From positions 310,001 to 374,000 of the forward strand of contig NZ_FNGF01000006.1 of the NCBI RefSeq assembly GCF_900102815.1: a stretch of 64,000 nt of DNA, given 5' to 3'. Within the stretch, counting starts at the first letter, position 1; each line of letters begins with the position of its first letter. Below the pieces are notes generated by a model. That model made no database searches and was not told the DNA's origin. It worked only from the letters and a program-made list of their open reading frames with translations. A program made the position numbers and the translations under genes. This DNA is from Glycomyces sambucus (lineage in GTDB: Bacteria; Actinomycetota; Actinomycetes; Mycobacteriales; Micromonosporaceae). Below, one piece after another: positions 1 to 64,000 of the stretch.

Positions 1-680
1 TCGCGGCCGTGCCCGGCCTGGTCGACGCCGGCGAGGTCGCGCACTCCACCGAACTGGGCTGGGCCGGCCGCGACCTGGCCGGCGACCTCGCCTCGGCCAC
101 GGGCCGCGAGTGGCAGGTCGTGGACACCGCGACGGCCGCCGCCGTCGGCGAGTGGTCCCGCGGCGACGCCCACGAGGCGACGAAGCTGCTGTACCTGCAC
201 GGCGGGCGCGGGCTCACCGCCGGGCTCGTCGTCGACGGGCTCGCGCCGCGCGGCGGCTCGATCCAGTTGGGGCACATCGTGGTCCAGCCGGGCGGGCGCG
301 AATGCGCGTGCGGGCTGCGCGGGTGCCTGGAGGCGGAGATGGAGGTCTTCGGCTACGCCGAGGACATCGAGTACGCGACCCTCGCGGCGGGCATGGGCGA
401 CGCCGCCGCGCGCGACGGACTGCGCCGCTCCGGCGAGGACCTCGGCCGCGCCCTCGGCGCGGTCGTCACCGCGACCGGCCCCGACGAGATCCTGTTCGGC
501 GGCTGGCTCCGCGAGCTGTACCTCTCGGCGGCGGCCCCGGTCCGCTCGGCCCTGGCCGAGACGACCCTCCCCCACCTGCGCTCGCGTCTGCGCCTGCGCA
601 CCCCGGTCCTCGGCGACGAGGGCGCCCTCATCGGGGCGGCGGAGACGGGGTTCGCGACGGTCGTCGACCGCATGCGGTAG
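1..680 (+). CDS. ROK-family protein, C-terminal part (5' end outside window)
   Basis: This is the C-terminal part of a ROK (repressor/ORF/kinase) protein, either a sugar kinase or an XylR/NagC-type regulator. The first codons read AAVPGLVDAGEV, which matches the internal VPGLVD segment of ROK proteins. The GTG at position 9 is therefore probably an internal valine, and the true start lies upstream of the window. The zinc-binding signature GHIVVQPGG..CACGLRGCLE is complete at about residues 88-108 as read from position 9. The protein ends with the usual GA(L)IGAAETGF helix. The N-terminal part, which would show a kinase ATP motif or an HTH, is absent, so kinase and regulator cannot be told apart. 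Confidence 0.82.
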   Translation, partial: AAVPGLVDAGEVAHSTELGWAGRDLAGDLASATGREWQVVDTATAAAVGEWSRGDAHEATKLLYLHGGRGLTAGLVVDGLAPRGGSIQLGHIVVQPGGRECACGLRGCLEAEMEVFGYAEDIEYATLAAGMGDAAARDGLRRSGEDLGRALGAVVTATGPDEILFGGWLRELYLSAAAPVRSALAETTLPHLRSRLRLRTPVLGDEGALIGAAETGFATVVDRMR

Positions 681-684
681 GCGA

Positions 685-759
685 TGGCTGGCCCGCCAGG
701 ACTCGAACCTGAAACGACTGAACCAAAATCAGTAGTGTTGCCGATTACACCACGGGCCA
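685..759 (-). tRNA. tRNA-Gln(TTG)
   Basis: On the minus strand the sequence folds as a tRNA. The acceptor arms TGGCCCG and CGGGCCA pair perfectly. The anticodon arm is ACTGA-TTTTGGT-TCAGT with anticodon TTG, and the T arm carries GGTTCGAGTCC. The discriminator base is G and a genomic CCA follows, at 685-687. Anticodon UUG reads glutamine CAA codons. The gene stands alone, 4 nt past the end of the convergent ROK gene. Confidence 0.95.
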
Positions 760-794
760 ACGGCCGCGCAGAGCGGCCGGAGACAAGGATATCG

Positions 795-1478
795 CTATCG
801 GTCGGGCCACAGGTGCCCGGGCATGTACGCGATGAGGTCGTGCAGGAAGTCGGCCCGCACGAACAGCTCGCTCACCCGCAGCGGCCCCTCGCCGGACGCC
901 ATCAGCCACGGCCCCTCCAGGCGCCAGCCCGTCGACAGCGCCCGCGCGTCGGCCATCAGCCACTCCATCAGGCGCGGGTGGATCACGTCGTACGCGAACC
1001 GCGGATTCGGCGAGCCGACCGCGAACCGGTCGTTGAACGCGTTGGACTCGAACTCGACCCGCTCGCCCGGGAGCCACGACCGGACGCCCGACGGCGCGAC
1101 GTCGAGGACCGGGAACGAGCCGGGCACCGCGACCGCCACGAACGACACCTCCTCCTCCGAGTCGCCCTCGCCGATCAGCGTGCGCAGGACCGGCCGGTAC
1201 CGGTACGTGTACGCCAGCAGCGGCGCGCCCCGGTACTGCCCGCGCACCACGTGCGCGAACTGCTCGGTGAAGTGGCCGCCGAACGGCCCCCGCTGCGACA
1301 GGTGCAGCGGGGCGTGATCCACCCGCAGGTAGTGCAGCCCGTATATCGCGGCCCACTGCGCGTTCGGATCGCCCAGGGCCCGGCGCCGCGCGTCCGCGCG
1401 CAGGGCGAGCACCGCGCCGACGACCGCCGCGGCGGCGATGAGCGCGAACACCCCGTAGACGGCTACCTGGACCCCCAC
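795..1478 (-). CDS. membrane-anchored protein of unknown function, paralogue of the next upstream gene
   Basis: A 227-residue protein with one N-terminal membrane helix (about residues 5-26, VAVYGVFALIAAAAVVGAVL) and a soluble C-terminal domain. It is clearly homologous to the 221-residue product encoded just upstream on the same strand. Both contain the block NPRFAYDVIH..(L/T)MEWM(L)AD(A/Q)RA, then W R(L/F)EGPWLM, then a closing DFL.D(L)I.(Y/G).P.H(L/V)W segment. The genes lie 63 nt apart and probably form one unit. I recognise no enzyme motif. By topology it is a type II-like anchored protein with its domain on one membrane face; which face is not decidable here. Confidence 0.75.
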   Translation of the reverse strand: MGVQVAVYGVFALIAAAAVVGAVLALRADARRRALGDPNAQWAAIYGLHYLRVDHAPLHLSQRGPFGGHFTEQFAHVVRGQYRGAPLLAYTYRYRPVLRTLIGEGDSEEEVSFVAVAVPGSFPVLDVAPSGVRSWLPGERVEFESNAFNDRFAVGSPNPRFAYDVIHPRLMEWLMADARALSTGWRLEGPWLMASGEGPLRVSELFVRADFLHDLIAYMPGHLWPDR

Positions 1479-1541
1479 GCCGCCCCTCCTCCCGGATGCG
1501 CGCGGGGGCCGCGCCCCGCGGCGCGGCCCCCGGCTGCTCTG

Positions 1542-2207
1542 CTAGCTGTTCGACCAGACGTGCTTGGGCACCTGGCCGTAGATGTCGACGAGGAAGTCCG
1601 CGTAGAAGAAGACCTCCTCCAGCTTCAGCGCCCCGGAGCGGAACGTCATGAGCCACGGGCCCTCGAACCGCCACTGGTAGGAGCGGGCGCGCTGGTCGGC
1701 GAGCATCCACTCCATCGTGCGGGCGTGGATCACGTCGTACGCGAAGCGCCGGTTCGGCGACTTGATCCGGAAGATGTCGTTGAACTGCTGGTTCTCGAAG
1801 TCGATGTCCTTCGCGAACCGCTTGGTCAGGAAGTTCTCCTGGCTGATGTCGAGCAGCGGGCGGGCCTGGGGCAGGCCGATCGCGACCACCTGGTTGGTGT
1901 GCGTCTGCGACTCCTTGCCCGAGCCGGTCGTGTACTGGTACTGGAAGAACACGATGTGCGAGCCCTTGTACATGCCGCGGAACACGTCGATGCCCTTGCG
2001 GGAGTGCCCGTTGTTGAACGGCTCCTCGCTGGAGAGGCCGACCACCGAGTTGTCCGACGGCTCGTAGTGGAACCCGTACTGGGCCGCCCAGGCCCGGTAC
2101 ATCGCGATCTTCTTCTGGCGGGCACGCCAGCCGAAGTAGGCGATGACCAGGACGACCGCGCCGCAGCCGACGTAAAACAGCCAGTTGTTGCTCTCCACGG
2201 GGTGCAT
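1542..2207 (-). CDS. membrane-anchored protein of unknown function, paralogue of the gene at 795-1478
   Basis: A 221-residue protein with an N-terminal membrane helix (about residues 10-26, LFYVGCGAVVLVIAYFGW), a short basic stretch (RARQKK) and a soluble domain of about 190 residues. It shares with its downstream neighbour the motifs AxYGxHY, NRRFAYDVIHARTMEWM and WRFEGPWLM. The start has a reasonable Shine-Dalgarno (GAAGGAATG context) behind it. Position just downstream of lemA suggests co-transcription. The family is unrecognised, and the duplicated pair implies a local gene duplication. Confidence 0.75.
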   Translation of the reverse strand: MHPVESNNWLFYVGCGAVVLVIAYFGWRARQKKIAMYRAWAAQYGFHYEPSDNSVVGLSSEEPFNNGHSRKGIDVFRGMYKGSHIVFFQYQYTTGSGKESQTHTNQVVAIGLPQARPLLDISQENFLTKRFAKDIDFENQQFNDIFRIKSPNRRFAYDVIHARTMEWMLADQRARSYQWRFEGPWLMTFRSGALKLEEVFFYADFLVDIYGQVPKHVWSNS

Positions 2208-2278
2208 TCCTTCTTACATGTGGCGGACCCGCTCGACTCGCGAGCGCCGCCGGGGCAGGGGGGATCGGGGGGCGCGGG

Positions 2279-3151
2279 CTACCGGCCGTAGGGCTGCTGG
2301 CCGTACCCGGGCTGCTGCGGCTGCTGGGGCTGCTGCGGGTAACCGGGCTGCTGGCCGTAGCCCGGCTGCTGCGGGGCGCCGTACCCGGGCTGGGGCTGGC
2401 CGTAACCCGGCTGCTGCCCGTACCCGGGCTGCTGCTGCGGCTGCTGGTACCCGGGCTGCTGGCCGTAGCCGGGCTGCTGGGGCTGGCCGTAGCCGGGGAG
2501 CTGGCCGGGCGGGGACGCCTGCGGCATCTGCTGCTGCGGGGGCTGCTGCATGTAGCCGGGCTGCTGCATGTCGCGCAGCTTCGGCGCGGTGCGGGCCTCG
2601 GGGGTGTCGAGCTCGAAGTACTCCTCGGGCGTGAAGCCGCCCATCTTCGCCGAGATCGAACCGGGGAAGACCTGGAGCGCGGTGTTGTACTCGCGCACGT
2701 TCGCGTTGTAGAACCGGCGCGGGGCGGCGATCCGGTTCTCGGTCTCGGCGATCTCCGTCTGGAGCTGGAGGAAGTTCTGGTTGCTCTGGAGCGCGGGGTA
2801 CGCCTCCTGCATGTGGATGACGCCGCGGATGGCGTTCCCGAGCTGGCCCTCGACCTGGCCCTGCGCGGCGTGGCCGGCGTTCGGGTCCTGACGGGCCTGC
2901 ATCGCGAGCGCGCGGGCCTCGGCCACCTGCCGGAGGGTCGCGTTCTCGGACCCGGCCGCCTGCTGCACGACGTACATCAGGTTGTCGAGCAGGTCGTAGC
3001 GGCGCTGGAGCTCGACGTCGATCTGCGCCCACGACTCCTGGGCGATGTTCCGCAGCCGCACGAGCTTGTTGCGCCCGCCGATCACGGCGAAGAGCACGAT
3101 GAGGCCGATGAGCAGAACGAGGATCAGGATCCAGACGATTGGGTTGTCCAT
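2279..3151 (-). CDS. lemA: LemA family protein with a Gln/Pro/Gly/Tyr-rich tail
   Basis: The first ~190 residues are a LemA protein: an N-terminal membrane helix (residues 5-25, VWILILVLLIGLIVLFAVIG), then a helical bundle with the family motifs RxNLVxLRNxxxESWAQIDVELQRRYDLL and FYNANVREYNTALQVFPGSI..MGGFTPEEYFELD. LemA proteins are membrane-anchored helical proteins whose biochemical role is not established. After about residue 195 comes a tail of some 95 residues made of imperfect repeats of the type QPGYGQ, rich in Gln, Pro, Gly and Tyr and without hydrophobic core residues, so predicted disordered. The body is standard; the length and regularity of the tail are unusual. The next gene downstream starts 72 nt away. 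Confidence 0.88.
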   Translation of the reverse strand: MDNPIVWILILVLLIGLIVLFAVIGGRNKLVRLRNIAQESWAQIDVELQRRYDLLDNLMYVVQQAAGSENATLRQVAEARALAMQARQDPNAGHAAQGQVEGQLGNAIRGVIHMQEAYPALQSNQNFLQLQTEIAETENRIAAPRRFYNANVREYNTALQVFPGSISAKMGGFTPEEYFELDTPEARTAPKLRDMQQPGYMQQPPQQQMPQASPPGQLPGYGQPQQPGYGQQPGYQQPQQQPGYGQQPGYGQPQPGYGAPQQPGYGQQPGYPQQPQQPQQPGYGQQPYGR

Positions 3152-3179
3152 AATCCGTGAGCCTAGCCCATCTCCGCCA

Positions 3180-3244
3180 GCGGGAGGGCACCCCCGCAGC
3201 GGCCTGGAGCGCAGCTCGCAGCCGCCGCGGGCATGCCCTCCCGC
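3180..3244. other. large inverted repeat between lemA and glmM
   Basis: The 11-nt arms GCGGGAGGGCA (3180-3190) and TGCCCTCCCGC (3234-3244) are exact reverse complements. The interior can pair further through CCCGC/GCGGG and GCGGC/GCCGC blocks. This 65-nt structure fills most of the gap after glmM. It may be a transcription terminator for glmM or a processing site. There is no T-run on either side. Confidence 0.5.
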
Positions 3245-3266
3245 CTGCTGAGACGGTGGTCAGCCG

Positions 3267-4610
<1,344 letters not shown>

Positions 4611-4715
4611 CTTGGCGGTGCGGTGCGGCGCTCGCGCCCCTCTCGGGCGGGCGGCGGGCCCGGACCGGACCGGTTCGGTCGGCGGCAGTGCCGGTCGGCC
4701 TGCCGGGTGGCATGG

Positions 4716-4753
4716 AAAAAGGGGCCGCCGAGGATGTCCTCCTCGGCAGCCCC
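4716..4753 (-). terminator. Rho-independent terminator of rplM-rpsI
   Basis: Read on the minus strand, GGGGCTGCCGAGGA is followed by a short loop, then TCCTCGGCGGCCCC and six T residues. One T/G wobble lies in an otherwise perfect stem. It lies about 80 nt past the rpsI stop. Confidence 0.85.
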
Positions 4754-4832
4754 GTCGCTTGTGCAGACTAGCGCGTCCCCCGCCTCGACGGCGCTCGCGC
4801 GTCGCGGTTTTGTGAGGCGGGGGGAAGGCGTG

Positions 4833-5393
4833 CTAGCGCTTCGAGTACTGCGGTGCCTTGCGGGCCTTCTTGAGGCCGTACTTCTTCGATTCCTTCTCGC
4901 GGGCGTCGCGGGTCAGGAAGCCGGCGGCCTTGAGGGCCGGGCGGGTGTTCGGGTCGATCTCCACGAGGGCGCGGGCGATGCCGAGGCGGAGCGCGCCGGC
5001 CTGGCCGGTGGCGCCGCCGCCGTGGATGTTGACCAGGACGTCGAAGTTGTCGCCGGCCTCGACGGTCACGAAGGGCTCGGCCACGGTCTGCTGGTGGACC
5101 TTGGAGGGGAAGTAGTCCTCGAGGGTCTTGCCGTTGACGACGTACTTGCCGGTGCCGGCGACCAGGCGGACGCGGGCGATGGCGCGCTTGCGGCGGCCCA
5201 CGGTCTGGATCGGGCGGTCGGCGGGGATCGCGGGGATGCTGGGCACGGACGGCGCGGCGGCGACGTCGGCGGGCACCTCGACGGGGGCCTCGGCGACCTC
5301 GACCGGGGTCGGGATCTCCTCGGCCTCGGGGGTCACGGGAGCCTCGGGGGCTTCGGTCTCGACGGCCTCGTTGGCCTGGATCTCGTCACTCAT
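4833..5393 (-). CDS. rpsI: 30S ribosomal protein S9
   Basis: The C-terminal ~130 residues are S9, part of the head of the 30S subunit. Seen are [25 protein letters not shown], the [19 protein letters not shown] segment and the C-terminal [17 protein letters not shown] tail that reaches the P site. The ATG at 5393 adds an acidic, proline- and valine-rich extension of about 55 residues ahead of the core, a feature common in actinobacterial S9. The gene follows rplM after 20 nt, the conserved L13-S9 operon. Confidence 0.96.
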
Positions 5394-5413
5394 GTGTCTG
5401 CTCCTGCCCGCGC

Positions 5414-5857
5414 CTACTGCGCGACCTTCGTGATCTCGTACGGCTTCGGCTGCTGGGCGGCGTGCGGGTGGCCGGGGCCTGCGTACACCTTCAGCTTCTT
5501 GAACACGCTGCGACCGAGCTTGGTCTTCGGCAGCATGCCGATGACGGCCTTCTCGACCACCTTCGTCGGGGCCTTCTCCATCAGCTCGGCGTAGGACTTC
5601 TCCTTGAGACCGCCCGGGTAGCCGGAGTGGCGGATCGCCTTCTTGGTCTGGAGCTTGTTGCGGGTCAGCACGACCTTCTCGGCGTTGACCACGATGACGT
5701 AGTCGCCGGTGTCGGCGTTCGGAGTGAACGTGGGCTTGTGCTTGCCGCGGAGCAGTTCGGCCGTGTGCGTCGCGAGACGACCCAACACCACGTCGGTCGC
5801 GTCGATCACGAGCCACTGCGGGTCGAGGTCACCCGCTTTGGGAGTGTACGTCGGCAC
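5414..5857 (-). CDS. rplM: 50S ribosomal protein L13
   Basis: L13 is an early-assembling 50S protein. Start choice: the GTG at 5857 (product [15 protein letters not shown]) has AGG upstream and gives 147 residues, the usual actinobacterial length; the reading frame extends further upstream but without homology. Typical blocks are [31 protein letters not shown](Y)V(I)VVNA and the [11 protein letters not shown] segment. Promoter elements for rplM-rpsI should lie in the ~200 nt upstream, where I see no other gene. Confidence 0.96.
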
Positions 5858-6057
5858 AGTGTTACCTAGCTTTCGTTGTCGGTGTGGAACGAATCCCGCA
5901 GATGAGGGCGGGACCGCCTGAATCCCCGCGGCCGCGTGCGGCGCGCGCCGACCGCTGCGCGGCCGTCCGGGATTCGTTGGACAGCGCCTCCGCGGGGGCC
6001 GGATTCCGGCCGGGTGCGGTGGCACTCGAACAACAGCTGCCTAGTCTACGCGGTGGT

Positions 6058-6082
6058 GGCGGCCGCCCTGAAGGCGGCCGCC
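6058..6082 (-). terminator. hairpin terminator downstream of thiC
   Basis: GGCGGCCGCC - CTGAA - GGCGGCCGCC forms a perfect 10-bp stem about 65 nt past the thiC stop. There is no T-run, which is common for actinomycete terminators. The rest of 5858-6057 shows no gene and should hold the rplM promoter. Confidence 0.65.
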
Positions 6083-6121
6083 GTGACCTCGGATACAGCC
6101 CGCTCGGGCTACCGCGCGGGC

Positions 6122-11598
<5,477 letters not shown>

Positions 11599-11599
<1 letters not shown>

Positions 11600-12645
11600 C
11601 AGCCTGCGCCCGTCCCTCGCAGGAGGCCGGTTGGTCGATGCGGCGCTGCGGCAGGTCGGGCCGGGCCGGTTTCGCGCAGGTGGGTCAGGCCCGTTGCAGG
11701 CACACCGTTCGGAGCGGGGTGGTCGAAGTGGGACGCGTTCGGTGCGCCGCCGGCTCCCGCACGCTCGTCCTCTCGCGAGCGCGGCGTGTTGCCGGCGCCT
11801 GTAAGGCGCGTCGCGGTGCCGAGGCGAGTCGGTTCTTCGCCAACGGCCGCAAGGAGTTCCGCTGTCGCGGCAGCGGGATCGTCCGCACCGGCGACGGCCC
11901 CGACGACCGCTACACCGTAAGCACCAGCCTCGCGGCACAGCGCCGCGCGTTCGGCGGTGATGCCGCCGATGGCGATCACGGGGAGGTCGACGGCGGCGCA
12001 CACGGCGGCGAGTCCGTCGAGGCCGATCGGCTGCGGCAGACCGGTCTTCGTCGTGGTGCTCCAGACCGGTCCGACGCCGAGATACGTGGCCCCGGCGCGG
12101 CGCGCGGCGCGCGCCGATTCGGAGTCGCGGCAGGTGCCGCCGATGACCGCACCGTCGGGCAGGAGGCGCCGTGCGGCGTCGATCGGGAGGTCGTCGGCGC
12201 CGAGGTGCACGCCGTCGGCGCCGATCGACTGGGCGATGTGAACGCGGTCGTTGACCAGGCACACCGCCCCGTACGCGTCGCACAGTTCGGCGACCGCGAC
12301 GGCGAGGTCGAAGGCGGCCCGATCGGTGTAGTGGTCCTCGGGCCGGATCTGGATCAGCCCGGCTCCGGCCGCGAGCGCGGCCTCCAAGGTCAGCAGCAGC
12401 TCGTGTTGCGGCGCAACCGCTCTGGAGGCGACCGGCGCTGAGGAGGTTCGCGCCGCAGCGGGGGCGAGCCCGCGGTCGTCGGCGGCGGGGTTCGGCTCGG
12501 CCGCGCGGGCGCGGACACCGCCGTCAGACCCCGGACTCGGCATGGCCGGGAGGGCGTCGGCCGCGGGATTCTGCTCCGACCGCGATGCACCAGCGGCGCG
12601 CGTATCAGTGATGACGTGCAGACGAGGTAGGCGAACAGGTCGCAT
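11599..12645 (-). CDS. thiE: thiamine-phosphate synthase ThiE with two low-complexity segments
   Basis: ThiE couples HMP-pyrophosphate and thiazole phosphate to thiamine phosphate. Barrel motifs are PRLHVITD at the N-terminus, GAGLIQIRPED, CLVNDRVHIAQSIGADGVHLGADDLP, IGGTCRDSESARAARRAGATYLGVGPVW.T.TKTGLP and VIAIGGIT. Compared with the usual ~210-220 residues this is 348 long. Residues ~16-80 hold an Ala/Pro/Arg-rich insertion, with NPAAD occurring twice, between the first strand and first helix. After TAELLAAV a ~75-residue disordered-looking tail follows. The ATG at 12645 sits just behind the TPP riboswitch with GGAG upstream. First gene of the thi operon. Confidence 0.93.
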
Positions 12646-12656
12646 AAGGCTCCTTC

Positions 12657-12740
12657 TCCCTGCGCCAGCATGACCTGGATCAGGTTCGACGGTCGGGACT
12701 ACCAAGTCCCCTCTCAGCCCGATGCATCGGACTCCCGCGG
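12657..12740 (-). promoter_or_regulatory. TPP riboswitch (THI element)
   Basis: On the minus strand the 5' arm reads CGCGGGAGTCC and is followed by GGGCTGAGAGGG, a variable stem, GACCGTCGAACCTGATC, CAGGTCATGCTGGCGCAGGGAG. These are the conserved CTGAGA and CCTGATC...GGCGNAGGGA blocks of the TPP aptamer. It lies 12 nt upstream of thiE. The Shine-Dalgarno of thiE overlaps the end of the aptamer, which suggests control of translation initiation, and by coupling of the whole operon. No second aptamer lies before thiC. Confidence 0.95.
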
Positions 12741-12981
12741 GTTTGTCGTTCGGCCGTCACGCTACGCCATCGCGAGGGGTTCTCGCAAGCGGTGTGTCGC
12801 CAAGCGGACACCGCACCGCCGCCGCGAACCCGCCACCGACGCCGCCCGCGAGCCGGTCCCGCACGCGCCCCGACCCGACTGTCGCCATTGCCCCGCGGCG
12901 GCCCGTTTCGGTCCCGTTCCGCCCTGTGACCTGGGTCTTGACCACCGCGCTCACCAAGGCTTACGATTGCCAGCACGGGAA

Positions 12982-12995
12982 TTACAACGTTGTAA
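12982..12995. promoter_or_regulatory. perfect 14-bp palindrome, probable LacI-type operator
   Basis: TTACAACGTTGTAA, 16 nt upstream of the ATG of a secreted glycosidase. The central CG and two-fold symmetry are typical of LacI-family operators. AT-rich sequence here stands out from the GC-rich surroundings. The regulator is not in the window. The rest of 12741-12981 shows no gene and should hold divergent promoters. Confidence 0.6.
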
Positions 12996-13010
12996 AGAAT
13001 GGGAGTTCCC

Positions 13011-15113
13011 ATGCCACACGCGATACCCCTCGACCTCCGCAGAACCGGCGCACTCCTCCTCGCGGCCGTCCTCGCCCTCACCGCCGCCATGGCCGCGTCG
13101 CTCGGCTGGGCCCCCGCCCCCGCGGCCGCGGTCACCACCGGGAACGGCGCGCTCGTGTACGCGCCGGCCGCCGGCAGCTCCTTCAACCCCGAAGGCGGCA
13201 CCCCCGCCGGGACCACCTACGCCAAGATCATCGTGCTCAAGCACAGCGGCGCCTCCAACGGCACCCAGATCGTCACCTACGACCAGCTCGTCCTCCAGAA
13301 CGGCGACCAGGTCTACCCGATCTACCGCAGCACGAACAACGGCACGAGCTGGACCCACGTCGCCGACGTCAACCCCAGCGACCAGTTCCCCGCGCTCACC
13401 CGCACCGCCCAGCCGTTCCTGTTCGAGGTCACCGAGACCACCGGGAACCTGACGGCGGGCACGATCCTCCTGGCGGGCATGGTCATGCCGGAGAACCGCT
13501 CCTCCAGCCGCCTGGTCGTCTACAAGAGCACGAATCAGGGCACGAGCTGGAGCTACCTGAGCACCATCGACACCGGCGGCCCGGCCGTCTACGACCCGAG
13601 CCCCACCTCCACCACCACGACCGTCTGGGAGCCCTCGCTCGCGATCGACGCGAACGGCGGCCTGGTCGCGTACTTCTCCGACGAGCGCCAGAAGGCCAAC
13701 GGCGTCCTCCAGGCCGTCTCGTACCGCCGCTCCACCGACGGCGGCCAGACCTGGGGCTCCCTGGTCAACGTCTCGGCGCCCACCAACCAGAGCGACCGCC
13801 CCGGCATGATCACCGTGACCACCCTGCCGAACGGCCGCTACCTCGCGACCTTCGAGGTCGTCAACCGCCCCAGCCAGTCCCAGAACACCGCGCCGGTCTA
13901 CTACAAGACCTCCGACGACGGCCTGAACTGGGGCTCCACCAACAGCATCGGCACCGCCGTCAAGCTCGGGAACGGGCGCGGGATCGGCTCCTCCCCGTAC
14001 GTCACGTGGGTGCCGTCGGGCGGTCCGCAGGGCATGGTCGTGGTCGCCTCGAAATGGTCGCTCGACGCGAGCGGCAACATCGACGGCGGCCAGAACTTCT
14101 ACGTCAACTACCATCTCGGCGAGGGCCCGTGGGAGCGACTGCCGATGGCGGTCACCTACGACGCCACCGACACCCAGGGCGGCAACTTCAGCGGATTCGC
14201 GCAGGGCATCGACGTCGGCGCCGACGGGCGGACGCTCTACCAGGCCGTGAACGTCGAGAACACCGCCACCGACCTGAACGACATCCGCGTCGGCTCGATC
14301 CCGCTCGACGCCCAGCAGTACGAGGCCGAGAACGCCGCCCTGAACAGCGTCTCCACGGTCACCCACGTGCAGGCGTCGAACGGCTCGAAGATCGGCAACA
14401 TCAACGACACCGGCGACTACGTCCAGTTCACCGTCGACGTCCCGGCGGCCGGGACCTACACGATGAACGTTCGCTACGACAACGGGTTCGGGTCCGCCGC
14501 GACCCACTCGGTGAGCGTCAACGGCGGAGCGGGTTCCTCGATCAGTTATCCGGCCACTGTGGACTGGAGCCGGTTCGGGTGGGCCCAGAAGTCGGTGACG
14601 CTCAACGCCGGCAGCAACACGATCAGGTTCACCAAGGGCACCGACTTCGCCGAACTCGACGTGATCCACCTGTACCGCAGCGCCGCGCTCGACCCGGTCT
14701 TCCAGGTGCAGAACCGCAACAGCGGCAAGTACCTGGAGGTGGTGAGCGCCCTGACCACCGACGGCGCGGCGATCGGCCAGTGGGGCGACACGAATCACGC
14801 GACCCAGCGGTGGACCGTGACCGGCGGCCCGACCGTGCAGTTCGTCAACCGCAACAGCGGGAAGCTCCTGGAGATCCCCTCGGCGCAGACCGCCGACGGG
14901 GTCGACGCGGTCCAGTGGGGCTCGACCGGCCATGCGACCCAGTCGTGGAACGCCTCGGTCAGCGGCGGCTACTGGACCTTCGCCAACGCCAACAGCGGCA
15001 AGCTCCTCGAGATCACCGGTGCCTCCACAGCAGACGGTGCCATCGCGCAGCAGTACACGTCCAACGGCGCGACCTGCCAGCAGTGGCGGCTCGTGAAGGA
15101 GGGCATCCAGTAA
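13011..15113 (+). CDS. secreted sialidase-fold glycoside hydrolase with CBM35/6-like and ricin-type lectin modules
   Basis: A signal peptide (LRRTGALLLAAVLALTAAMAA...PAAA) is followed by a beta-propeller-like region of ~400 residues carrying Asp-box repeats: STNNGTSW, STNQGTSW, STDGGQTW, SDDGLNW. Next comes a carbohydrate-binding domain of CBM6/35 type (YEAENAAL..., INDTGDYVQFTVDVPAAGTYTMNVRY). The C-terminus is a ricin-B trefoil with three repeats (NRNSGKYLE, NRNSGKLLE, NANSGKLLE) and QRW/QSW/QQW motifs. The fold fits GH33 sialidases or GH93 exo-arabinanases; I cannot see a clear catalytic arginine triad, so the substrate is open. Start: the ATG at 13011 has GGGAG six nt upstream; the in-frame ATG at 12999 lacks one. 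The palindromic operator just upstream suggests induction by a sugar. Confidence 0.85.
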   Translation: MPHAIPLDLRRTGALLLAAVLALTAAMAASLGWAPAPAAAVTTGNGALVYAPAAGSSFNPEGGTPAGTTYAKIIVLKHSGASNGTQIVTYDQLVLQNGDQVYPIYRSTNNGTSWTHVADVNPSDQFPALTRTAQPFLFEVTETTGNLTAGTILLAGMVMPENRSSSRLVVYKSTNQGTSWSYLSTIDTGGPAVYDPSPTSTTTTVWEPSLAIDANGGLVAYFSDERQKANGVLQAVSYRRSTDGGQTWGSLVNVSAPTNQSDRPGMITVTTLPNGRYLATFEVVNRPSQSQNTAPVYYKTSDDGLNWGSTNSIGTAVKLGNGRGIGSSPYVTWVPSGGPQGMVVVASKWSLDASGNIDGGQNFYVNYHLGEGPWERLPMAVTYDATDTQGGNFSGFAQGIDVGADGRTLYQAVNVENTATDLNDIRVGSIPLDAQQYEAENAALNSVSTVTHVQASNGSKIGNINDTGDYVQFTVDVPAAGTYTMNVRYDNGFGSAATHSVSVNGGAGSSISYPATVDWSRFGWAQKSVTLNAGSNTIRFTKGTDFAELDVIHLYRSAALDPVFQVQNRNSGKYLEVVSALTTDGAAIGQWGDTNHATQRWTVTGGPTVQFVNRNSGKLLEIPSAQTADGVDAVQWGSTGHATQSWNASVSGGYWTFANANSGKLLEITGASTADGAIAQQYTSNGATCQQWRLVKEGIQ

Positions 15114-15186
15114 CGCGAGCGGGGCGCCGGGTCTCCCGGCGCTCCGTACCTGCGCAACGTACGGACTTGCAGCGCAGCCGATCGTC

Positions 15187-15810
15187 CTAGGACTCCGCGG
15201 ATTCGGCGCGGTCGACCCGGAGCACCCGGTAACCGCGGGCGCTGGCGTGCTTGTCGACGGTCCAGCCGCGTTCGGTGAGCCAGCGCGCGAGGGAGTCGGC
15301 GCCGAGGTGCTTGGAGACGACGAGCCAGGCGACGCCGCCGTCCTTGAGTCGCGGGAGCCAGGTGTCGAGGAGTTCGTGGAGGGCGTCCTTGCCGACCTTG
15401 ATCGGCGGGTTCGACCAGATCTCGTCGAACCGCAGGTCCTCGGGGACCTCCTCCGGGACGGCCGTGCGGACCGTGCCGGGGACGCCCGCGGTGTTGCGGC
15501 GGGTCAGGTCGAGGGCGCGGCGGTTGACGTCGACGGCCCACACCTCGGCGTCGTCGCGCTGGGCGAGGACCTTGGTGATCGGGCCGTAGCCGCAGCCGAG
15601 GTCGAGGAAGACGCCGGGGGCGTCGGGCAGGACCACTTTGTGCAGGAGTACGCCGGTGCCGGGGTCGAGGCGGCTACCGGAGAAGACGCCGGTCGAGGTG
15701 GTCAGCTCGTACTCGACGCCGTCGAGTTCGAACCCGATGGTGCGCTCGCGGTCGTCGACCGCGGGCTGCTCGCTGAAGTAGTGCTCAGGCTGCTCGGACA
15801 CATCGACCAT
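15187..15810 (-). CDS. RsmC-like SAM-dependent methyltransferase
   Basis: A 207-residue class I methyltransferase of the MTS (RsmC/RsmD-like) type. It has the SAM motif VFLDLGCGYGPI, the acidic residue in VWAVDVNRRALDL, and the catalytic SNPPIKVG (NPPx) loop typical of N2-guanine or N6-adenine methylation. Single-domain actinobacterial proteins of this kind are annotated as 16S rRNA (guanine-N2) methyltransferases, but the substrate is inferred. The ATG at 15810 (MVDVSEQPEHYF) is chosen. The longer frame contains a duplicated non-homologous leader. Confidence 0.85.
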   Translation of the reverse strand: MVDVSEQPEHYFSEQPAVDDRERTIGFELDGVEYELTTSTGVFSGSRLDPGTGVLLHKVVLPDAPGVFLDLGCGYGPITKVLAQRDDAEVWAVDVNRRALDLTRRNTAGVPGTVRTAVPEEVPEDLRFDEIWSNPPIKVGKDALHELLDTWLPRLKDGGVAWLVVSKHLGADSLARWLTERGWTVDKHASARGYRVLRVDRAESAES

Positions 15811-16026
15811 TGTCGCCTGCCGCACCGGGCCGGGGCGGCGGGACCGGGCGGGAGAGACCTGTGCGTCCCGCACCGGCCCGGGGCCGGTGGCATATCACAT
15901 GTCACACAGCGCCGAGCCGGGGAAACCGGTGCGTCACGCACCCGGATCGGGCCGTTCCACCCCGCCGTTCACCCTCGGTGGAACATCACATGTCACACAT
16001 CGCCCACTGCACACGACACGCGTGTC
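15811..16026. repeat. duplicated ~90-bp block and palindromes between divergent genes
   Basis: TGTGACATGTGAT (minus strand) occurs twice, near 15893-15906 and 15984-15997. Each is followed by CCACCG and a GGTGCG(T/G)..ACGCAC hairpin, one being the perfect GGTGCGT-C-ACGCACC. A further perfect 12-bp palindrome GACACGCGTGTC lies at 16015-16026, 88 nt before the next ATG. No gene is evident in 15811-16113. Confidence 0.6.
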
Positions 16027-16113
16027 ACCCGGGGAGATGAACGGCGCTCATCCCGTCCATCTCCAGGGGGAACGATTCACCGTTTCGCCCTCTTCCGGGG
16101 CTAAGCTGCCACC

Positions 16114-17076
16114 ATGGCACATGGCCCGTCCCCCTTCGGGGTCCCGCAGCAGACGGGGCACCGGAACCAGAACGAACCGGGATTCGACTGGGCTGAGTAC
16201 GACGAGCGCGCGCAGATGAGCGCGCCGACCGTCCGACTCAGCCCGGAGGAGCAGGTGCGCCTCGCGCAGCAGCGCTCTCCCGAGGAGGAGATGGAGGCGC
16301 ACCTGGATCACATCCACGCGTCCCGTCCCCTGCGCCGCGCCGCCCAGCGCGCCCGGCGCCGCACCAAGTGGTGGCTCGTCGCGCTCGCGATCGTCAGCGG
16401 TCTCGCGGTGGCGGCCGCGTGCGCGGCGGGCGCGTTCATCGTCCTGCGCGAGGGCGAACCGGACCCGGCCGCGCCGAGCGCCGATGCCGGAGACGAGCAG
16501 CAGTCCGCAGAGGACGACGCCTCGGGCGCTCCCGAGGTCGTGGACCCGATCGCGAGCCGCACCACGGACACCGCGCCGCTGACGGTCGAGGAGCTGTTCA
16601 CGGGCGAGTCGATCACGCCCGCAGGGGCCGCCGGGGCGTACACGGTCCTGGAGGCCGAGGAGCTGTCCGACTGCGCGGAGGCCGGGCTCGACGAGCTCGC
16701 CGACCTGCTCGCGGACACCGACTGCACGCAGACGGTGCGCGCGACGATCCTCAACCCCGACGGCGAGTACGCGGCGACGGCCGGGGTGCTCAACCTGTCG
16801 ACGGCCGCCGAGGCCGAGGAGCTGCGCACGGCCATCGCGGCGGGCCTGGAGGGCGGGTTCGCGGTGCTGCGCACCGACGGCGGCGCCGAGGAGCTCGGCC
16901 GCGCCGACACGCAGCTCGGGTACAACACCTACGGGCACTACCTGATGTACGTGGTCATCGGCCGCGCCGACGGCGAGCCGCTGCTCGAGGCCGACGACGC
17001 GGTCCGCACCATCGTCGGCGACACCCTCGACATCTGGTTCGTGGACCAGCTCAACCCCCGCCGCGAGGTGCAATGA
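16114..17076 (+). CDS. single-pass membrane protein with long acidic N-terminal region, unknown function
   Basis: A 320-residue protein. Residues 1-85 are cytoplasmic by the basic flank (RRAAQRARRRTKWW). Residues ~88-110 form a membrane helix (LVALAIVSGLAVAAACAAGAFIVL). An acidic, disordered linker of ~45 residues follows, then an extracytoplasmic domain of ~165 residues (LTVEELFTGESITP...IWFVDQL) with two cysteines (LSDCAEAG and TDCTQTV) that could form a disulfide. I do not recognise the domain; actinomycetes have many such anchored proteins. The gene ends in a run of 13-bp repeats that multiply its stop codon. Confidence 0.75.
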   Translation: MAHGPSPFGVPQQTGHRNQNEPGFDWAEYDERAQMSAPTVRLSPEEQVRLAQQRSPEEEMEAHLDHIHASRPLRRAAQRARRRTKWWLVALAIVSGLAVAAACAAGAFIVLREGEPDPAAPSADAGDEQQSAEDDASGAPEVVDPIASRTTDTAPLTVEELFTGESITPAGAAGAYTVLEAEELSDCAEAGLDELADLLADTDCTQTVRATILNPDGEYAATAGVLNLSTAAEAEELRTAIAAGLEGGFAVLRTDGGAEELGRADTQLGYNTYGHYLMYVVIGRADGEPLLEADDAVRTIVGDTLDIWFVDQLNPRREVQ

Positions 17077-17125
17077 CCGAGCGCAATGACCGAGCGCAGT
17101 GACCGAGTCCGGTGACCGAGTCTCG
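17074..17125 (+). repeat. stop-codon tandem repeat (13-bp unit) at the 3' end of the 320-residue protein gene
   Basis: Four consecutive units begin with TGA: 17074 (the real stop), 17087, 17100 and 17113, units TGACCGAGCGCAA, TGACCGAGCGCAG, TGACCGAGTCCGG, TGACCGAGTCTCG. The 13-nt period places stops in frames 0, +1, +2 and 0. Confidence 0.9.
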
Positions 17126-17399
17126 CCGCGGTCGCCTTACGCGCGTTAAGGGCTTAAGGCCGTAGACCATCCCTAGCCCCCACCCACCCTGAGGGGACCG
17201 TAGCGGCCAGCATTGCCGACGGGTACGACAGAAACCGGGCCACCGCACTCCGGTGTCACCCGAAAGTTGACACGGAAGCGAGGCTCGACACCGAAGCGCG
17301 CCGCCACGACCAGGACGTGCTGCTCATGACCGCCGACGAGGGACCCGCGGGATTCGCCCGCGTCGCCGCCTGTGCGCCGGATGGCGGTGTCGCGCGTGT

Positions 17400-17700
17400 C
17401 GGCGGCACAGTCGTGCATCACCGCCGGTGCCCTTAGCGTCCACCCACACGTCGGGCGGCGCGGCCGCGTCTTTCGGTCGGTGTTGCCGTCCACGCCGGGC
17501 GGTACCGCCCCGAGCTTTACCGCCGGTGCTGCTGCGTCCGTCCACGCCGCTGAGTGGCGCAGTCGTGTCTATCAGTCGGTGTTGCTGTGTCCGTCCGTGT
17601 CTGGCGGCGCGGCCGTGCCTTTCGGCCGGCGCAGTCGTATCCGTCCCCACCGGCGGCGCTGCCGTGCCTACCAAACGGTGTTGCTGTGTCCGGCTCGTGA
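17400..17700. repeat. degenerate repeat array in a 758-bp gene-free interval
   Basis: The interval 17077-17834 holds no convincing gene. Its second half repeats variants of TCGGTGTTGCTGTGTCCGTC and GGCGGCGCGGCCGTGCCTTTCGG. Near copies of GGTGTTGC(C/T)GT lie at about 17481, 17578 and 17677, and GCGGCGC(G/T)GCCG at about 17455, 17608 and 17654. Open frames on both strands here encode only the repeat and have no protein character. The promoter of the nuclease gene must lie at its right end. Confidence 0.6.
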
Positions 17701-17834
17701 ACATTCGTCCGGAAGGCTTGCCTGAACCGATGATCCTATGTTTACATCGAACAAGGCCGATGCCTCATCCCCCGTCAGCCGCTCCCCCGCAACCGGATCC
17801 GCCGGTTCCCCATCACCCTGCTCAGGAGCTGCAC

Positions 17835-18863
17835 ATGCCTTCCTGGTCCGTCCTCCCCCGCCGCGCCCTCGCCGCGTTCGCCGCCGCCGCGCTCGCGCTG
17901 CTCGCCCTCCTCGCAGTCGACGCCGCACCCGCCGAGGCGGTCCGCCCGCCCGGGATCCCCTCGACCGCGACCGCCCAGTCCGAGCTCAACCAGCTCACCG
18001 TCGCCGCCGAGTCCCACGGCTCGACCTACGACCGCGACCTCTTCCCCCACTGGAAGTCCGTGTCCGGCACCGGAAGCTGCACCGCCCGCCAGTACATCCT
18101 CAAGCGGGACGGCCAGAACGTCGTCACCAGCGACGGCTGCCAGCCCACCTCCGGCAACTGGCAGTCGGACTTCGACAACACCTGGACCACCACGGTCTCC
18201 AACGCCACCATCGACCACGTCGTGGCCCTCTCCGAAGCCTGGGCCTCCGGCGCCTGGGCCTGGACCACCGCCGAGCGCCAAGCCTTCGCCAACGACATCA
18301 ACTCCCCGCAGCTGTGGATCGCCACCACCTCCGCGAACTCCTCCAAGAGCGACTACGACCCCGCAGAGTGGATGCCCACGAACTCCTCGGTCCGCTGCGA
18401 CTACGTCAAAGCCTGGACCCACGTCAAATACCTCTACGACCTCACCGTCGACTCGGCCGAGAAGTCCGCCATCCAGTCGCACCTGACGGCCTACTGCGGC
18501 TCCGGCGGCGGCACCCCGACCAACTGCAACGGGTCCAACACCACCGCCGGCACCATCACCGAGGGCGGCACGATCTCCCGCGCGATCGCGTTGAGCTGCA
18601 CCGGCTCGGCCTCCTCGACCAGCTCCGTCACGGTGAGCATCACGCACCCGTACTACGGCGACATCCAGGTCCAGCTCCGCGCCCCCGACGGCACGGTCCG
18701 CACGATCCAGGCGTCGAGTTCGAGCACCGGCAACTTCGGCAGCCGCACCTACAGCGTCAACCTGTCGAGCGAGGCCAGGTCCGGCACCTGGACGCTGCTG
18801 GTCACCGACACCTACAGCGGCGGCTCGACCGGAACGTTCAACAACTGGTCCCTGAGCATCTAG
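17835..18863 (+). CDS. secreted HNH (GmrSD/DUF1524-type) nuclease with C-terminal P-domain
   Basis: 342 residues starting at the ATG at 17835, preceded by CAGGAG. A signal peptide (RRALAAFAAAALALLALLAVDAAPAEA) leads into a DUF1524-like domain with the catalytic segment TIDHVVALSEAWASGAW and the ...QLWIATTSANSSKSDYDPAEWMP block, i.e. DHV...N..K.D.......P as in secreted GmrSD-type HNH endonucleases. Four cysteines in this part suggest disulfides. After a GGGTPTN linker comes a proprotein-convertase P-domain (ITHPYYGDIQVQLRAPDGT....GTWTLLVTDTYSGGSTGTFNNWSLSI). Secreted DNases of this type may serve nutrition or competition. The P-domain attached to a nuclease is unusual, as it normally accompanies proteases. 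Confidence 0.86.
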   Translation: MPSWSVLPRRALAAFAAAALALLALLAVDAAPAEAVRPPGIPSTATAQSELNQLTVAAESHGSTYDRDLFPHWKSVSGTGSCTARQYILKRDGQNVVTSDGCQPTSGNWQSDFDNTWTTTVSNATIDHVVALSEAWASGAWAWTTAERQAFANDINSPQLWIATTSANSSKSDYDPAEWMPTNSSVRCDYVKAWTHVKYLYDLTVDSAEKSAIQSHLTAYCGSGGGTPTNCNGSNTTAGTITEGGTISRAIALSCTGSASSTSSVTVSITHPYYGDIQVQLRAPDGTVRTIQASSSSTGNFGSRTYSVNLSSEARSGTWTLLVTDTYSGGSTGTFNNWSLSI

Positions 18864-18938
18864 CACTCCAGGCCGCCGCCCCGACTCGCCAAGGCCGACA
18901 ACAGACCACATCCCCGCCGGTCCCCCAGGACTCGCGCA

Positions 18939-18968
18939 GAGGGCCGGGCGCACACGCGCCCGGCCCTC
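18939..18968. terminator. bidirectional terminator hairpin
   Basis: GAGGGCCGGGCGC - ACAC - GCGCCCGGCCCTC is a perfect 13-bp stem between the convergent nuclease and cydB genes. Confidence 0.85.
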
Positions 18969-19006
18969 CACTGTATCCACCGCGGATGCAAGTATGTCCT
19001 ATGTGG

Positions 19007-20059
19007 TCAAGCGTCGAGCCTCGCGCTCCAGTGGACGCGCTTGGGCTCCTCCTCGCTCTGGCCGTTCCACTGCGGGGTCTGCGTGAGGTAGAACAGGTAC
19101 CCGAGCGCCGGCCCCACCACGACCGCCGCGATCCCCACCGCGACGAGCAGGCCCTGCATGGTCGCCGGGGCACCGGCCGCCTCGGCGATCGTCACCTGGT
19201 CGACCAGGACCCACGGGTACTGCCCGATCCCCCACCCGGCCATCACGGCCGCCACCGCGACCACGGCGGTCCCGCGCGCCGGGCCGAAGCGCCTGCGCCA
19301 CAGGAGGACCAGCGTCGCGATCCCGCCGAGCCCCGACAGCGCCACGACCGGCGCCGCGCGGCCCATCAGGCCCTCCCACAGGGTAGGGGCGTCGTGCTCG
19401 ATCGGGATGAGCCCGGCGAAGACGACCGCACCAGTGACCGCGCCGACCGCGAGCGACCGGCGCCGCATCCGCTCGGCGAGCGCCCGCTGACCGCGCCGGG
19501 CGGCGTCGGCGGTCAGGAACGTCCCGGCCAGGAACGCGCAGGTGCCCACCGAGATCGCCCCGGTGAACAGCGGCGTCGGCGCGATCCACGACGCCCACGC
19601 GTCGCCGTTCCCGCCCTCGGGGACGCGCCCCGAGGCCAGCGCCCCGGCGATCGTGCCGAGGAAGAACGGGGCGAGCACCGAGGAGGTCGCGAACACGACG
19701 CCGAACAGCCGTGCCTGCCACAGGGTCTCGCTGTACTTGCGGAAAGCGAAGCTCGCGCCGCGCAGCACGATCCCGACGAGCGCGAACACGAGCGGCACGT
19801 AGAGGGTGGTCATCGCGGCGGCGAACGACTCCGGGAACCCGGTCCACCACATGACGAGCACGTAGATGAGCCACACGTGGTTGGCTTCCCACACCGGCCC
19901 GATGCTCTGGTCGATGAGCGTGCGCACCTCGGCCCCACGGTGGCTGCCGCCCGCGGTGAGGTCGTGGAAGCCGGAGCCGAAGTCGGCCCCGCCGAGCACG
20001 GCGTAGCACAGGACGCCGGCGAAGAGCGCTGCGGCGACCGCGAACTCGACGGTCATCAT
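19007..20059 (-). CDS. cydB: cytochrome bd ubiquinol oxidase subunit II
   Basis: CydB is the second large membrane subunit of cytochrome bd, which oxidises menaquinol and reduces oxygen without proton pumping. About eight membrane helices are visible over 350 residues. Family blocks are YAVLGGADFGSGFHDL near the N-terminus, GPVWEANHVWLI, FRKY and GWGIGQYPW. The ATG lies inside the end of cydA (TCATCAT on the plus strand), so the two are translationally coupled. No cydCD transporter genes are in the window. Confidence 0.95.
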   Translation of the reverse strand: MMTVEFAVAAALFAGVLCYAVLGGADFGSGFHDLTAGGSHRGAEVRTLIDQSIGPVWEANHVWLIYVLVMWWTGFPESFAAAMTTLYVPLVFALVGIVLRGASFAFRKYSETLWQARLFGVVFATSSVLAPFFLGTIAGALASGRVPEGGNGDAWASWIAPTPLFTGAISVGTCAFLAGTFLTADAARRGQRALAERMRRRSLAVGAVTGAVVFAGLIPIEHDAPTLWEGLMGRAAPVVALSGLGGIATLVLLWRRRFGPARGTAVVAVAAVMAGWGIGQYPWVLVDQVTIAEAAGAPATMQGLLVAVGIAAVVVGPALGYLFYLTQTPQWNGQSEEEPKRVHWSARLDA

Positions 20060-21576
20060 CGTCCCGCCTCCTTGTCGCCGAAGACCGAATCACGGGTCTC
20101 GGTCTCAAGGCGCCCGGCATCGCCCGCCGGTACCGCCGACGCGTCGCGCTCGTCCGCGCAGTCCCGCAGCTCGCCGGGCCCCTCGGCCGCGAGGACCTGC
20201 GGCCCGTAGGGGCTGGGCAGGTCGGCCGCGCCCTTGCGCCAGCGCCGGGCCATCGACCGCAGCACCACGATCGCGCCGATCGTCATGCCGCCGTACAGGA
20301 TCACCGATCCGCCGTAGACGAGCCACAGCACGCCCGTGTGGTCGGCCGCGGCCTCGTTGGTCCGCATGACGCCGTAGACGATCCAGGGCTGGCGCCCCAC
20401 CTCGGTCGCGATCCATCCAGCCTCCATCGCGAGCACGGCGAGCGCGCCGGTCGCGGCCATGAACCGCAGGAACCACTTGTTGTCGAGCAGGTCGACCTTG
20501 CGCCGCCATCGCAGGTACCAGTACAGGAGCACGGTCCCCAGCAGCAGGAACCCGATCGCGATCATGGTCTGGAACGAGTAGTGCGTGAAGTTGACCGGGG
20601 GCCGGTCCTCCTCGGCGATCTGGTCGAGGCCGGGGACTGGTTCGGTGAAGGAGTTGAGCGACGCGACCGAGCTGAGGTACGGGATCTCGATGGCCCACTT
20701 GACCTCCCCGTCGATGTAGATCCCGCCGATGGTGAGCGGTGTGGCGCCGTCGGCGGTCTCGTCGGCGAACTCGAACGCGGCGAGCTTCGCGGGCTGCCGT
20801 TCGGCCAGGTCGTGGCCGAGGAAGTGCCCGGCGAGGGGCTGCGCCATCGCGGCGATCGTGGCGAACGCGAACGGGACGAGGAAGCCGAGCCGGTGGTGGC
20901 GGTCGCGCCGGCCCTTGAGCATCCCGACCGCGTAGACGGCGGCGATGGAGAACCCGGCGACCATGTACGCGGCGAGCCACATGTGCGCGAACGCGAGGAG
21001 CACGTGCTGGTTGAACAGGACCGCCCACGGTTCGATGTTCACGACTTCGCCGCCGACGATGTCGAACCCGGTGGGGGCGTTCATCCAGGCGTTGACGGCC
21101 AGGACGCAGTAGGTGCCGACGATGCCGGTGATCGCCATGGGCACCACCATGAGCAGGTGGAGCTTCTGCGGCATGCGCCCCCACCCGTACAGGTAGATGC
21201 CGAGGAAGATCGCTTCGAGGAAGAACGCGAGGCCCTCGAAGGCGAACGGGAGGCCGAGGACGTCGCCGAAGGTGCCCATGAGGCCGGGCCAGAGCATGCC
21301 CATCTCGAAGCTGAGGACGGTGCCGGAGACGGCGCCGATGGCGAAGAGCACGGCGGAGACCTTGCCCCACCGCTTGGCGAGGCCGAGCGCGACGGGGTCC
21401 TTCTTGCGGATGCCGCGCAGGTGCATGACGAAGATGATCGCGGGGAAGGCGACGCCGAAGCACGCGAGGATGATGTGCCATCCGAGCGACAGCGCCATCT
21501 GCTGCCGGGCGGGCATGAGGCCCGCCGGGTCGGCCGCCGCTTCGGCGGCCTGGGCGAGGAGCTGGGTTGCGTCCAT
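20056..21576 (-). CDS. cydA: cytochrome bd ubiquinol oxidase subunit I
   Basis: CydA carries the haems b558, b595 and d and the quinol site. Seen are MALSLGWHIILACFGVAFP with the conserved N-terminal histidine, FEGLAFFLEAIFLGIYLYGWGRMP, NAWMN.P.GFD, FNQHVLLAFAHMWLAAYM, and GWIATEVGRQPWIVYGVMRT near residue 400. The Q-loop between helices 6 and 7 is short, as in the CIO-type bd oxidases common in actinobacteria. The C-terminal ~45 residues are hydrophilic. A Rex operator lies 40 nt upstream of the ATG, so expression should rise at high NADH/NAD ratio or low oxygen. Confidence 0.96.
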   Translation of the reverse strand: MDATQLLAQAAEAAADPAGLMPARQQMALSLGWHIILACFGVAFPAIIFVMHLRGIRKKDPVALGLAKRWGKVSAVLFAIGAVSGTVLSFEMGMLWPGLMGTFGDVLGLPFAFEGLAFFLEAIFLGIYLYGWGRMPQKLHLLMVVPMAITGIVGTYCVLAVNAWMNAPTGFDIVGGEVVNIEPWAVLFNQHVLLAFAHMWLAAYMVAGFSIAAVYAVGMLKGRRDRHHRLGFLVPFAFATIAAMAQPLAGHFLGHDLAERQPAKLAAFEFADETADGATPLTIGGIYIDGEVKWAIEIPYLSSVASLNSFTEPVPGLDQIAEEDRPPVNFTHYSFQTMIAIGFLLLGTVLLYWYLRWRRKVDLLDNKWFLRFMAATGALAVLAMEAGWIATEVGRQPWIVYGVMRTNEAAADHTGVLWLVYGGSVILYGGMTIGAIVVLRSMARRWRKGAADLPSPYGPQVLAAEGPGELRDCADERDASAVPAGDAGRLETETRDSVFGDKEAGR

Positions 21577-21615
21577 GCCTTGAACATAGGGTCTCGAACG
21601 TCCGGATCCATGCTC

Positions 21616-21633
21616 TTGTGAATGCTTTCACAA
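21616..21633. promoter_or_regulatory. Rex operator upstream of cydAB
   Basis: TTGTGAATGCTTTCACAA matches the Rex consensus TTGTGAAnnnnTTCACAA exactly; flanking C and G extend the symmetry to 8-bp arms. It is 40 nt before cydA. Rex is the NADH-sensing repressor of cyd genes in Streptomyces, so the function follows from established knowledge. Confidence 0.9.
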
Positions 21634-21689
21634 GGGCCGGTCGACCCGTTCCGAACGTGTTCAAAAACGCCGGGGCCAGGTATTACACC

Positions 21690-22090
21690 CTCCGGGCTGC
21701 GGTTCCTGCCGCGCGGCTAGCGGGCGATCTCGCCAGCGCTCAAAACCGAAATAGGCACGGTCCGGGCCAGGTGAGGACCGGGCCGAGAGCGGGCCGGCGC
21801 GGGGCCGACCGCCGGGCCGGACCGTGAACTGTAGCCGATCCCGGGACCTCAGCCACCGGATCGCGGCCCGGGGGCCGGGCCTACCGCCGAGCGCGGCCCG
21901 AGGTCCCGGGCCGACCGCCGACCCCGGCCCGAAGTCCCGGTTCGGAGGGTTCACCCGGCCCGAAGCCCCGGGCCGGGCGAACGCCCGGCCCGGGAACCGT
22001 CGGGTTTCGGACCGCGTCGAGCTCTGGACGCCGACGCACTCCGGGAATCCTTCAGGCGTCGAGCCCGCCGGACTCCGGCATCCCCCGAGA
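21690..22090. other. gene-free GC-rich interval with degenerate repeats
   Basis: Between the cyd operator and the lipoprotein stop no credible gene is seen. The sequence repeats variants of CGGCCCGAAGTCCCGG (around 21896, 21926 and 21956) interleaved with GGGCCGACCGCCG. The open frames here have only Gly/Pro/Arg composition. Confidence 0.5.
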
Positions 22091-22101
22091 ACCGGACTCG
22101 A

Positions 22102-23595
22102 TCAAGCCCCGAGATCGGCCGCGATCGCGATGAGTTCGACGAGCTCGTCGACCTCCGGGTACTCGGACTGCGCCGCGAGCTCTTCCGCGTCGGCGAGGAG
22201 GTCGGCGCAGGTGAACTCGGCGCTCCCCCGCAGGACCTCGGCGAAGGCCGCCGCGACGAGCGCGACGTTCGCGGTATGGCTCGGGAGAAGCGTGACGATG
22301 CTCCCGGCCGTCGCTTCCGCGGTCCCGGTCTCGCCCGTCTCCGGGTCGGTCCAGCGCACCGCGACCGAAGCGTACTCGCCCGATTCGCCGGTCGTGCTGA
22401 TCGCGTACAGCGCGGTCACGCTGTGCCCCGGCCCGACCTCGCCCGCGTCGACCGAGTCGTCCTCGAACTCGTCGTCCTCCAGCGCCCGGTTCTCGAACCC
22501 GATGAGCCGGTAGTCCGCCACGGTCTCCGGATCGAACGTCACCTGGATCTTCGCGTCTTCGGCCGTCACCCCGAGCGTCGAGGTCAGCCGCTCGGAGAAC
22601 ACCTCCTCGGCCTCACCCGCCGACGCGAAGTACACGGCCCAGCCGTCGCCGTTGTCGGCCAGCTGCTCAAGCAGCTCCTGGTTGTACGAGTCGCCGACTC
22701 CCACGGTGAGGAGCGTGATCCCGTCGGCGATCTCGCCGCCGATCTCCTCCAGCATCGCGTCGTGCTCGGTGAGGCCCACGTTCGCCTCCCCGTCCGACAG
22801 CAGGATCACCCGGTTGTCCCGCTCGCTGTCGAAGGACTCGGCCGCGATCTCGTACCCGTCCTCAAGGCCCGCCTGCATGTTGGTGGAGCCGCGCGCCTCC
22901 AGGTCGTCGATCGCGCCGCCGATCTCCTCGCCGTCGCCGACCTCGGTCATCTCCAGCAGCACCTCGGAGTCGGTCTCGTACGTGACGATCGCGACCGCGT
23001 CGCTCGGCCGCAGTTCCCCGACCAGCATCTGGAGCGAGTCGCGGACGATGCCGATCCGGTCGTCGGCCTCCATCGAGCCGGACACGTCGATCACGAAGGT
23101 GAGGTTGACGTCGGCGCGCTCGCTGTCGGGCACCGTCCGCGTCTGGAGCCCCACGCGCAGCGCCAGCGAAGCGTCGCCCGAGCGGTACCACTCGGGCAGT
23201 TCGACCGTCTCGAGGTGGACGCCGAACCCGTTCCCCTCGGGCTCCGGATAGTCGTAGTCGAAGGAGTTCACGAACTCCTCGGGCCGCACCTGGTCCTGCG
23301 GCGGCAGCTCACCGTCCAGGAGGGACCGGCGCGCGAAGTCGTAGGAGGCCGTGTCGACGTCAACCGCGAACGTCGACTCCGGGTCCACGGCCGGGTCCAC
23401 GGCTTCGTTGGGGGCGAACGTCTCGCCGCTCTCGGTGTCGGTGTAGCCGGGGTCCACCGAGCCCGGGGCGGACTCGGCCATGTCGCTGGCACCGGAGTCC
23501 CCTATGGGCCCGGAGCATGCGGTGAGCGCGGTCAGGGCGGTCATGGCGGCGGCGAGCGCCGCCGCGGGTATCGTGGCCTTCAACGGGCGTCTCAT
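22102..23595 (-). CDS. VWA-domain lipoprotein (YfbK-like)
   Basis: 497 residues. A lipoprotein signal ends in the lipobox LTACSG, so the protein is attached to the outer face of the membrane. After an acidic linker comes a YfbK-type N-terminal domain (FAVDVDTASYDFARRSLLDGELPPQDQVRPEEFVNSFDYDYP), then a von Willebrand factor A domain with intact MIDAS (TFVIDVSGSM, ARGSTNM, LLSDGEAN) and a C-terminal domain with VRWTDPETG. Metal-dependent ligand binding is implied; the ligand is unknown. The upstream gap 23596-23878 contains no other gene. Confidence 0.9.
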   Translation of the reverse strand: MRRPLKATIPAAALAAAMTALTALTACSGPIGDSGASDMAESAPGSVDPGYTDTESGETFAPNEAVDPAVDPESTFAVDVDTASYDFARRSLLDGELPPQDQVRPEEFVNSFDYDYPEPEGNGFGVHLETVELPEWYRSGDASLALRVGLQTRTVPDSERADVNLTFVIDVSGSMEADDRIGIVRDSLQMLVGELRPSDAVAIVTYETDSEVLLEMTEVGDGEEIGGAIDDLEARGSTNMQAGLEDGYEIAAESFDSERDNRVILLSDGEANVGLTEHDAMLEEIGGEIADGITLLTVGVGDSYNQELLEQLADNGDGWAVYFASAGEAEEVFSERLTSTLGVTAEDAKIQVTFDPETVADYRLIGFENRALEDDEFEDDSVDAGEVGPGHSVTALYAISTTGESGEYASVAVRWTDPETGETGTAEATAGSIVTLLPSHTANVALVAAAFAEVLRGSAEFTCADLLADAEELAAQSEYPEVDELVELIAIAADLGA

Positions 23596-23878
23596 GGAGG
23601 GGTCCCTTCTTACTTGGCGGTAGCGGGGATTACCTCCATGAGACCGCCTGTCGCGCTCAGCGGTTCCCGATGTGCCCGAACTGTAATGGTTCGGTGAGCA
23701 ATCAGGACCCGCGCGTGTCCGACCCGAGACCGGGGTGACGGAGCGGTCACGTGCAGGAGCGGTGCTTCCTCGGGGCGAATCGATCGCGGCGTCGGGCCCG
23801 CCGCTACGGTCCCCTTCTGGGCGGGGCGGGGGCTGGGGATGGCTCTCAGCTCTATCACCGGCGAGGGGGCGAGCGGAC

Positions 23879-24694
23879 CTACAAGGTGCGCACCCGGCGC
23901 GTGAGGTCGATGCGGTCGCGCCAGTCCCCCGGGTCCTGCGAGTAGGAGACCTCGACCAGCGTCAGGCCGTGCGGCCCCACGACGTGCACATCGTTGGCCC
24001 GCTCACCGATCTGGAGGATCGCGGCGAGCCACGCCTCGTCCCTGCGGCCGTCGCCGACCGCCAGCGCGGCACCGACCAGGCTCCGGACCATCGAGTGGCA
24101 GAACGCGTCCGCGCGCACCGTGGCGACCGCCGTCCCGTCCTCGTCGCGGGCCCAGTCGTATTGCAGGAGTTCGCGAATGGTCGTCGCCCCCTCGCGCTGC
24201 TTACAGAAGCCCACGAAGTCGTGCTCGCCGAGCAGGCGCTGGCTCGCCGCGTGCATGCGCTCGACGTCGAGGGGCCGCGGCCACGCCAAGGTGTCCAGGC
24301 GCCGCAGCGGCGTCACCCCGTACACCGCGTCGGCGACCCGGTACCGGTACCGCCGCCACTGGGCCGCGAAGCGCGCGTTGAAGGACCGGTCCACCGCCTC
24401 GGCCGACACCACCCGCACATCGGGGGGCAGGATGCCGCGGAGGCGCCACAGCAGCTTCTCGCGCAGGTCCTCCCACTTCGCCGTCGGCACATCGACATGC
24501 GCGATCTGCCCGGTCGCGTGCACGCCCGCGTCGGTCCGGCCCGCGACCGTGAAGTCCGCGATGTCGCGGAACAGGAGCTCCAGCGCCCGGATCACCTCCG
24601 AGGCCACGGTCCGCAGCCCCGGTTGCAGGGCCCAGCCCGAGAACTCGGCGCCGTCGTAGGCGATGCCCAGGCGCAGGCGAGTCGTGTCCTCCAC
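23879..24694 (-). CDS. truA: tRNA pseudouridine(38-40) synthase TruA
   Basis: TruA modifies U38-U40 of the anticodon stem. Motifs are LGIAYDGAEFSGWALQPG, the catalytic GRTDAGVHATGQIAHVD with the nucleophilic aspartate, RSFNARFAAQWRRYRYRV, and FCHSMVRSLVGAAL. The 271-residue length is normal. It follows rplQ, as in most actinobacteria, but a terminator hairpin lies in the gap, so it may be expressed at a reduced level. Confidence 0.95.
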   Translation of the reverse strand: MEDTTRLRLGIAYDGAEFSGWALQPGLRTVASEVIRALELLFRDIADFTVAGRTDAGVHATGQIAHVDVPTAKWEDLREKLLWRLRGILPPDVRVVSAEAVDRSFNARFAAQWRRYRYRVADAVYGVTPLRRLDTLAWPRPLDVERMHAASQRLLGEHDFVGFCKQREGATTIRELLQYDWARDEDGTAVATVRADAFCHSMVRSLVGAALAVGDGRRDEAWLAAILQIGERANDVHVVGPHGLTLVEVSYSQDPGDWRDRIDLTRRVRTL

Positions 24695-24719
24695 GCGAAG
24701 ATCCTCCCAGGGAAACGAA

Positions 24720-24751
24720 ACCGCGCGCAGAGCGAGTGCCCTGCGCGCGGT
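24720..24751 (-). terminator. hairpin between rplQ and truA
   Basis: ACCGCGCGCAG and CTGCGCGCGGT form a perfect 11-bp stem with a 10-nt loop, 12 nt past the rplQ stop. On the minus strand TTCGTTT follows. It should terminate or attenuate transcription of the alpha operon into truA. Confidence 0.75.
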
Positions 24752-24763
24752 CTGCCTACCGTC

Positions 24764-25117
24764 CTAGTCGACGAGCTCGATGATCGCCATCGGCGCGTTG
24801 TCGCCCTTGCGGTACCCGGCCTTGATGATCCGGGTGTAGCCGCCCTCGCGGGTCGCGAAGCGGGGGGCGACCTGCTCGAACAGGTCGTGGGTGGCGTCCT
24901 TGTTGCGGAGCTTCGCCAGCGCCAGGCGGCGGTGGTGCAGCGTGCCCTTCTTGCCGTACGTGATGAGACGCTCGGCGTAGGGGCGCAGGCGGCGGGCCTT
25001 GGTCACCGTGGTGGTGATGCTGCCGTGCTCGAACAGGGAGGCCGCGAGGCCCGAGAGCATGAGCTTCTCGTGCGCCGGCGAACCGCCCAGACGCGGGCCC
25101 TTGGTGGGCTTGGGCAT
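24764..25117 (-). CDS. rplQ: 50S ribosomal protein L17
   Basis: 117 residues beginning [34 protein letters not shown]; start at the ATG at 25117 with GAGGAG upstream. The usual [18 protein letters not shown] and [24 protein letters not shown] blocks are present. Last ribosomal gene of the alpha operon. Confidence 0.97.
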
Positions 25118-25184
25118 TTCTAACTCCTCTTGGATTGACGCGGCCGGCCGTCTTACGGAACCGACCGCCGTATTCACGCAGCTT

Positions 25185-26231
25185 CTAGAGCTGCTCGGTC
25201 TCGCGGAGGTCTTCGCCGTCGTCCTCGTACTCGTCGGACTCGGCGACCGGCGACCCGCCGTAGGCCACGGCGGCCTCGCTCGGGTCGAAGGTCCCGGGAG
25301 AGTCCTTCAGGCTCAGGCCCATGCCGGCGAGCTTCATCTTGACCTCGTCGATCGACTTCTGCCCGAAGTTGCGGATGTCGAGCAGGTCGGCCTCGGTGCG
25401 GTTGATGAGTTCGCCGACGGTGTTGACGCCCTCGCGCTTGAGGCAGTTGTAGGACCGGACGGTCATGTCCAGGTCCTCGATCGGCAGGGCCAGGTCCGCG
25501 GCGAGCTGCTGGTCGGCCGGGCTGGGCCCGACGTCGATGCCCTCGGCCTCGGTGTCGAGCTCGCGGTACAGGCCGAACAGTTCCACCAGCGTGGAGCCCG
25601 CCGACGCCAGCGCGGTGCGCGGCGTGGTGGACGGCTTGGACTCGACGTCGACGGTGAGCTTGTCGAAGTCGGTGCGCTGCTCGACACGCGTCGCGTCGAC
25701 CGAGTAGGCGACCTTCAGCACGGGCGAGTAGATCGAGTCGACCGGGATGCGGCCGATCTCGTTCGTGTCGGCCTTGTTCTGCGGGGACGAGACGTAGCCT
25801 CGCCCGCGCTCCACCACGAACTCCATGTCGAGGCGGCCCTTCGAGTTCAGGGTCGCCAGCTTGAGCTCGGGGTTGTGGACCTGCACGCCCGCGGGGGGCT
25901 GGATGTCGCCGGCGAGGACGTCGCCGGGGCCTTCCTTGCGCAGGTACATGGTGGCCGGCTCGTCGTTCTCCGAGGAGACGCAGATCTGCTTGACGTTCAG
26001 CACCAGCTCCACGACGTCTTCCTTGACGCCGGGAATGGTGGAGAACTCGTGCAGGACGCCGTCGATCTTGATCGACGTGACCGCCGCGCCCGGGATGGAC
26101 GACAGCAGGGTGCGCCGCAGCGAGTTGCCGAGCGTGTAGCCGAAACCGGGCTCCAGGGGTTCGATGGTGAACTTGGAGCGGGTCGGGCTGATCTGCTGCT
26201 CGGTGAGCGTGGGCCGCTGAGTGATAAGCAC
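25185..26231 (-). CDS. rpoA: RNA polymerase alpha subunit
   Basis: RpoA forms the dimer that nucleates RNA polymerase assembly. N-terminal domain: [53 protein letters not shown]. The C-terminal domain starts near residue 250: [58 protein letters not shown], the DNA- and activator-binding module. The start is GTG at 26231, behind AAAGGA. The acidic C-terminal tail is typical for actinobacteria. Confidence 0.97.
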
Positions 26232-26319
26232 TGTGCGATGTTTCCTTTGTTCGGGGCGCCCGCTATTTGACGCCTAGACACTTGGATTCGGTGACGATCT
26301 CCGGTGAAGCGGTCGCGTG

Positions 26320-26718
26320 CTAGACGCGGCGGCGCTTCGGCGGGCGGCAGCCGTTGTGCGGCTGGGGCGTGACGTCGTTGATCGAGCCGACCTCGAGGCC
26401 GACGGCCTGGAGGGAGCGGATCGCGGTCTCGCGGCCCGAGCCCGGGCCCTTGACGTAGACGTCGACCTTGCGCATGCCGTTGTCCATCGCACGGCGGGCG
26501 GCGGCCTCGGCGGCCATCTGCGCGGCGTACGGGGTCGACTTGCGCGAGCCCTTGAAGCCCACCTGGCCCGAGGAGGCCCAGGAGATCACGGCACCGGTCG
26601 GGTCGGTGATCGACACGATGGTGTTGTTGAAGGTGCTCTTGATGTGGGCGTGCCCGTGGGGCACGTTCTTCTTCTTGGCGCGCGGGTTCTTGGAACCGCC
26701 GCGAGTCTTCGGTGGCAT
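26320..26718 (-). CDS. rpsK: 30S ribosomal protein S11
   Basis: 132 residues starting MPPKTRGG with a basic N-terminal segment, then [46 protein letters not shown] and the C-terminal [18 protein letters not shown]. The ATG at 26718 is 11 nt past the rpsM stop. Confidence 0.97.
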
Positions 26719-26729
26719 CAGATGGTCTC

Positions 26730-27104
26730 CTAACGTGCCTTCTTCTTGCCCGCGACGGTCTTCTTCGGACCCTTGCGAGTACGGGCGTTGGTCTTGGTCC
26801 GCTGACCGTGGACCGGAAGGCCGTAGCGGTGACGGAGACCCTGGTAGCAGTTGATCTCGATCTTGCGGCGGATGTCGGCCTGCACCTCGCGGCGCAGGTC
26901 GCCCTCGACCTGGAAGTGCTCTTCGATGTAGTTGCGGAGCAACACGAGCTCTTCGTCGGAGAGGTCCTTGACGCGCTTGTCGCGGTCGAGTTCGGTCGCG
27001 GCGATCGTCTCGAGCGAGCGCGTGCGGCCGATGCCGTAAATGTAGGTGAGTGCGATCTCCAGGCGCTTGTCGCGCGGGAGGTCCACTCCAACCAGGCGTG
27101 CCAC
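26730..27104 (-). CDS. rpsM: 30S ribosomal protein S13
   Basis: 124 residues, starting at a GTG behind GGAG. The N-terminus is [30 protein letters not shown], and the C-terminal basic tail includes [38 protein letters not shown], which contacts tRNA in the P site. Confidence 0.97.
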
Positions 27105-27271
27105 TGAGGCGTACTCCTAGTGTTGTCGGAGGTCTGACCACTGCCTTCCCGCTGGGCTTGTACCCCTGCCCTGACGAGCGATGCGAGCCCCGGCCTCCGA
27201 GCCGGGGGTTGTGCTTGCGCACTGGCGGTGGTTTCCCCTGTTGGGGCCTTTCCTGCTGGCGTGTGTGCTGC

Positions 27272-27388
27272 TTAGCCCTGACGCTGCTTGTGACGCGGGT
27301 CGGAAGAGCAGATAATCATCACTCGTCCGTGCCTGCGGATCACGCGGCAGTTCTTGCAGATCACTTTGACGCTCGGCTTGACTTTCAC
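27272..27388 (-). CDS. rpmJ: 50S ribosomal protein L36
   Basis: This 38-residue gene is easily missed by length filters. A GTG start at 27388 gives [21 protein letters not shown], then a segment ending in [12 protein letters not shown], and a TAA stop. The three cysteines and one histidine (CxxC...C...H) form the zinc ribbon of the zinc-binding L36 type. It lies 26 nt after infA. The gap between it and rpsM (27105-27271) contains a small GC hairpin near 27190-27210. Confidence 0.96.
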
Positions 27389-27414
27389 GAGTCCTACTTC
27401 ATGTAGTCGTCAGG

Positions 27415-27636
27415 TCAGCGGTAACGGTAGACAATCCGCCCGCGCGACAGGTCGTACGGCGAGAGCTCCACCACGACCCGGTCCTCAGGGAGGATTCGGA
27501 TGTAGTTCTGTCGCATCTTGCCGCTGATGTGAGCGAGTACTTTGTGGCCGTTGGTGAGTTCCACCCGGAACATGGCGTTCGGGAGGGACTCGACAACTTT
27601 GCCTTCAATCTCGATGGCACCGTCTTTTTTCGGCAT
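27415..27636 (-). CDS. infA: translation initiation factor IF-1
   Basis: 73 residues: [54 protein letters not shown] and the terminal [13 protein letters not shown]. An OB-fold protein that binds the 30S A site during initiation. The ATG at 27636 has GGAGG upstream. The promoter of the infA-rplQ operon should lie within 27640-27890. Confidence 0.97.
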
Positions 27637-27896
27637 GTCCTCCGCTACCGTGACAACTCGGTCTGAAAACCCCGCACGTGTTCTGGTGCACGGGGCTACT
27701 GGCACGCCAGTCCGACGCAGATGCTTCGGGCGGGCGAAAGAACGGTACTGCGCTTCGCCAGGTGCGCCTGGGTGATAATTCACCACAAACGCGGGGCGAC
27801 CCGACAAGGGACGCACTGCACCACTGAGCGAGTCTACTCGCGTCCCGAGACCGCCTACCAGGGGGTTGACCGTGACGGAGGGCACTCGGGCGGCGT

Positions 27897-27931
27897 CCGA
27901 GTGCCGTCGAGCGAGGCTCGACGGCACTCGG
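27897..27931 (-). terminator. terminator of rpsD with an overlapping alternative hairpin
   Basis: CCGAGTGCCGTCGAG - CGAGG - CTCGACGGCACTCGG is a perfect 15-bp stem about 70 nt beyond the rpsD stop. Its left arm can instead pair with GGCACTCGG at 27881-27889, giving a 9-bp competitor hairpin. The two structures are mutually exclusive. Confidence 0.7.
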
Positions 27932-27944
27932 TGCACGCTCAGGC

Positions 27945-28014
27945 TTACTTGAGCAGCGCTCGCGGGTGCTGCCACTTCGAGCAGCACTCGCCTGTGCTGT
28001 TACTTCGAGTAGTA
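27945..28014 (-). repeat. 28-bp degenerate tandem repeat of the rpsD 3' end
   Basis: On the minus strand the last codons of rpsD, GAGTACTACTCGAAGTAA, are followed by CAGCACAGGC, then GAGTGCTGCTCGAAGTGG, CAGCACCCGC, and GAGCGCTGCTCAAGTAAG. Two degenerate copies of the gene end thus follow it with periods of 28 and 27 nt. One copy retains a stop (27945-27947) in a different frame. Confidence 0.7.
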
Positions 28015-28605
28015 CTCGACGACGAGCTGCTCGTCGCAGATCACGGGGATCTGCTTGCGCTCGGGCACCGACAGGAAGCGGGCGATCAGGCCCTCGAGGT
28101 GGGACTCGATGTAGGCCGGAGTCGTCTCGCCCGCCCACGCGCCGGCCGCGGCCAGCTGGAACGGGGTGGTCTCGCGGGACTTCTTGCGGACCTGGACGAA
28201 GTCGCCGGACTTCAGGCGGTAGGAGGCGATGTCGACCTTGCGGCCGTTCACCGTGAAGTGGCCGTGGTTGACGAACTGCCGGGCCTGGTAGATGGTCCGG
28301 GCGAAGCCGGCGCGGAGCACGAAGGCGTCCAGGCGGGATTCGAGCAGGCCGACCAGGACCTCGCCGGTCTTGCCGGGCTTGCGCACGGCCTCGGCGTAGG
28401 CGTTCCGCAGCTGGCGCTCAGAGATGTTGTACTGAGCGCGGAGACGCTGCTTCTCCACGAGCTGGTTCTTGTAGTCCGATTCCTTCTTGCGGCCGCGGCC
28501 GTGCTGCCCCGGAGGGTACGGACGGCGCTCCATGTACTTGGCGGCCTTCGGCGTCAGAGCGATGCCGAGGGATCGGGAAAGCTTGACTTTCGCCTTAGCT
28601 TGCAA
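28000..28605 (-). CDS. rpsD: 30S ribosomal protein S4
   Basis: S4 is a primary 16S rRNA binder that organises the 5' domain. Seen are AKVKLSRSLGIALTPKAAKYMERRPYPPGQHGRGRKKESDYKNQLVEKQRLRAQYNISERQL, the S4 RNA-binding motif RLDAFVLRAGFARTIYQARQFVNHGHFTVNGRKVDIASY and the C-terminal VPERKQIPVICDEQLVVEYYSK. Start: TTG at 28605 has GGAGAG six nt upstream and begins at the family's usual N-terminus (MQAKAKVKLSRS). An ATG at 28644 would add 13 residues without a clear ribosome site. It is not between rpsK and rpoA but separately transcribed upstream of infA, consistent with the split arrangement known in Streptomyces. Confidence 0.94.
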   Translation of the reverse strand: MQAKAKVKLSRSLGIALTPKAAKYMERRPYPPGQHGRGRKKESDYKNQLVEKQRLRAQYNISERQLRNAYAEAVRKPGKTGEVLVGLLESRLDAFVLRAGFARTIYQARQFVNHGHFTVNGRKVDIASYRLKSGDFVQVRKKSRETTPFQLAAAGAWAGETTPAYIESHLEGLIARFLSVPERKQIPVICDEQLVVEYYSK

Positions 28606-28787
28606 TGATCTCTCCAGTAATTCATGCGTAGCCTCGAACGACATACGAGGCAGATTGCGTCCCTGACCGGCAGAAACGCGTGAGTGTAGCGCGCTCAGGA
28701 ATGCACCTAGGTGTTGCTAGGGCCTGGCGCGCACACGGTGATGCGGTCGCTCCGCGCCGCCGAGGCGGTACAGAGCTCGGGTCCAGG

Positions 28788-29849
28788 TTACGCGGCGTCC
28801 TTCCGGTCGCCCACCCGGGAGGCGGCGAGAGTGACCAGGCGCTCCACCAGGTCGCCGTAGGAGACCCCGGCGGCGGCGAACGCCTGCGGGACGCCGCTCA
28901 TGGGCGTGAGGCCGGGCATGGTGTTGACCTCGTTGAGGTACACCGTGCCGTCGGGCGCGAGGAAGCAGTCGACGCGGGCGAGGTCGCGGCAGTCCAGGAG
29001 CCGGAAGACCTTCCGGGCCAGCGCCTGCGCGCGCTCGGCGACGCCCTCGGGGTAGTCCGGGTGCAGGTTGAACGGCTCGGGGTTGTCGAGGTACTTGGCG
29101 TCGAAGTCGAACCAGCCCTCCTCGCCCATGGCGAGGACTTCGAGCGGGAAGGTGATCTCCAGGTCGCCGTCGAGGGTCTCCAGGACCCCCATCTCGATCT
29201 CGCGGACGTCCTCGAACGAGGCTTCGAAGACGACCTTGTCGTCGACCTCGCGGGCCTTCTCGACCGCTTCGGCGAGTTCGGCGGCGGACTTGACCTTGCT
29301 GATGCCCAGGCTCGATCCGGCGCGGGCGGGCTTGACGAAGATCGGCAGGCCGAGCCGGTCGATGACCGCGTGGGCGTCCAACCGCTCGCCGGGCTTGAGG
29401 ACGGCGAAGGCGCCCTGCGGGACGTTCTCGGCGGCGAGGAGGCGCTTGGAGAACTCCTTGTCCATCGACAGGGAGCTGGAGAGGACGCCCGAGCCGACGT
29501 ACGGCAGGTCGGCCATCTCGAACAGGCCCTGGATGGTGCCGTCCTCGCCGTAGGGCCCGTGGAGGACCGGGAAGGCGATGTCGGCGATGGGCTGCGAGCC
29601 GGGGCCGAGGTCGACGGCGACCGCCTTGCCGGCCTCGGCGGTGACCTCGGGCAGCTTGTCGGCGGCTTCGATCGCGAAGTCGGCGTCCGAGGGCAGTTCG
29701 ACCCATTCGCCGGTGCGCGTGATGCCGATGGCGGTCACGTCGAAGCCGCGCTCGCGCAGCGCCTTGGCGACGCCGGAGCCGGAGGCGCAGGACACGGGTT
29801 GCTCCACGCTGCGCCCGCCGAAGAAGACGGCGACGGTCGGTTTAGTCAT
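28788..29849 (-). CDS. ddl: D-alanine--D-alanine ligase
   Basis: Ddl makes the D-Ala-D-Ala dipeptide for peptidoglycan. It is a 353-residue ATP-grasp enzyme. N-terminal [15 protein letters not shown] carries the conserved glutamate, although the usual SSEHEVS is changed to SVEQPVS. Next are [58 protein letters not shown] and the metal site [14 protein letters not shown]. The histidine-to-glutamine change beside the glutamate is worth noting. The ATG overlaps the gpsA end by 8 nt. Confidence 0.95.
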
Positions 29850-30861
29850 TGTCAGACCTCAAACTGTCGATTTCCGGTTTGGTCTCGCGCCCCATGAGTT
29901 CGGCGACCGCGGCCCTGGGGTCGAGTCCCTCGTGGCAGACGCGCTCGACGGCGTCGCAGATCGGCATCTCGACGCCGACCTTGCGGGCGAGGTCGGTGAT
30001 CGAGCGGCAGCTCTTGACGCCCTCGGCCGTCTGCTTGGTGACGCGGGCGGCCTCCTCCAGGGTTGCCCCGAGGCCGAGCTGCTCGCCGAAGGTGTGGTTG
30101 CGCGACAGCGGTGAGGAGCAGGTGGCGACGAGGTCGCCGAGGCCGGCGAGGCCGGCGAACGTGGCCGGGTCGGCGCCGAGGCGCACGCCGAGGCGGGTGG
30201 TCTCGGTGAGGCCGCGGGTGATGATCGTGGCCTTGGTGTTGTCGCCCATGCCCATGCCGGCGGCCATGCCGTAGGCGAGGGCGATGACGTTCTTGACGGC
30301 GCCGCCGAGTTCGCAGCCGACGACGTCGGTGTTCGTGTACGGGCGGAAGTAGCCGGTGGTGACGGCCTTCTGGATGTCGACGGCGCGGCCGTGGTCGATG
30401 CAGGCGACGACCGAGGCCGTGGGCTGCTGCTCGGCGATCTCGCGCGCGAGGTTCGGGCCCGACAGGACCGCGATGCGCGACTCGGCGGCGCCGGTGACCT
30501 CGGCGATGACCTCGGTCATGCGCTCGGTGGTGCCGAGTTCGATGCCCTTCATGAGGCTCAGGAGGGTCGAGTGCGGCTCCAGGTGCGGCGACCACGCGGC
30601 GAGGTTGCCGCGGAGGGTCTGGCTGGGGACGGAGAGCACGACGAGGTCGGCGCCCGCGAGGGCCTCGGCCGGGTCGGCGGTCGCCGAGACCAGGTGCGGC
30701 AGCTCGATGTCGGGGAAGTAGTCCGGGTTGCGGTGCTCGGCGTTGACGGCCGCGGCGACGGACTCGCGGCGGGCCCAGACGGTGACCGGGGTGCCGGCGT
30801 CGGCGAGGATCTTGGCGAAGACGGTCCCCCACGAACCGGCTCCCATGACGGCTGCTTTCAC
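29842..30861 (-). CDS. gpsA: glycerol-3-phosphate dehydrogenase [NAD(P)+]
   Basis: GpsA reduces dihydroxyacetone phosphate to sn-glycerol-3-phosphate, the backbone substrate for the acyltransferases of phospholipid synthesis. Motifs are the Rossmann loop [33 protein letters not shown], the catalytic lysine in [28 protein letters not shown], and [16 protein letters not shown]. The 339-residue length is normal. The start overlaps the plsC stop by 4 nt, so plsC, gpsA and ddl are one coupled unit. Confidence 0.96.
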
Positions 30862-31709
30862 TCAGAAGACTCGCTTTCCTCGGGTCGCTGCTGCCGGGGG
30901 TCGAACAAGGGGGGCGCCTCCTGGCCGCGGACCTCGGCGAGGCCGGCGCGGAGGGCTTCCATGATGGCGTCGGAGACCTGCACGAGGTCGTCGCGGGTCG
31001 GTTCCTTTCCGAGCCACCGGGAGAGGTCGACGGGCGGGAAGGCCCGGACGGTGACCGGCTTGCGGCCGAGCTTGAACTTCGGGTCGCGCTTGCGGTCGTG
31101 GATGCCGAGGGCGCCCCACTGGACGATCGGGATTACGGGCGCACCGGATTCGAGGGCGAGGCGGGCGACGCCGGTCTTGCCGCGCATGGGCCAGCGGTCG
31201 GGCTCCTTGGTGACCGTGCCCTCGGGGGCCATGATGACGACGTGGCCCTCGGCGAGCTGCTGCTGGAGCACCCGGAGGGAGTCGGCGGCCTCGGCGCTGC
31301 CGCGCTTGACCGGGATCTGCCCGGAGCGCTTGAGGATCGCGCCGACCACGGGGACCTTGACGATCGACTCCTTGAGGAGGAACCGGGGGTGGCGGCCGGC
31401 GTTGTACACGTAGTGGACGACCATGAGCGGATCGATGTCGGAGTAGTGGTTCCAGACGAGGATCGCCGGGCCCTGGAGCGGGACGTGCTCCATGCCGGAC
31501 CAGTCGCGGCGGCTGAGCCCGAGGGTCGCGCCCTTGACGATGTTGGCGTAGACCTGGACGTCGGCGGGGATTCGGTCGCCGCCGCGGCGGCGGAAGGTGT
31601 ACTGCGCCTCAGACCTCGGCTCGGTCACCTGCTGGCTCGCTTTCTCGGGGGGCGCGGGCCGCATGGGCTCGGCCGGTGCCGTTGTGTACGGATCGTCAGT
31701 GCACTGCAC
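30858..31709 (-). CDS. plsC: 1-acylglycerol-3-phosphate acyltransferase (PlsC family)
   Basis: Acylates lysophosphatidic acid to phosphatidic acid at the membrane. The HX4D catalytic motif is in [15 protein letters not shown], the substrate motif is [17 protein letters not shown], and the third motif is [12 protein letters not shown]. The C-terminus is hydrophilic. Start is uncertain. The GTG at 31709 lies 3 nt behind TTAGAGT, which could be a -10 box of a leaderless transcript. An ATG at 31664 would drop 15 non-conserved residues. First gene of the plsC-gpsA-ddl unit. Confidence 0.92.
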
Positions 31710-31863
31710 TCTAACGCCCGCACCGGTGCGCTCGGGCGACGGGAAGCGCGGGGTGGGCTTTGACTCGTTGCGCGAGGGGTCCGGCTCACGCGGCGTGAAC
31801 CCGCAGGTACGCGGCGCGGTGGGCGCGCCTGCTGCGGGAACGGCGGGGTTGCGCCGGATCGGT

Positions 31864-31878
31864 TATGATGTCATCATA
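31864..31878. promoter_or_regulatory. palindrome upstream of a small membrane protein gene
   Basis: TATGATG-T-CATCATA is a perfect 7-1-7 palindrome, 72 nt before the next ATG and in an AT-rich island. It could be an operator of GntR or MarR type, or overlap a -10 element (TATGAT). The binding protein is unknown. Confidence 0.45.
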
Positions 31879-31950
31879 GAGTCAAAGTGACATCTAGCTT
31901 GCCGACCGAACCCAGTCGGCTCGAACACGACTCGACTCGGAGTGAGTGAC

Positions 31951-32166
31951 ATGAACTGGCGTCTCTTCGGCTGGCTCGCGGCCCTGTTCGGCGGTGCCAT
32001 CATCGCGATCTGGCTCGTGGCGTCCCTGATCGGCTTCATCTTCGGCGCCCTCGGGTTCCTCATCAAGGCCGCGATCGTCGTCGGCATCATCGGCGTCATC
32101 GGCTGGTTCGGCTACAAGGGCTACAAGGCCATCGGCGGCTCGGAGCGGCGCCAGATCCGGAAGTAG
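31951..32166 (+). CDS. small two-helix membrane protein (DUF5326-like)
   Basis: 71 residues: MNWRLFGWLAALFGGAIIAIWLVASLIGFIFGALGFLIKAAIVVGIIGVIGWFGYKGYKAIGGSERRQIRK. Two hydrophobic helices occupy residues ~5-28 and ~32-55, with a positively charged tail that is probably cytoplasmic. It resembles small actinobacterial membrane proteins of the DUF5326 type; function unknown. The ATG at 31951 has GGAG nine nt upstream; a GTG three codons earlier is less likely. The last codons and stop are the first unit of a 29-bp tandem repeat. Confidence 0.8.
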   Translation: MNWRLFGWLAALFGGAIIAIWLVASLIGFIFGALGFLIKAAIVVGIIGVIGWFGYKGYKAIGGSERRQIRK

Positions 32167-32250
32167 TTCCGGTCCAGAGGTACAGCCGGAAGTAGTTCCG
32201 GTCTAGAAACACAGCCGGAAGTAGTTCCGGTCGAGAAACACAGCCGAAAG
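32157..32250 (+). repeat. stop-codon tandem repeat (29-bp unit) at the 3' end of the small membrane protein gene
   Basis: Three units start CCGGAAGTAGTTCCGGTC at 32157, 32186 and 32215, and a decayed fourth (CCGAAAGCAG) starts at 32244. Each contains the TAG that ends the gene: 32164 (real), 32193, 32222. With period 29 the stops fall in frames 0, +2 and +1. Each unit also contains the palindrome CCGGAAGTAGTTCCGG (GGAA..TTCC). Confidence 0.9.
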
Positions 32251-32301
32251 CAGCGGTCCCGCCCCTGGCCTTCAGTCGCCCGAGTAGTCCATGCTGAAGC
32301 C

Positions 32302-32508
32302 ATGCAGGGCACCGTTTCGCACTTCAACGAGGACGCCTCCGGCGAGGCCGTCCTCGACAGCGGCCGCCGCGTCGGTTTCGACGCGGCGGCCTTCGCCGTC
32401 TCCGGGCTGCGGTTCCTGCGCCCGGGGCAGCGCGTTTCGCTCGAAACCGACCAGGACGGGACAGTTGTCGCCGTTCGCATCCCGACCATGCCGCCGGGAC
32501 CGGCGTAG
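32302..32508 (+). CDS. divergent cold-shock-domain-like small protein
   Basis: 68 residues: MQGTVSHFNEDASGEAVLDSGRRVGFDAAAF..SGLRFLRPGQRVSLETDQDGTVVAVRIP. The pattern G.V..F.......A.L..G..V.F.......L....GQRVS.E follows the five strands of the cold-shock OB-fold. The RNA-binding motifs GFGFI and VFVH of true CspA proteins are missing, so nucleic-acid binding is doubtful. The Shine-Dalgarno is weak. Monocistronic. Confidence 0.65.
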   Translation: MQGTVSHFNEDASGEAVLDSGRRVGFDAAAFAVSGLRFLRPGQRVSLETDQDGTVVAVRIPTMPPGPA

Positions 32509-32592
32509 CCCGCCGGTCCTTCGCGGGCGCCGGGTCCTCCGCTCGTGTGGCGAGCTTCCCGCGTGTGGGTGAGTCCCAGTACCGTAAGAGGC

Positions 32593-33483
32593 GTGAGCGG
32601 TACGCAGAGGCGGGTGGCCGCCGCCGGCGGCCTGTTGTGGCGCAACGGCGAGCGCGGTCTGGTCGAGGTGGTCGCGGTGTGGCGGCCGAGGGTGGGGAAC
32701 TGGTCGCTGCCGAAAGGCAAGCTGGACCCGGGCGAGCACCCGCTCGCGGCGGCGTGCCGCGAGGTGGAGGAGGAGACCGGGATCCCGGTCATCCCGCAGC
32801 TGTGGCTGTGCCGCGCCTCGTACGTGCTCCCCAATCCCGAAGGCGACGTGCTCAAGTGGGTCGACTACTGGTCGATGCGCACCGAGAAGCCCGACGCCGT
32901 GTTCACCGCCGACGACGAGATCGGCGAGCGCCGCTGGCTGACCCTCGCCGAGGCCCGCGACGCGCTCACGCGTCCGCGGGACCAGGAGGTGCTCAAGGCG
33001 TTCGCGGCGCTGCCCGCGGTGACCTCCACGGTGCTCCTGGTGGCCCCGGCCGAGGTCGAGCAGGACTGGGACGGGCCCATGGTGGCGCGGCCGCTGAGCC
33101 TGCGCGGGCAGGACCAGGCGGTGCGCCTGGCGGCGCTGGCGTCGCTGTACCAGCCGGACCGGGCGTTCACGGCCACCGGGCGCGCGAGCGTGCAGACCGT
33201 GGAGCCGATCGCGCAGGCGGTGCGCTGCACGCTCTCCGGGGACTCGGTCTTCGACACCGAAGCGCACGAACGCAATCCCGAGCGCTCCAGCGCGCGCGTA
33301 CGCGAGCTCGCGGGCGGCGGGGGTGCCGCGATCGTCTGCGCCGAGCCGGAGGTCGTGTGCGACACCGTGGCGATCCTCGCCGACGAGGACGGCGTCGAGG
33401 CCCCGGACGTGTCGACGCGCCCGGGCGAGGCGTGGGTGCTGTCGATGTCGGGCCAGAAGCTCGTGGGGATCGAGCGGCTCTAG
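32593..33483 (+). CDS. MutT1-like Nudix hydrolase with a degenerate phosphatase-like C-terminal domain
   Basis: 296 residues from the GTG at 32593 (AGAGG upstream). The Nudix box GKLDPGEHPLAAACREVEEETGI is intact (Gx5Ex7REVxEExGI), so pyrophosphohydrolase activity on a nucleoside polyphosphate is expected. The C-terminal half aligns with the histidine-phosphatase half of mycobacterial MutT1 (8-oxo-dGTP and diadenosine polyphosphate hydrolase). Similar parts are RPLSLRGQDQAVRLAAL, a YxNPxR-like ERNPERSSARVREL, and WVLSMSGQKLVGIERL. The catalytic RHG motif that should follow VLLV is replaced by VLLVAPAEV, so the phosphatase domain is probably inactive. The gap to the next gene holds nothing recognisable. 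Confidence 0.85.
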   Translation: MSGTQRRVAAAGGLLWRNGERGLVEVVAVWRPRVGNWSLPKGKLDPGEHPLAAACREVEEETGIPVIPQLWLCRASYVLPNPEGDVLKWVDYWSMRTEKPDAVFTADDEIGERRWLTLAEARDALTRPRDQEVLKAFAALPAVTSTVLLVAPAEVEQDWDGPMVARPLSLRGQDQAVRLAALASLYQPDRAFTATGRASVQTVEPIAQAVRCTLSGDSVFDTEAHERNPERSSARVRELAGGGGAAIVCAEPEVVCDTVAILADEDGVEAPDVSTRPGEAWVLSMSGQKLVGIERL

Positions 33484-33767
33484 GGCCTCTCCGGGGCCGC
33501 CGCAGGCGGCATGGCGCGGTGGCGACTCGTTTCCGTTCGGCCTCATCCGACGCGAACACCGCCTCGGGCCGGTGCGGCCCGGGCGGGGGTCGGTCCTTAG
33601 CCGTCGGTGGAGCCGGGCGGCTCGGCGAGCGCGCTGAGGCCGCCGCGATCTGTCGCGTCCCGTCCCGCCGTTCGGACCGGTCCGGGCCCTTCCACGTGCG
33701 GCGCGCGGTACCGTTGCCCGCGCAACCGCACCGTGCGCCCCTGGGCGCTGTCGAAAAGGATCGTGCC

Positions 33768-35042
33768 GTGCCTGAGAGCGCCCCACTGCACAACTGGGCC
33801 GGGAACATCGGCTTCTCCCCCGCGCGCTTCGAGGCGCCCGCGACGCTCGACGAGGCCCGCGCGGTCGTCGCCGGCGCCGGGCGGCTCCGCGTCCTCGGCT
33901 CGGGCCACTCGTTCAACACGATCGCCGCCTCCGACGACGTGATGCTGTCCCTCGCGGGCATGGAGCCGTTCGCGGAACTGGACATCCTTAAGGGCACCGT
34001 CCGCGCCGCCGGCTGGCTCACCTACGCCGCGTTGAGCGCCGCGGTGCACCGGGCCGGGTTCGCCCTGCACAACATGGCGTCCCTGCCGCACATCTCCGTG
34101 GCCGGCTCGATCGCCACCGGCACGCACGGCTCGGGCGACCGCAACGGGAACCTGGGCTCGGCCGTGGCCGCGGTCGAGTTCATCGGCCCCGACGGGGAGC
34201 TGCGCACCGTCAGGCGCGGCGAGGAGGACTTCGCGGGCTCGGTGGTCCACCTGGGGGCCTTGGGGGTCGTCCACTCGGTCACGCTGGACCTGCTGTCGGC
34301 GTTCGAGATGCGCCAGTACGTCTACGACGGGCTGGGCCTGGACGCGGTGCTCGCGCACTTCGACGAGCTCACCGGCGCCGCGTACTCCACGAGCCTGTTC
34401 ACGCCCTGGGGCGCGGATCCCGAGTTCCAGTTCTGGGTCAAGCAGCGCACAGCGGACCAGACGCACCCGTTCCCGCCCTCGAACCGGTACGGCGCCCCGC
34501 TCGCCGACGGCCCGCGGCACCCCGTCCCGGGCGTCGACCCGCAGGCGTGCACGGTGCAGCAGGGCCAGACGGGCCCGTGGCACGAGCGCCTGCCGCACTT
34601 CAAGCCCGAGTTCACGCCCAGCTCGGGCGACGAGCTCCAGTCGGAGTACCTGATCGACCGCGCCGACGCGACGGCGGCGCTGGAGGCCCTGGCGGGCATC
34701 GGGGAGCGGATCGCGCCCGTCCTGCGGATCTGCGAGGTCCGGACCATGGCCGCCGACGGGCTGTGGCTGTCGCCCGCGTACGGGCGCGACACCGTGGGGC
34801 TGCACTTCACGTGGATCGGCGACCACGGGGCGGTGGCGCCGGTGACGGCGGTGCTCGAAGCGGCATTGGAGCCGTTCGCTCCGCGGCCGCATTGGGGAAA
34901 ACTGTTTTCGATACCAATGAATGAGGTCCGTTCGCGTTATCCGCGAATGGACGACTTCGTACAACTGCGCGCGCGCGTCGATCCAGAGGAGAAGTTCGTA
35001 AACGCCTTCTCCGCGCCGATCTTCGCCGCGCCCGAGTCGTAG
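33768..35042 (+). CDS. aldO: alditol oxidase (xylitol/sorbitol oxidase)
   Basis: A FAD-linked oxidase that converts the terminal CH2OH of sugar alcohols to aldehyde and makes H2O2. The sequence closely follows Streptomyces AldO throughout: NWAGNI, RVLGSGHSFNTIA with the histidine (residue 47) for covalent FAD, NMASLPHISVAGSIATGTHGSG, ATGxxG flavin contacts, and the active-site residues ICEVRTMAAD (Glu, Arg) and RPHWGKLF (Lys). The GTG start at 33768 has AAAAGGA upstream. The last ~45 codons (34895-35025) use codons rare elsewhere here (AAA, TTT, ATA, CGA, GTA, CAA), and this part is antisense to the unusual tail of the HU frame. Confidence 0.94.
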   Translation: MPESAPLHNWAGNIGFSPARFEAPATLDEARAVVAGAGRLRVLGSGHSFNTIAASDDVMLSLAGMEPFAELDILKGTVRAAGWLTYAALSAAVHRAGFALHNMASLPHISVAGSIATGTHGSGDRNGNLGSAVAAVEFIGPDGELRTVRRGEEDFAGSVVHLGALGVVHSVTLDLLSAFEMRQYVYDGLGLDAVLAHFDELTGAAYSTSLFTPWGADPEFQFWVKQRTADQTHPFPPSNRYGAPLADGPRHPVPGVDPQACTVQQGQTGPWHERLPHFKPEFTPSSGDELQSEYLIDRADATAALEALAGIGERIAPVLRICEVRTMAADGLWLSPAYGRDTVGLHFTWIGDHGAVAPVTAVLEAALEPFAPRPHWGKLFSIPMNEVRSRYPRMDDFVQLRARVDPEEKFVNAFSAPIFAAPES

Positions 35043-35745
35043 TCCCGCCCGGCCCCGGAGGGCCCTGATCCGGGAAAGCAGCGAGGGCATTCAGGCGGCT
35101 CCTGAATGCCCTCTTCCCCGTGCGAGTCGGACGGGTGCCCCACCGTGCCCCGAACCGCTTCGGGGCACGGCATAAGCTGCGCCCGCGCTTCGTGGTCTTC
35201 TTCGCCGCGGTCTTCTTCGCGGGCGTGGCCTTCTTGGCCGCGGTCTTGCGCACGGCCTTCTTCGCGGTGCTGGCCTTCTTCGCCGGCGCCGCCTTCTTCG
35301 CGGTGGTGGTCTTCTTGGCGGCCACGCGGCTCGTGGCCGTGGAGCGCGCCGCCGTGGAGGCCGCGCGCGTGGTCTTCTTGGCGGCCTTCTTGGCCGTCGT
35401 CTTCTTGGCGGTCGCGGCCTTCTTCGCCGGCGCGGCCTTCTTGGCCGCAGGAGCGGACTTGACCGCCTTGCGCTTGCCGGTCACGAGTTCCTTGAACCCG
35501 GTACCGGGCCGGAAGGCCGGGACGACGGTCTTCTTGACCTTGACCGCTTCACCCGTGCGCGGGTTGCGGGCCATGCGAGCGGCGCGTTGGCGCTTCTCGA
35601 AGACGCCGAAACCGGCGAAGGAGACTTTCTCCCCTTTCACCACCGCGCGCTGTATCTCGTCGATCGCCACATCCACGACTTCTTTCGCAGCGGCCCGGTC
35701 GCCAGTGCGAGCGGCGATCCGATCGACGAACTCTGCCTTGTTCAC
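34807..35745 (-). CDS. hupB: HU-family nucleoid protein HupB with K/A-rich tail and open read-through frame
   Basis: Residues 1-92 are a standard HU: MNKAEFVDRIAARTGDRAAAKEVVDVAIDEIQRAVVKGEKVSFAGFGVFEKRQRAARMARNPRTGEAVKVKKTVVPAFRPGTGFKELV. Residues ~93-195 are the lysine/alanine repeat tail (AKKTTAKKAAKK type) of actinobacterial HupB, which binds DNA non-specifically and compacts the nucleoid. HupB normally stops soon after this. Here no stop is found in frame. The frame crosses two terminator hairpins (35143-35170 and 35083-35113) and runs 236 nt antisense into aldO, for 312 residues in all. Either the basic extension is real, or an indel hides the normal stop. The ATG at 35745 is secure. 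The AT-rich gap 35746-35925 should contain its promoter. Confidence 0.88.
   Translation of the reverse strand: MNKAEFVDRIAARTGDRAAAKEVVDVAIDEIQRAVVKGEKVSFAGFGVFEKRQRAARMARNPRTGEAVKVKKTVVPAFRPGTGFKELVTGKRKAVKSAPAAKKAAPAKKAATAKKTTAKKAAKKTTRAASTAARSTATSRVAAKKTTTAKKAAPAKKASTAKKAVRKTAAKKATPAKKTAAKKTTKRGRSLCRAPKRFGARWGTRPTRTGKRAFRSRLNALAAFPDQGPPGPGGTTTRARRRSARRRRLRTSPLDRRARAVVRSRPFADNANGPHSLVSKTVFPNAAAERTAPMPLRAPPSPAPPPRGRRST
35083..35113. terminator. hairpin between convergent aldO and hupB
   Basis: GAGGGCATTCAGG - CGGCT - CCTGAATGCCCTC, a perfect 13-bp stem, 41 nt past the aldO stop. Confidence 0.85.
35143..35170 (-). terminator. second hairpin, expected terminator of hupB
   Basis: CCGTGCCCCGAA - CCGC - TTCGGGGCACGG, a perfect 12-bp stem directly after the lysine-rich tail codons of hupB, but inside its open frame. 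Confidence 0.8.
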
Positions 35746-35925
35746 GAGTCCTACCCTCCCGATAAGGTTCTGGAGCCATACCAGCTTGTTAAGCGCACGT
35801 TATGACGTTTCGAAAGCGAACGCAACTGTTTCCGCGAAAATCGACCCGTTGTGTCGCAAGGAATTTTTATTCGGGTGCCCGAAATCGACGCTCGCAACCC
35901 CGTTGGGAGGGCCCGGAACACGCCT

Positions 35926-35952
35926 GGAGCCGGTGGCAGCGCCACCGGCTCC
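35926..35952 (-). terminator. terminator of leuCD
   Basis: GGAGCCGGTGGC - AGC - GCCACCGGCTCC, a perfect 12-bp stem with a 3-nt loop, 35 nt past the leuD stop. Confidence 0.8.
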
Positions 35953-35986
35953 GTACGTGAAGGCTAAGAAGATCGAGTTGTGCGGT

Positions 35987-36586
35987 CTAGACGGCCGCAG
36001 GGAGAGTCCTAGGCCGCCAAGCATCCCGGTTCGATTCGAAGGCGGCGATCTTGTCCTCGTCGCGGAGCGTCAGCGCCACGTCGTCGAGGCCCTCCATCAT
36101 CCGCCAGCGCAGGAACTCGTCGAACTCGAACGTCCAGGTGCGGTCCCCCGCACGGACTTCGCGTTCGGCCAGGTCCACGGTGACCTCCGCGTCCGGGTGG
36201 AGCTCGGCGCGCAGCCACAGCTCCTCCACGGCCGCCTCGGGCAGCTCCACAGTCAACAGACCGTTCTTGAGCGAGTTGCCGCGGAAGATGTCGCCGAAGC
36301 GGGGCGCGATGACGGCCTTGAACCCGTAGTCCTTCAGGGCCCAGACGGCGTGCTCGCGGGAGGAGCCGGTGCCGAACTCGGTGCCGGTGACCAGGACCGT
36401 GGCGTCCTTGTACTCCGCCTGGTTCAGCAGGAACTTCTCGTCCTCGCGCCACTCGGCGAACAGGCCGTCCTCGAAGCCGGTCTTGGTGACCCGCTTGAGG
36501 TAGACGGCCGGGATGATCTGGTCGGTGTCGACGTTCGAGCGGCGCAGCGGGGCCACGCGCCCGGTGTGGGTCGTGAACTTGTCCAT
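35987..36586 (-). CDS. leuD: 3-isopropylmalate dehydratase small subunit
   Basis: LeuD with LeuC isomerises 2-isopropylmalate to 3-isopropylmalate in leucine synthesis. Seen are [33 protein letters not shown], the substrate loop [40 protein letters not shown] and a normal C-terminus at 199 residues. It follows leuC after 15 nt. Confidence 0.96.
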
Positions 36587-36601
36587 GTCCCTTGCCCTTC
36601 C

Positions 36602-38029
36602 TTACAGGTCCGCCGGGCTGGCGAGGTGCCCGGAGACGGCGGTGGCGGCGGCGACGGCCGGGGACACCAGGTGGGTGCGCCCGCCCTTGCCCTGGCGGCC
36701 CTCGAAGTTGCGGTTCGAGGTGGAGGCGGCCCGCTGGCCGGGCGTGAGCTGGTCCGGGTTCATGCCCAGGCACATCGAGCAGCCCGCGAAGCGCCAGTCG
36801 GCGCCGGCCTCGATGAAGACCCGGTCCAGGCCCTCCTCGATCGCCTGCTCGCGGACCTTCGCGGAGCCGGGGACGACCATCATGTTGACGGTGCCGGCGA
36901 CCTTGCGGCCCTTGATGACCTCGGCGGCCGTGCGCAGGTCCTCGATGCGGCCGTTCGTGCAGGAGCCGAGGAAGACCACGTCGACGCCGATCTCGCGCAT
37001 CGGGGTGCCGGCCTCCAGGCCCATGTACTCCAGGGCGTTCGCGGCGGTGGTGCGCTCGATCGCGTCCTCGAACGCGGCCGGGTCGGGGACGTTCCCGGAG
37101 AGCTCGACGCCCTGGCCGGGGTTGGTGCCCCAGGTGACGAACGGGCTCAGGGAGGCCGCGTCGATGACGATCTCCTTGTCGAAGACGGCGCCCTCGTCGG
37201 TCTTGAGGGTCCGCCAGTACTCGACGGCCGCGTCCCAGTCCTCGCCCTGCGGGGCGTGGGGGCGGCCCTGGACGTAGGCGAAGGTCTTCTCGTCGGCGGC
37301 GATCATGCCGGCCTTGGCGCCCCACTCGATCGACATGTTGCAGACCGTCATGCGGCCCTCCATCGAGAGCTCCTCGATGGCCTGCCCGCGGTACTCGACG
37401 ATATGGCCCTTGCCGCCGCCGGTGCCGGTGATCGAGATGATCTTGAGGATGAGGTCCTTGGCGGAGACGCCCTCGGGCAGGGAGCCGTTCACGGTGACGG
37501 CCATGTACTTCGGCTTCGCCTGCGGCAGGGTCTGGGTGGCGAGGACGTGCTCGACCTCGCTGGTGCCGATGCCGAACGCGATCGAGCCGAACGCGCCGTG
37601 CGTGGAAGTGTGGGAGTCGCCGCAGACCACGGTCATGCCCGGCTGGGTCAGTCCCAGCTGCGGTCCCACGACGTGGACGACGCCCTGGTTCTCGTCCCCC
37701 AGGGAGTGGATGCGGACGCCGAACTCCTCGCAGTTGGTGCGCAGCGTCTCGATCTGCTTGCGGCTGGTGGGGTCCGCGATGGTGAAGAGGTTGTCGGTGG
37801 GCGTGTTGTGGTCCTCGGTCGCGATCGTCAGATCGGTCCGGCGGACCTTCCGCCCGGCCTGCCGCAGGCCGTCGAAGGCCTGGGGGCTGGTCACCTCGTG
37901 GAGGAGGTGCAGGTCGATGTAGAGCAGGTCCGGCTGCTGGCCGCCGGTGCGGACCACGTGGGCGTTCCAGACCTTCTCGGCGAGGGTCTGCGGTCGGGCG
38001 CCCTCAGCTTCGTGTGGTGTACGTGACAT
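36602..38029 (-). CDS. leuC: 3-isopropylmalate dehydratase large subunit
   Basis: A 475-residue aconitase-superfamily subunit that carries the [4Fe-4S] cluster. The cluster cysteines lie in [14 protein letters not shown] and [11 protein letters not shown]. Other blocks are [53 protein letters not shown] and [15 protein letters not shown]. It starts at the ATG at 38029, 52 nt from the divergent ndgR start, so both probably share an operator. Confidence 0.97.
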
Positions 38030-38081
38030 CTCTGTTCCCAGTCGTTGGACTTCTCGAAATATGGGAGGTAATGTTCAGCTC

Positions 38082-38783
38082 GTGAGAACGAATACTATCA
38101 GCGGAGTGGGCGTCCTCGACAAGGCGGTGCTCATCCTCACTGCTTGCACCAACGGCGCCAGCCTGGCTGAGCTCGTGCACGAGACGGGGTTGCCCAGGGC
38201 CACGGCCCACCGGCTCGCGCAGGCCCTGGAGGCCCACGAGATGCTGCAGCGCGACCACGAGGGGCGCTGGCGTCCCGGCCCGAAGCTCGGCGAGCTCGCC
38301 GGGTCCACGGCCGACGTCCTGCTCAGCGCGGCTGAACCGGTCCTCAACCTGCTGCGGGACCAGACCGGCGAATCGACGCAGCTCTACCGCAGGAGGGCCG
38401 ACGAGCGCGTGTGCGTCGCGGCGGCCGAGCGCGCCTCCGGGCTGCGCGACACCGTCCCGGTCGGCGCGGCGCTGCCGATGACCGCCGGTTCCGGCGCCCA
38501 GGTGCTCCTCGCCTGGGAGCCGCCGGAGGGCATCCTGCCCCTGCTGCCGAAGTGCCGCTTCTCCTCGAAGACCCTCGCCGAGGTCCGCCGCCGCGGCTTC
38601 GCGCAGTCGGTCGCCGAGCGCGAACCGGGCGTCGTCAGCGTCTCCGCTCCTGTGCGCGACAAGACCGGACGGGTCGTCGCCGCCATCTCGGTGTCCGGTC
38701 CCATAGAGCGTCTGGGACGCCGCCCCGGGGACCGGCTCGGCATGGCCGTCATCCGCGCGGGGCAGAAGCTCTCGGGGCTGTAG
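38082..38783 (+). CDS. ndgR: IclR-family regulator of leucine biosynthesis (NdgR/LtbR type)
   Basis: A 233-residue IclR protein with an N-terminal winged helix (SGVGVLDKAVLILTACTNGASLAELVHETGLPRATAHRLAQALEAHEMLQRD) and a C-terminal effector domain with GLRDTVPVGAALPMTAGSGAQVLLAWEPPE, QSVAEREPGVVSVSAPV and VAAISVSGPIERL. These match Streptomyces NdgR and corynebacterial LtbR, which bind upstream of leuCD; the divergent position here fits. Start: GTG at 38082 gives the family N-terminus. GGGAGG lies 13 nt upstream, rather far, and an ATG at 38061 is the alternative. Confidence 0.93.
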   Translation: MRTNTISGVGVLDKAVLILTACTNGASLAELVHETGLPRATAHRLAQALEAHEMLQRDHEGRWRPGPKLGELAGSTADVLLSAAEPVLNLLRDQTGESTQLYRRRADERVCVAAAERASGLRDTVPVGAALPMTAGSGAQVLLAWEPPEGILPLLPKCRFSSKTLAEVRRRGFAQSVAEREPGVVSVSAPVRDKTGRVVAAISVSGPIERLGRRPGDRLGMAVIRAGQKLSGL

Positions 38784-38816
38784 CCGCCGCTGTTCCTGCC
38801 TTGCCCCTGCGACGCC

Positions 38817-38850
38817 GAAGCGGCCCGACGGATCTCCGCCGGGCCGCTTC
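38817..38850. terminator. bidirectional terminator between ndgR and the CHAD gene
   Basis: GAAGCGGCCCG and CGGGCCGCTTC form a perfect 11-bp stem; inner CGG/CCG can extend it. It lies between convergent genes. Confidence 0.8.
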
Positions 38851-38860
38851 CCTATGCGCG

Positions 38861-39646
38861 TCAGGCGGGGCTGAGCGCCGCTTCGGCGCGCGCGACGTGC
38901 TTGGCGTAGCGGCGGCGCTCGTCCTCCAAGAGCGGCGAGTCCGGCGCGTGGGCCTCCAGGTACGCGATCGCGACCGCGTCGTCCTGGCAGCGCCCGAACC
39001 GGTTCTGGAGCTTCTTGGCCTCCGCCGCGACCGCCGCGGCCTCCTCGCCGAGGAACGCCGCGGCCTCGGCCGTGTAGCGGGTCCGCTTGGCCGCGTTGCG
39101 GGCCCGGTGCCGGGCCTCGTCGGCGTCGGCCGCGCCCGCGATCGCCGCGACCGCCTGCGTCATCTCCAGGCGCGCGCGTGCCACGACCGGCCCCAGCACC
39201 TCGTCGGCGGGCAGCGCCGCCGCGGGGGCGAAGTCCGGGTACGCGGCCAGCGTCTCGACCGCGGCGAGGAGCCTGCGGGTCCGCTCCCGTTCGCACGCCT
39301 CCGCGAGCGGGCCGTACGCGTCCCGCTCCTTCGCTTCCAACTCGGTGAACCACTCCGGCCGCTCGTCCCCCAGGCGCTTGGCGAACCGCATCCGCAGCAC
39401 TTCAAGGTCGCGGACCCGCCCGAGCTCGTCGGCGAGCCAGCGCAGGCGCCGCCGCTTGAACGGCACCTCCGCGTAGAGCGCCCCGTACGTCGACAGCACC
39501 GACCGCAGCCGCCGCGTCGCGACCCGCATCCGGTGCACCGCGTCCGCTTCGCGCGCGATCACCGGTTCCCGCATGGCGATCAGCGTCGCCGCCTGCGCGG
39601 CCAGGTACTCGTGCACGCCTGCGCCGGCGATGGGGGTCTCGGTCAT
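38861..39646 (-). CDS. CHAD-domain protein (polyphosphate-binding type)
   Basis: 261 residues made of one CHAD (conserved histidine alpha-helical) domain. Seen are AVHRMRVATRRLRSVLSTYGAL, RRRLRWLADELGRVRDLEVLRMRF, ARHRARNAAKRTRYTAEAAAFLG and KKLQNRFGRCQDDAVAIAYL. The regularly spaced histidine and arginine residues form a basic surface that binds polyphosphate in studied members. No CYTH triphosphatase domain is fused. The ATG is 43 nt past the hutH stop, so it could be co-transcribed with the hut genes, though no functional link is evident. Confidence 0.9.
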   Translation of the reverse strand: MTETPIAGAGVHEYLAAQAATLIAMREPVIAREADAVHRMRVATRRLRSVLSTYGALYAEVPFKRRRLRWLADELGRVRDLEVLRMRFAKRLGDERPEWFTELEAKERDAYGPLAEACERERTRRLLAAVETLAAYPDFAPAAALPADEVLGPVVARARLEMTQAVAAIAGAADADEARHRARNAAKRTRYTAEAAAFLGEEAAAVAAEAKKLQNRFGRCQDDAVAIAYLEAHAPDSPLLEDERRRYAKHVARAEAALSPA

Positions 39647-39689
39647 GTGGCAACTCCGATCTCGTTCGGCCCCATTACATCACGCGCAT

Positions 39690-41228
39690 TCACGCGAGCG
39701 GGCCCACCGCCGCTTCGATCTCGGCGCGGAGGGCGGGGCCCTGGAGCTGGTGCTTGACCTGTTCGATGACGGGGGCGAGGAACTGGTCGGGGCCGGGCTT
39801 GCCGGCGATGGGGCCGACCGCGGCGATGGCGGCGCGCGCGGCCGGGCTCGGGATGAGGGGCTGGCGCAGTTGCAGCCCTTGGACGCCCGCGAGGAGTTCG
39901 ACCGCCAGGAGCGTGCCGAGGTTGTCGATGATCGTGCGCAGCTTCGCGCCCGCGGCCCAGCCCATCGACACGTGGTCCTCCTGCATCCCCGAGGTGGGCA
40001 CGGAGTCGACGGAGGCGGGCGAGGCGAGGCGGCGGTTCTCGGCCACGATCCCCGCGGCCGTGTACTGCGCGATCATGAGGCCGGAGTTGACGCCGGGGTC
40101 GGGGCTGAGGAACGCCGGGAGGCCGCGCGAGCGGGTCACGTCCAGGAGCCGGTCGACGCGGCGCTCGGAGATCGAGCCGACGTCGGCCGCGGCGATCCCG
40201 AGGAAGTCCGCGGCGTACCCGAGCGGGGCGCCGTGGAAGTTCCCCGTGGACTCGACCCGGCCGTCCGGCAGGACCACCGGGTTGTCGACCACCGAGAGCA
40301 GTTCCCTGGAAGCGACCGTGGCGGCGTAGTCGAGGACGTCGCGAGCCGCGCCCGCGACCTGCGGGGCGCAGCGCATCGAGTACGCGTCCTGGACGGCGTG
40401 CGCGAGGTCGTTGCGGTGGGAGTCCATGACCTCGGAGTCCTGGAGCAGCAGGTGGATGTTCGCGGCGCTCAGCGCCTGGCCCGGCTGCGGGCGGATCTCG
40501 TGGAGCTCGGGCTGGAACGGGCGGTCGGAGCCGAGCATCGCCTCGTTCGACAGGGCCGCCGTCACGTCGGCCATCGTCAGCAGGTGCCGCAGGTCGGCGA
40601 CGGCGAGCAGCAGCATGCCGAGCATCCCGTCGGTGCCGTTGATGAGCGCCAGGCCCTCCTTGGAGGAGAGCGTGATCGGGGCCAGCCCCGCGGCTTCGAG
40701 GACCGGGCCCGCCTCCGCACGGGTCCCGTCCTCGGCCCGGACCCAGCCCTCGCCGAGGAGGACCATCGCGCAGTGCGCCAAGGGGGCGAGGTCCCCGGAG
40801 GCGCCGAGGGAGCCGTGCCGCGGGACCCACGGCGTGATGTCGGCGTTGAGGAGCGCGGCGAGCGCGTCGGCGACCTCGGGGCGGACCCCGGAGCGGCCCA
40901 TGGCGAGCGAGCGCAGGCGCAGCAGCATCATCGCGCGCACCACCTCGACCGGCATCGGGTCGCCCACGCCCGCGGCGTGCGAGCGGATGAGCGCGTGCTG
41001 GAGCTCGGCGCGGCGCTCAGGGGCGACGAACGTGTTGGCGAGCGCGCCGAACCCGGTCGAGACGCCGTACACGGGTCGGCCCTCGCGCTCGATCGCGTCG
41101 ACGATCGCGCGGCTGGCGGCCATGGCCTCGCAGGCCTCGGCGTCGACCACGACGCGGGTGCGGTCGCGCGCGACGGCGACGACCTCCTCGGGCGACACGG
41201 GGACCGGCTTGATGCGGACGGTGGACAT
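39690..41228 (-). CDS. hutH: histidine ammonia-lyase
   Basis: HutH deaminates histidine to urocanate. The MIO cofactor forms from the Ala-Ser-Gly in RHGSLGASGDLAPLAH (near residue 142). Also seen are VYGVSTGFGALANT, LINGTDGMLG, the QDSYS-like VQDAYSMRCAPQV and SGMQEDHVSMG. The 512-residue length is normal. It is the last gene of the hpd-hut run, 10 nt after hutI. Its end reads CGCGTGAATG CGCGTGATGT, a minor duplication of the stop with a 10-nt period. Confidence 0.97.
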   Translation of the reverse strand: MSTVRIKPVPVSPEEVVAVARDRTRVVVDAEACEAMAASRAIVDAIEREGRPVYGVSTGFGALANTFVAPERRAELQHALIRSHAAGVGDPMPVEVVRAMMLLRLRSLAMGRSGVRPEVADALAALLNADITPWVPRHGSLGASGDLAPLAHCAMVLLGEGWVRAEDGTRAEAGPVLEAAGLAPITLSSKEGLALINGTDGMLGMLLLAVADLRHLLTMADVTAALSNEAMLGSDRPFQPELHEIRPQPGQALSAANIHLLLQDSEVMDSHRNDLAHAVQDAYSMRCAPQVAGAARDVLDYAATVASRELLSVVDNPVVLPDGRVESTGNFHGAPLGYAADFLGIAAADVGSISERRVDRLLDVTRSRGLPAFLSPDPGVNSGLMIAQYTAAGIVAENRRLASPASVDSVPTSGMQEDHVSMGWAAGAKLRTIIDNLGTLLAVELLAGVQGLQLRQPLIPSPAARAAIAAVGPIAGKPGPDQFLAPVIEQVKHQLQGPALRAEIEAAVGPLA

Positions 41229-41238
41229 CGCTGCTCCT

Positions 41239-42423
41239 CTATTCGACGCTGCTTGCGGCAGTGCCGCTGTCGGCGGCGCTGCCGACGACGCTGCCGCCGT
41301 GGACGACGGCGTGGGTCAGGGGCGTCCCGGGCCGGTAGGCCAGGTGGACGAACGAGGGGGCGTCGAGGACGACCAGGTCGGCGCGGGCGCCGACGGCGAC
41401 GCGCCCGACGTCGGTGCGCCGCAGCGCGTCGGCGCCGCCCGCGGTGGCGGCTTCGAGCGCTTCGGCCGGGGTCATGCCCATCTCCCGGACGGCGAGCGCG
41501 ATGCAGAACGCCATGCTGCTGGTGTACGAGGACCCGGGGTTGCAGTCGGTCGCGAGCGCGACGCGGGCGCCGGCGTCGAGGAGGCGGCGCGCGTCCGGGT
41601 AGGGCGAGCGCGTGGAGAACTCCGCGCCCGGCAGCAGGGTCGCGACGGTGGCGGAGTTCGCGAGGGCGTCCACGTCGGCGTCGGTGAGGTGCGTGCAGTG
41701 GTCGGCGGAGGCCGCGCCGAGTTCCACAGCGAGGCGCACGCCGGGGCCCGCGGTGAGCTGGTTGGCGTGGACGCGCAGGCCCAGGCCCGCCTTCGCGCTC
41801 GCGGTGAGCACGGCGCGGGCCTGGTCGCCGTCGAAGGCGCCGCGCTCGCAGAACACGTCGGCCCACTTCGCGTGGGGCGCGCAGGCGTCGAGCATGGGCC
41901 CGGCGGCGAGCGCGGTGTACTCGTCGGCGTCAACGCCCGCGGGGACGGTGTGCGCGCCGAGGTACGTGGTCTCGGGGGTGAACTCGCGGGCGATGCGCAG
42001 GGACCGGGCCTCGTCTTCGACGGTGAGGCCGTACCCGGACTTGACCTCCACTGTGGTGGTGCCCTGGCGGAGCATCTCGGCGGTGAGGCGGGCGCAGTTC
42101 GCGCGCAGCCGCTCGTCGCTGGCCTTCCGGGTGGCGCCCACGGTGGTGCGGATGCCGCCGCCGTCGTAGGGCTCGCCGCGCATGCGGGCGTCGAACTCGC
42201 CGGAGCGGTCGCCCGCGAAGACGAGGTGGGCGTGGGAGTCAACGAAACCGGGGACCACGGCCCGGTCGCCGAGGTCGAGGTATTCGTCGGCGGCGGGCCG
42301 GTTGAGGCGGTGGCCGACCCAGGCGATCCTCCCTGCCTCGACCACGATCGCGGCGTCGTAGTGGACGGTGCCGTCGTCGTCGGCGGTGAAGAGTTCGCCG
42401 ATGCCGTCGATGAGCAGGCTCAT
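41239..42423 (-). CDS. hutI: imidazolonepropionase
   Basis: HutI opens imidazolone propionate to formiminoglutamate. It is a 394-residue amidohydrolase-superfamily enzyme: [56 protein letters not shown], metal ligands in RVHANQL and the [14 protein letters not shown] segment. The ATG overlaps the hutF stop as ATGA (42420-42423). Confidence 0.96.
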
Positions 42424-43715
42424 TGCCAGAGTTCCCCGATCGCTTCGCGCAGTTCGGCACCGGCGTCGATGTACCGGTGTCGTCCCTCGTGGACGATGTG
42501 GCGGCCGTCGGCGACGACGTCGGTGACGTCGGCCGCGGTGGCGGCGTAGAGGACGCCGTCGGGGCGGGCCCCGGCGGTGCGCGGGGTGTCGAGCGCGACG
42601 GCGACGAGGTCGGCGCGGGCGCCCGGCTCGATGCGGCCGGCGTCGGTGAAGCCGAGGGCGGCGTGGCCGGTGGCGGCGTCGTGGAGGGCGTCGGCGGTGA
42701 ACCGGCCGCGCTCCTCGCTGACCAGGCGCTCGTGCATCTCCAGGGCGCGGGCCTCCTCGAACATGTCGATGACGGCGTTCGAGTCGGTGCCGAGCGAGAG
42801 GGGGACCCCGGCGTCGGCGAGCGCGCGGGCCGGGCCGATGCCGTCGGCGAGGTCGCGTTCGGTGGTGGGGCAGAAGGACACGCCGGTGCCGGAGCGGGCG
42901 AGGAGGTCGACGTCGCGCTCGGCGAGGTGGGTGGCGTGGACGGCGGTGAGGTCGGGGCCGAGGAGCCCGCAGCGTTCGAGGAGTTCAGCGGGGGTGCAGC
43001 CGTGCTCGGCACGGCAGGCGTCGTTCTCGGCGCGCTGCTCGGAGAGGTGCACGTGGACGGGGCGGCCCTCGGTGGAGCACGCGAACGCGGCGATGGCCTC
43101 TTCGGGGACGGCGCGCACGGAGTGGATCGCGCCGCCGATGCGGGCGTGGGCGCCGGGTTTGAGGCGTTCGACGCGGTCGAGCCAGCCTTCGAGGCCGGTG
43201 TCGCCGAAGCGCTGCTGCGCGGGTTCGAGAGGCCGCCCGAACCCCCCGGAGAGGTACAGGGTGTCGAGGAGGGTGATGCGGACGCCCGCGTCGGCGGCGG
43301 CCTGGATCAGCGCCTCCCCCATGGCGTTCGGGTCCGCGTAGGGGCGCCCGCCGGCCTGGTGGTGGAGGTAGTGGAACTCGCCGACGCACGTGATCCCGGC
43401 CAGGGCCATCTCGGCGTAGACGGCGCGGGCGAGCCGGTGGTAGGCGTCGGGGTCGAGGCGGTCCGCGAGGGCGTACATGCCCGATCGCCACGTCCAGAAC
43501 GTGCCCTTGTCGCCGTGGGTGCGCCCGCGCAGGGCGCGGTGGAACGCGTGGGAGTGCGTGTTGGCGAAGCCGGGGAGGACGAGGCCGCCCAGGATCTCGC
43601 CGCGCGGGGCGGCGCCGGGCGTCACGGCGGCGATGCGGCCGTCGGCGACGTCGATCGCGACGGCGTCGGCGATCCCGCCGGGCAGCCGGGCGTGCCGGGC
43701 CCAGTAGGTCAGCAC
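42420..43715 (-). CDS. hutF: formimidoylglutamate deiminase
   Basis: HutF removes ammonia from N-formimino-L-glutamate and leaves N-formyl-L-glutamate. Motifs are [62 protein letters not shown] and [20 protein letters not shown]. The GTG at 43715 (product [14 protein letters not shown]) overlaps the preceding gene by 7 nt. It implies the deiminase branch of histidine degradation, which then needs an N-formylglutamate amidohydrolase; no hutG homologue is seen in the window. Confidence 0.95.
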
Positions 43716-44902
43716 GCGAGGTCCCGCAGCACCGCCGCGAGGGCGTCGACGCCGGCGGCGCAGTCCTCGTCGCTCGCGCCCTCGCCGGGCGCGTGGGAGA
43801 CGCCGGTGGGGTTGCGGACGAACAGCATCGCGGTCGGCACGTGCGCGGCGAGGACCCCGGCGTCGTGGCCCGCGCCCGTGGGCAGGACCGGGGCGCCGCC
43901 CAGGAGCGCCGCGATCCGGTCGCGCAGGCCGGGGTCGAACTCGACGATCGGGGTCTCGGACTCCGGGGCGATCGTGAAGCCGGTGCCGTCGCGCCCGGCC
44001 CGGTCCTTCACCTTGGCGGTGAAGCCGGACAGGATCTCGGCGAGCACCGCCTCGTCGGGGGCGCGCGAGTCCAGCCAGGCGGTGACCTGGGAGGCGATCG
44101 CGTTGGTGGCGTTCGGGACGGCCTCCACGCGGCCGACCGTGGCGAGGCCCCCGGCGAGGCGGGCCTCCTTGCGGGCGGCGAGGACGGCGAACGCGAAGGT
44201 GAGCATCGGGTCGCGCCGGTCGGGGATGCGGGTGGTCCCGGCGTGGTCGCCCGCGCCGGTGAACGTCATGCGCCAGCGCCCGTGCGGCCAGATCGCGCTC
44301 GCGACGCCCACGGGCGCTTCGAGGGCGCGGCCCTGCTCGACGTGGAGTTCCACGAACGCGGCGAAGGAGGCGAGGCGTTCGGGGTCGGGCCCGAGCGCGT
44401 CCGGGTCGGCGCCGGCCGCGCGCATGGCCTCGGCGAGCGTGGTCCCGTCGGGGTCGGTGAGGGCCCGGGCCCGGTCGGGGTCGACCACGCCGGCCATGAG
44501 GCGCGAGCCGAGGCAGGGCACGCCGAACCGGCCGCCCTCCTCCTCGGTGAACGCGCCGATGACGATGGGCCGCTGCGGCGCGAAGCCGGAGGCGCGGAGT
44601 TCGTCGACGGCGAGGAACGCCGAGACGATCCCGAGCGGGCCGTCGTAGGCGCCGCCGTGCGGCACGGAGTCGAAGTGGCTGCCGGTGAGGACGCCCGGTC
44701 CGGTCCCGGCGTCCCAGTGGGCGTAGCGGTTCCCGTTGCGGTCGGACTCGACGCGCAGGCCGCGCTCGGCGGCCTGCGCGTCGAACCACTCACGGAGCGC
44801 GAGATCGGCCGCGCTCCACGAGAAGCGCAGGTAGCCGCCGGAGTCCGCGCGACCGGTCGCGGCGATCTGGTCCCAGAGCCGCCGGAACCCCGTGGCGTCC
44901 AC
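43709..44902 (-). CDS. M20 family amidohydrolase (allantoate amidohydrolase/carbamoylase-like) in the hut operon
   Basis: 397 residues with the bimetal sites of the M20 AllC/N-carbamoyl-amino-acid hydrolase group: LTGSHFDSVPHGGAYDGPLG, FTEEEGGRFGVPCLGSR, ELHVEQGRALE, TGAGDHAGTTRIPDRRDP and LPTGAGHDAGVLA. These enzymes hydrolyse N-acyl amide bonds of small amino-acid derivatives. The gene sits between hutU and hutF; its GTG start directly follows the hutU stop. The same order is known from Streptomyces hut loci. By context I infer hydrolysis of N-formylglutamate, but allantoate or another carbamoyl substrate is possible. Confidence 0.85.
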   Translation of the reverse strand: MDATGFRRLWDQIAATGRADSGGYLRFSWSAADLALREWFDAQAAERGLRVESDRNGNRYAHWDAGTGPGVLTGSHFDSVPHGGAYDGPLGIVSAFLAVDELRASGFAPQRPIVIGAFTEEEGGRFGVPCLGSRLMAGVVDPDRARALTDPDGTTLAEAMRAAGADPDALGPDPERLASFAAFVELHVEQGRALEAPVGVASAIWPHGRWRMTFTGAGDHAGTTRIPDRRDPMLTFAFAVLAARKEARLAGGLATVGRVEAVPNATNAIASQVTAWLDSRAPDEAVLAEILSGFTAKVKDRAGRDGTGFTIAPESETPIVEFDPGLRDRIAALLGGAPVLPTGAGHDAGVLAAHVPTAMLFVRNPTGVSHAPGEGASDEDCAAGVDALAAVLRDLAC

Positions 44903-46540
<1,638 letters not shown>

Positions 46541-46551
46541 GTCGCTCCCCG

Positions 46552-47778
<1,227 letters not shown>

Positions 47779-47872
47779 TCATTGTTCACATCGCGGGAGT
47801 GGGCAAGCAGTTCCGTGAAAGCTGGTCAACTTGTGCAGATGTGCTAGCCGGAGGGGGCATACACTGGGCGAT

Positions 47873-48367
47873 ATGACCAGTGGAACGGGGATCGACGCCC
47901 TGGACGCCAAGCTCATCGGGCTCCTGGAGGCCGAACCGCGCATCGGGGTCCTCGAATGCGCGCGGCGCCTGGGGGTCGCGCGCGGGACGGTCCAGGCGCG
48001 GCTCGACAAGCTCATGGCCCGGGGGGTCGTGCGCGGGTTCGGGCCCCGGGTCGATCCGGCGGCCCTCGGCTACCCGGTGACGGCGTTCGTGACCCTCGAA
48101 CTGCGCCAGGCGGTCGGGCACGGGCCGATGGCGCAGCGCCTCGCGCGCATCCCGGAGGTCCTGGAGGCGCACACGGTCACCGGCGCCGGGGACATGCTGT
48201 GCCGGATCGTCGCGCGCACCAACGCCGAACTCCAGGGGGTCATCGACCGGGTCCTCGCGAGCGAGGGGGTCCTGCGGGCGACGACGGTGATCGCCCTGGC
48301 CGAGCAGATCCCCCACCGCACGCTGCCGCTGGTCGACGAGGCCGCGGGGCTCTCGGGCGGGTCCTAG
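47873..48367 (+). CDS. Lrp/AsnC-family regulator
   Basis: 164 residues with the N-terminal HTH (IDALDAKLIGLLEAEPRIGVLECARRLGVARGTVQARLDKLMARGVVRGFGPRVDPAALGY) and a C-terminal RAM-like domain (AHTVTGAGDMLCRIVARTNAELQGVIDRVLASEGVLRATTVIAL). The ATG at 47873 is chosen on homology. Being divergent from hpd, it probably controls the hpd-hut run in response to an amino acid such as tyrosine or histidine (inference). Confidence 0.92.
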   Translation: MTSGTGIDALDAKLIGLLEAEPRIGVLECARRLGVARGTVQARLDKLMARGVVRGFGPRVDPAALGYPVTAFVTLELRQAVGHGPMAQRLARIPEVLEAHTVTGAGDMLCRIVARTNAELQGVIDRVLASEGVLRATTVIALAEQIPHRTLPLVDEAAGLSGGS

Positions 48368-48380
48368 GGCCCGCCCGGAT

Positions 48381-49628
48381 TCAGACCCGCTCGGCGAGCC
48401 AGAGCCGCGCGGCGACCACCAGCGCCTCGACGCCCGTGGAGAGCGTCGGCTCGATCTCGGGCGCGAAGTGCGGCGAGTGGTTGCCCGGCAGCGCGTCCAC
48501 GTCCCCCGACTGGAACGCCGCGATCGCGGTCGCCTGGTCGAGGCCGCCCCAGAACCAGAAGACCGTGGGCGCGCCCGCCGCCTCGCCGAAGGCGCCGACG
48601 TCCTCGCTCGCGGCCACGAGCGGCATCGGCAGCAGCCGCTGCTCCCCGAAGTGCTCCTTGAAGGCCGCCACGGTCACCGCCGTCGCGTCAGGGTCGCTCA
48701 CCAGGAGCGGGGCGCTGTGGGTCCAGGTGGTCTCGGGCGGGCGCGGGGCCGCGCCGGCCTCGGACTCGGCGTTCACGATCCGCTCGATCGCGGCCCGCAC
48801 CCGGTCGCGGACCCGCGCGTCGTAGCTGCGCACGTTGATGCCGAGTTCGGCGGTGTCGGGGATGATGTTGTCCTTGGTGCCGGCCTGGAGGCGGCCGACG
48901 GTGACCACCGCGGCCTCGGCCGGGGGCACCTCGCGGGCGACGATCCCCTGGAGGCGCACCACGGTGCTCGCGGCGATGAGGACCGGGTCGATCGCGGCCT
49001 CGGGCCGGGAGCCGTGCCCGCCCTGGCCGTGGATGACGACGGCGGCGGTGTCGGAGGCGGCCATGACCGGGCCGCTCGCGTGGCCCACGAACCCGGCCGG
49101 GAGCGGGGCCACGTGCTGGCCGAGCACGATGTCCGGCTTGGGGAAGCGCGTGAACAGGCCGTCCGCGACCATGTCCGCCGCGCCGCGCGCCAGCTCCTCG
49201 GCGGGCTGGAAGACGACCAGGAGCGTGCCCGACCAGCGGTCGGCGGTGCGGGCGAGGTACGCGGCGGCCCCGGCGAGGCAGGTGGCGTGCATGTCGTGCC
49301 CGCACGCGTGCATCACCGGCACGTCCCGCCCGTCCGCGTCGGTGGCGCGCACGGTGCTCGCGTACGGCAGGCCGGTCTTCTCCTCGACCGGGAGCGCGTC
49401 GAAGTCGGCGCGGAGCATGACCACCGGGCCCTCGCCGTTCGCGAGGACGCCGACGACACCGGTGCCGCCGACGCCCTCGGTCGTCGCGAAGCCCGCCGCG
49501 GTCAGGGCCTCGGCGGCCTTCGCGGCCGTCCGGTGCTCCTGGAGCGACAGCTCGGGATGCTCGTGCAGGTCGCGGTAGAAGTCCGCGAGCGCCGCGCGCG
49601 TGTCCTCGTCGAGTACGTCCCCGGCCAT
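48381..49628 (-). CDS. M20D amidohydrolase (hippurate/IAA-amino-acid hydrolase type)
   Basis: A 415-residue zinc peptidase-like amidohydrolase. Seen are YRDLHEHPELSLQEHRTA, VVMLRADFDALPVEEKTGLPYAS, MHACGHDMHATCLAGAA, VFQPAEELARGAADMVADGLF, HGQGGHGSRPEAAIDPVL and GTKDNIIPDTAEL. Members release an amino acid from an N-acyl amino acid; the substrate here is unknown. It lies between the Lrp gene (convergent, 13 nt) and fahA. The 144-nt gap before it contains the fahA stop-codon repeat array. Confidence 0.9.
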   Translation of the reverse strand: MAGDVLDEDTRAALADFYRDLHEHPELSLQEHRTAAKAAEALTAAGFATTEGVGGTGVVGVLANGEGPVVMLRADFDALPVEEKTGLPYASTVRATDADGRDVPVMHACGHDMHATCLAGAAAYLARTADRWSGTLLVVFQPAEELARGAADMVADGLFTRFPKPDIVLGQHVAPLPAGFVGHASGPVMAASDTAAVVIHGQGGHGSRPEAAIDPVLIAASTVVRLQGIVAREVPPAEAAVVTVGRLQAGTKDNIIPDTAELGINVRSYDARVRDRVRAAIERIVNAESEAGAAPRPPETTWTHSAPLLVSDPDATAVTVAAFKEHFGEQRLLPMPLVAASEDVGAFGEAAGAPTVFWFWGGLDQATAIAAFQSGDVDALPGNHSPHFAPEIEPTLSTGVEALVVAARLWLAERV

Positions 49629-49694
49629 GGCGCCCCCTTCGTCCCGTTGCGCCGGAATATACCCGGATCGGCGGCGGGAGCGGCTGGAACGGCG

Positions 49695-49775
49695 TCAGTC
49701 GAATGCGTCATGCAACCGTGTCATGCAACCGTGTCACTCGACCACGCCATTCAACCGCGTCACTCAGCCGCATCA
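49695..49775 (-). repeat. stop-codon tandem repeat array (13-bp unit, seven units) at the fahA 3' end
   Basis: On the plus strand TCA recurs at exactly 13-nt steps: 49773 (the real fahA stop), 49760, 49747 (mutated to CCA), 49734, 49721, 49708, 49695. The minus-strand unit is of the form TGACGCGGTTGAA or TGACACGGTTGCA. A second TGA within some units (for example 49777-49779, 49764-49766, 49751-49753) adds more stops. All three frames are closed repeatedly within 80 nt. There are no spacers, so this is not CRISPR. Confidence 0.92.
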
Positions 49776-50996
49776 TTCAACCGCGGGCAGGATCGTCCCG
49801 GTGACCTCGCCGAGGCCGATGACCGCGCCGTCCGGGCCGGGCGCGGTGGCCCCGATCGTGACCGTGTCGCCGTCCTCCAGGAACGTGCGGGACTCCCCGT
49901 CCCCCACCCGGACCGGCTCCCGGCCGCCCCACGTGAGCTCGATGAACGACCCGCGCTCGTCGGCGCCCCCGCCCGAGACGGTGCCGGAGGCGAACAGGTC
50001 GCCGGTGCGCAGCGACGCGCCGTTGACGGTCATGTGCGCGAGCATCTGCGCGGGGGTCCAGTACATGCCCGCGAACGGCGGGCGGGCGACCTCGGTGCCG
50101 TTCCAGCGCACCGACATCGACAGGTCGTATCCGAACCGCTCGGTCTCCTGGAGGTAGCCGAGCGGGGCCGGGTCCTGCACGGGGGCGGCGGCCTTCGCGG
50201 CCGCCAGCGCGTCGAGCGGGGTCACCCAGTGGCCGATCGAGGTCGCGAAGGACTTGCCGAGGAACGGGCCGAGCGGCACGTACTCCCACGCCTGGATGTC
50301 GCGCGCGGACCAGTCGTTGACCAGGACCGCGCCGAAGACGTGCTCGGCGAAGTCGTCCGGGTTCACCGGGGTGCCGAGGTCGGTGCCGACGCCGACGACG
50401 AAGCCCACTTCGGCCTCGATGTCGAGGCGGGCGCTGGGGCCGAACTCGATCGGACCGTCGGGGGTCTTGCGCTGGCCCCTCGGGCGGACGACGGGCGTCC
50501 CGGAGGGGACGACGGTGCCGGCGCGGCCGTGGTAGCCGACCGGGAGGTGCTTCCAGTTGGGCAGCAGGGGCTCCGAGTCGGGCCGGAAGAGGCGGCCGAG
50601 GTTCGTGGCGTGGTGCTCGGAGGCGTAGAAGTCCACGTAGTCGGCGACGTGGAACGGCAGGTGCATGCGGGCCTTGGCGACCGGGGTGAGCAGCGTCGCG
50701 GACTGGTCCTGGTGGCGGCGGTCGGCCAGGAGCTCGGTGAGCTGGTGGCGGACGAGGCGCCACGCGGGCGGGCCCATCGCGAGGAACGCGTTCAGGGCGC
50801 CGTCGTGGAACGCGGGCCGGATCCACGGCAAAAAGAACGTGCCGGTGGCGAGCGCGCGCAGGTCGAGGACCTGGTCGCCGATGCGGACCCCGATGCGCGG
50901 GGCCGGGTCCTTGCGGGTCGAGAAGACGCCGTAGGGCAGGTGGGCGAGGCCGTACGGGCCGGCGTCGGCGCCTTCGACCCAGGTGGTGGCGGTCAT
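49773..50996 (-). CDS. fahA: fumarylacetoacetase
   Basis: Fah cleaves fumarylacetoacetate to fumarate and acetoacetate, the last step of tyrosine degradation. The N-terminal domain has FGLxNLPYGVFS-like YGLAHLPYGVFSTRKDPAPRIGVRIGD. The catalytic domain has DYVDFYASEHHATNLGRLFR, NWKHLPVGYHGRAGTVV, LDIEAEVGFVVG, VLVNDWSARDIQAWEYVPLGPFLGKSFATSI and ASGTVSG. 407 residues. The start ATG at 50996 overlaps the stop of the preceding gene (ATGA). Its own stop begins a 13-bp repeat array. Confidence 0.96.
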   Translation of the reverse strand: MTATTWVEGADAGPYGLAHLPYGVFSTRKDPAPRIGVRIGDQVLDLRALATGTFFLPWIRPAFHDGALNAFLAMGPPAWRLVRHQLTELLADRRHQDQSATLLTPVAKARMHLPFHVADYVDFYASEHHATNLGRLFRPDSEPLLPNWKHLPVGYHGRAGTVVPSGTPVVRPRGQRKTPDGPIEFGPSARLDIEAEVGFVVGVGTDLGTPVNPDDFAEHVFGAVLVNDWSARDIQAWEYVPLGPFLGKSFATSIGHWVTPLDALAAAKAAAPVQDPAPLGYLQETERFGYDLSMSVRWNGTEVARPPFAGMYWTPAQMLAHMTVNGASLRTGDLFASGTVSGGGADERGSFIELTWGGREPVRVGDGESRTFLEDGDTVTIGATAPGPDGAVIGLGEVTGTILPAVE

Positions 50997-51781
50997 GCGC
51001 GGTCTCCTCGTGTCAGCAGTCCCAGGTCGGTGAGGTCGGTGAGCGGTTCGTCGATGCTGCACGAGCCGAAGCCGGTCCACAGGGCGCGCGGGCGGCCCAG
51101 GAGCTTCGCGGTGCGCGCGGCCAGGCCCTCGGTGTCGGTGGACGCGAGGGTCGCCGCGATCTCGTCGACGCCGGCACCGTTCTGGGCCTCGTCGGCGGCG
51201 AGGAGCACGTTGAGGAAGCCGTGGTGCGTGAAACCGGTGGCGGGGTCGGTGCGGCGGACCGCGCGGTGCAGGCCCGCGGTGAGCTTGAACCGCATGCCGC
51301 GGCGGCGGCACCCGTGGATCGCGGCGGCCAGGGTCTCGGGCGCGGGGAAGAACTCCGCGGCGAGGCCGCCGGTGCGGAACTTCGGGGTGAACCCGGTGGG
51401 GCGGACGGCGTCGAGCGCGGCGTCGCCGAAGGGGATCTCCGCGAACACGGCCTTCCCCGCCAGGTGCTCGGTGAGGCGGTCGAGGGCGTGGCGCGACTCG
51501 TAGTGGGTCACGGTGACCTGCGGCCCGAGGGCGGCGACCGCGGCCGGGAGCGCGTCGAGGTCGCCGTCGACGACCACGCCGATCCGCAGCTCGCCGCGTC
51601 CGGGCTCGAGGTCGCCGAGGCGGCTCTGCGGGACGAGGAGCGGGCCCACCAGGGGCTCGTACCAGGACTGCCGGTACCCGCGGTGGGCGGGGACGGCGGC
51701 TTCGAGGGGCGCGTTTCCTGGTGGGAAGAGCGCCGCGTCGTCGATCAGGCCCCGCAGCATCGCGGGGATCGCTCCATTCAT
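50993..51781 (-). CDS. conserved protein of unknown function in the homogentisate locus
   Basis: 262 residues, no recognised family motif. Alternating hydrophobic strands and helices (FAEIPFG, GFTPKFRTGGLAAEFFP, AAIHGCRRRGMRFKLTAGLHRAV, HHGFLNVLLAADEA) suggest an alpha/beta, possibly TIM-barrel, fold, with conserved-looking Lys/Arg in TPKFRTGG and FKLTAGLH and a HHG motif. No signal peptide. Translationally coupled to fahA and divergent from hmgA, so a role in the same pathway is likely. The pathway needs maleylacetoacetate isomerase and none is seen in the window; this protein is a candidate, by context only. Confidence 0.75.
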   Translation of the reverse strand: MNGAIPAMLRGLIDDAALFPPGNAPLEAAVPAHRGYRQSWYEPLVGPLLVPQSRLGDLEPGRGELRIGVVVDGDLDALPAAVAALGPQVTVTHYESRHALDRLTEHLAGKAVFAEIPFGDAALDAVRPTGFTPKFRTGGLAAEFFPAPETLAAAIHGCRRRGMRFKLTAGLHRAVRRTDPATGFTHHGFLNVLLAADEAQNGAGVDEIAATLASTDTEGLAARTAKLLGRPRALWTGFGSCSIDEPLTDLTDLGLLTRGDRA

Positions 51782-51959
51782 GCCCGAAGCCTAGAGTGCG
51801 GCGCGCTCGCGGGTCCAGTGGTCCGCGCACGCCGTGCGCGGTCGGTGCCCGCCGGTGCGCGGACCGCTCGAATCCGGGACCCGGGAGGGCTATCCTCGGG
51901 GCATATCCGCGACGGCGGCGACACCCACTGCCGACGTCCGATCCGACAAAGGAGTCGTC

Positions 51960-53141
51960 GTGCCGTTCTACCGTTCGGTCGGGCAGATCCCCGACAAGCG
52001 ACACACGCAGTTCCGACAGGCCGACGGGAGCCTGTACTCCGAGGAGCTGATGGGCCAGGAGGGCTTCTCCTCGGACTCCTCGCTCCTGTACCACCGCTTC
52101 CGTCCCACCGCGATCAGCGCCAGCACCGAGCACCGCCCCGAGCGCGTCGAGCCGGCCCCCAACCACCCGCTCAAGCCCCGCCACTTCCGCACCCACAAGC
52201 TCGACGCCGCCGGGGACGCGGTCTTCGGGCGGAACCACCTGCTGTCCAATGCGGACGTGCGGATCTCGTACGCGGTCGCCGACAGGCCCTCGCCCCTGTA
52301 CCGCAACGCCATCGGCGACGAGTGCATCTACGTCGAGTCCGGCGCGGCCCGCGTGGAGACCTCGTTCGGGGCGCTCGACGTCGGGCAGGGCGACTACCTC
52401 ATCATGCCGATGTCCACGATCTACCGCGTGCTCCCGCAAGGGGACGAGCCGCTGCGGACCCTCGTGGTCGAGTCCACCGGGCACATCACCCCGCCCAAGC
52501 GGTACCTGTCGGTGCGCGGGCAGTTCCTGGAGCACTCGCCGTACTGCGAGCGCGACATCCGCGGGCCCGAGGAGCCGCTGCTGGTCGAGGACGAGGACGT
52601 CGACGTGTACGTGCAGCACCGCGGCCGCGGGTCGGCCACGCTGTGGACGAAGTTCACGTACGCGCACCACCCGTTCGACGTGGCCGGCTGGGACGGCTGC
52701 CTGTACCCGTGGGTGTTCTCGATCCACGACTACGAGCCGATCACCGGGCGCATCCACCAGCCGCCGCCCGCGCACCAGGTGTTCCAGGGCCCGAACTTCG
52801 TGGTCTGCAACTTCGTGCCGCGCAAGGTGGACTACCACCCGGACGCGATCCCGGTGCCGTACAACCACCACAACGTCGACTCCGACGAGGTGATGTTCTA
52901 CTGCGGCGGGAACTACGAGGCGCGGCGCGGATCGGGGATCGAGCAGGGCTCGATCTCGCTGCACCCGTCCGGGTTCACGCACGGGCCGCAGCCCGGTGCC
53001 GCCGAGCGCTCGATCGGGGCGGAGTCCTTCGACGAGCTGGCGGTCATGGTCGACACGTTCCGGCCCTTGGAGCTGTGCGAGCCGGCCTTGGACGTGGAGG
53101 ACACGAACTACGCCTGGACGTGGAACCGCGATCCGGCATAG
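51960..53141 (+). CDS. hmgA: homogentisate 1,2-dioxygenase
   Basis: HmgA opens the homogentisate ring to maleylacetoacetate. 393 residues from the GTG at 51960, behind AAAGGAG. Cupin-type Fe(II) enzyme: RNAIGDECIYVESGAARVETSFG, GDYLIMPMSTIYRV, and the metal region YNHHNVDSDEVMFYCGGNYEARRGSGIEQGSISLHPSGFTHGPQPG, which supplies His, Glu and His ligands. The 178-nt divergent gap upstream should hold a shared control region. Confidence 0.95.
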   Translation: MPFYRSVGQIPDKRHTQFRQADGSLYSEELMGQEGFSSDSSLLYHRFRPTAISASTEHRPERVEPAPNHPLKPRHFRTHKLDAAGDAVFGRNHLLSNADVRISYAVADRPSPLYRNAIGDECIYVESGAARVETSFGALDVGQGDYLIMPMSTIYRVLPQGDEPLRTLVVESTGHITPPKRYLSVRGQFLEHSPYCERDIRGPEEPLLVEDEDVDVYVQHRGRGSATLWTKFTYAHHPFDVAGWDGCLYPWVFSIHDYEPITGRIHQPPPAHQVFQGPNFVVCNFVPRKVDYHPDAIPVPYNHHNVDSDEVMFYCGGNYEARRGSGIEQGSISLHPSGFTHGPQPGAAERSIGAESFDELAVMVDTFRPLELCEPALDVEDTNYAWTWNRDPA

Positions 53142-53154
53142 GCACTCCCGGTGA

Positions 53155-53184
53155 CGGGGCCGCCTGAGAGGGCGGCCCCGTTTT
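53155..53184 (+). terminator. Rho-independent terminator of hmgA
   Basis: CGGGGCCGCC - TGAGAG - GGCGGCCCCG followed by TTTT. Confidence 0.9.
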
Positions 53185-53357
53185 CCGTGCGTTGATCGAA
53201 TTCCCCTCGCGCTCTGGGGCGGCGGGCCGCTACATTGGACGGGCCGACCGCGGGACTCAGGTGCGATTACCGGATTCGTTTTGTGAGCGTTCTTTCGCCA
53301 TCGCGCCGCCCGCTCCCCGGTCGGCACCCCGCTTCCCCTCCACTTGTGAAGGCCCCC

Positions 53358-54806
53358 ATGGAGTCCGTCGCCGATCTCGTCGCCGCCGAGGACGTGCTGC
53401 TGTTCGTCAACGCCGCCGTCGCCGCCACCGGGCAGGACGAGTTCCACACCGGGAGGGCGCGGCAGGAGTGGTCGGTGGACTTCCTCCACGAGTACATGCT
53501 GGTGAACTACCGCGACCTGTACGCGGCGGCGCTCGCGCTCGGGATCAACGACCGCAACAAGGCGCGGATCGTGCTGCGGCTGCTCCAGTCCGGGGCCGAC
53601 GCGACCCCTGAGCAGCGACGGACCGAGGGGCGGCTGATCCGCCGCGTCCTGCGGGAGCTGCCGGTGAACCGCGTGTACCGGCTGTTCACGGCCCTGGCGA
53701 AGGCGAAGGTCAACAACCGGCGCACCCGCGCGGTCATGCGCGAATGGCTCACGGCCCGGCCCGATCTCGGCTTCGAGGCGGTGAAGTACCGCGGCGCGTT
53801 CAAGCGGGCGGCCCTCCACGCGCACCTCGACCTCGACGGGCTCCCCGGCGACGCGGGCGCCGAGCTCGCCTCGTTCCTGTTCGCGCCCATGGCGACCGGG
53901 CGGTACCGGGTGCCGCTGTTCGAGACCTGGCGGCGGGCCCACTTCGACCGGTCCGCGGTGTTCGAGCTGCCGTACACCGTGGCCGAGGGATTCTCCGCGG
54001 AGCGCGGCATCCCGCGGCAGGTGTTCCTGGAGCAGATCGCGCCGAACCTGACCCGGAACGAACGCCTGCGGCTCCAGCGCAGCGGCGGCACCGCGGTCGC
54101 ACTGGACGCGGCCGCGCTCGGGCGGATGCCGCTGACCCGCCTCGCCGCGTACGTCCTCGCGATCCCCACTGAGGAACGCGAGGAGCGCCGCGAGGAGCTG
54201 ACCGGCGCTTTGCGCGCCGCGGCGCTGCGTGCCGCCGGGGACCGGGCCCGGACCTGGGGGAAGGTCGCGGCGGTCCTCGACGACTCGTACTCCTCAAGCG
54301 GCTCGAACGAGAAGCGCCGCCGCCCGCTCGTCGTCGCCCTCGGAGCGCATTTCCTGCTCGACGCGCTCGCGGGCGAGTACCGGCCGCTGTGGCTGTCCGG
54401 TAACGAGGACGCGCTGCTCGCAGAGCCGCGCGGCGTCACGGCGCTCGGCGACCGGATCCTGGACGCCCTGGAGACCCGGCCCGACACGCTCGTGGTCGTC
54501 TCCGACGGCTGGGACAACGCGCCCACCGGCCTCGCCGCCGAGGTACTGCGCGTGTGGGCGACGCGGCTCGACCCCGAGCGGCGCACCGCGATCGTGCACC
54601 TGAACCCCGTGTTCGACGCCGACGGCATCGGCGTGCGCCGCCTCGCCCCGAGCGTCCCGACCGCTGGCGTCCGCGACGCCGAGGACCTGCCCGAACTCAT
54701 GGCCTTCGCACGCTTCGACGACGGCCGCGCCGGCATCGAGGAACTGCGGGCGGCCGTCGACGCCCGCGTTGAGCGCTGGCTGGAGGAGGAACCATGGGCC
54801 GCTTGA
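53358..54806 (+). CDS. TROVE-like (Ro60/Rsr-related) protein with VWA domain
   Basis: 482 residues from the ATG at 53358 (GAAGG upstream). The N-terminal ~270 residues are helical repeats resembling the TROVE module: RDLYAAALALGINDRNKARIVLRLL, then VMREWLTARPDLGFEAVKYRGAFKRAALHAHL, where a WLT..PD...EAVKYR motif lines up with the typical TROVE VKYR segment. A VWA-like domain follows: VAAVLDDSYSSSG near residue 306 fits the MIDAS DxSxS pattern, and VVVSDGWDNAP near 378. Ro/Rsr proteins bind small structured RNAs (Y RNAs) and misfolded RNA as a ring. I see no obvious Y-RNA gene next to it. The following gene overlaps by 13 nt, so the two products probably act together. Family assignment by eye only. 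Confidence 0.68.
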   Translation: MESVADLVAAEDVLLFVNAAVAATGQDEFHTGRARQEWSVDFLHEYMLVNYRDLYAAALALGINDRNKARIVLRLLQSGADATPEQRRTEGRLIRRVLRELPVNRVYRLFTALAKAKVNNRRTRAVMREWLTARPDLGFEAVKYRGAFKRAALHAHLDLDGLPGDAGAELASFLFAPMATGRYRVPLFETWRRAHFDRSAVFELPYTVAEGFSAERGIPRQVFLEQIAPNLTRNERLRLQRSGGTAVALDAAALGRMPLTRLAAYVLAIPTEEREERREELTGALRAAALRAAGDRARTWGKVAAVLDDSYSSSGSNEKRRRPLVVALGAHFLLDALAGEYRPLWLSGNEDALLAEPRGVTALGDRILDALETRPDTLVVVSDGWDNAPTGLAAEVLRVWATRLDPERRTAIVHLNPVFDADGIGVRRLAPSVPTAGVRDAEDLPELMAFARFDDGRAGIEELRAAVDARVERWLEEEPWAA

Positions 54807-55891
54807 CGTTCGCGGGCCTGGAGACCCGCCCCGGACAGGTCTGGGGCGCGATCCGCCTCGTCCCGCTCGTGCGCGACGAGCCCATCGAAGGACTCCGCAT
54901 GCACCCCGGCGCGCTCGACGAGCCGCGATACCCCGCCGACGACTGCTGGTACGTCCCGCACGGCCTCACCGCCGAGTGGACCGGTGACGGCGCGGGCGTG
55001 CCCGAGCTCGGGACCGCCCTGCGCATGCCCGCGTCCACAGTGCGCGGTTCCCGCCGCCCGAAGTCCAAGACCGGCCACCGCACCCGCGTGCGCTTCCTCC
55101 CCCGCCGCGGGGCACTGGAGACCTACCTCCCGCTCGCCTTCAAGGCCCCCGTCATCGCCTGGCCCGACTGGTCCCGCCGCGCGTTCACCCGCGGCCTGCT
55201 CCCCCAGCCCGACCGCACCTACTACGGGACCCTCCTCGACGGCCTCGCCGACGCGCTGCGCGTCTTCGAGATCCACCCCCGCCAGTGCGGCGTCCTCATC
55301 TACGTCGCCGACGCCCTCTCGGGCGCCCTGATCACCCCGCACCCCGACGACTACCGGGCGCTCCACCCGACCCTCATCGAGGACTCCTACAGCGAACTCA
55401 TCTGGCGCTATGCGGTCCTCTACGACACGGCACCCGACTACGCGGTGAAGCTCGACACCAGCACCATCAGTTCCCTGTCGGACCTCCGCATCGAAGCCGC
55501 AGCCGCCCAGCGCACCTGGTCGACGTTCCACGACGACACCCTCGCGGGCGGCCTCCTCGATCCCGACTACGACTTCACCGACGTCTACAAGATGGCCGAC
55601 TTCCGCCTCGTCCGATACCGCCCCGCCTTCAAGACCGGCACCGAGACCCACGTGGGCGAGGCGATCCTCGACCCGCAGGGCCGCCCGGCGTTCCTCCAGT
55701 CCTTCCGCCTCTCCGAGACCCAGGTCCGAAGAGGCCGCCTCCTCGAAGCCCTCGGCACCCACGACTGGCACCTCGCCGACACCGCCGAAGCCCTCCACCT
55801 CACCAAGCCGTCCCTGGTCGCCCTCCTCCACAACTCCGACCTCGACTGGATGCTCCGCCAAGACGTGGCCGACCACAATTTTCCACGATGA
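54794..55891 (+). CDS. partner of the TROVE-like protein, C-terminal Fis-like HTH, unknown function
   Basis: 365 residues; the ATG has GGAGGAGG upstream inside the preceding gene. The N-terminal region (LTFAGLETRPGQVWGAIRLVPLVRDEPIEGLRM) resembles proteins of the ARPP-1/DUF6569 type, weakly. The middle has RFLPRRGALETYLPLAFKAPVIAWPDWSRRA and CGVLIYVADALSGALITPHPDDYRALHPTLIEDSY. The last ~50 residues (RLLEALGTHDWHLADTAEALHLTKPSLVALLHNSDLDWML) fit a Fis-type helix-turn-helix. It could be a nucleic-acid-binding effector or regulator paired with the TROVE/VWA protein. The 3' end overlaps the antisense immunity gene by 92 nt. Confidence 0.6.
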   Translation: MGRLTFAGLETRPGQVWGAIRLVPLVRDEPIEGLRMHPGALDEPRYPADDCWYVPHGLTAEWTGDGAGVPELGTALRMPASTVRGSRRPKSKTGHRTRVRFLPRRGALETYLPLAFKAPVIAWPDWSRRAFTRGLLPQPDRTYYGTLLDGLADALRVFEIHPRQCGVLIYVADALSGALITPHPDDYRALHPTLIEDSYSELIWRYAVLYDTAPDYAVKLDTSTISSLSDLRIEAAAAQRTWSTFHDDTLAGGLLDPDYDFTDVYKMADFRLVRYRPAFKTGTETHVGEAILDPQGRPAFLQSFRLSETQVRRGRLLEALGTHDWHLADTAEALHLTKPSLVALLHNSDLDWMLRQDVADHNFPR

Positions 55892-56369
55892 CTAGAATTG
55901 CGCTCACAGCCGATAACTGAGCGGGATACTGATCGTAAAGCACTTCGAAAGCGCCTCCTCCGAGGAGATTGTCCAGACCCTCTTTTCCCGCACCGAATCG
56001 CGCTAGCCAATCCACCACCAAATAGAACGAGAAATCTTCATCAAGGCCCAAAAAATAGCGACCTTGGTCGAGTTCCCCGATCGGGATAATCTGCTTGTGG
56101 ACTTGCATGCTCCACTCAAGAAAGCGCTCTTCTTCTCCGCGCGCCAAGCTCGGATCGAATTCGACTGTCGAGCGCCTGAACGCAATCCCCGGACCGCTCT
56201 GTTCAATCTCGATTTCCCCGAACTCGGCAATAAAACTTCGGAATGGATCATGAATCACAAACCCCGAATCTTCAAGCCAGTCAGTCCAGCATGTTATATC
56301 GATACTTCTTCCAGGAAACCATCCTCCCAAGCTGAGAATTTCTGAAGACTCATCACTCCATTTCGTCAT
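55800..56369 (-). CDS. SUKH-3-like immunity protein
   Basis: 189 residues from the ATG at 56369, which overlaps the toxin stop as ATGA. Residues 1-~145 follow the SUKH-3 pattern: SDESSEILSLGGWFPGRSIDITCWTDWLEDSGFVIHDPFRSFIAEFGEIEIEQ, then a central region, then IIPIGELDQGRYFLGLDEDFSFYLVVDWLARFGAGKEGLDNLLGG. SUKH proteins neutralise polymorphic toxins, often nucleases and deaminases, encoded just upstream. The final ~25 residues (RPRLGGASSRGRSCGGGRPGTAW) are antisense to the GC-rich neighbour gene and look non-native; the original 3' end may have been lost at a recombination junction near 55,885. The gene is much more AT-rich than its flank. Confidence 0.82.
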   Translation of the reverse strand: MTKWSDESSEILSLGGWFPGRSIDITCWTDWLEDSGFVIHDPFRSFIAEFGEIEIEQSGPGIAFRRSTVEFDPSLARGEEERFLEWSMQVHKQIIPIGELDQGRYFLGLDEDFSFYLVVDWLARFGAGKEGLDNLLGGGAFEVLYDQYPAQLSAVSAILVIVENCGRPRLGGASSRGRSCGGGRPGTAW

Positions 56370-59300
56370 TTTTTCCCCGTCAAGAAGCTTAGATCGAAGT
56401 GCTCTACCAACGCTTCGCAACTACCACAAGGCCCGATTCCGTGCCCATGTTTCGGATTGTCCGTGCTGCTACGAATCAGCACTGCTGCGGCACTGCCACC
56501 CACTGGACTTTCTCCATTGAACAATGCCTGCGAAAGACAGACTACAAGACCGCACTGGCCATGCCCGGCTCCGCGAGAACCAGGCGGGACCGTGTTAAGG
56601 ACCGCCTGTACTGCGGGGTGCACTCGGACGAGCGATCCGCGGATGCTGGTGCTTGAATACACAGAGCCCCCCGGGACTTGAAGCCCTTCTGCAACTGCCG
56701 GTCGAGCACCCGAGGGCCTGATCGACGACGCCTCATTTGCTGCCTGCTGGGCTGCATCGAGTGCATCATCCCCGCAGTTGTGGGTGAGAAAGTCCGTGTC
56801 GGCGGCGGTGACCGAGAAGGTGTGGAGGTCGGCGACCGTGAGGTTGTAGACCGTGGTGAATTCGGTGCGGGTCTCAAGCGCCGTGACCTGGATCCAGGTT
56901 CCGGTGCTGGTTCGGAGGAGCTGGCCGATCTTGAGGTCGATGGCGTCGACCCATTGACCCGGAAGGGTGTCGGTGATGGCCGGCGGGCCTCCAGCTCCGG
57001 CGCCGGTCAGGCCGTCGGACTCGCTGGGATCGGTCGGCGTCGAGGCAGTGTCGTCGCCGTTGGAGTGCGCGAGGATCGCCTGCGTCGTCGTGGCCGGGTC
57101 TGCGACCCAGATCGGGTGGCCGTCGGTGGCCGTGATCGTGTCGTCGGTGACGGTGTCGCCATCGGTGTCGACGCTGATCGCGACCAGGTCGCGCTCGCCA
57201 GTGCCTTCGATGGTGGCGGCGACCTCGCGAGCCGAGGTCTCGCCGGTGATCTCATCGGTCGCGAGGACCTCGTCGCCGGCTTCGACGTCCGCGATGGCCT
57301 TGGCGGAGCCGTCCGCCATCACGACTTCTGTGTCGTCAGTGAAGGAGTTGCCGATCGGGCAGCTCGGTGCGTCGCTGCTGGTGAAGCCGAACTTCTTCTT
57401 GGCTCTGTCGATCGCCGCCTGCATCGCGTCGTCGTATCGCCGCAGCGTCGACATCGCGGCGTCCAGCTTTTCTTGGAAACTCGTCACCGCGTTGTAGATC
57501 TTCTTCGCGGCCTTGAAGAGCTTCCCGGCCATCTTGGCGGCCTTCGCCCACGGGATGAGGTCCATGAGCAGCGAAGCGCAGGCCCACATGTCCCCCGCTC
57601 CAACGCAGGACATGATGTCGTTGACGCCGATCAGATCGAGGAGGATCTCCGCGCCGACGTCGATGACGACGTCGACGATGGACGTGTTCATCACGTCTTG
57701 GGCGTCGTTGACCTCGTCCTCACTCGGGGCGTCGTCGCCGACCTCCGCGTCGCACTGACCGGCATAGCAGCCGCCGGTCGCCTGCCCGGGAGTCCCACCG
57801 TAGCCCTTGCCGTAACCGGGCGAACCGTAATGCTCGCCGGCGCACGGGTCGTAGTTGTAGTTCCAGCCCTCGTAGCAGGCGCCCGTCGGATCGGAGAACG
57901 TGACCGGCGAATGGTTCGCGTACGCGTAGCCCCCCATCTGCTGGGAATCGCTGGCCACCAGTACGGGGTCCGCGGATATGAACCGCCCCAGATGCGAGTC
58001 GTACGATCTGGCTCCCAGCTGCACCAGGCCGGACGGGTCCTCTGTGGCCCCGAGGAATGTGTGCTCGTCGACCCAGGTCGCCACCGGGCTGCCGCGCTCG
58101 TTGCCGTACGGGTCGAAGTACCGGACCTGTACCGCGTGAGTGTCGGCGTCGACCATGGCGGTCGAGGTCCCCTGGTGGTCCGCGCCCACCCAGGTGAGGT
58201 TGTCGTCGTTGGTGCGGACGGCCACCTGCTGGGCGCCGTGCGCGTAGTAGCGCGAGGCGCTGAGCGAGCCGTCCGGGGCCTTGACCACTTCCATGCCCGG
58301 CAGGAAGACAGTCATGGTCCCGTCCGGATCGGTCCGGGAAATGCGTGAGCCATCCGCGGTGTAGTCGTAGTCAGTGACGTCACCGGTGGTCTCAGTGGAC
58401 TCCAGTTTCCCGTCGACCGACCAGGTCAGCGACTGGAGGGTGCCGTTCGCATCGGGGCGCGAAACGGTGTTCCCGGTCCCGTCGTAGGCGTACGACAGGG
58501 TTTTGACCCCGGTGTCGTCGGTGATGGTCGACGAGGTGAGCGTGTGCGGCTGCGCAAGATCGTAGGTGTAGTCGATCGTCTCACCGGCGAGGTGGTCGAC
58601 CTGGGTGTCGCGGTTGCCGTCCTCGTCGAACGTCCACGACTGCCAGTACGGGGCGGCGCCGCCCACGGCGTCGGTGTCGGTCGGTTCGGATTCGCATGCT
58701 GCGGGCGCCGACCCGGTCCAAGCGTCGGTGATCCGCTTCAGGTAGTCGTAGGCGAAGCACTGGGTGTCGGCACCGAGATCGGACTGGTTGTCGACCGAGG
58801 TGACCATGCCGCCGTCGGTGTAGCCGTACGACAGGTCGCTGATCAGGTGGTCAGGTCCGGTCGAGATCTCGAAGGACGAGCCGGAGACCCGGCGGGTGCC
58901 GTCCTCATACGTGTAAGCCTGCCAGGCGACCGGAGCGTCGGCCACGTTCGGGCCGTCGGGGTCCATGGTCAGCTGGGCGATCTCGGCGAACTTGGTGTAC
59001 GTCGAGTCGGAGACGTACCACTGCCGCGGCGAGTAGGTCGTCTGAGGCAGGCCGAGGTCGGAGTAGGTGGTGACGACCTCTTCGGCGGCGAGCCCGCCGG
59101 CCGACGGGTAGGTCACCTGGGCTACAGAGCCGTCCCGGTTGTAGGTGTACCGGAAGTCGAAGGAGCGGTCGAGGCCGCCGAAGTCGCCGTCGAGCGTGTA
59201 GCGGATGCCGACCGGCCGGCTCGCGTCGTCGTAACCGAGCACGCGGGTCTTGTAGAGATTGCCGTCCTCGTCCCAGGACGAGGTCGTGGCGGGGAGCCCG

Positions 59301-62300
59301 TCTCCGAAGAGGTCGTATTCGTACGCCTCGAGGAGATCGCCGTAGAAGTCGTCCCGCATGACGTATATGACACGGCCGAGTTCGTCGTACTCGTACCAGA
59401 TGCTCTCGTCGCGCTCGTCGGTCGTGGACTCGACCAGGCCGTTGTCGAAGTACGTGGTCTCGGTACGGCCGGTGTCGGGGTCGTTCATCGCGGTCTGGCG
59501 GCCGAGGAGGTCGTACTCGTACGTCCACTCGCTGCCGCCGGGGTCGGTCATCGACACAAGGCGGTCGGCGTGGTCGTACTCGTAGAAGATCGAGTCGTGA
59601 GCGCCCGCAGGGTCCGTGGTATCGAGGTTGCGGACTTCGACGATGTTGCCCGCAGCGTCGGTGATCGAAGTCGCCGCTCGACCGTCGGCGTCGATCGCAG
59701 TGACCGCTTCGCCGTCGTAGACCTTGGTCGTGCGGTACTGCTCGATGCCGTGCGAGGAGAAGACCTCCGCAGTCACGCGTCCGGCCGAGTCGTACTCGTA
59801 GACGGTCATTCCGGGAATGTCGTTGTCCGACGCCTCGAACTGGTCGGTCGAGGGCGGGTCCTCGTTGTAGTAGGCGCTGTACTGCTTGTGGACGAGACCG
59901 CGCGTGTCGTAGACGGTGTCGGACAGGATGCGCCCGCCGTCAGGGGCCGGGATCTGTGTCTGCCGCGAGCGCATCAGCCCGTCGAACAGCTCGATCGTGG
60001 TGGTGTAGGTGTTGTTGGCGTTGATACCGCGCGTGATCGTGGCACTGGCCTCGTCATCGGAGATGAGGTACTCGAACTCCGCGGCCGGATCGTAGTCGTC
60101 GGCCCGGGTTCGATCGGGAGTCCAGCCGGCGACGATGCGACCGAGGGCGTCGTACTCCATCTCGGTCATGTTGTCGTTCGCGTCGAACGACTGGAGGACG
60201 TCGCCGCGCAGCGGGTCGAGGATCTGCCTGCTGGTGTGGTCCAGCGCGTTGGTGGTCAGGATCTCGGTGACCGGCCCGCCGGTGGCCGGGGTGTAGGCGG
60301 TGGTGGTGACGTTGCCGTCGACGTCGGTCGAGGTCACGCCCCGGCCGTAGCCGTCGACGGTGATCGATCCGGTGGTCAGGTACTGCGGCGCGCCGCCGAC
60401 GTACGAATCGGCGGTCTCGGTCTTCGTGATGTCGCCCTTGGTGGGGGCGGTCGTGTGAGCCGTGGCGTAGTCGTAGTAGACACGCTCGTCAGAGATGAGG
60501 TCATCGGGGTACGACGGGTCGGTGTCGCAGTCGACCGACACCGTCTCGGTGCGCACCGGGAACCTGACGAGCCAGGCTGTCTGGTTGCGCGCGTACGTCA
60601 CCGTGGTGCACTTCTCGTCCCCTTCGACCGCCACATCGCCGAGTGAGTCAGTGGACTTCACCATGCCCCAGGCGTCGTAGTGGGTCTCCGTGGCCACAGT
60701 TCGCGACGAGCCGTCGGAGAGCAGTGCCGTCTCCTCCACGCGGCTGGTGCCGGTGTGCCGCGCGTACACGGTCCCCCAGTCCCGGACTCGTGTCGCGGTC
60801 GGCGAGGACCGCCAAGGCGTATGGGTCCGCTCCGACAGGACTTCGCCGTCGAGCAGCGTGGTCTCGGTACGAGGACGCCCTGCGAACTCGTCGTGGTCGG
60901 TAACGCCGTCGACCGTCACAGAGGTCGTGGTGCCGTCGGGGAGTTTCTGCCCGTCCAGGCCGCGGAAGTAGCTGGTCTCGGTGACGAGCTTCTCGTCCGA
61001 GCCGTCGCCGGTGATCGTCCGGACCTTCGAATAACCCCGGTACATCGACCAGGTCTTGTAATCGGGGTCGGTCAAGCCGTCGTCGTCGGTGAAGCGCCAA
61101 GCGGGTGTGCCCACGTACTCGTAGGCGGTAGTGACCGGCGGGGATCCGCCGGTGGTGTCGATCTCGGCCACTTCAGTGACCAGGTACTTGTGGTACCAGT
61201 CGTACTCGGTGACACCGTCGTTGTCCTCGGCGAGGGTGGTGACGACCGGCATGCACAGCCGGTCGTTGTCCTCCGGGCTGGAGGGCATGTCGCCGGTCTT
61301 GGCGTCGCAGTCGGTGTCGGTGTAGTTGACCGTGGTGACGCCGCCGGTGCCGTTGCGGATCGCGGAGATCCGGAACCAGTTCATGGGCGCCTTGGTGTCC
61401 AGAGTCTTCTGGACGCGGTTGTAGAGCTGGACGCCGTCGAACGTGATCTCCGGCAGCGCGATCGGCTCGGCGCCGGCGAGGCCGGTGCGGGTGATGCCGT
61501 CGAGCCACAGGCCGGCGCGGGTCGAGTCGCCCGGGTCGGGCCAGGACTGGGCCAGCGACCACTGGTCGACGCCCTTCCAGGTCCCTCCGGTGTAGACCTG
61601 CGTGGTCACCGAGGACAGGCGCTGGTCGGTGAAGAACGTCGGCGAGTAGATGCCCTCGCAGTCGCCGGCGGTGCCGTCGCAGTACTGGTCGAGGGGGACG
61701 TCGGGCCAGTTCTCGGGGTGGTCGTAGTCGCAGGCCGCATCCGCGAGGCAGCGGTCGGCGAAGTCGAAGACGACGCGGTTGGTCGCCTGGGCGTAGGCGT
61801 CGGCGCTGCGCAGGCCGTAGTGGACGCGGCTCAGGTTGGCGCCGCGGTCGTACTCGACCGGGTCGTCCTCGTCGAGGTTGCGCAGGTAGTGGTTGGTCTC
61901 GCCGTCGTAGAAGTACGCCATGGCGTTGCCGTGGGTGTCCACGACCCAGTCGAGGCGCCAGCGCCACGCCTGCTGGCACGAGGAGTCCTCGAAGGCGGTG
62001 GCGTTGCAGGGCTCGTCGTCGTGGTTGCCGAAGACGGGGACGGTGGAGGTCGACTCGGTCTCGGCGTCGCCGGTCCCGAAGCCGGGCAGGCGGTTGAGGC
62101 CGAAGAAGTACTGGATGCCCGCGCCGGTGGTGACCTTCCAGTACTCACCGTTGTCGTCGCCGTTGTTCGCGCCGGAGAGCTTCTCGACCTTCGAGGCGTC
62201 GTCGTTCTTGATCTTCCAGGTGCCGGTGTCGTCGTCGCGGACGAGTTCGCCGCCGGAGCCGTTGAGGGAGAGCACGGCGTTGTCGGTGCGCCAGCACTGG

Positions 62301-63391
62301 TCGCCGCCGGTCTCGGCTTCGGGCGGGTTGTTGGCGCCGTCCTCGTCGTCCATCTGGCAGGCGGTGTAGTTCCGCTCGATGTAGCCGGGGTCGAAGGAGA
62401 ACCCTTCACCGATGGTGGACGGCTGGTTGTTGGTGGACTCGTTGCGGCCGTCGACGGCGGAGGACGAGTACGCGAAGGCGATCGAGGGGTCGAGTCCGCC
62501 TGCGGACGAGGGGGTGTCGATCGGGTAGGACCAAGCGAAGTCGCCGGTCGGGTTGCCTGCCGACCAGGTCGAGGACGGGGCGAGGCTGGTGGCGGCGAAC
62601 GTGCCGTTGTCGCCTGAGGCGGAGGCGGCCATGGTGACCGAGGCCGACGCGGTGCCGGTCTGGGCGTGGCCGGCGTCGTCCGCGGTCGTGGCGAGGGGGG
62701 CGTAGCCGCCGCCGGAGCGGCCAGGGGCCAGGGGGATCTGGGCGGTGAGGGTGCCGTCGACCGCGTTGTGGGTCGCGGGGATCTCGGTGCCGTCGGCGCC
62801 GTAGAGCTTGAGGCGGTCGTCCCAGTCGGCGCCGCCGGCGTTGCGGTAGCCGGAGTAGTCGAAGGTGACGGCGACGGCCCCGGCTTCGCCGGAACCGTCG
62901 GTCCGCTCGATGTCCCAATGGAGGCCGTCGGTCGCCGACGCGTCGCGGAGTGCGATCGCAACGCTGGCGGGCGGGTGCTCGCCGGCGGGAGCGAGGGCGA
63001 CGCCCAATGACTCGATTTCAACCGTTTCGCCGGATTGAAGCTCTACTTCGGCCGATGAGAGATCGGGGAACGCGACGCTTTGATCGCCTTCGAGTGCGAG
63101 GCCCTGAGTGTCGTCTTCGGGCAGTTCGACATCGTCGGGCTCGAAGTCGGAACCGGGGACCGACGACTCCTGGTCGATCGCCTCTGGACGGTAGTCCGGT
63201 TCCCAGATGCCCACCCACATGAGGAACCCGGTGACGAGCGCCGCGATCGCACCGAAGACGATACCGCGTTTGACCAGCGTCTTCGTGGAAGGCCGCCACG
63301 GCATCTCCAGCGCAGGCGCTGCCGTGGACCGCGGTCGGACGTGCCTGTCGAGGGGCTTCGAGGGGGAGGGCGTGCGCGGGGCGTCGTCCAC
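56366..63391 (-). CDS. RHS/YD-repeat polymorphic toxin with Hint domain and deaminase-like C-terminal tip
   Basis: 2,341 residues from the GTG at 63391 (GGAG seven nt upstream). The N-terminal cytoplasmic stretch is followed by a membrane anchor at residues ~44-63 (IVFGAIAALVTGFLMWVGIW). Then come an extracellular region, a SpvB/TcdB-like part (WSAGNPTGDFAWSYPIDTPSSAGGLDPSIAFAYSSSAVDGRNEST) and many YD repeats (YEYDSAGRVTAE, YEYDELGRVIYVM, YDYLKRITDAW). The RHS core ends at LVQLGARSYDSHLGRFISADPVLV. A pretoxin Hint domain (about 2020-2207) starts CPIGNSFTDDTEVVMADGSAKAI and ends DFLTHNC, suggesting self-cleavage. The last ~130 residues resemble YwqJ-type deaminases: GHGQCGLVVCLSQALFNGE and GPCGSCEALVEHF. 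The usual catalytic glutamate after the first cysteine (CAE) reads CGL. The tip is AT-richer than the body. Confidence 0.88.
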   Translation of the reverse strand: MDDAPRTPSPSKPLDRHVRPRSTAAPALEMPWRPSTKTLVKRGIVFGAIAALVTGFLMWVGIWEPDYRPEAIDQESSVPGSDFEPDDVELPEDDTQGLALEGDQSVAFPDLSSAEVELQSGETVEIESLGVALAPAGEHPPASVAIALRDASATDGLHWDIERTDGSGEAGAVAVTFDYSGYRNAGGADWDDRLKLYGADGTEIPATHNAVDGTLTAQIPLAPGRSGGGYAPLATTADDAGHAQTGTASASVTMAASASGDNGTFAATSLAPSSTWSAGNPTGDFAWSYPIDTPSSAGGLDPSIAFAYSSSAVDGRNESTNNQPSTIGEGFSFDPGYIERNYTACQMDDEDGANNPPEAETGGDQCWRTDNAVLSLNGSGGELVRDDDTGTWKIKNDDASKVEKLSGANNGDDNGEYWKVTTGAGIQYFFGLNRLPGFGTGDAETESTSTVPVFGNHDDEPCNATAFEDSSCQQAWRWRLDWVVDTHGNAMAYFYDGETNHYLRNLDEDDPVEYDRGANLSRVHYGLRSADAYAQATNRVVFDFADRCLADAACDYDHPENWPDVPLDQYCDGTAGDCEGIYSPTFFTDQRLSSVTTQVYTGGTWKGVDQWSLAQSWPDPGDSTRAGLWLDGITRTGLAGAEPIALPEITFDGVQLYNRVQKTLDTKAPMNWFRISAIRNGTGGVTTVNYTDTDCDAKTGDMPSSPEDNDRLCMPVVTTLAEDNDGVTEYDWYHKYLVTEVAEIDTTGGSPPVTTAYEYVGTPAWRFTDDDGLTDPDYKTWSMYRGYSKVRTITGDGSDEKLVTETSYFRGLDGQKLPDGTTTSVTVDGVTDHDEFAGRPRTETTLLDGEVLSERTHTPWRSSPTATRVRDWGTVYARHTGTSRVEETALLSDGSSRTVATETHYDAWGMVKSTDSLGDVAVEGDEKCTTVTYARNQTAWLVRFPVRTETVSVDCDTDPSYPDDLISDERVYYDYATAHTTAPTKGDITKTETADSYVGGAPQYLTTGSITVDGYGRGVTSTDVDGNVTTTAYTPATGGPVTEILTTNALDHTSRQILDPLRGDVLQSFDANDNMTEMEYDALGRIVAGWTPDRTRADDYDPAAEFEYLISDDEASATITRGINANNTYTTTIELFDGLMRSRQTQIPAPDGGRILSDTVYDTRGLVHKQYSAYYNEDPPSTDQFEASDNDIPGMTVYEYDSAGRVTAEVFSSHGIEQYRTTKVYDGEAVTAIDADGRAATSITDAAGNIVEVRNLDTTDPAGAHDSIFYEYDHADRLVSMTDPGGSEWTYEYDLLGRQTAMNDPDTGRTETTYFDNGLVESTTDERDESIWYEYDELGRVIYVMRDDFYGDLLEAYEYDLFGDGLPATTSSWDEDGNLYKTRVLGYDDASRPVGIRYTLDGDFGGLDRSFDFRYTYNRDGSVAQVTYPSAGGLAAEEVVTTYSDLGLPQTTYSPRQWYVSDSTYTKFAEIAQLTMDPDGPNVADAPVAWQAYTYEDGTRRVSGSSFEISTGPDHLISDLSYGYTDGGMVTSVDNQSDLGADTQCFAYDYLKRITDAWTGSAPAACESEPTDTDAVGGAAPYWQSWTFDEDGNRDTQVDHLAGETIDYTYDLAQPHTLTSSTITDDTGVKTLSYAYDGTGNTVSRPDANGTLQSLTWSVDGKLESTETTGDVTDYDYTADGSRISRTDPDGTMTVFLPGMEVVKAPDGSLSASRYYAHGAQQVAVRTNDDNLTWVGADHQGTSTAMVDADTHAVQVRYFDPYGNERGSPVATWVDEHTFLGATEDPSGLVQLGARSYDSHLGRFISADPVLVASDSQQMGGYAYANHSPVTFSDPTGACYEGWNYNYDPCAGEHYGSPGYGKGYGGTPGQATGGCYAGQCDAEVGDDAPSEDEVNDAQDVMNTSIVDVVIDVGAEILLDLIGVNDIMSCVGAGDMWACASLLMDLIPWAKAAKMAGKLFKAAKKIYNAVTSFQEKLDAAMSTLRRYDDAMQAAIDRAKKKFGFTSSDAPSCPIGNSFTDDTEVVMADGSAKAIADVEAGDEVLATDEITGETSAREVAATIEGTGERDLVAISVDTDGDTVTDDTITATDGHPIWVADPATTTQAILAHSNGDDTASTPTDPSESDGLTGAGAGGPPAITDTLPGQWVDAIDLKIGQLLRTSTGTWIQVTALETRTEFTTVYNLTVADLHTFSVTAADTDFLTHNCGDDALDAAQQAANEASSIRPSGARPAVAEGLQVPGGSVYSSTSIRGSLVRVHPAVQAVLNTVPPGSRGAGHGQCGLVVCLSQALFNGESPVGGSAAAVLIRSSTDNPKHGHGIGPCGSCEALVEHFDLSFLTGKK

Positions 63392-63605
63392 AGGGGGTCT
63401 CCAAGGGGGTACATGAAGTTGTTTCGGGCGAGACTGTATCAGAACGACTACAGAACATCAACGACTCTTCGGGCGCATCCCCGGATCTACCCATATGCCG
63501 GGACATCGTCTGTCCTTCGGCAACAGTCCTCTGGCATACTCTCGGCTGTCGCGTAGTGATCACCTCGCTGCGCGCGACCCCGCATCAATCGAATAGGGAG
63601 CACCC

Positions 63606-64000
63606 TTGGGACCCAAACCCCCCAGGCCGAGGGCGATACGCATGACGGCGCTGGCCGTCGGCGCCGTCGCACTCTCCGCCTTCCTCACCCCGCCCCCCGT
63701 GTTCGCGCAGGAGACCGACCCTTCGGGCGAGGGCGTTCCCGCCGGCGAGGACTCCTCCCCCACCGAGGTCGACACCGAGATCGAAGAGGCCGTCGAAGAG
63801 GCCGCGGAGACCGGTGAGAACGTCGAGATCCAATCGCTTGCCACGGCCGAGTCCGAGGTCTTCGCGGCTCCCGACGGCACTTTCGTCGAGGAGATCGCCC
63901 TCGAGTCGTACCAGGCGCAGACCGACGACGGCCTCTGGGCGCCGATCGACAACACCCTGGTCGCCGGGGACGGCGGCCGTCTCGAACCGCTCAACTCCGA
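63606..64000 (+). CDS. secreted protein, N-terminal part (runs off window), probable large YD-repeat or RHS-type relative
   Basis: A TTG at 63606 with GGGAG six nt upstream gives MGPKPPRPRAIRMTALAVGAVALSAFLTPPPVFAQETDPSGEG, a clear signal peptide with cleavage after VFA. An ATG at 63642 is an alternative start. An acidic linker follows, then EVFAAPDGTFVEEIALESYQAQTDDGLWAPIDNTLVAGDGGRLEPLNS. This style of segment (a formulaic sentence on 'DGTFVEE..., W.PIDNTLV') is common at the N-terminus of large secreted actinobacterial YD-repeat proteins. Divergent from the RHS toxin, with 214 nt between starts that must contain both promoters. Frame open to the window end. Confidence 0.75.
   Translation, partial: MGPKPPRPRAIRMTALAVGAVALSAFLTPPPVFAQETDPSGEGVPAGEDSSPTEVDTEIEEAVEEAAETGENVEIQSLATAESEVFAAPDGTFVEEIALESYQAQTDDGLWAPIDNTLVAGDGGRLEPLNS

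Follow-up and report, generated by a model that had tools for sequence, protein, structure and literature searches.

Tandem arrays over stop codons in Glycomyces sambucus: probable minisatellites tolerated at gene ends

Several genes of the soil bacterium Glycomyces sambucus, among them fahA, end in short tandem arrays that carry copies of the gene's own stop codon, and this observation is real and general. We consider it likely, with a probability of about 0.8, that the arrays are minisatellites born by slippage and tolerated at stops, the extra stop codons being passengers. In the mechanism that we propose, a minisatellite-like or VNTR-like array would arise when a gene's 3′ terminus is duplicated in tandem, together with its final few codons, its stop, and a little of the sequence beyond, and, judging from the patterns among its copies, would grow and shrink by slippage or by unequal recombination between units. 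A duplication across a stop would leave the upstream copy unchanged and keep the protein end whatever the period or copy number, and the equivalent duplication at a start codon would probably disturb the ribosome-binding site and the start. Arrays may thus persist at stops because the upstream copy, and hence the protein, stays intact after duplication. Extra stops fall in all frames automatically, as passengers, whenever the stop is kept in three copies and the period is not divisible by three.

Stop-straddling arrays in the window and across the genome

The window, by which we mean the whole 64,000-nucleotide stretch of DNA that was analysed, is part of a Glycomyces genome of 5.60 Mb in 16 contigs; the names fahA, thiC, rpsD (ribosomal S4), and hutH (an aromatic lyase taken as hutH) come from Pfam matches. 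The fahA gene, for a fumarylacetoacetase (49773..50996, minus strand; Pfam PF01557 and PF09298) whose product has 94% identity to its counterparts in G. dulcitolivorans and G. albidus, ends at a TGA (49775-49773, minus strand) that lies in the first of the seven units of a 13-nt tandem array (49695..49784, minus strand). An earlier note on this DNA had described the TGA as recurring every 13 nt over six more units, one of them mutated, and so it does: stops stand in the 13-nt register 13, 39, 52, 65, and 78 nt downstream, the stop at 26 nt is mutated, and five of the six further units retain theirs.

The arrays described at the ends of a 320-residue protein gene (13 nt, about four units, 17070..17122, plus strand, over the stop at 17074-17076) and of a 71-residue protein gene (31951-32166; 29 nt, about 3.3 units, 32157..32253, plus strand, over the TAG) were confirmed with scores of 30 and 50.5 at a window threshold of 14. 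So was the array over the TAA of rpsD (28 nt, about 2.4 units, 27951..28018, minus strand, stop 28002-28000), which had been counted among the weaker cases and scored 22.5. Neither the 320-residue nor the 71-residue protein matched a Pfam family. At the thiC stop, the 14-nt array (6126..6160, minus strand) is visible in 2.5 copies but is borderline at a score of 13.5, just under the threshold, as shuffles still yield 7.6 arrays per 109 kb of intergenic DNA at a score of 12 (78 real). The array proposed at hutH amounts to just two copies of about 8 nt, is not listed even at a threshold of 9, and does not rise above chance. The claim that each array places stops in all three frames holds at fahA, thiC, and the 320- and 71-residue genes, but not at rpsD, where stops fall in frames 0 and 1 only.

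Other repeats lie elsewhere in the window. Tandem repeats with periods of 6, 12, 18, 30, and 36 nt, all multiples of three, occur within the long thiC reading frame between its two Pfam domains (7645-7768), repeats with periods of 9-63 nt occupy the 3′ terminal portion of a LemA-family gene as far as the stop (2276-2504), and strong repeats with periods of 63 and 99 nt span positions 9999-10203, where they overlap the beginning of a gene called on the minus strand (9175-10233). In the region 24767-28644 (minus strand), rpsD is situated upstream of an open reading frame with an infA (IF-1) domain, with rpsM, rpsK, rpoA, and rplQ further downstream. It is usually located between rpsK and rpoA, and it appears to have been relocated in this genome.

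Across 1.99 Mb of the same genome, we searched 1187 intergenic regions with lengths of 20-600 nt, 191.8 kb in all, for tandem arrays without gaps and with periods of 6-60 nt; intergenic regions of more than 600 nt fall outside the main counts, so that the window arrays of the 320-residue gene and rpsD are omitted there. Genes were called with our own codon-usage script, which misses some genes and leaves start positions uncertain, and which gives exact stops if the frame is right. Three of 99 arrays lay mostly in coding DNA and were removed before the main counts. The remaining 96, mostly in intergenic DNA, compare with 3, 0, and 1 in three shuffles, and as head-to-tail arrays of units of about 6-60 nt in excess of the shuffled expectation, they are minisatellites or VNTRs by form. 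A replicate in 950 kb of Nonomuraea gerenzanensis (NZ_LT559118.1, a record of 11.85 Mb labelled plasmid I and, from its size, presumably a chromosome) gave 70 arrays in 86.5 kb. A mixed actinobacterial set of 80 loci and 20 stretches gave 67, and in its first Glycomyces group there is a single array, of period 29, as in L032.

Chance or assembly artefact could be suspected from the weak thiC and hutH cases and from the draft state of the assembly, but we find it hardly credible, since the shuffles come nowhere near the real count, the copies have diverged, and matching arrays at fabF are present in the assemblies of other species. The units are also unrelated to one another: for the 85 of 96 arrays with a period of at least 10 nt, one of 3570 pairs matched at E ≤ 0.01, compared with 12 among length-matched control segments. 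Genome-wide, with array numbers far above the shuffles, this supports the claim that differing units reflect a recurring process and not one mobile repeat. A mobile repeat family inserted at gene ends, like the mycobacterial MIRUs, would fit with the overlap of gene ends by repeats at many loci, but beside such unrelated units its probability is close to nil; the first unit of stop-straddling arrays includes the host gene's own last bases, and the fahA unit shows no dispersal, since with one mismatch allowed the genome has 3 matches inside the array and 11 outside it, against 9 for the reversed pattern. A single MIRU-like family is refuted, as no one sequence family is dispersed at many loci.

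Arrays at stops and starts, and their periods

In the Glycomyces genome, arrays overlap (by at least 3 nt) 25 of 1137 stop ends versus none of 1237 called start ends, with almost no arrays in shuffles; without the limit on region length and with the same scoring, the counts are 33 of 1239 stops and 1 of 1338 starts. Nonomuraea has arrays at 20 of 501 stops and 1 of 603 starts, and for the two genomes together the asymmetry is highly significant (Fisher P 3.5e-14). The mixed actinobacterial set gives 12 of 748 stops versus 1 of 856 starts, totals that are slightly inflated because some stretches of two Glycomyces species (L030/G006 and L031/G005) were probably counted twice. Called starts are positioned with less certainty than stops, so the number of arrays over true starts may be too low. 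Wherever arrays are common, the same asymmetry between stops and starts is seen.

The excess of stop arrays over plain placement is modest and not secure. Under a null of uniform intergenic placement, in which overlap with a stop is permitted up to one period, 14.5 arrays (sd 3.0) would be expected at Glycomyces stops against the 25 observed, an excess of about 1.7-fold (P 0.0005), whereas the 20 stop arrays of Nonomuraea compare with 15.8 (sd 2.6), which is not significant (P 0.08). The expectation that arrays gather at stops more than elsewhere in intergenic DNA was thus borne out in the first genome and not significantly in the second.

This modest excess in Glycomyces would fit transcription-linked damage, in which R-loops formed by ribosome-free, purine-rich nascent RNA past the stop promote duplication there. 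With the stop triplets left out, stop arrays are indeed purine-rich on the sense strand (0.554, n 27, versus 0.496, n 745; P 0.0004) and show an excess of G over C (0.049 versus -0.040; P 0.005). However, copied coding ends may themselves be purine-rich, no such richness is seen in the 40 remaining arrays between co-directional genes (0.477), stop arrays in Nonomuraea are not significantly above uniform placement, and convergent and co-directional ends are similar. The bias is weak, and we judge R-loops an improbable source of the arrays.

Repeated stops in all frames could also be read as fail-safe terminators, selected to catch readthrough or frameshifted ribosomes, a role that the earlier note had put forward. 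Such stops are found in four of the five window arrays, and 38 of 60 downstream copies in Glycomyces and 30 of 42 in Nonomuraea still hold a stop. The accompanying claim, that the period is never a multiple of three, is true of these window arrays but fails genome-wide. Among all intergenic arrays, 76 of 233 periods are divisible by three (28 of 96 in Glycomyces, 24 of 70 in Nonomuraea, and 24 of 67 in the mixed set), where one third is expected (P 0.84), and among stop-straddling arrays the count is 15 of 57 (7 of 25, 3 of 20, and 5 of 12, in the same order; P 0.33 against one third). Some subsets lean away from three, namely the 3 of 20 in Nonomuraea and 3 of 19 in Glycomyces under the strictest scoring (7 of 30, 10 of 33, and 17 of 45 under other schemes), but in the pooled set the avoidance is not significant. 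Within coding interiors sampled to matching length, by contrast, each of the 19 arrays that score at least 14 has a period that is a multiple of three.

Later copies do not preserve the stop triplet better than the other positions of the unit, with 147 of 180 bases identical versus 819 of 1039 elsewhere in Glycomyces (23 arrays) and 112 of 127 versus 739 of 840 in Nonomuraea. Together, unbiased periods and unconserved stop triplets argue against an all-frame ribosome-stopping device, which predicts neither. Arrays show no enrichment before co-directional neighbours, either in Glycomyces (13 of 693 co-directional versus 12 of 444 convergent ends) or in Nonomuraea (9 of 313 versus 11 of 188), and they are missing from relatives in most comparisons. 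Published genome-scale work reports, in the portion of its text available, no sign of selection for additional 3′ stops in eubacteria, and finds such stops fewest relative to expectation in GC-rich genomes (PMC6764699). A readthrough or frameshift catcher is therefore not supported, and we regard it as very unlikely.

Turnover among relatives and register relative to the stop

Across the fahA stop, an array is present in none of 12 other Glycomyces. Their FahA C-terminus falls at the same residue in eight and 1 to 5 residues away in four, and in one of them (G010) a different array, of period 29 nt, lies about 97 nt beyond the stop. When 29 array genes were queried in the available stretches of the relatives' genomes, with orthologues defined by at least 60% identity, five of the genes had one there, and thiC and 23 others had none. 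For the four besides fahA (the 320-residue gene in 4 relatives, the 71-residue gene in 2, and two more in 3 and 1), every relative ends at the identical residue and lacks a stop-straddling array; in G005, a weak array of period 28 nt lies 32 nt beyond the stop of the 320-residue gene. The array of a 303-residue gene (C5:897638-898549) is absent at the stop in 12 relatives. In the cases compared, the absence of arrays from most relatives with protein ends kept indicates that they were born on existing stops, are turning over, and are dispensable. In the genes compared, C-terminal extension into a pre-existing array is unsupported, as the orthologues lack arrays and yet share the end residue or differ from it by a few positions.

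A fabF-type gene carries a 35/36-nt stop array called in 5 of 13 Glycomyces species, and by eye four more have weaker remnants and four have none. Both here and in G008, the copies past the stop bear the species' own coding variant (CCG or GCG before the stop) in the same place, as copying between units or from the gene end would produce. Between species, copy number or presence thus varies among related genomes, as in minisatellites and VNTRs. At these 3′ ends (L250-L262), the stop array ranges from none to about four copies among the 13 Glycomyces, and by eye a terminator-like inverted repeat lies shortly downstream in many of them.

Neighbouring units resemble each other more than distant ones do (0.815 versus 0.758, P 0.001) in the 23 arrays with four or more copies, and units at the edges have diverged further than those inside (0.765 versus 0.789, P 0.007), the pattern of like neighbours and diverged edges that marks slippage or unequal exchange. 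Among the options in the earlier note, a footprint of slipped-strand replication is the best supported, given the stop/start asymmetry, the unbiased periods, and this gradient of unit similarity.

The position at which arrays begin counts against slippage-born minisatellites as the explanation, as does the 1.7-fold stop excess. In Glycomyces, 18 of 27 stop-overlapping arrays begin 9-14 nt before the gene end, nine of them at exactly 13 nt, versus 7.6 expected uniformly (P 0.0002 after a scan of all windows of that width), and plain slippage does not predict this cluster. The clustered arrays have periods of 13 to 35 nt, and their first unit opens with the final two to four codons, followed by the stop. 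Under four scoring schemes, the register holds in Glycomyces for 21 of 30, 21 of 35, 18 of 28, and 12 of 20 arrays; it is not clear in Nonomuraea (8 of 20, P 0.13) or in the mixed actinobacteria (3 of 14). Units anchored on the stop might mean that some process linked to translation termination sets off the duplications, or that selection keeps whole termination contexts, a reading that we consider unlikely. If replicated, the stop-anchored register would point to a termination-coupled mutational process.

The number of arrays per genome depends on lineage. Intergenic DNA holds 96 arrays in 191.8 kb in this genome, 4 in 8.5 kb in G006, and 3 in 6.2 kb in G008, versus low-density Glycomyces with 1 in 35.1 kb (G011), none in 8.9 kb (G005), 1 in 8.9 kb (G002), and 1 in 8.0 kb (G012), samples that are small for all but this genome and G011. 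Between the related species G000 and G011 (L209-L228), the intergenic density differs about 18-fold. Other actinobacteria range from 1 array in 14.8 kb (Rhodococcus, Nocardia, and allies) to 34 in 21.9 kb (Streptomycetaceae). The 250 kb of Streptomyces sp. BHT-5-2 are array-poor, with 4 arrays in 23.0 kb of intergenic DNA and no stop-straddling array among 109 stops. Loss of NucS or SbcD is rejected as the cause of high density, both being present in all 13 Glycomyces genomes. With density differing so sharply among close relatives in the actinobacteria, the mutational cause of the arrays can be tested.

Comparison with known systems

Tandem duplications here pass through a coding filter in a clean form: they are tolerated at stops, nearly absent at called starts, and held to multiples of three within genes. 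The stop is the gene border at which a tandem duplication is harmless, with multiplication of the stop a consequence, and an eye-catching architecture, here the recurrence of stops in every frame, need not have been selected in order to arise.

Of the papers found in literature searches, none names the pattern of stop-straddling arrays for actinobacteria in its title or the opening of its abstract. The comparisons below draw on the portions of each source that were available. A survey of prokaryote satellites, which gives 4.20 per Mb for Streptomyces coelicolor, likewise finds a density that is very uneven between species, and it differs in that gene ends are not treated under the word "stop" in the text available (PMC6749651). 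The MIRUs resemble the Glycomyces arrays as repeats at gene borders in actinobacteria (PMC12548453), but the arrays described here consist of unrelated units at stops.

VNTRs that overlap stop codons have already been published in Yersinia pestis (PMC3689786) and in Borg elements (PMC9879509). In Y. pestis, 84.1% of VNTRs have motifs of 7-21 bp, and of 88 loci 10 lie over stops and 6 over starts; its authors suggested that a change in copy number at stops might affect the ORF less (PMC3689786). These are, like ours, short tandem arrays able to contain a gene's stop codon, but their copy number varies between strains, whereas the Glycomyces arrays were compared between species only; the stop/start asymmetry is also stronger in Glycomyces, and many copies there have diverged (PMC3689786). 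The tandem repeats of Borg elements start within ORF ends, and 14-38% of their intergenic unit lengths are divisible by three, compared with all of those inside ORFs (PMC9879509). In Borg elements, the units are A-rich and identical or almost identical to one another (PMC9879509), whereas those of Glycomyces are diverged and GC-rich.
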